A stretch of 20,939 nucleotides of DNA, from IMG/VR virus record IMGVR_UViG_3300048997_000091, positions 1 to 20,939 of that record; one strand, given 5' to 3'. Below, piece by piece: positions 1 through 20,939 of the stretch. The notes under the pieces are model-generated. The model was not told the DNA's origin. It was given only the letters and a program-made list of their open reading frames with translations, and made no database searches. The position numbers and the translations under genes are program-made. Position 1 is the first letter of the stretch; each line of letters starts with the position of its first letter. The stretch comes from a virus.

Positions 1-561
1 GAACTCGGCTTCCATGCGGCGCATCTCGTCCAGAATAGCCTGCCCTTCACTCACATCCATGCGCGTGCGGATCTCCCCCGGAAGCGGGATCGTGTAAGTG
101 TCGGCGAACTCATCGCTCTCCATGATCTTGGAAATGAACAGAAGTGACTCCGCCAAATCGATCGCTGTGCCGAACCTTATTTCCAGCCGGCCGCGCCGTA
201 GTGAGATCGCTGAGGGAAGCGATGCGATCGATGGCGGCTCACGGTCGTGGCGCACCAGTGTCCGCAATTTCTGCCTGGTAACCCCAGGGGGCTTGCTTCG
301 GATCGAAGCGAATAATTGCGGGACATCATTGCAGTCCCTGACGAGCTCGAGGAAGGACGCCAGGTGATCGCGCTCAACCAGAAGCGACGGTCCCACCATC
401 GTCCGGGGAAGCATCTCGATCAGTCTTTGAGCGGCGCGGGGTTGGAGGCGGAACAGGTTCTGGAGATCGCTGCAGCTGTAGTGACTGCGCACCGAATCGA
501 CCACGGAACGGTGCAACTCGCGAACGAAAGGAAGCCAGGTGATTGGTCGGGGCAAGGGCAT
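1..561 (-). CDS. Unrecognised protein, 3' end outside window
   Basis: An open minus-strand frame runs from an ATG at 561 to the left edge without a stop, giving at least 187 residues. It begins MPLPRPITWLPFVREL and is leucine- and arginine-rich. Residues about 21-75 look helical, including a stretch DLQNLFRLQPRAAQRL that could be a helix-turn-helix, which is inference only. The frame is closed upstream by a TGA at 605-603, so the ATG at 561 is the only reasonable start. The CCGAGG just before it is too close to be a good ribosome site, so initiation may be weak or leaderless. I do not recognise a named family. It lies beyond the terminator that ends the phage operon and beyond the recombinase, so it may be host rather than phage DNA. 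Confidence is high that it codes and low on its role. Confidence 0.75.
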   Translation of the reverse strand, partial: MPLPRPITWLPFVRELHRSVVDSVRSHYSCSDLQNLFRLQPRAAQRLIEMLPRTMVGPSLLVERDHLASFLELVRDCNDVPQLFASIRSKPPGVTRQKLRTLVRHDREPPSIASLPSAISLRRGRLEIRFGTAIDLAESLLFISKIMESDEFADTYTIPLPGEIRTRMDVSEGQAILDEMRRMEAEF

Positions 562-846
562 CCTCGGAGTTACTAACCCAATGCTTTGATGAGTATAGAA
601 TCCTTCTCAACGGAAGGGAATAAGTGCGCATTCCCGCACTAACCCGGGTTTACCAGATAGGTAACGGGGTATCTCTGACGATATTAATTAGTACGTCATC
701 CTTCCCATAACACCTCTTATCAGACATAGATTTTGAGCGCATAAAGACCGCCAGATCGGTCGATTTCGACGCCCCGCGGCTGACCCCGAATATCCTCGAT
801 TTTGCCACCCACGCTCCGCAAGTGCCCGCCGGCGTGCATCGCGAAG
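562..846. other. Intergenic region, AT-richer, with short repeats
   Basis: About 285 bases lie between the recombinase stop and the start of the left-hand gene. The part around 640-720 is clearly richer in A and T than the rest of the window and should hold the promoter of the left-hand gene, but I could not define -35 and -10 boxes with normal spacing. The part around 757-806 contains a small palindrome (GTCGATTTCGAC) next to the first copy of a 20-base repeat. No convincing gene is seen. Confidence 0.5.
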
Positions 847-876
847 CTAACTGGAAACGCCGCGCGGCTGACCCCG
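769..876. repeat. Pair of 20-base direct repeats, 19/20 identical
   Basis: Copy one is 769-788 and copy two is 857-876, 88 bases apart. They read ACGCC, then C or G, then CGCGGCTGACCCCG. Copy two overlaps the last codons of the recombinase gene. Just beyond copy two a second TGACC follows within 12 bases (881-890), giving a TGACCCC...TGACC pattern like the ends of some insertion sequences. No transposase is present, so an IS remnant is only a guess. Confidence 0.6.
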
Positions 877-1797
877 CATTTTTGACCTGGGGTGGAACTT
901 GCGATGCGACGCCTGGAGGTGGCCAATCGCGACGTGCGTGTAGGCCTGCGTCGTGGTGATGTCGGCATGGCCCAGCATGGTCTGCACCGATCGCAGATCC
1001 GCTCCGTTCTCCACCATGTGCGTCGCGCAGCTGTGCCTCAGCTTGTGCGGGCTGGCCTTCTTGCTCGGCGAGTACGCGCGCACCACCTCCCCGATCCAGC
1101 GCCGCGACAGCGCCTTGCCCTGGATGCTCAGAAACATGGCACGGCAGATGACGCCGGCCGAAGCGCGCGCGAGTTGCGGCCGGCCGCGCTCCAGGTAGGC
1201 CTCGAGAGCTTCACACGCGCGTCGCCCCAGGGGCACGATCCGTTCCTTATCGCCCTTCCCTCTCACCTGGGCACGTGCCTGGTCCAACTGGACATCCTCG
1301 ACCTTGAGGGTGCAGACCTCGCTGACCCGGAGCCCTCCCGCATAGAGCACTTCCAGAAGGGCGTGATCGCGCAGCGCCAGGGCGCCGGCATCGTCGGCCG
1401 CCGCCGCGATCGCAGTTCCGCCCAGCATCTCCCGCACGTCATCCTGCGAGAGAGCCTTCGGCACAGTCTGCCAGGACGCGGGCGTATCGATCAGCAGCGT
1501 CGGATCGTGGGAGATCCGCTTGTCCCTCAGCAGCCACCGGTAGAACATCCGCAGCCCACTCACCTTGCGTGCCACGGTCCGCGAGGTCACGCCGTTTCCG
1601 CGGAGCTGTCCCATGAAGGCGCTCACATCGGCCTGCGTCGCCGTGACCAGGAGCGCGAAGCTCTTCTCCACAAACTCGGCGAACTGTTCCAGGTCAGTCG
1701 CGTATGCCGCGCACGAGTTGGGGCGCAGCCCGCGCTCGACGCACAGATGGACGGCGTACTCGCGCATCAGCTGCAGGTTGCCCGCCGTCTCGCTCAT
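847..1797 (-). CDS. XerC/XerD-type tyrosine recombinase
   Basis: This 316-residue site-specific recombinase cuts and rejoins DNA through a phosphotyrosine intermediate. The N-terminal core-binding (SAM-like) domain spans about 8-95 and the catalytic domain about 115-304. All catalytic residues are visible: R157 in GGLRVSEV, K181 in RGKGDKER, H251 and R254 in HKLRH, H277 in LGHADI and the nucleophile Y286 in TTQAYTHV. The length fits Xer proteins (about 300), which usually end near the FHPR seen at 301-304. The last 12 residues (SKMRGQPRGVSS) are an add-on encoded within the 857-876 repeat. I chose the ATG at 1797 because the family begins there and a TACAAT box lies 6 bases upstream, although the frame stays open to 1887. 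It follows the phage terminator, so it may be a phage integrase or a chromosomal Xer protein next to the prophage. Confidence 0.9.
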   Translation of the reverse strand: MSETAGNLQLMREYAVHLCVERGLRPNSCAAYATDLEQFAEFVEKSFALLVTATQADVSAFMGQLRGNGVTSRTVARKVSGLRMFYRWLLRDKRISHDPTLLIDTPASWQTVPKALSQDDVREMLGGTAIAAAADDAGALALRDHALLEVLYAGGLRVSEVCTLKVEDVQLDQARAQVRGKGDKERIVPLGRRACEALEAYLERGRPQLARASAGVICRAMFLSIQGKALSRRWIGEVVRAYSPSKKASPHKLRHSCATHMVENGADLRSVQTMLGHADITTTQAYTHVAIGHLQASHRKFHPRSKMRGQPRGVSS

Positions 1798-1803
1798 CGG
1801 GCA

Positions 1804-1812
1804 ATTGTAGCC
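1804..1812 (-). promoter_or_regulatory. Promoter -10 element placed for leaderless start of the recombinase
   Basis: The minus strand reads GGCTACAAT followed by six bases and the ATG at 1797. A -10 box (TACAAT) that close puts the expected transcription start at or beside the A of the ATG, and there is no Shine-Dalgarno sequence. The same nonamer occurs at 1872-1880 on this strand and at 16988-16996 before the plus-strand gene. No clear -35 box is seen. Confidence 0.45.
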
Positions 1813-1818
1813 AGACGC

Positions 1819-1850
1819 AAAAAAGCCGCCCCTCCCAGGGGGAGAGGCGG
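1819..1850 (-). terminator. Intrinsic terminator ending the phage late operon
   Basis: On the minus strand an 11-base-pair stem (1840-1850 with 1826-1836, one mismatch, three-base loop) is GC-rich. It is followed one base later by six T residues (1824-1819). It lies about 55 bases after the HIRAN gene stop and just upstream of the recombinase start, so it separates the two transcripts. Confidence 0.85.
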
Positions 1851-1905
1851 ATAGCTTAGGGGACGTGAAAGATTGTAGCCCTGCCATCAGAGGCGGGGCG
1901 GCGCT

Positions 1906-2298
1906 TTAGATCTGTGCGGCCGGTCTGTACTGCATCAGGCCGAAGCTGCAGCCGAAGCATGTTCCGCTCTGGCGCACCGCGCGAACGAAGCATCTGGAGC
2001 GAATCCCTTTGATGGCCTGCCGGGTCACTTCCGCGGCGAGGCGCGCATCCAGGTACCCGACCTGTTCCCCGCCGGGCGTGAGCAGTGCGACTGCCTTCGG
2101 GTCGAACGGATTTTCGGGCTCTGGCGCGAGCTGCAGCTCGTCATAGGGCCCAAGGGTGCTCGCGATCTGCTGCCGGCTGGTCTGGTCGGCATTGCGGTGG
2201 GATATGCCGGCTACCTTCCCATCGAACCATGATCCTCCGCAAGCGCGGGCCTTCTGGTCCATCCAGTCTTCGAAGTCATCCTGAATCCGGGTGCTCAT
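1906..2298 (-). CDS. Small stand-alone HIRAN-domain protein
   Basis: A 130-residue protein whose residues about 27-95 match the HIRAN pattern: KVAGISHRN, then a hydrophobic strand DELQLAPEPENPFDPKAVAL with the typical ENPFDPKAV core, then GEQVGYLDARLA. HIRAN domains bind DNA ends, notably 3' single-stranded ends, in HLTF/Rad5-like remodelers, and also occur alone or fused to nucleases in bacteria and phages. No helicase or nuclease is attached here. Four cysteines (C20, C103, C114, C117) could include a CxxC metal site. The start at 2298 has AGGAG nine bases upstream, although the frame is open to 2373. It is the last gene before the terminator, a common place for accessory phage genes, so repair or counter-defence is possible but unproven. 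Confidence 0.85.
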   Translation of the reverse strand: MSTRIQDDFEDWMDQKARACGGSWFDGKVAGISHRNADQTSRQQIASTLGPYDELQLAPEPENPFDPKAVALLTPGGEQVGYLDARLAAEVTRQAIKGIRSRCFVRAVRQSGTCFGCSFGLMQYRPAAQI

Positions 2299-2339
2299 GT
2301 TCTGGCGCTCCTGGTGAGCGCTGCCCGCGCGAAGGGAAT

Positions 2340-2361
2340 GCCCGGGACCTGAGCCCCGGGC
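2340..2361. other. Short GC hairpin between tail gene and HIRAN gene
   Basis: GCCCGGG at 2340-2346 pairs with CCCGGGC at 2355-2361 across an eight-base loop. There is no T tract on either side, so it is not a standard terminator. It sits in the leader of the HIRAN gene and could be a weak pause or mRNA-stability element. Confidence 0.3.
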
Positions 2362-2428
2362 GTGGAAACGCACACAGCAAAACCCCGTGATTAGCAGGCT
2401 CTCTGTGCATTGCGGTTTTTGTCGGGTC

Positions 2429-5296
2429 TTACTGTGCGGTGAACGTCTGCGAAGCCATAGCCCCTCGCCTCGTATCTCTCATGATCCGGACGTAGGCAGC
2501 ACCAGCCGGTGCGGTGAAGGTCTGACCATCCGTGAACGGCTCAACCACTCCGCTGATGTAAGCATGCGAACTATCAAACCAGGCTATCCCGTAGTTGGGG
2601 TTTCCGTTTCCAGTGCCGAATCCCATCGCGTACGCCGTTCCTGCTGTGACCGCGATGAAATCGGACGAATACCAAGGCGAGCCCTGGAAGTCGAGCGCGC
2701 CACTTGCCACAAATACCATATAGCCGACGCTCGCAGTAGACGGGTCGAACAGGTTGCCCCCTGTGACAGGTGCTGTGACTGTGAAGCTAGTCGTAACTGA
2801 ACCCGATCCATATCCTGTTATGGCGGACTGCGATGCACCGACAACCACTGTTCCAGCCGAACCCGTGAGCGTTACCGTGTTTCCTGAGATTGTGGCTGGA
2901 CCAGAAACAATTGAGTAGGTTATTGCCGCGGACGAGTTCGAAGTGGCACTGACGGTGAAGGCCGAATCAGTTGTAAGTTTTGAACCAATGGATGCCAAGG
3001 CGAGCGTATTCGCAGCTCCCGCCGTGACCGACTGGCCCGATGTAGGATTCAGGCCGTAGTCGCCGGAGATGCGAAGGAATGCGGCGCCGGTGGGTGCGAC
3101 ATAGTTCTGGTTATCCACCTGCGGGAGCGAACCCGCCGAAGAGATGTATGCGTGTGAACTGTTGTACCAGACGGCCTCGGCATAGCTGGAGTTGCCGTGC
3201 GTTCCGGTGCCCTTCAGGACGTTGTAGGTGGTGCCCGCCGTAACTGCCATCTCGGCGCTGACATAGAAGGAAGCGCCAACTCCGGAGACTGTACCGTTGG
3301 AGGCCACGAGTAGGCTGTCCATCGTCACCGTTCCTGGGACAAACAGGTTGCCCGAGCTTGACGGGACAGTGACAGCAAAGCTGCCCGAAGTAGAGCCGGA
3401 CGTGTAGCCGGTCGCGGATGCCTGCGAGACGCCTACAACAACCGTGCCCGCGCTGCCGGTGAGGGTTACGGTCGTGCCCGAGATTGTCGCCGGGCCGCTG
3501 GCGATGGAGTACGTCAGGGCGCCCGAGGAGTTGCTCGTTGCCGAGACGGTGAACGGAGCGTCGGTGGTGAACTTGGAGGGAATGGACGCCAGGGTGATCG
3601 TCGGCGCGATGGGGGAGCTCGGTGCCGTGACCGCAAAGCTGGCGGATGCCGTACCGGTGGTGTAGCCGGTCGCGGCCGCCTCAGACGCTCCCAAAACCAC
3701 CGTACCAGCCGAGCCTGTCAACGTGATGGTGCTGCCCGACACGGTAGCCGGGCCGCTGGTGACCGCGTATGTAAATGCGCCCGAGGAGTTGCTCGTTGCC
3801 GCAACAGTAAACGGAGCGTCCGTGGTGAGGTGGGAGCCAACACTAAAACTTATGGTCGGGGAGATAGGGCCCGAGCCCGGCGCGCTGACGTTGAACATGG
3901 TTTGAATGCTGGTGGCCGCATACCCGCCAGAGGCCGCCTGCGCGACGCCGATGTAGACCGGACCTGTCGCACCCAGGAGAGTGACGGTGTTACCGGTGAT
4001 GCGGGCGCCACCAGATACAGAGCCGTTCAGCCCGTAGCTGATCGCGCCAGAGGAGTTCGATGTGGCTGTGATGGTAAACGGCGCGTCGGTCGTAATATGG
4101 TCGGGGATCGTAAGCGCCAAAGATGGAACGGTAGCCGTAGAAGGCAGGCCACTGAGGCTGGTGGTGGCGTACTGAGCGAGAAACCGGGAAATCAGGGGAG
4201 CCCAACGGTACTGATAAGCCCCGTCCGTCAAATGCAGGCCGTCGCGGAGATACGTGGCCCACGTCGCGGGTGCAATGCCGCTGTTCGCAAACATATCCAG
4301 AAAAGGAACGCCGTAGAACGCGCAAACCGTCCTGAGCGCGGTCAACTCCTGTTGCATGACGGGATCGGTCGCGCCGATGTACCCCGCGCCATTCGCAACG
4401 CCCGCTGTACCCGAGTACGCTGCGGGATTGTAGTGCGCGGGGCCAACCCAGAGGATCGGAATGCCCGGCTTGGCCTGCTGGATATAGGTGATCGCGCGGG
4501 TAATGTAGCCGTAGTAAGTGCCCGAAGTTGCGGAGTCGCCCATCGCGCCGAGATTGTTCGTCGCCAGGTTGCCGTCGTTCGTCCCGAGCTCGATCAGGAC
4601 GGCGTCCGAGTTGGCCAGCGCGGTAGCGAGAGCGCCCACAACCGGGCCGTCGCCGCCACTGTCGTACAGGTCGAAAATCTTTGAGGTACGGCGCCCAGAT
4701 TCCAGATCCCGGTACCCGGCCGTAAAGCCGGTTTGAGCAAACAGTGTCGGGAACCAGGCATAACCAAAACTGTCGCCGTACGAGTCCGTGAACAGCGCCA
4801 GCCTGCTACCCGCGAACGGCTTGACAGTTGCGCTCGAACCGGCACCAGGAATGCCCACAGGAATGCCGAAGTTCAGCACAGCCGCAGACGATGTGCCACT
4901 GTTGGCGACCGTCGGGGTTGCGCCCGGAGAGAGCGCAGACACAGTCCCAATCGAGACAGTGGCAGCTCCGGGCGCACCAGCCGGCCCGGTAGCACCGGCG
5001 GCGCCGGTAGGTCCGGTGGGGCCGGCCGGACCTGCGGGGCCGGCTGCTGCCATCACGGTCCAATAGCTCAGGCTGGAGGCGGGGTTGTTGCCAGTGCCGC
5101 CCAGGATCGAAACGTAGCTGATGCCGCCCGAGATGACGCTATCGCCCGGAAAGTAGGCGGTGCCGGCGGAGTACGTTCCCCTGAACGTCACGACGTTGCG
5201 CTGGGCCTGGGCGGCAGGAGTGAGCAGCGCGGCCGGGCCAACAGGAGCAAGCGCAAGCGCGAGAGCAAGGCAGCGGAACAGAGTACGGTGAGTCAT
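2429..5296 (-). CDS. Multidomain tail-fibre-like protein with SGNH hydrolase domain and signal peptide
   Basis: A 955-residue protein, probably a receptor-binding or surface-polysaccharide-modifying fibre. In order: a Sec-type signal peptide (1-32, ending AQAQ), a chitin-binding-like module about 36-83 with a conserved SYW, a collagen-like Gly-X-Y run 86-112, the fibre motif ending NFGIPVG about 147, then an SGNH/GDSL esterase domain about 163-375. The last shows TDSYGD with likely nucleophile S172, the GTND block at 238-241 and the DGLH block with D352 and H355. Four Ig-like repeats of about 80-86 residues follow (about 391-471, 478-558, 563-645, 764-842). Two copies of a jelly-roll-like module starting GNLF are interleaved (about 649-755 and 847-945). 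The ATG at 5296 has GGAG twelve bases upstream. The signal peptide is odd for a virion part, so a secreted lysogen protein is an alternative. Confidence 0.85.
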   Translation of the reverse strand: MTHRTLFRCLALALALAPVGPAALLTPAAQAQRNVVTFRGTYSAGTAYFPGDSVISGGISYVSILGGTGNNPASSLSYWTVMAAAGPAGPAGPTGPTGAAGATGPAGAPGAATVSIGTVSALSPGATPTVANSGTSSAAVLNFGIPVGIPGAGSSATVKPFAGSRLALFTDSYGDSFGYAWFPTLFAQTGFTAGYRDLESGRRTSKIFDLYDSGGDGPVVGALATALANSDAVLIELGTNDGNLATNNLGAMGDSATSGTYYGYITRAITYIQQAKPGIPILWVGPAHYNPAAYSGTAGVANGAGYIGATDPVMQQELTALRTVCAFYGVPFLDMFANSGIAPATWATYLRDGLHLTDGAYQYRWAPLISRFLAQYATTSLSGLPSTATVPSLALTIPDHITTDAPFTITATSNSSGAISYGLNGSVSGGARITGNTVTLLGATGPVYIGVAQAASGGYAATSIQTMFNVSAPGSGPISPTISFSVGSHLTTDAPFTVAATSNSSGAFTYAVTSGPATVSGSTITLTGSAGTVVLGASEAAATGYTTGTASASFAVTAPSSPIAPTITLASIPSKFTTDAPFTVSATSNSSGALTYSIASGPATISGTTVTLTGSAGTVVVGVSQASATGYTSGSTSGSFAVTVPSSSGNLFVPGTVTMDSLLVASNGTVSGVGASFYVSAEMAVTAGTTYNVLKGTGTHGNSSYAEAVWYNSSHAYISSAGSLPQVDNQNYVAPTGAAFLRISGDYGLNPTSGQSVTAGAANTLALASIGSKLTTDSAFTVSATSNSSAAITYSIVSGPATISGNTVTLTGSAGTVVVGASQSAITGYGSGSVTTSFTVTAPVTGGNLFDPSTASVGYMVFVASGALDFQGSPWYSSDFIAVTAGTAYAMGFGTGNGNPNYGIAWFDSSHAYISGVVEPFTDGQTFTAPAGAAYVRIMRDTRRGAMASQTFTAQ
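2771..4126 (-). repeat. Tandem coding repeats for Ig-like domains
   Basis: Four copies of a roughly 250-base unit encode the pattern TTDAPFTVSATSNSSGA...SGPATISG...TVTLTGSAGTVVVGAS...GY. They are similar at DNA level too: one 24-base block is identical at 3519-3542 and 3777-3800, a pitch of 258 bases. The fourth copy is separated from the first three by a different module. Such repeats can expand or contract by recombination. Confidence 0.75.
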
Positions 5297-5323
5297 GTCG
5301 AAAGGTCTCCGAAAGCGGTCGAT

Positions 5324-6211
5324 TTAGGGCGTGATGTTGAGGCCGCCGCTGATGATGCGGAGGGTGTAGGTGGATCCGGACACGGTGTCCGCGAAGGCGA
5401 GCGCGGCTACGCCGCCGCTGCTGGCTGTAGTCAGGTACAGCCCACCTGCGTTGATGGAGAGCGTGTACATCTGGCCGGAGACGGAATCGATCAGCGTCGC
5501 CGCGCTGGCGCCGCCGGACGGGGCCGAGTTAACCGCGCGGATCGTGAACCCGCCGGACACGAAGCTCAGCGTGTAGTAGGTGCCGGGACTGGTGGACGAA
5601 TCCAGCAGGTAGATGGAGGAGGCAGGGGCCGTGCTGACGCCGCCCACAGTGATGCAGGTGAAGGTGTGGGTTGAGGCGGAGAAGTTAAGGGCGTGCGTAG
5701 CGCCGGTGCAGTCGGGGAGGGAGGCCAGCAGCGTGGACAGGCCTGACGGTCCCGCTGGTCCAGTAATCAGAGTTACCGGCGTTGCTGCGCTGTAGTGCGT
5801 GGAGCTGAGGCTGCAGAGATTGAAGGTCCCGGTGCCACCGTCATCTACGAGCGCGTTCTTGATGGTCGAGCGTTCACCGGTGGCCGCGTTCGCGATGACG
5901 AACGTGTACCCCATGTGCAGAGGGTCGGTTACGGCGGGGTTGGCGATCTGGAGCGTGCCGACCAGCGACCCGTTCAGGATGTTCAGCGTGGTGCTGCCGC
6001 CGGTGGCCAGGTCTCCAGCAACGCTGAACGGAACGGAAACCGCGTTGCCGGCGCTCGGCGTGACTGTCAGCGTGCCTTTGGCCAGCGGATGATTGAAGGC
6101 ATCCTTGAGGCAACTGGCGGCCGTGATCGTGACATAGGGCGAGGGCGCGGTCTGAGCACCGGCGGAAACGCACGCCACCGCCAAAAGCATCAGGAGGAGA
6201 CGACGACGCAT
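5324..6211 (-). CDS. Secreted-type tail accessory protein with C-terminal triple repeat
   Basis: A 295-residue protein of unrecognised family, directly between the J-like tip gene and the SGNH fibre gene. It starts with a clear Sec signal peptide (MRRR, then a hydrophobic run, then SAGAQ, cleavage near 20). Residues about 25-135 form a beta-rich domain. A short GPAGPSG linker at 151-157 resembles a collagen-like fibre hinge. The C-terminus holds three copies of a roughly 25-residue unit (about 200-226, 239-263 and 271-294) with the pattern DSxSGxxYTLxxxxGGLxI. Four cysteines in the body (C34, C133, C168, C186) could pair outside the cytoplasm. GGAG lies eight bases before the ATG at 6211. Its position suggests a fibre, tip chaperone or host-surface protein; the sequence alone does not decide. 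Confidence 0.75.
   Translation of the reverse strand: MRRRLLLMLLAVACVSAGAQTAPSPYVTITAASCLKDAFNHPLAKGTLTVTPSAGNAVSVPFSVAGDLATGGSTTLNILNGSLVGTLQIANPAVTDPLHMGYTFVIANAATGERSTIKNALVDDGGTGTFNLCSLSSTHYSAATPVTLITGPAGPSGLSTLLASLPDCTGATHALNFSASTHTFTCITVGGVSTAPASSIYLLDSSTSPGTYYTLSFVSGGFTIRAVNSAPSGGASAATLIDSVSGQMYTLSINAGGLYLTTASSGGVAALAFADTVSGSTYTLRIISGGLNITP
5330..5614 (-). repeat. Three imperfect protein repeats
   Basis: The 3' end of the gene above encodes three imperfect copies of a beta-rich unit at about 5536-5614, 5423-5497 and 5330-5401, recognised by the shared YTL and GG(L/F) positions. They look like stacked beta hairpins of a fibre tip, which is inference. Confidence 0.55.
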
Positions 6212-6305
6212 GAGGGTTTCTCCGAGAGGTTCGAGAACTGGTTAATGAATTAGGCTGCCGGAACGCCGCCGACGTGATACGAGAGCGGACGGCCCCCCGG
6301 CCCGT

Positions 6306-9059
6306 TTAGGTGTCGATGTAGATCTCGAAGATGAAGAGGAACGATTCGGTGGTCGCAGTCAAATCGGCGATCGTTACTTCGGCCAGCACCGACACGTCGC
6401 TGAACGATGTCCCGGCCGGGATGCTTGCGGTGTAGCTCGCCACGTCGGTCGTGGTCGTGGCGTTCAGCAGGGTCACGACGGTGCCGTTGATCGTGGCCGT
6501 CAGCAGCATGTTGGAATCCACGTCGCACGCGCAGGAGGCGATCACGGTGAGGGTGGCGATCGACGTGCTCTGCGCTGGAACGAAGCCATGGAAGGAACAG
6601 GATCCCGAGGCGTAACTACTGCCGAGAGTGGATGGGTCTACATACGAACTGGCCGAAACGGTGGCGCAGTTGCTGGTGTCGCCATCAAAGGCGAAGCCCG
6701 GATTTTCCGTAGTTCGTCCGCCCTGATCGTCGTAGACGCTGGGGCTGTACCTGCTGGAACCCCCCGAACCGGAGCTTCCCGAAGGCGTTGTGATGGAGTC
6801 GATCAGGAAGTAGCCCAGCCTGCCCAAGAAATCGTTCTTATCGAGGGTGGCGATGGGCGAAACGTTCCCTCCAGCAGTAGTGGGATCGATGTAATAGACC
6901 CAGTAGAGCCGCTGCTGCGTAAGGCCGGTGATGGTGACCGCGCCGGCCGGAAAGATGGACAGCGTGCGGTTGCCGAACCGCGCGGAGAAGGGACGGCAGA
7001 TGATGGCCGCCGTGCCTCCGGAGCGGGCCTCCGCGATCAGCGAGCCGCGGCCATAACCGTCCTGCGTGACGGTCGAGAGCACATAGCCCGCCGTGAAGCC
7101 GTCGATCTCTACCCAGACAGAGGCCGCCCCGTTTGCCCGCAGTGAGCGGATCCGCACGTTGTAGGTGGTGCCTGAGACGATCGGTGCAATGTATCCAATG
7201 TTCAGGCTGACATCGACGAGCCCGGCGTCCGTCCAGGTAGTGGCGCCAACGGCCTGCACCTGCATCTGGATCTGCTTCACGCGAATGTCGAGCGGCGTAT
7301 CCCAGGTCACCTTGATCCGCGGAATGACCGTTCCATCCGGCTGCAGCAGCGCTGTCGCCGCAGAGGACGTGAGCTGCATGTTGGTCGGCGGCGCCGGCGT
7401 ATACGGCGCCTGCAGCGGCGCGCTCGGCACGTCGTAGGGCGTCAGCTCCTCGGCCGGGCTCCATTCGAGGTCCGACGCCGCGGTCTCCTGCACGCCAACC
7501 TCGAGGTACAGGCGCGGGGCCCCGGTACCGGAAGTCTCAACTTGGAAGTTGACGGACGAGACTTCCAGCAGCTTGTCCTCCCAGCCATTCGCGGCAAAGC
7601 TGAACAGAAAGGTATCCAGGGGCTGCAATTGAAAGGCCTGCAGGCCCATTACAAATGAGCCGGTGCCCTGCCGCCTGTTGCGGCGCAGCGCGATCTTCGC
7701 CAGGCGCTGCGCCTGCGAGACACTGAGGACGCACGGACGGGATATCTCTTTGGAGAGCGGAACCCCGCCGTCCTGGGCCAGGTACTCATCAGCCGAATAG
7801 CCATGCAGAACATCGGCTGCGTACTGCGGATAATTCGTGGGTTGAAACGCGAACGGAAAGTTGTTCTGGATCGTGCCCTGGTACCAGCCGTTCCGGTCGT
7901 AGACGTTGCCGGCGACGTTGTAGGGATAGTTCGGCGCGGTATAGGTCCCGGTGACTCGATTGAAGAGCTCGCGATAGGAGCGGTTCGCGCTCCACTTCAT
8001 TGGTGCGACCAGGTGGTCCGCACCGAAAGACGCCGACGGTCCCTGCCAGTAGGCCGGCCAGATGTACCATTCGCCGCCGATCCGCGACAACCGGCCCTCG
8101 GCCGCGGTCATTAGCGTGGCGATCGCGTCCCCCGGCCCAACCGAGGTGTCATAGTGCCAATGCGCCGAGTAGCGCGCTTCGTACCCTCCGCCAGCCAGCG
8201 GGACCTGCTCGTCACAGACGTTCGCGGCCGCGATCAGCTGGGCCTGGTTTACGGTCGGATCGCCCAGACCGAACTCGGTGTCAGTGAAGACATCATTGAC
8301 GAGGAGGGCCATATTGGTGCTGAAGGCCGTCGTGGAGGTCCGCGGGTCGTACACTTCCTTGCCGTGGACTGTGAAGCGGATCTCCGGCTCGCCCTGGAAC
8401 AATGCGTCGTCGTGAACGATCTTCAGATACACGTAGGTGCAGCCCCCCAGATAGGGGCTGCCGCCCGACGTCGAGGTCCAGGTGGGATCGTTGGCGGTGA
8501 GCCCGCCGATGATGTCTCCGGGGAGCTGCTCGCCGTACCGGGCCTCGCAATAGACCTTGCCGCCGAAGTTGTAATGCGCGCCATTGGGCCCGATGTACTC
8601 GTTGCCGTCCGCGTCCCCGCCGAACCCTATGCCATCCCGAACCGTATAGGCGTACTGGCTGCCGGGGTTGAAGTGGACTTTGCGGCCGTCCAGATACAGC
8701 GATTCGATCAGGTGACACTTGTGCGTCGCGATGACGATGACGTAGTTGAACTGGTTGTGCGTTGCACCCGTGGTGGAGCGATAAACCTCTACGCCGCCGA
8801 CGCGCTGCACGCCATAAATGATCTGGCGATAGGAAGCAGCCTGGCGGGTGGTGATGTTCTGTCCGCGGTTGGAAGTGAGAGCATCGGCGATCGCGCCGAC
8901 TTCCATGGACAGGCCGCCGAGGGCGAGAGCTTCCATCGCATGGAGGGCCATCCAGGTGTGCATCAGCCCTTCAAGGACTGCGCCGCCGACGCCGAGAGTG
9001 AACGCTCCCAGCACAGCTGCACCGGCCAGCATCGCTGCGCCCTGAACCGCTTTACTCAT
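6306..9059 (-). CDS. Tail tip attachment protein, J-like
   Basis: A 917-residue central tail-tip protein that would form the host-contacting tip of the tail tube. The N-terminus has an alanine/glycine-rich hydrophobic stretch (about 8-32), often seen in J-like proteins of this tail type. The middle (about 85-540) is the baseplate-hub region, with many aromatic residues and a conserved-looking RELFNRVTGTY segment near 385. A fibronectin type III-like domain follows at about 570-665 (TPAPPTNMQL...IKVTWDTP...TYNVRIRSLRANG). The rest is beta-rich and probably the variable host-range part. The ATG at 9059 has AAGGAAG nine bases upstream. It follows the three small tip genes and precedes the fibre-like genes, the standard place for J. 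It is shorter than lambda J (about 1130). Confidence 0.88.
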   Translation of the reverse strand: MSKAVQGAAMLAGAAVLGAFTLGVGGAVLEGLMHTWMALHAMEALALGGLSMEVGAIADALTSNRGQNITTRQAASYRQIIYGVQRVGGVEVYRSTTGATHNQFNYVIVIATHKCHLIESLYLDGRKVHFNPGSQYAYTVRDGIGFGGDADGNEYIGPNGAHYNFGGKVYCEARYGEQLPGDIIGGLTANDPTWTSTSGGSPYLGGCTYVYLKIVHDDALFQGEPEIRFTVHGKEVYDPRTSTTAFSTNMALLVNDVFTDTEFGLGDPTVNQAQLIAAANVCDEQVPLAGGGYEARYSAHWHYDTSVGPGDAIATLMTAAEGRLSRIGGEWYIWPAYWQGPSASFGADHLVAPMKWSANRSYRELFNRVTGTYTAPNYPYNVAGNVYDRNGWYQGTIQNNFPFAFQPTNYPQYAADVLHGYSADEYLAQDGGVPLSKEISRPCVLSVSQAQRLAKIALRRNRRQGTGSFVMGLQAFQLQPLDTFLFSFAANGWEDKLLEVSSVNFQVETSGTGAPRLYLEVGVQETAASDLEWSPAEELTPYDVPSAPLQAPYTPAPPTNMQLTSSAATALLQPDGTVIPRIKVTWDTPLDIRVKQIQMQVQAVGATTWTDAGLVDVSLNIGYIAPIVSGTTYNVRIRSLRANGAASVWVEIDGFTAGYVLSTVTQDGYGRGSLIAEARSGGTAAIICRPFSARFGNRTLSIFPAGAVTITGLTQQRLYWVYYIDPTTAGGNVSPIATLDKNDFLGRLGYFLIDSITTPSGSSGSGGSSRYSPSVYDDQGGRTTENPGFAFDGDTSNCATVSASSYVDPSTLGSSYASGSCSFHGFVPAQSTSIATLTVIASCACDVDSNMLLTATINGTVVTLLNATTTTDVASYTASIPAGTSFSDVSVLAEVTIADLTATTESFLFIFEIYIDT

Positions 9060-9083
9060 GAAGTGACTTCCTTAAAGCTCGAA

Positions 9084-9102
9084 GCCGCCCCTGGTGGGCG
9101 GC
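9084..9102. other. Hairpin before the J-like gene
   Basis: GCCGCCC (9084-9090) pairs perfectly with GGGCGGC (9096-9102) across five bases. It lies in the 71-base gap between the peptidase-like gene and the J-like gene. No T tract follows on the minus strand, so it may be a pause or processing site rather than a full terminator. Confidence 0.35.
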
Positions 9103-9130
9103 GGTGATGAATCGCGATGCGGGAGTGGTT

Positions 9131-9571
9131 CTAGACCTTCCAGGCTCGGGTAACGGCGCTTGCAGGCAGTCGCTTCAAGCCCTCAGCGCCGGCACTGACC
9201 ACGTGCCTGCCGTTCAGGTCCACAATGCCGGCGATGAGCCGGTCGGCGTCCTGAATCACAACCAGGTCGCCGCGCTGGGCGAGCAGTGGAGAGGGCCACT
9301 CGACGAGCCCATGCTTCGCGGCGCAGTGGGCAGCAGCATCGGCAACCGTAGAGCCTCCGGTCACTTCGCGGATCAACCGGAACGCCTCAACTTCCGTGCT
9401 GTACTTGCCCCGGAAGTCATCGGCGATGTCGGTACCGGTCATCGCGAGGATCGCGTCCGCCGGTGTGAGGCAGCAATCGATCGTGCCCCAGGAGAAGGGG
9501 ACGCGATCGCGCTCCCGCAAGAATTGGGTGAGTTCCCTGGTGTCCCAGGTGTGCGTGCGTGTGAGTGGCAT
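9131..9571 (-). CDS. Tail-tip peptidase-like protein (DUF6950-like)
   Basis: A 146-residue protein resembling the DUF6950 group, thought to have an NlpC/P60-like fold and found where phages and gene transfer agents carry their tail-tip cell-wall peptidase (the lambda K position). The N-terminal part has the typical FSWGTIDCCLTPADAI segment with paired cysteines C33 and C34, followed by a DDFRGKY signature at 51-57. The C-terminal GDLVVIQDADRLIAGIVD strand pair fits the fold. A histidine (H123) is present, but I cannot say that it completes an active site, so the protein may be structural. Its ATG overlaps the stop of the upstream gene (TGATG), showing translational coupling. Confidence 0.75.
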   Translation of the reverse strand: MPLTRTHTWDTRELTQFLRERDRVPFSWGTIDCCLTPADAILAMTGTDIADDFRGKYSTEVEAFRLIREVTGGSTVADAAAHCAAKHGLVEWPSPLLAQRGDLVVIQDADRLIAGIVDLNGRHVVSAGAEGLKRLPASAVTRAWKV

Positions 9572-10125
9572 CAGGCCCCCCAGCGGAGAGCGATGTCGCT
9601 CAAAATTTCGACCCAGTTGAAACCGATGTCATCGGGATACCTGATGTGCTGGTCGGCTGCTGTATAGCGCCGCTGGGATGCCCGCTGCAGGTTCGTCATC
9701 CGGGACTCGAGCGCGAGAGAGATGGTCATCGATTCCGGACCGGGCGACGTCGTCGGCTTGTCGACCAGGCCGGAAAAGAGCAGGTAGGGAGCGCCGAGCA
9801 GCGCCCCCTGAGACAGGAGCGCAAGCCAGATCTTCGCGGGCGCCCCGAGCTTGATGTCGGTGAGGGACTCGGCGTACAGCGCCGGATCTACGCCGGACAG
9901 CGACACGCTGGTGCCATCGGCGCGGACCTCCGAGCCTTCGGTAATCGTTCCGACACCGCCGAGAGCACCAACGCCCAGATAGGTCTGCGCGTCATAGACC
10001 AGCGGGCCGATGCCGGTCCAGATGTGCTGCACGCCAGAATTGAAGGTGAGCTGCACAAGGATCGCCGGAGAGATGACTCCCTGGTCGAGCGCCGCCTGAA
10101 AGGCTGAATCGAGTATGCGAGGCAT
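9571..10125 (-). CDS. Tail-tip hub protein (DUF2163-like)
   Basis: A 184-residue protein resembling the tail-tip family that sits just before the peptidase in lambdoid and gene-transfer-agent-like tails. Evidence is the YLGVGALGGVGTI segment at about 49-61, the LSGVDPALYAE segment at about 76-86, the strand PAKIWLALL at about 95-103 and the near C-terminal signature RRYTAADQHIRYPDD at about 151-165. Related proteins cap the tail tube and bind the tip protein. It is close to full length for the single-domain version. The ATG at 10125 follows the upstream stop directly (TAGATG). Confidence 0.75.
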   Translation of the reverse strand: MPRILDSAFQAALDQGVISPAILVQLTFNSGVQHIWTGIGPLVYDAQTYLGVGALGGVGTITEGSEVRADGTSVSLSGVDPALYAESLTDIKLGAPAKIWLALLSQGALLGAPYLLFSGLVDKPTTSPGPESMTISLALESRMTNLQRASQRRYTAADQHIRYPDDIGFNWVEILSDIALRWGA

Positions 10126-10755
10126 CTATCGCGCCTCCACTGCCTTGAGGCTGACGCCGGACAGGCGGGTCTCCGAGCCGAGCACCGAGCGGCGGTTCTC
10201 AGCCAGGCGAAAGAGGCCCTTCGGGTTGGTGAGCGTTATGGCGTCGCCGTCGGCGGTGGCCTCGCGGATGGAAGGCCAGATGTCGATCGAAGCGTTTCCG
10301 TTGCCGTCCGCGTTGACCGTGTTGAGCACGCGAAGCAGGCGTACACCGACCTGGCACTGGTCGCCCGCCAGCAACACGCCGGCGGCGTTCGGCGTCCAGC
10401 CCTTGGTGTGCAGCACCGTGGCCATGGCGGGATTCACGCCGGATACCAGCGGCGCGCCGGCGGCGGAGCCCAGAGGATGCCGGCGCAGGGGATCGAAAAG
10501 GTAGAACACGTTCGTCATGCCCCGGCACTCGCCCAGAAACGCCGTCCACCGGGCCGCGGCGGCCGCGTCCATTTGCGGCAGCGCGATCGATGCGTCCCAG
10601 AAGTCCGCGCCAGGCCACACCTGAACCTGTGTCCTCCCCGTAAACGGTGACCGGTTGGCCGCCACGGTGTCATTCATGCCGAACTCGACCGATTTGAAGC
10701 CGGGGTTTGCCGGCAGCGCGAGGATGCTCGCACCGTTCCAAGTTCCAAGAATCAT
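10126..10755 (-). CDS. Distal tail / minor tail protein
   Basis: A 209-residue minor tail protein lying first after the tape measure, the position of the distal tail protein that joins the tube to the tip. Recognisable features are WDASIALPQMD near 53, ARWTAFLGECRGMTNVFYLFDP near 67-88 with RHPLGSAAGAP, the GDQCQVG block near 130, and the C-terminal DIWPSIREA...ITLTNPKGLFRLAEN region. These are typical of a family common in siphoviruses of Proteobacteria and related hosts. The start at 10755 has AAAGGTG eight bases upstream. The exact family name is uncertain; placement in the tail is firm. Confidence 0.75.
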   Translation of the reverse strand: MILGTWNGASILALPANPGFKSVEFGMNDTVAANRSPFTGRTQVQVWPGADFWDASIALPQMDAAAAARWTAFLGECRGMTNVFYLFDPLRRHPLGSAAGAPLVSGVNPAMATVLHTKGWTPNAAGVLLAGDQCQVGVRLLRVLNTVNADGNGNASIDIWPSIREATADGDAITLTNPKGLFRLAENRRSVLGSETRLSGVSLKAVEAR

Positions 10756-10786
10756 GAAGGGACACCTTTGCGGCGAGTGTTGCGAG

Positions 10787-13474
10787 TTACCGGTGAGAAG
10801 CCGGGTTGCGGAAGCTGCGCTCCTGCATCGCCGCTACCGAGCTGCGAACCACGTGCGGATGGAACTCCTGGAGCGCCTGGCGGACGTGCACCGCCATCTG
10901 CTCTGGGGTCACACCGTTGGCGACCTGGATGGCGTAGTGCGCGGTCCCGTCACCGAGCCGGCTGTTCGGAACGATGGTTCCGTTGGCCGGGGCCACGAAG
11001 GTCTCCCGGCCCATCTCTCCCACGTCGTAGGTCATGCCGGCCTGGACGTTGCCGCCCAGCGCGCGATGACCGCCAAAGATGGAGCCGACGAAACCGATGG
11101 CCTTGCCGAAGAAGCCGGAAACGCCGCTGCCGGAGTCGCTGGAGTCACTCGGGTCCCCGGAGCCGGCGAGCTTCGGGAACAAGAGCTTGCCGAGGCCGGA
11201 GAGCGAGCCGGACGCGCCCATGCCGCCCAACCCATCCACGATCTTGACGTTCAGCGGGTTGCTGCTGGATCCATCCGGCTTCCCGAACGCGCTCAGGATG
11301 GTGCCTTCGGCCCTGTTCAACAAGGCACCGGCAGCGTTTGAGGCGATGCCCCTGCCGACCTCTTTCCACTGACCACGCTGGCCCCGGCCGGTCATCTCGT
11401 CCAGGATGGTGCGGTTGATCGCGCCCAGCGAGGAGCTGACTGTTTCCTTCATCAACGTGGCGTTGTCGAGAGCGGCTCTGGTGAACTCGTCGATCGCGTC
11501 CTTGGCCCCGACCAGCCCGGAGGAATCCGGCTGGTCGATTTTGGAGCGGTCCCGCTGAGCCGAGGCGTCGGCCTGGATCTTCAGCGAAGCCCGCTGCTGG
11601 TCGATTGTCTTGAGCTGCTCCTGGCGCTGAATTTCGTCCAGATACGTGGCGTTTGCCACCTGATTGCGCTTGGCGTCGAGCCGATCCAGCTCCGCCGCGA
11701 ATCCGACCTGGTGCAGCACGGAGATCCGCCGGAGGGCGTCCAGATGCGAGATCGACTGGCCGGCTTCCTCGTTCAGCCGGAGCTCCTCGGCCTGCGCCTT
11801 TGCCTTCGCATTCATGGCCGTGAGCTCCGCCTGGGAGTCGCTGGCGATGTCGCCGGCATGAGCGAAGTCACCGCCCATCTTCGCTGCCGCGCGACGGCCT
11901 GCTTCCAGGGCCGCGGGGCCCTCATCCGCCTTCGGTTCCTTGCGGCCGGTGAGCATGTCCATAGCCGCGACGGTGTTCCCTGCCCTGGCCTCGGCGATCG
12001 CGTGTGCCATCTTCTCCGCGGCCGACTTCGCGATCGATGCCTGTTTCTCGATGACCCGATTGAACTGCTCGGACCCGGTGGTGAAGGCCTGCCGGTTGCG
12101 GTTCCAGAAGTCGTAAATCGACTTCGGGGTCGCGCCGTTCAACTCCAGCGCCGCCGCCTCGGCCTCGAGCGCGCGCAGCCGCTTTTCGGCTATCTTTTCC
12201 CCCTCAGCCTTATCCGCCTTCTGGCGCTCGAGCCGTTCGAGATGGACCTGCTTATCGGCGTTGGAGAAGCCCTTTTGAGTGTTGCGCTGCTGGCGGCGAA
12301 GGTCATCCAGGGTGTCGCTCGAAAGATCCAATCGCTCCGAATAGTCCAGGTTGGGATGCTGCTGCTGCAGCCTGTTAATGCCGTTTACATGGGATTCCGC
12401 CTGCTGAATCGCATCCGCAAGGGCGTTCATGACTTTGAACTTCCCGGCTGCCTTCGCCGCCTTCGCCGCTTTCGCGTCATCCGGAGCAACAGCATCGAGT
12501 GCGTCCTGGGCTTCCTCTGAGGCCTTGCGGACCGTGCGATTCACGTCGTGGGCGAACTTCTTGTCATCGTCCGTCGACATGTGCGGCCGCGTTTCGTCCT
12601 TGCCGAAGAGCGCCTTCGCGCCGGGGAACAAGAGCGAATTCAAACCGCGCTTCAGGTCGGCGAGGATTGTGCTGGCCACCATCTGCCCGAACGAGACGCC
12701 CTGCTCGTTGAACAGCGAATCCATTGCCTTCCCGGAGCTGATGAGTTCGGAGGTCAGCGCAGAGGCGGCCTTGCGGTCCTCGTCCAACGCCAGCTTCAGG
12801 AAATTCTCCGGCTGGTGTTCGAGCTTGGCGATCGCATTGTCCAGTTTGTCGCCGGTGAGGTCCAGCTCGACGCCGGCCTTCCGCGCGGACTGCGCGATTT
12901 CCGCGTACGCGTCGCGGATGGTGGTCCGCGCGTCCTTCATCTTCTGGTCGAATTCAACGACGGCTTTTGCGCCTTCTATGAACACACCGGCCAGCGCAGC
13001 TCCGCCGATCAGCGGGAAGATCGCCTGCATGGCCTTGCCCACACCAGGGATCGTCGTCAGAAAATTTTCTACCGATCGAATGCCGGGATTGCCGTTCTCC
13101 AGGCCCCGCACCGTGGCGCTTGCGGCCTGCTTGGCGCCAATTTCGTGTGACTCTTGAATCTTCGGCAGCCTGGAGAGTTCTTCCCGCCACCTGCGGTGAG
13201 CGTCGATCTGCTTCTCCGTGCTGCTGAGCATCTTGGCTGCGGTAGCTTCCGAGACCTTATCGAGCGATTTCGCCGTTCTGGTCTGAATGGCCTCCAGCTC
13301 GCCGTAAGATTTGCCCAGATCCTGGGCTGATTTGATCTGCTGGTTGTTGTACTCGAGGATCTTGTTCTTGGCCTCGGCGATCTTCTGCGCCGTCGCGGCC
13401 GTCTTCTTGTCCAGGCCAGCCAAGTTTGCTTCGTACTGGGCAGTGTCGGCGTTGAATATGACCGAGACGTCCAT
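10787..13474 (-). CDS. Tape measure protein
   Basis: An 895-residue protein that sets tail length and is ejected through the tail tube. It is dominated by charged helices and coiled coil (about 20-110 and 330-660), with a hydrophobic stretch at about 140-175 that could insert into or cross the host membrane. The C-terminus carries the classical lambda-type tape measure signature: HRALGGNVQAGMTYDVGEMGRE followed by FVAPANGTIVPNS (about 803-843). As the longest helical gene after the chaperone pair, it is where a tape measure belongs. At 895 residues, and 1.5 angstrom per helical residue, the expected tail is roughly 130 nm. The ATG follows the previous stop directly (TAGATG), so translation is probably coupled. 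Confidence 0.92.
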   Translation of the reverse strand: MDVSVIFNADTAQYEANLAGLDKKTAATAQKIAEAKNKILEYNNQQIKSAQDLGKSYGELEAIQTRTAKSLDKVSEATAAKMLSSTEKQIDAHRRWREELSRLPKIQESHEIGAKQAASATVRGLENGNPGIRSVENFLTTIPGVGKAMQAIFPLIGGAALAGVFIEGAKAVVEFDQKMKDARTTIRDAYAEIAQSARKAGVELDLTGDKLDNAIAKLEHQPENFLKLALDEDRKAASALTSELISSGKAMDSLFNEQGVSFGQMVASTILADLKRGLNSLLFPGAKALFGKDETRPHMSTDDDKKFAHDVNRTVRKASEEAQDALDAVAPDDAKAAKAAKAAGKFKVMNALADAIQQAESHVNGINRLQQQHPNLDYSERLDLSSDTLDDLRRQQRNTQKGFSNADKQVHLERLERQKADKAEGEKIAEKRLRALEAEAAALELNGATPKSIYDFWNRNRQAFTTGSEQFNRVIEKQASIAKSAAEKMAHAIAEARAGNTVAAMDMLTGRKEPKADEGPAALEAGRRAAAKMGGDFAHAGDIASDSQAELTAMNAKAKAQAEELRLNEEAGQSISHLDALRRISVLHQVGFAAELDRLDAKRNQVANATYLDEIQRQEQLKTIDQQRASLKIQADASAQRDRSKIDQPDSSGLVGAKDAIDEFTRAALDNATLMKETVSSSLGAINRTILDEMTGRGQRGQWKEVGRGIASNAAGALLNRAEGTILSAFGKPDGSSSNPLNVKIVDGLGGMGASGSLSGLGKLLFPKLAGSGDPSDSSDSGSGVSGFFGKAIGFVGSIFGGHRALGGNVQAGMTYDVGEMGRETFVAPANGTIVPNSRLGDGTAHYAIQVANGVTPEQMAVHVRQALQEFHPHVVRSSVAAMQERSFRNPASHR

Positions 13475-13933
13475 CTACTTCACCGCTTTCTTGATTTCTT
13501 CCGCCACCACAGCGCGATACTCCTCGACCATGGCGTCTTTCTTCGTGTCGAAGGCGGGACGGATGAACGGGTGCGCAGAGGTAAAACCCGCAGGCCCCTT
13601 GGTCCCGGTGCTCTTTCGTTTTGTGTGGCCGTACTCCACGTCAGAGGTAACGAGCTTGGAAGACTTTCCCTTGGGCCCAATCACCACCCGCGTAGCTTTG
13701 CCTGCCACCACTCCCTCGTCATCAGGAGCACTCACACGGGCCTTGATGCGCTGGATCAGCTCGCCCCGTTCCATAACGCCGCCGGCGCCCTCCGGCTTGA
13801 TGGGCGCCCGCATGCGGATTTCCTCGGCCATGAGGTCCCCGGCACGCTGCAGAGCTTTGCGCTGGATTTTGCGCATCTTATCGCCGCGCAATCCCAGCAA
13901 CATCTCATGCAGCTTGGCGAAGTCGTCATCCAT
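13475..13933 (-). CDS. HK97 gp10-like tail completion protein
   Basis: A 152-residue protein with the HK97 gp10 (tail completion / neck) pattern: helical N-terminus with RKALQRAGDLMAEEIRMRAP (26-45), LIQRIKARV after a variable loop, a beta strand VVIGPK, the VEYGHTKR segment (about 99-106), and the HPFIRPAFD signature (about 121-129) before a C-terminal helix. Family members bind at the head-tail interface and cap or complete the tail. They are usually encoded between the adaptor and the tail terminator. Here the gene lies between the tail chaperone and the tape measure. Its start overlaps the end of the chaperone extension by eight bases and its stop touches the tape measure start. Confidence 0.82.
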   Translation of the reverse strand: MDDDFAKLHEMLLGLRGDKMRKIQRKALQRAGDLMAEEIRMRAPIKPEGAGGVMERGELIQRIKARVSAPDDEGVVAGKATRVVIGPKGKSSKLVTSDVEYGHTKRKSTGTKGPAGFTSAHPFIRPAFDTKKDAMVEEYRAVVAEEIKKAVK

Positions 13934-14294
13934 GGTTCTGCTCCCTCAGCTTCGCCGCCATCTCGTACACCTGGCCGAGGTACATATCCCGCGCCAGCAT
14001 CTGCTCTTCCGTCAGCTCGGCAAGCCTGGGGACAGCCTCGTGCTCACGGTGGTTCGGCATGAAGCGCAGCGGGCTCATTGGCTGATCCGGCCGGTACAAG
14101 CCGTTGTTGATCACGGCGGCCGTCGTATACGCGCCAACCATCTCGGTGTGGCCCAGGTGCTCGCGGTGGCGGCTCTCCAGCAGCGCAAACTGCCGCGGCG
14201 TCAGCGCATAGAACTCTCCGTCCGACAGGCGAAGGTCATACCGTGCGCGCGCCCAGAAGTAGGCGATGCTCAGGCGTTGGTTGACGCCTGAGCC
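13926..14294 (-). CDS. T extension of the tail assembly chaperone, expressed by -1 frameshift
   Basis: An open frame shifted -1 relative to the chaperone G gene adds about 122 residues. It reads AYFWARARYDLRLSDGEFYALTPRQFALLE..., the LTPRQF pattern typical of the second half of siphovirus tail chaperones, and runs on through MVGAYTTAAVINNGLY to a TGA at 13928-13926. The frame has no ATG, GTG or TTG before the methionine at 14141, which lies in the middle of the conserved region, so independent translation would truncate it. A -1 slip near 14294-14306 gives a fusion of about 242 residues, as for lambda G-T. Lambda GT recruits tape measure to the growing tube, and this product presumably does the same. 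A nonfunctional or sequencing-broken gene is a less likely alternative. Confidence 0.8.
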   Translation of the reverse strand, partial: GSGVNQRLSIAYFWARARYDLRLSDGEFYALTPRQFALLESRHREHLGHTEMVGAYTTAAVINNGLYRPDQPMSPLRFMPNHREHEAVPRLAELTEEQMLARDMYLGQVYEMAAKLREQNHG

Positions 14295-14653
14295 TTTGCT
14301 TCCCCCTCGGTCTGGGTCTCCTCGCCGGCGTCCGGATCCGCCGTTGAGGCGAACCAGGCAGCCAGGAGCGCGGCATAGATCCCAGGAGCGTTGTGCATGG
14401 TGATCCAGGCGCCGACCTGATCAACCGTAAGCTTCGGGTTTTCCTTCAGCAGTGAAGCCCAGAGCATGGCGCGGAGCGAGGTTGCGCTCTGCACGCCGGC
14501 CGCCGACTCGATCAGATTGACGCCTGTGGCCTTTTCGACCAGCACGATCGCGTTGTAATCGAAGCAAAGATGCCGCTCTTCGCCGCCCAGAATGATTGAT
14601 ACGTTCGGCAGCGTGGGATCCAGGCCGGGCTTGCCGGCGACGGTGGTGCTCAT
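14270..14653 (-). CDS. Tail assembly chaperone, G-type short form
   Basis: A 127-residue non-virion assembly factor that would bind the tape measure together with its frameshifted long form. Visible features are a beta strand VSIILGGEERHLCFDYNAI (about 18-36), then helices with VEKATGVNL and LRAMLWASLLKENPKLTVDQV, and an acidic, low-complexity tail (DPDAGEETQTEGEAK). Such a linker is usual before a frameshift. I chose the ATG at 14653 with GAGG about ten bases upstream. The frame stays open to a TTG at 14701, discussed separately. Its position between tail tube and tape measure supports the call. Confidence 0.85.
   Translation of the reverse strand: MSTTVAGKPGLDPTLPNVSIILGGEERHLCFDYNAIVLVEKATGVNLIESAAGVQSATSLRAMLWASLLKENPKLTVDQVGAWITMHNAPGIYAALLAAWFASTADPDAGEETQTEGEAKAQASTNA
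14294..14306 (-). promoter_or_regulatory. Candidate -1 ribosomal frameshift site
   Basis: Near the 3' end of the chaperone frame the minus strand reads GAG GGG GAA GCA AAG GCT. Two slips are possible: G GGG GAA (14306-14300), where the P-site codon re-pairs perfectly but the A-site codon does not, and A AAG (14297-14294). Neither is a perfect X XXY YYZ heptamer such as lambda GGGAAAG. The -1 frame is open on both sides, so either works on paper. Confidence 0.5.
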
Positions 14654-14706
14654 GCGTTCATTCCTCAATGTGTAAGGTTCTGCGTAAAGTCGTTGCCACA
14701 AGGTGC

Positions 14707-14744
14707 GGTTGAGTAGAGCGAAAGAGCGTTCGCTCTACTCAACC
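14707..14744. terminator. Perfect 16-bp hairpin after the tail tube gene
   Basis: GGTTGAGTAGAGCGAA (14707-14722) pairs perfectly with 14729-14744 across a six-base loop. It begins ten bases after the tail tube stop on the minus strand. No T tract follows on that strand, so it is more likely a partial terminator or 3' mRNA stabiliser that raises tail tube output. A strong AAAGGAGG sits at its 5' base. Confidence 0.6.
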
Positions 14745-14754
14745 TCCTTTGTGC

Positions 14755-15246
14755 CTAGCTGCCCGTGGTGCCGGCAGTGTCGGTGATGGGACCGGTGATC
14801 TTGATCGTCGCGGCGAAGCTGGAGGCCTTGTCGAACTGCGCATCCAGGTTGTTGTCCTGGATGTAGCCCGCGAACGTGCGCAGGAAGCCGGTTGTCTGGC
14901 CCGCGGCGGGCGGGTACTGGTGCTTGACGATCACTTTGGTCTGGGCAATGAAGGCTGCGTTCACAACGAGCTGCCCGGCATCGGTGAGGTCCGAAACGCC
15001 GCCGATCGCAACCTGGCCGGAGTCCAGCAGCGTGGGCAGGAACTCGCGGAACGCGCCTGGCGAATCCATGTTGGTGATGTCTTCGAGATCCGTCTTGGCG
15101 CCCGAGTACTGTGTGGTCTTGATCTGCTTGCACAGGGTGAAGGCGGTGCCGCCATCGATCGAGATGGAGAAGGTCGAGCCTTTACCGGTCTGGGCCTTGG
15201 TGGCCATCGCAAACACGGAGGCCAGGATGAGGGATTTCTTACGCAT
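14755..15246 (-). CDS. Major tail tube protein
   Basis: A 163-residue protein that stacks into the tail tube around the tape measure. From MATKAQTGKGSTFSISIDGG onward it follows the lambda V / HK97-type tube pattern: TTQYSGAKTDLEDITNMDSPGAFREFLPTLLDSGQ (conserved D-ITNMDS), then beta strands VAIGGVSDL, TKVIVKHQYPP and FLRTFAGYI. The ATG at 15246 has AAAGGAC six bases before, while the ATG at 15207, where homologues normally start, has no ribosome site. The 13 residues gained (MRKKSLILASVFA) look like a signal peptide, which is surprising for a cytoplasmic assembly protein. A strong hairpin follows the gene. Family call firm, start uncertain. Confidence 0.85.
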   Translation of the reverse strand: MRKKSLILASVFAMATKAQTGKGSTFSISIDGGTAFTLCKQIKTTQYSGAKTDLEDITNMDSPGAFREFLPTLLDSGQVAIGGVSDLTDAGQLVVNAAFIAQTKVIVKHQYPPAAGQTTGFLRTFAGYIQDNNLDAQFDKASSFAATIKITGPITDTAGTTGS

Positions 15247-15330
15247 GGGCGTCCTTTCGGGGTTAAGCGGGATCGCCGCGCCCATGGGGCACGGTGTGGG
15301 TGCGGCGGTGAAGTTTTTTAGGGGAGCTGC

Positions 15331-15720
15331 TTAGGCTTCGGAGAACTGGATCATCCAGTCCTGCTGTACGCGGTAGAGCCGCGTGCCCTGCTCGAAGTAA
15401 TCGCTCTGGTTATCCAGCCAGGCATTCTGCACGTTGGCTCCATCAGGGAGAGGACCGCTGAAGCCATTCAGCAGCGCCTCGAAGGCGACTGCCAGCGCGG
15501 TTGCAGCGACATGCGTGGCGCCCCAGCTGTCGATTTGCAGGCGAACCGTAATGAAGCCGGTCGGCCCATCATTGGTCTGCTCCTCCACACGCGAGATGCC
15601 CTGGTACGTTGCGGCCGGCAAAGTCGGCTTGTCCGGCAGCAGGAGCGGGTACATGCGCTGCGCGATGAGCTCCCCGGGCCCGCCCGCGGTGGCCAGCTGC
15701 TGTACGCCGTATCCGATCAT
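15331..15720 (-). CDS. Tail terminator, DUF3168-like
   Basis: A 129-residue protein that would form the ring ending the tail tube at the head side. The DUF3168 pattern is visible: RMYPLLLPDKPTLPAATYQGIS (about 22-43), a strand FITVRLQIDSWGATHVAATALA (about 56-77), a helix FEALLNGFSG and C-terminal strands RLYRVQQDWMIQFSE. The ATG at 15720 has GGAG eight bases upstream and overlaps the adaptor stop as ATGA, so it is preferred over the GTG at 15738. It precedes the tail tube gene, the usual order. Confidence 0.85.
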   Translation of the reverse strand: MIGYGVQQLATAGGPGELIAQRMYPLLLPDKPTLPAATYQGISRVEEQTNDGPTGFITVRLQIDSWGATHVAATALAVAFEALLNGFSGPLPDGANVQNAWLDNQSDYFEQGTRLYRVQQDWMIQFSEA

Positions 15721-16046
15721 TTCGGTTGCTCCAGGCACATCAGGTTCAACTCCCGGCGGTTCTCGTCCGGGTCGCTGACCAGCTGCACTAGGAAGCGCCG
15801 GTCACGGTAGAGCACGGTCATTCCCTGCGCCAGGCTGACACTGGGGAAGCGCACGGTCACCTTGTGAGTCACCTGCGCTGTGAAGCCGGCGCCAAGCGCG
15901 TAGATCTCTTTCGAGCTCGCCACGGTGATGGCCGCCCTGCAGCTCAGAACGGTTGTGTCCGGTCCAGCTCCGGGCTGGCCGGATTGATCCTGCGTTTCCG
16001 AGGGCGCCGTAATCGCGATCCGGCGCTTGAGCTGGCCGCTGCGCAT
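15717..16046 (-). CDS. Head-tail adaptor (phage head-tail joining protein)
   Basis: A 109-residue protein of the small head-tail joining family (HK97 gp7/gp9 or SPP1 gp16 type). It binds under the connector ring and completes the DNA channel. Evidence is the N-terminal MRSGQLKRRIAITAPSETQDQSGQP, which is very typical of the family (GxLxxRIxI then a D-GQ loop), the KEIYALGAGFTAQVTHKVTVRF middle with the conserved H-V-RF, and the end DRRFLVQLVSDPDENRRELNLMC. Size is normal for the family. Start and stop overlap the neighbouring genes (TGATG and ATGA). Confidence 0.88.
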   Translation of the reverse strand: MRSGQLKRRIAITAPSETQDQSGQPGAGPDTTVLSCRAAITVASSKEIYALGAGFTAQVTHKVTVRFPSVSLAQGMTVLYRDRRFLVQLVSDPDENRRELNLMCLEQPK

Positions 16047-16732
16047 CAGGCCCCCTCGAAGCTGAAGATGGGCGGAGCGGCTTCGCTATCGAGCAACGAA
16101 TCCACAAACTTCGGCACGACGGTGACCGCATTCGTGGAATTCGTGAGGACCACGCTCTCGCGGTTCTCGTACCAATGCGCGACCAGGCCGAGGATCGCAA
16201 GCTGAACGCTGGCGGGCACCGTATCGGGCGTGTCGCCATAGCCCGCGGTATACGTGACCTGGACAACGTCACTGCGACCGTATGCCGTGGAAGGCCAGTA
16301 GGTGCCGGGTTTCGGGAGGATCCGCGCGGGCTCCGCGTCAGCATCGACCGCGTACAGGCTGGGATTGAGCGTCTGGCGAACTCCGGACGGGTCAAGGTAG
16401 GTGACCGAGGCGACCGCCATCAGCCGCGGACGCGGCAAGAGGATTGGCGCCGGACCGAGAAAGCCGCTGTACGAGAAGCCGAAGCCTGGCCTCGATGTCG
16501 TTCCCAGGCGCCAGGGCTCCGTCATCCAGCCGGGGAACCGGTCCAGCGACAAGCGCCACGTCTGTTCCAGAAAAGCGCGGCCGGTGTACTTTTCCGCATA
16601 CTCGCGAGCGGCTTTGATGTACACGCTCAGCAGCTCGTTTTCGGTATCTGCGTCGATCACGCAGTGATCGGCTGCCAAGCCGAGTGTTACGGGTTCTACG
16701 GTGGCGTCGACCGTACGTTGGAGGGCAATCAT
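16046..16732 (-). CDS. Head-tail connector, gp6-like (phiE125 gp8 family)
   Basis: A 228-residue connector that would form a ring beneath the portal. The N-terminal region has the family hallmark LLSVYIKAAREYAEKYTGRAFLEQTWRLSLDRFP (about 35-68). It continues with PILLPRPRLMAVASVTYLDPSG (about 95-116), the LNPSLYAVD strand, and the C-terminal VQVTYTAGYGDTPDTVPASVQLAIL helix region with HWYENRESV (about 188-196). Length fits the phiE125 gp8-type subgroup rather than the shorter HK97 gp6 (about 110). The ATG at 16732 overlaps the stop of the upstream small gene by four bases. Confidence 0.87.
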   Translation of the reverse strand: MIALQRTVDATVEPVTLGLAADHCVIDADTENELLSVYIKAAREYAEKYTGRAFLEQTWRLSLDRFPGWMTEPWRLGTTSRPGFGFSYSGFLGPAPILLPRPRLMAVASVTYLDPSGVRQTLNPSLYAVDADAEPARILPKPGTYWPSTAYGRSDVVQVTYTAGYGDTPDTVPASVQLAILGLVAHWYENRESVVLTNSTNAVTVVPKFVDSLLDSEAAPPIFSFEGA

Positions 16733-16974
16733 GGGCGGCGGCCGCCCTTCACGAACTTGGGTTTCGGCTTGCCGGCGGGCCGCGGGCCAGGACGCGGAAC
16801 GACAGCCGCATTCTCCGGCCGGGGAAGTGTGGCCTGTTCAGCGATCGGCACGGCGACGGCCTCCTTGCGGGTGATGAATGCGCTGCCGAGCTCGTCCGGG
16901 ACCACTGCTATCTGCCCACGGGTCCACTGCACGTTTCCGTACTGCAGAGCGGGAATGGTGATGCGAACCTGCAT
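16729..16974 (-). CDS. Small Pro/Lys-rich phage protein between capsid and connector
   Basis: An 81-residue protein of unrecognised family. The first 45 residues (MQVRITIPALQYGNVQWTRGQ...) could be two or three beta strands. The last 30 are rich in proline, lysine and arginine (PRPGPRPAGKPKPKFVKGGRRP), a disordered basic tail that might contact nucleic acid. The frame is open to 17172, but I chose the ATG at 16974. It has GGAG five bases upstream, and the longer version would overlap the plus-strand gene and read as low-quality protein. It is coupled to the connector by a four-base overlap, so it belongs to the head genes. Confidence 0.65.
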   Translation of the reverse strand: MQVRITIPALQYGNVQWTRGQIAVVPDELGSAFITRKEAVAVPIAEQATLPRPENAAVVPRPGPRPAGKPKPKFVKGGRRP

Positions 16975-16979
16975 GGAAA

Positions 16980-16996
16980 CTCCGGAGGCTACAATT
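16980..16996 (+). promoter_or_regulatory. Promoter-like element of the plus-strand gene, overlapping the minus-strand ribosome site
   Basis: The 28-base gap between divergent genes holds CTCCGGAG (16980-16987), an eight-base palindrome that supplies GGAG for the minus-strand gene. It is followed by GGCTACAAT (16988-16996), with TACAAT at 16990-16995 and the plus-strand ATG seven bases later. That spacing suits leaderless transcription. No clear -35 box is seen. Confidence 0.45.
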
Positions 16997-17002
16997 TCGG
17001 GA

Positions 17003-17248
17003 ATGAACGATCTGCGCGTCCCCGCCCCCCCCGGAGCGTTGGCAATGTTCGGTAAATGCGAGGTCTGCGGGGAGCAGGCGTTTGTCATGGTGCGCGATTT
17101 CTTGTGGGCCACAAACCCGGTGAGTCCATGGCGCGAGTACAGGCCCGATGGAGACATCCACCGGTTCTGCAAGACACACCAGCGAAAGTCCCGGAACCGA
17201 GAGGTCTACATCGACTTACTGCCGCCCCTGGGAGCGGCGAGTCTCTAA
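17003..17248 (+). CDS. Small CxxC...CxxH putative zinc-binding protein, moron-like
   Basis: An 81-residue protein on the strand opposite to all the structural genes. C19-x2-C22 (KCEVCGEQ) and C56-x2-H59 (FCKTHQRKSR) could bind one zinc ion, and a basic patch follows. Between them lie aromatic strands (FVMVRDFLW and PWREYRPDGDIHRF). No named family is recognised. The ATG at 17003 is chosen because a GGCTACAAT box lies just upstream. The same frame is open far upstream (to 16175), but that part is antisense to the connector gene and not protein-like. It fills the gap between the capsid stop and the next phage gene and ends inside a perfect 12-bp hairpin. Own promoter, opposite strand and own terminator are the marks of a moron expressed from the prophage. 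Its function is unknown. Confidence 0.65.
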   Translation: MNDLRVPAPPGALAMFGKCEVCGEQAFVMVRDFLWATNPVSPWREYRPDGDIHRFCKTHQRKSRNREVYIDLLPPLGAASL

Positions 17249-17261
17249 ACTCGCCGCTCCC
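17230..17261. terminator. Perfect 12-bp hairpin between convergent genes
   Basis: GGGAGCGGCGAG (17230-17241) pairs perfectly with CTCGCCGCTCCC (17250-17261) over an eight-base loop that contains the stop codon of the plus-strand gene. It starts 16 bases after the capsid stop on the other strand, so it can act in both directions. T tracts are weak (GTTGTTCT at 17271-17278 on the plus side). Structural genes downstream of the capsid need read-through, so on the minus strand it is probably partial. Confidence 0.65.
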
Positions 17262-17276
17262 GTCAGGGGAGTTGTT

Positions 17277-18557
17277 CTATGCGTGCTGCTGCAGGACCTG
17301 GATCGGGTGGCTGCCGGCGTCCAGCAGGCGGGAGCCCGCACGGAAGAAGCCGAGGAAGGCGATCTGGTTCGCAGTGGCGAAACGCTCGTCCAGACGCTGG
17401 ACCTCCATCGCCTCGACGGTCCGCAGAAGGTACTTCTGCAGGTTGCCGAAGATCACGGCGCGATTGCCGGCCGCGATGTCGGGCGTGTTGACATCGATGA
17501 CGATGTCCTGCCCGAACAGCTTGGTGACCAGGCCGTTCGCATCCAGCTGGAAGATCGGCGCGCCGAGCCCGTTGCGCTGGGTCGACAGGTAGATCTGGGT
17601 GCGGCGATTCATCACGAACTTGCCCTGGTTCGCGTACGACGGATCCAGCGCACCGAACAAGTTGGCCACGTCGGACAGAGTGATGATCGCGGGGTCCGCG
17701 GACGTCGCGCCGAGGTGAGCGGAAGCGGCGAGCGGATCGAAGTTCGCGTTGGTGCTGGTGCCCATCACGTACTTCGACAGACCGCGGCCGGCCCGCTCGC
17801 CAAGGTTGTCCTTGATGAACGCGCCGAAATCGAAGGCCGCATCACGAACCAGCGTGCGCGGGATCTTCACCATGCCGGTCTGCAGGATGGCGACGGTCAA
17901 CGCCGTGGTGGCAAGCACCAGGTCGTTCTCATCCTGGTCCGTGTTCTCGCCGATGACGGTCGCTGCATTGGCGGTGTCGTTCGAGAGCGGCCAGTTCATC
18001 TGCTCGCCCGTGGTGGTAGGGAGCAGCCTGACGAAGCCGGCGACACCGCCGTACGCCAGGGTGGCGCGCTCGACGTCCGGTACCAGCTCGGTCGGAATCG
18101 CATAGCCGCCGCCCGGGCCGGTTGCGGCGCCCATCGCGCGGAGTTCCTCATCGCGGCCGGTCACCATGTAATTGCGATAGGCGGCGGTGTACTGACGTCC
18201 ACGCTCTTCGCGCTGTGCCTGGTCGGCTGCACGCTGGTCGGCGGTCTGATCACCCTGGCCCTGGCCGGGCTGGGGCAGTGGAGGACGGCCGGCGCGGAGG
18301 GCGCGCTCTTCGGCTTCCACGCGGCTGCGCTCTTCGGCGGCGAAGCGGGAGGCCTCGTCCATCAGAGCGATGTCGGTGCCGATCTGGCGGGCTTCCGCGA
18401 AGCTGTTTTCGATGGTGGAGCGTTGCTCGGCCGTGATGGTGGTGTTGCCGAGCAGGGCCGTGGCGGAGGCCAGCAAAGCGGAGCGGCGATCGGCCTTCTG
18501 CTGACGGGTCTCCGCAGCATTTGCCTGGATGCGGGCGAGGATGAGGGTGTAACGCAT
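17277..18557 (-). CDS. Major capsid protein, HK97 fold
   Basis: A 426-residue HK97-type capsid protein. Residues 1 to about 115 form a charged, helical, coiled-coil scaffold (delta) domain, followed by a Pro/Gln-rich linker (PLPQPGQGQGDQ, 94-105). The core starts near 125 and includes GPGGGYAIPTELVPDVERATLAYGGV (about 148-173), the usual entry to the HK97 N-arm and E-loop, then MNWPLSNDTANAATVIGEN, and the P-domain helix region FGAFIKDNLGERAGRGLSKYVM (about 250-271). The delta domain is presumably removed by the prohead protease encoded just upstream. I chose the ATG at 18557, with AAAGGAA eight bases before, over the open frame to 18641. A strong hairpin follows. Confidence 0.92.
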   Translation of the reverse strand: MRYTLILARIQANAAETRQQKADRRSALLASATALLGNTTITAEQRSTIENSFAEARQIGTDIALMDEASRFAAEERSRVEAEERALRAGRPPLPQPGQGQGDQTADQRAADQAQREERGRQYTAAYRNYMVTGRDEELRAMGAATGPGGGYAIPTELVPDVERATLAYGGVAGFVRLLPTTTGEQMNWPLSNDTANAATVIGENTDQDENDLVLATTALTVAILQTGMVKIPRTLVRDAAFDFGAFIKDNLGERAGRGLSKYVMGTSTNANFDPLAASAHLGATSADPAIITLSDVANLFGALDPSYANQGKFVMNRRTQIYLSTQRNGLGAPIFQLDANGLVTKLFGQDIVIDVNTPDIAAGNRAVIFGNLQKYLLRTVEAMEVQRLDERFATANQIAFLGFFRAGSRLLDAGSHPIQVLQQHA

Positions 18558-18703
18558 GGTGGTTTCCTTTTTGGGGTGGCGCGACAGCTCAACCGCGGCT
18601 GCGGGAACTTCGGGCTCGAGCGCACGACATCCTGTCGCCATCGAAGGGAGCCCATGCGGGCCAGGGTCCTGCGCGGTTGTGGTTGGGCTAAGGCGCCGGG
18701 GCG
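18558..18703 (-). other. 146-base leader before the capsid gene
   Basis: This is the longest gap inside the head operon. The reading frame of the capsid is open through part of it but gives no phage-like sequence. A small hairpin (CGACA-TCC-TGTCG at about 18625-18640) is the only structure noticed. A leader of this length before the most abundant product could hold a promoter or a processing site, but no clear boxes were found. Confidence 0.3.
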
Positions 18704-19333
18704 CTAGAGCTCTGAGAGCTGCAAAAGCAAATTGAGGCGGATGCGGTCGTCAACGCTGATGCTGTCGACGGGAGGGGCAGTCAACGCCTGGCGTTTCTCG
18801 ACGGCGAGCGCCTTCAAAACCTGGTCATTCTGCGGAAGCTGTGACCGGACGGCCGAGTCTGCATCGAGGTACGCGGGATCCGTGACCACCGAGCAGTCGA
18901 AGATGGAAGCCTTCTTGATGACTCTGAGCAGGCTGTCCGTGTCGGGGTCGTACACCCAGGGATCGGGATCTTCGCAGTAGAAGCCGAAGGAGCTGCCCCT
19001 GATGTCTTTTCGCCGCATGCTGACCATCAGGTCGCGGGCGAGCTGCGTATCCGGCGGGTCGATCTCGTAACGAAGTCCGATCTCGTCGACGCTGACCCGC
19101 ATGGTGCCGCTGGACGTGCGTCCCAGCACATTGTTCATGTCATGGTTGAACAATCCGAGGATGTCGGGGTTGGCGGCGAGGCACTCGTCGAACGCACCCG
19201 GAGCGATGATCTCGAGGAATCCGCCCAGGTCCTGCGATCGCATACCAAACTTGGCTGCATAGCCGACGATCTTGGGGCTGTCGCCTTCGGTGGCGCGGAC
19301 CTCGGCCTGCAGGAACCTTCGTTCAGGCTTCAT
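18704..19333 (-). CDS. HK97-family prohead protease (peptidase S78)
   Basis: A 209-residue serine protease that matures the procapsid by cutting the capsid delta domain. The family pattern is complete: KIVGYAAKFG (21-30), LGGFLEIIAPGAFDECL (36-52), catalytic His in LFNHD (H64), IDPPDTQLARDLMVSMRRKDIRGSSFGF with the nucleophile S115 (91-118), and FDCSVVTDPAYLDAD (about 145-159), where D146 takes the acid position that is Glu in HK97. An acid at this site is accepted in the family. AAAGG lies ten bases before the ATG at 19333. It sits just upstream of the capsid gene, its substrate. The last 40 residues are a variable helical tail. Confidence 0.92.
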   Translation of the reverse strand: MKPERRFLQAEVRATEGDSPKIVGYAAKFGMRSQDLGGFLEIIAPGAFDECLAANPDILGLFNHDMNNVLGRTSSGTMRVSVDEIGLRYEIDPPDTQLARDLMVSMRRKDIRGSSFGFYCEDPDPWVYDPDTDSLLRVIKKASIFDCSVVTDPAYLDADSAVRSQLPQNDQVLKALAVEKRQALTAPPVDSISVDDRIRLNLLLQLSEL

Positions 19334-19339
19334 GTGTGT

Positions 19340-19489
19340 CTAACCTTTCTTCACGCCGGCGGCGATCAGGGCGTCTTCAAACGTCCACCATTGCGAGTTT
19401 TGCCAGTGGTTGCCCGGCCACTTGACCAGGAATATCCAGGGCCGCCGCTCGGAGCGGTTCGCTACGATCGTGATGCGGGGCTTACGCAT
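19340..19489 (-). CDS. 49-residue orphan protein between portal and protease
   Basis: A tiny gene with a good ribosome site (AAGGA about five bases before the ATG at 19489). It fits exactly between the portal stop (7 bases upstream of its start) and the protease start (6 bases after its stop). The product is basic and tryptophan-rich (RPWIFLVKWPGNHWQNSQWWTFEDAL), predicted as a short beta hairpin and a helix, and ends VKKG. No family is recognised. The frame is open to 19543, but the extension overlaps the portal and lacks a ribosome site. The fit to its neighbours argues that it is real. Confidence 0.65.
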   Translation of the reverse strand: MRKPRITIVANRSERRPWIFLVKWPGNHWQNSQWWTFEDALIAAGVKKG

Positions 19490-19496
19490 GGTTTCC

Positions 19497-20939
19497 TTAT
19501 GCCGCGAGGGCCAGGGTGCTGCCGGCCTCGCGGAAGATGCCAAGGGTTATGCTGCGCACCGCCCGGGCCAGCTCCGCGGCGGAATCGACGGCCGACGTCT
19601 CCGGCTTCCAGTCCGCCGCGCGCTTCTCGAGCGCCTTGCGGAAATCGCGGAGGATCTTCTCCTGGCCCAGATCCGTCTCGGGCTTCACGCGGAACGTGTC
19701 GCAGGCCTGGCGCGTGGCCTCGGCAGAGATCGCCTCCAGGATCGGCCCGAAGATCCGCACCACGGCCTCGGCATCCCTTTTGCTCCGCGCTGTCATGCGA
19801 AGTACCGAGTCATGGAACACCACCGAGTAGGCCGCGCTCATGCGGTCCAGCAGCATGCGCTGGTTGCGGCCGCCGTTGCCGGCGGGAACCGTGTCGCCGT
19901 CGCCCGGCGTCACGTCATCGCCAGACAAATCGTCAGGATTGTCGATCTGGTCGACCGGAACCATGTTCAACGGCATGTAGAAGCCCTTCCCTGCAGGTCC
20001 GCCCGGGTTGAAGCCCAGCGTCTCGCGGATCTCGTCGCGTTCCAGGAAGCCCCACTGGCGGCCCACGGCGAAGCCATTCATCTGGGAAGCGAAGTCGCCG
20101 CGGATAAGCTCCGACACATCGAAGCGCACGGAATACTTCCCTGCTGCCCGTCCAATCGTCGGCATCAGCTTGCGCTGGATCTCCGCCTCGATCCGAACCA
20201 GCCACGGCCGAAGAGTGAACGTCACATACTCGAGGGCCTGCGACTCATGATTGGAGTTCGACAGGCGGGATGTGTCGCCGATCATGTGCGGCGGAATGCG
20301 GAAGATGGCCGCGATCTGCGTGCGCGTGTACTGCTGCGTCTCCAGGAACTGCGCTTCGCCCGGGGAGATGCCGATTTTCGTCCAGGTCCATCCCGGTGGC
20401 ATCACGGCCGTGCGGCCCTGGTTCTCACCCGAGTTGGCCTGCTCCCAGCTGTCCTTAGCCTGCTGCAGCTGGACGGCATCCTTCTTCTCGGCCGGTCCGG
20501 TCAGCAGGCCAGAGGGGCGGCTGCCGCGGCCGAAAAACCCGGCGCCGAACTTCTCCGCAGCGATCGCCGTGCCAATGGTCTGGCGGGCGGCCTGGATCGG
20601 GCTGAGCCCGGTCCAACCGTCCAGGCTAAGCGCGGGGACGTGGATCATGTCTTTGGCCGCGACGAGACGCGCGGGAACCGTGTCGCTCACCTCGTACATC
20701 AGGTCAGAGGGCGCCGCATTCTGTCCCGACGTCTGTAGCTCTCCGCCCTTGGCCCGGCGGGCCTTCACAAAGCGCGGATGCCGCGGCCACAGAGCGACGG
20801 GCTTGTTTCCCACGCCGCGCTGGATCTCCGCATAGCCGTTGCCCGTCAGCGCGGCACAGCCCACCAGCGCCGCAAAGAACGTCGGCGAGGTCATCTCCGG
20901 ATTCGGCTCGACCGCCAGCAGGTAGTACAGGTCGGAGTC
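19497..20939 (-). CDS. Phage portal protein, HK97 family, 5' end outside window
   Basis: 480 codons of the portal, the dodecameric DNA gate of the head. The frame enters from the right edge reading DSDLYYLLAVEPNPEMTSPTFF, the familiar N-terminal portal segment (LxxLLxxxPNPxMT), so the methionine at 20894 is internal. Further hallmarks are YAEIQRG, PVALWPRHPRFV, the VIHVP-like MIHVPALSLDGWTGLSPIQAA (about residue 98), GWTWTKIGISPGEAQFLETQQYTRTQIAAIFRIPPHMIGD and the long C-terminal helical region. The C-terminus after about 350 is extended and helical, longer than in HK97 gp3. Terminase large subunit is expected just outside the right edge. Confidence 0.92.
   Translation of the reverse strand, partial: DSDLYYLLAVEPNPEMTSPTFFAALVGCAALTGNGYAEIQRGVGNKPVALWPRHPRFVKARRAKGGELQTSGQNAAPSDLMYEVSDTVPARLVAAKDMIHVPALSLDGWTGLSPIQAARQTIGTAIAAEKFGAGFFGRGSRPSGLLTGPAEKKDAVQLQQAKDSWEQANSGENQGRTAVMPPGWTWTKIGISPGEAQFLETQQYTRTQIAAIFRIPPHMIGDTSRLSNSNHESQALEYVTFTLRPWLVRIEAEIQRKLMPTIGRAAGKYSVRFDVSELIRGDFASQMNGFAVGRQWGFLERDEIRETLGFNPGGPAGKGFYMPLNMVPVDQIDNPDDLSGDDVTPGDGDTVPAGNGGRNQRMLLDRMSAAYSVVFHDSVLRMTARSKRDAEAVVRIFGPILEAISAEATRQACDTFRVKPETDLGQEKILRDFRKALEKRAADWKPETSAVDSAAELARAVRSITLGIFREAGSTLALAA

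Follow-up and report, generated by a model that had tools for sequence, protein, structure and literature searches.

A probable gene for a small predicted zinc protein opposite the late genes of a phage, between its capsid and head-tail adaptor genes

The window analyzed here, meaning the whole virus record of 20,939 bases, carries a short open reading frame (ORF) on the plus strand between the capsid gene and the small gene preceding the head-tail adaptor gene (Table 1). An initial annotation of the sequence had read it as a real opposite-strand gene for a small zinc protein of an unrecognised family. Is this ORF a gene, what kind of protein would it encode, and what might that protein do for the phage?

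An additional gene in the capsid-adaptor interval

From 847 to 20894, every phage gene that could be recognised reads leftwards, as had been claimed. The set comprises the genes for the portal, head protease and capsid, the small gene, and the genes for the head-tail adaptor, head closure, tail terminator and major tail proteins, together with one gene of tape measure size, tail genes and an integrase gene. A gene for a HIRAN-domain protein (1906-2373, minus strand; Pfam E 3.5e-8) adjoins the integrase gene at the left end. Translation of the plus-strand ORF confirmed an 81-aa product (P0001) with a CxxC and a CxxH motif separated by 34 residues (from C22 to C56). Using the tail protein encoded at 6306-9059, we found the closest relatives among phages and prophages of Acidobacteriaceae (Granulicella, Edaphobacter and MAGs), and the host is therefore very probably an acidobacterium.

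The distance from the capsid stop codon to the adaptor gene is 545 nt in the window and approximately 240-340 nt (mostly 243-336) in relatives with one small gene, so that the window interval exceeds that of most relatives by about 250 nt. No homologue of the plus-strand gene was found in approximately 150 loci or in 39 records of related phages, in line with the proposal that an extra gene occupies an otherwise conserved interval. Judging from these absences, the distribution of the gene is sporadic and accessory. The equivalent interval of locus L025 contains a 393-aa GIY-YIG/NUMOD3 (homing-type) gene (8454-9635, minus strand), which, together with the longer interval of the window, indicates that the capsid-adaptor interval is an insertion site, a place where genes enter. 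We also considered an N-terminal extension of the minus-strand small gene across the ORF, its frame being open to 17172. This was rejected, as the position matching ATG 16974 is where the copies in relatives begin, and the minus frames obtain poorer scores. In L020, the small gene of the interval (9056-9286, plus strand) starts with a different CxxC...CxxC zinc motif and has a Pro/Lys-rich tail resembling that of the window small gene, perhaps reflecting an exchange of N-terminal domains. Another relative has an 80-aa ORF with Cys pairs (L028, 2460-2699, plus strand; the same ORF as L012, 654-893, minus strand), which is oriented opposite to its late genes and lies close to where the capsid gene begins.

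Table 1. Features of the plus-strand ORF and its surroundings in the window
Feature	Position	Strand	Evidence or remark
ORF as first reported, 81 aa (P0001)	17003-17248	+	Translation; in-frame homologue in L164/L185
Most likely coding sequence, 67 aa, from M15 of P0001 (MFGKCEVCG...)	17045-17248	+	GGAG and start of the homologue
CxxC knuckle (C19, C22), first half of predicted zinc site	17057-17068	+	Invariant in eight family members
CxxH knuckle (C56, H59), second half of predicted zinc site	17168-17179	+	Invariant in eight family members
Perfect hairpin, 13 bp, arms 17230-17242 and 17249-17261, stop codon of the plus-strand gene in the loop	17230-17261		Probably the 3' stem-loop of the capsid gene
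TACAAT, -10-like hexamer	16990-16995	+	Only 4 plus-strand hexamers of this kind in 20.9 kb, this one included
Major capsid protein	17277-18641	-	phrog_10, E 1.1e-41
Small gene normally directly after the capsid gene, Pro/Lys-rich tail	16729-16974	-	Weak phrog_2616, E 0.0065; similar gene in most relatives
Head-tail adaptor	16046-16732	-	phrog_442, E 1e-28

A small family of predicted zinc proteins

The length of the ORF is uninformative, its frame being open from 16175 in a phage of 63.5% GC. With a codon score trained on the other genes of the window, the ORF obtained -0.4 bits, the best of the six frames (next -13.4), compared with 33±11.5 for true genes, and 24% of stop-free wrong frames matched this score. 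In codon usage it departs from the other phage genes of the window. Composition thus neither proves nor excludes a gene, and would suit a foreign one.

The case for a real gene lies instead in an in-frame homologue and in a leave-one-out family test. The search for in-frame homologues advised in the initial annotation yielded one, among seven whole genomes reached via relatives of the tail protein: a 54-aa ORF (MSETKHVCEVCGERATKLVRDRIDATDTDSGGQEWIPGPVHEFCDKHARPSREL) in the acidobacterial MAG G023 (L164/L185; 5.1 Mb genome), with 50% identity over 46 residues (E 1.2e-7) and each of the four Cys/His ligands retained. Terminase, portal and a single protease-capsid ORF follow downstream of it, which places it in a prophage. 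Only 9 of the 23 residues that it shares with the window ORF use the same codon, as selection acting at the protein level would predict. No second clear member emerged when 347 to 399 genomes of the class or phylum were surveyed, suggesting that the gene is rare; weaker matches (E 2.5e-4 to 0.009) were discarded for internal stops or for want of paired knuckles. The plus-strand gene probably starts at ATG 17045 rather than at 17003, leaving 67 aa: a GGAG (17033-17036) precedes this ATG with a spacer of 8 nt, and the homologue begins 7 residues ahead of the first Cys, a short N terminus matched by this form, while for position 17003 a GGAGG lies at a poor distance, approximately 14 nt upstream.

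Direct searches with the 81 aa were empty in Pfam, PHROGs, PDB, phage and plasmid collections, and IMG/VR. We then scanned IMG/VR with a degenerate DNA pattern for CE[x]CG, 25 to 35 residues and FCxxH, which returned 28 stretches, in frame in 11 cases (nine distinct). Two (L199 and L214) were set aside on sight and the seven other distinct members were aligned. Each member was scored against a profile of the others and compared with 1,000 shuffles that kept seven residues, since the pattern itself fixes those. The window protein, with L164 also left out of the profile, reached 48.1 bits against 9.7±4.8 for the shuffles, none of which attained that value, a result to be read with some caution as the profiles derive from an alignment made with the target included. 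Every other member except L192 beat all of its shuffles. L192 failed and was dropped, leaving six further distinct family members from the scan. The family signature, C-E-x-C-G, approximately 30 residues and H-x-F-C-x-x-H-x-R in one frame, is present in the window protein (alignment A5), whose ORF is uninterrupted with ligands and signature positions intact. The CxxC and CxxH motifs were imposed by the pattern in the members found with it and are independent in L164. Two residues that the pattern did not impose, H53 and R61, are invariant in all eight members of A5, and two more, A26 and D32, are common to most members.

The family has no model in Pfam, PHROGs, NCBIfam or PADLOC. Neither megablast of the module against phages nor tblastn of the other members against isolated phages gave a match, and such a protein is not described in the literature searched. 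We consider it highly likely, on the homologue and the family test, that the ORF is a genuine gene belonging to a genuine, unnamed phage zinc family, as the initial annotation had supposed. What was an uncharacterised ORF can thereby be assigned to a phage protein family that is small but statistically solid and lies outside the libraries used; its fold is predicted with confidence, and it offers a few residues that can be tested.

Given nine sequences, AlphaFold2 returned a model with a mean pLDDT of 85.8; given two, the value was 50.0 and the model unusable. The predicted fold is knuckle, β-hairpin, knuckle: the knuckles are separated by strands 14-23 and 30-41, a further strand spans 51-55, and the tail is loose. 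The four conserved Cys/His ligands and this model point to zinc binding, and the window protein is probably a small one-zinc protein, in agreement with the initial reading. That reading had also noted a basic patch, which exists in the window protein and is peculiar to it: net charges range from -8 to +2 and most members are acidic, a range that would argue against a general nucleic acid-binding role.

Foldseek found nothing significant in PDB or BFVD (best E 0.48). The best structural matches, all very weak, were to four bacterial type II thymidine kinases, whose zinc domains (PDB 1xx6, 8y7w, 2ja1, 3e2i) aligned with residues 1-49 of the model (Z 2.3, rmsd 2.6-3.3 Å over 37-40 residues), and L164 weakly matches the thymidine kinase family phrog_592 (E 0.07). 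With so low a Z, the likeness would be a shared zinc scaffold at most. Membership of the kinases was rejected, since a protein of 67-81 aa that matched no kinase model has no P-loop kinase domain. Small HNH proteins encoded beside phage terminases resemble the family in their two Cys/His knuckles and small size, two family members (L193 and L185) are encoded close to terminase genes, and there is one weak match to an HNH-like ORF (L184, E 6e-4). That the family represents degenerate HNH nucleases, related to those small proteins and keeping a zinc scaffold without the active site, is nonetheless extremely unlikely. No [DEH]H motif occurs between the knuckles in any of the eight members; the catalytic His with its H/D/E neighbour is therefore missing, which led us to reject HNH endonuclease membership, and the model has the hairpin without the helix that would connect it to the second knuckle. 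The structure searches point, weakly, to the thymidine kinase zinc domains instead. Similar knuckles are also present in 194-aa phage proteins (L187 and L188; CEVCGxxG...GWxHTLCxxH; 40% over a short stretch), although these are longer, have a much shorter knuckle spacing and other surroundings, and belong to AT-rich phages, so that their relation to the family is uncertain.

The hairpin and the promoter-like box

The hairpin at the end of the ORF had been taken for the terminator of the plus-strand gene. It is indeed perfect, with stabilities of -37.1 kcal/mol on the plus strand and -38.5 on the minus strand that no shuffle equalled; that it is the gene's own terminator is nonetheless not supported, for it lacks a T run, and in 19 of 28 relatives the capsid stop codon is immediately followed by a significant hairpin whose sequence differs, compared with 4 of 28 control stretches taken from within the capsid gene. 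Including the window, z was below -2 in 20 of 29 non-redundant cases. Since most relatives carry such a hairpin just after the capsid stop, that of the window most likely belongs to the 3' end of the capsid gene, as an old feature rather than a moron terminator. No Rfam match was obtained. Strong hairpins conserved in position but unrelated in sequence after capsid genes are a general observation in these acidobacterial and related phages, most of which have one, and a warning against reading them as moron terminators.

The final codons of the plus-strand gene (LGAASL) and its stop codon fall inside the hairpin and outside the conserved domain. Such a C-terminal tail made from the capsid hairpin, the low codon score and the homing-type gene in the interval of L025 would all suit a gene that is decaying or that came as a passenger with a mobile cassette, in an interval that collects selfish DNA, encoding a zinc protein without present function. 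We find this decidedly unlikely, given a frame free of interruptions in which every ligand and signature position has been retained. The plus-strand gene is also convergent with the capsid gene and the hairpin is common to both 3' ends, so one could imagine that the RNA matters and not the protein, acting against the capsid mRNA and lowering late expression in the lysogen. Conservation of the protein sequence in phages where the gene is not antisense makes this highly improbable, and the overlap with the capsid mRNA would be short unless transcription runs on.

Upstream, the promoter-like box survives only as a -10-like hexamer, located 50 nt before the likely start ATG 17045. It has no -35 element, and a sigma-70 scan gave no match, which makes it weak as a promoter.

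Possible roles of the zinc protein

We favor, at a probability of roughly one half, an acquired accessory (moron-type) gene encoding a zinc adaptor, whose function we infer. The gene would have been inserted opposite the late operon, between the 3' stem-loop of the capsid gene and the small gene before the adaptor gene. Its product (67 aa, at most 81) would bind one zinc ion through C19, C22, C56 and H59, folding as a knuckle, a long β-hairpin and a second knuckle, followed by a loose tail for which the pre-existing hairpin supplies part of the coding sequence. It may serve as a protein-protein adaptor modifying a host or phage protein, a proposal based on the lack of recognisable catalytic residues and of a consistent positive charge across the family. 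Transcription would start from its own short upstream region and run against the late operon, which suggests expression most likely in the lysogen. An antisense orientation to the lytic genes, combined with a promoter of its own, has been described as typical of genes in prophage accessory loci (PMC7067206). The antisense moron locus STMMW_20121 of ST64B (PMC7067206) is, like the window gene, small, antisense to lytic genes and absent from relatives; the window gene differs in belonging to another protein family and in having no convincing promoter or terminator of its own. Against the moron reading stand the missing -35 element, the codon usage unlike that of the other phage genes and the absence of a genetic link to a host function. 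The immunity role that had been suggested is possible, and nothing specific came to its support: PADLOC gave no match for the window protein and two single-member matches for other members (E 0.025-0.028), and several members are encoded among head, packaging and tail genes on the same strand.

The surroundings of these other members bear on the partner of the protein. The L193 member lies between terminase and portal genes, its ATG overlapping the terminase stop codon. The L185 member is upstream of the terminase gene, and in L190 (1616-3475, plus strand) the zinc domain forms the N terminus of a 619-aa protease-capsid ORF. These three are on the same strand as the head genes, and the L208 member, directly after the tape measure gene, is on that of the tail genes, which suggests late expression and would count against the moron reading. 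With the window copy adjoining the capsid gene, the pattern fits an accessory factor that acts late, in head assembly or packaging, as a zinc ribbon binding a head, portal or terminase protein, and whose antisense place here would be a by-product of recombination. We regard such a factor as less likely than the moron-type adaptor, yet as a serious rival to it. Against it, the window gene is oriented opposite to late transcription, it is missing from relatives that share the head module, and other members lie outside head modules, near integrase and repressor-like genes (L207 and L215) or near an endolysin gene (L211). Very unlikely, in our view, is a combination in which all eight members are phage-specific zinc adaptors acting on the head or packaging machinery, the window copy having come under antisense control so as to act in the lysogen, for example by interfering with the head assembly of competing phages. 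That members recur in head and packaging modules, in one case at the N terminus of a protease-capsid ORF, offers a concrete hypothesis on the binding partner. The L190 ORF has an internal ATG at residue 75, and two products are possible.
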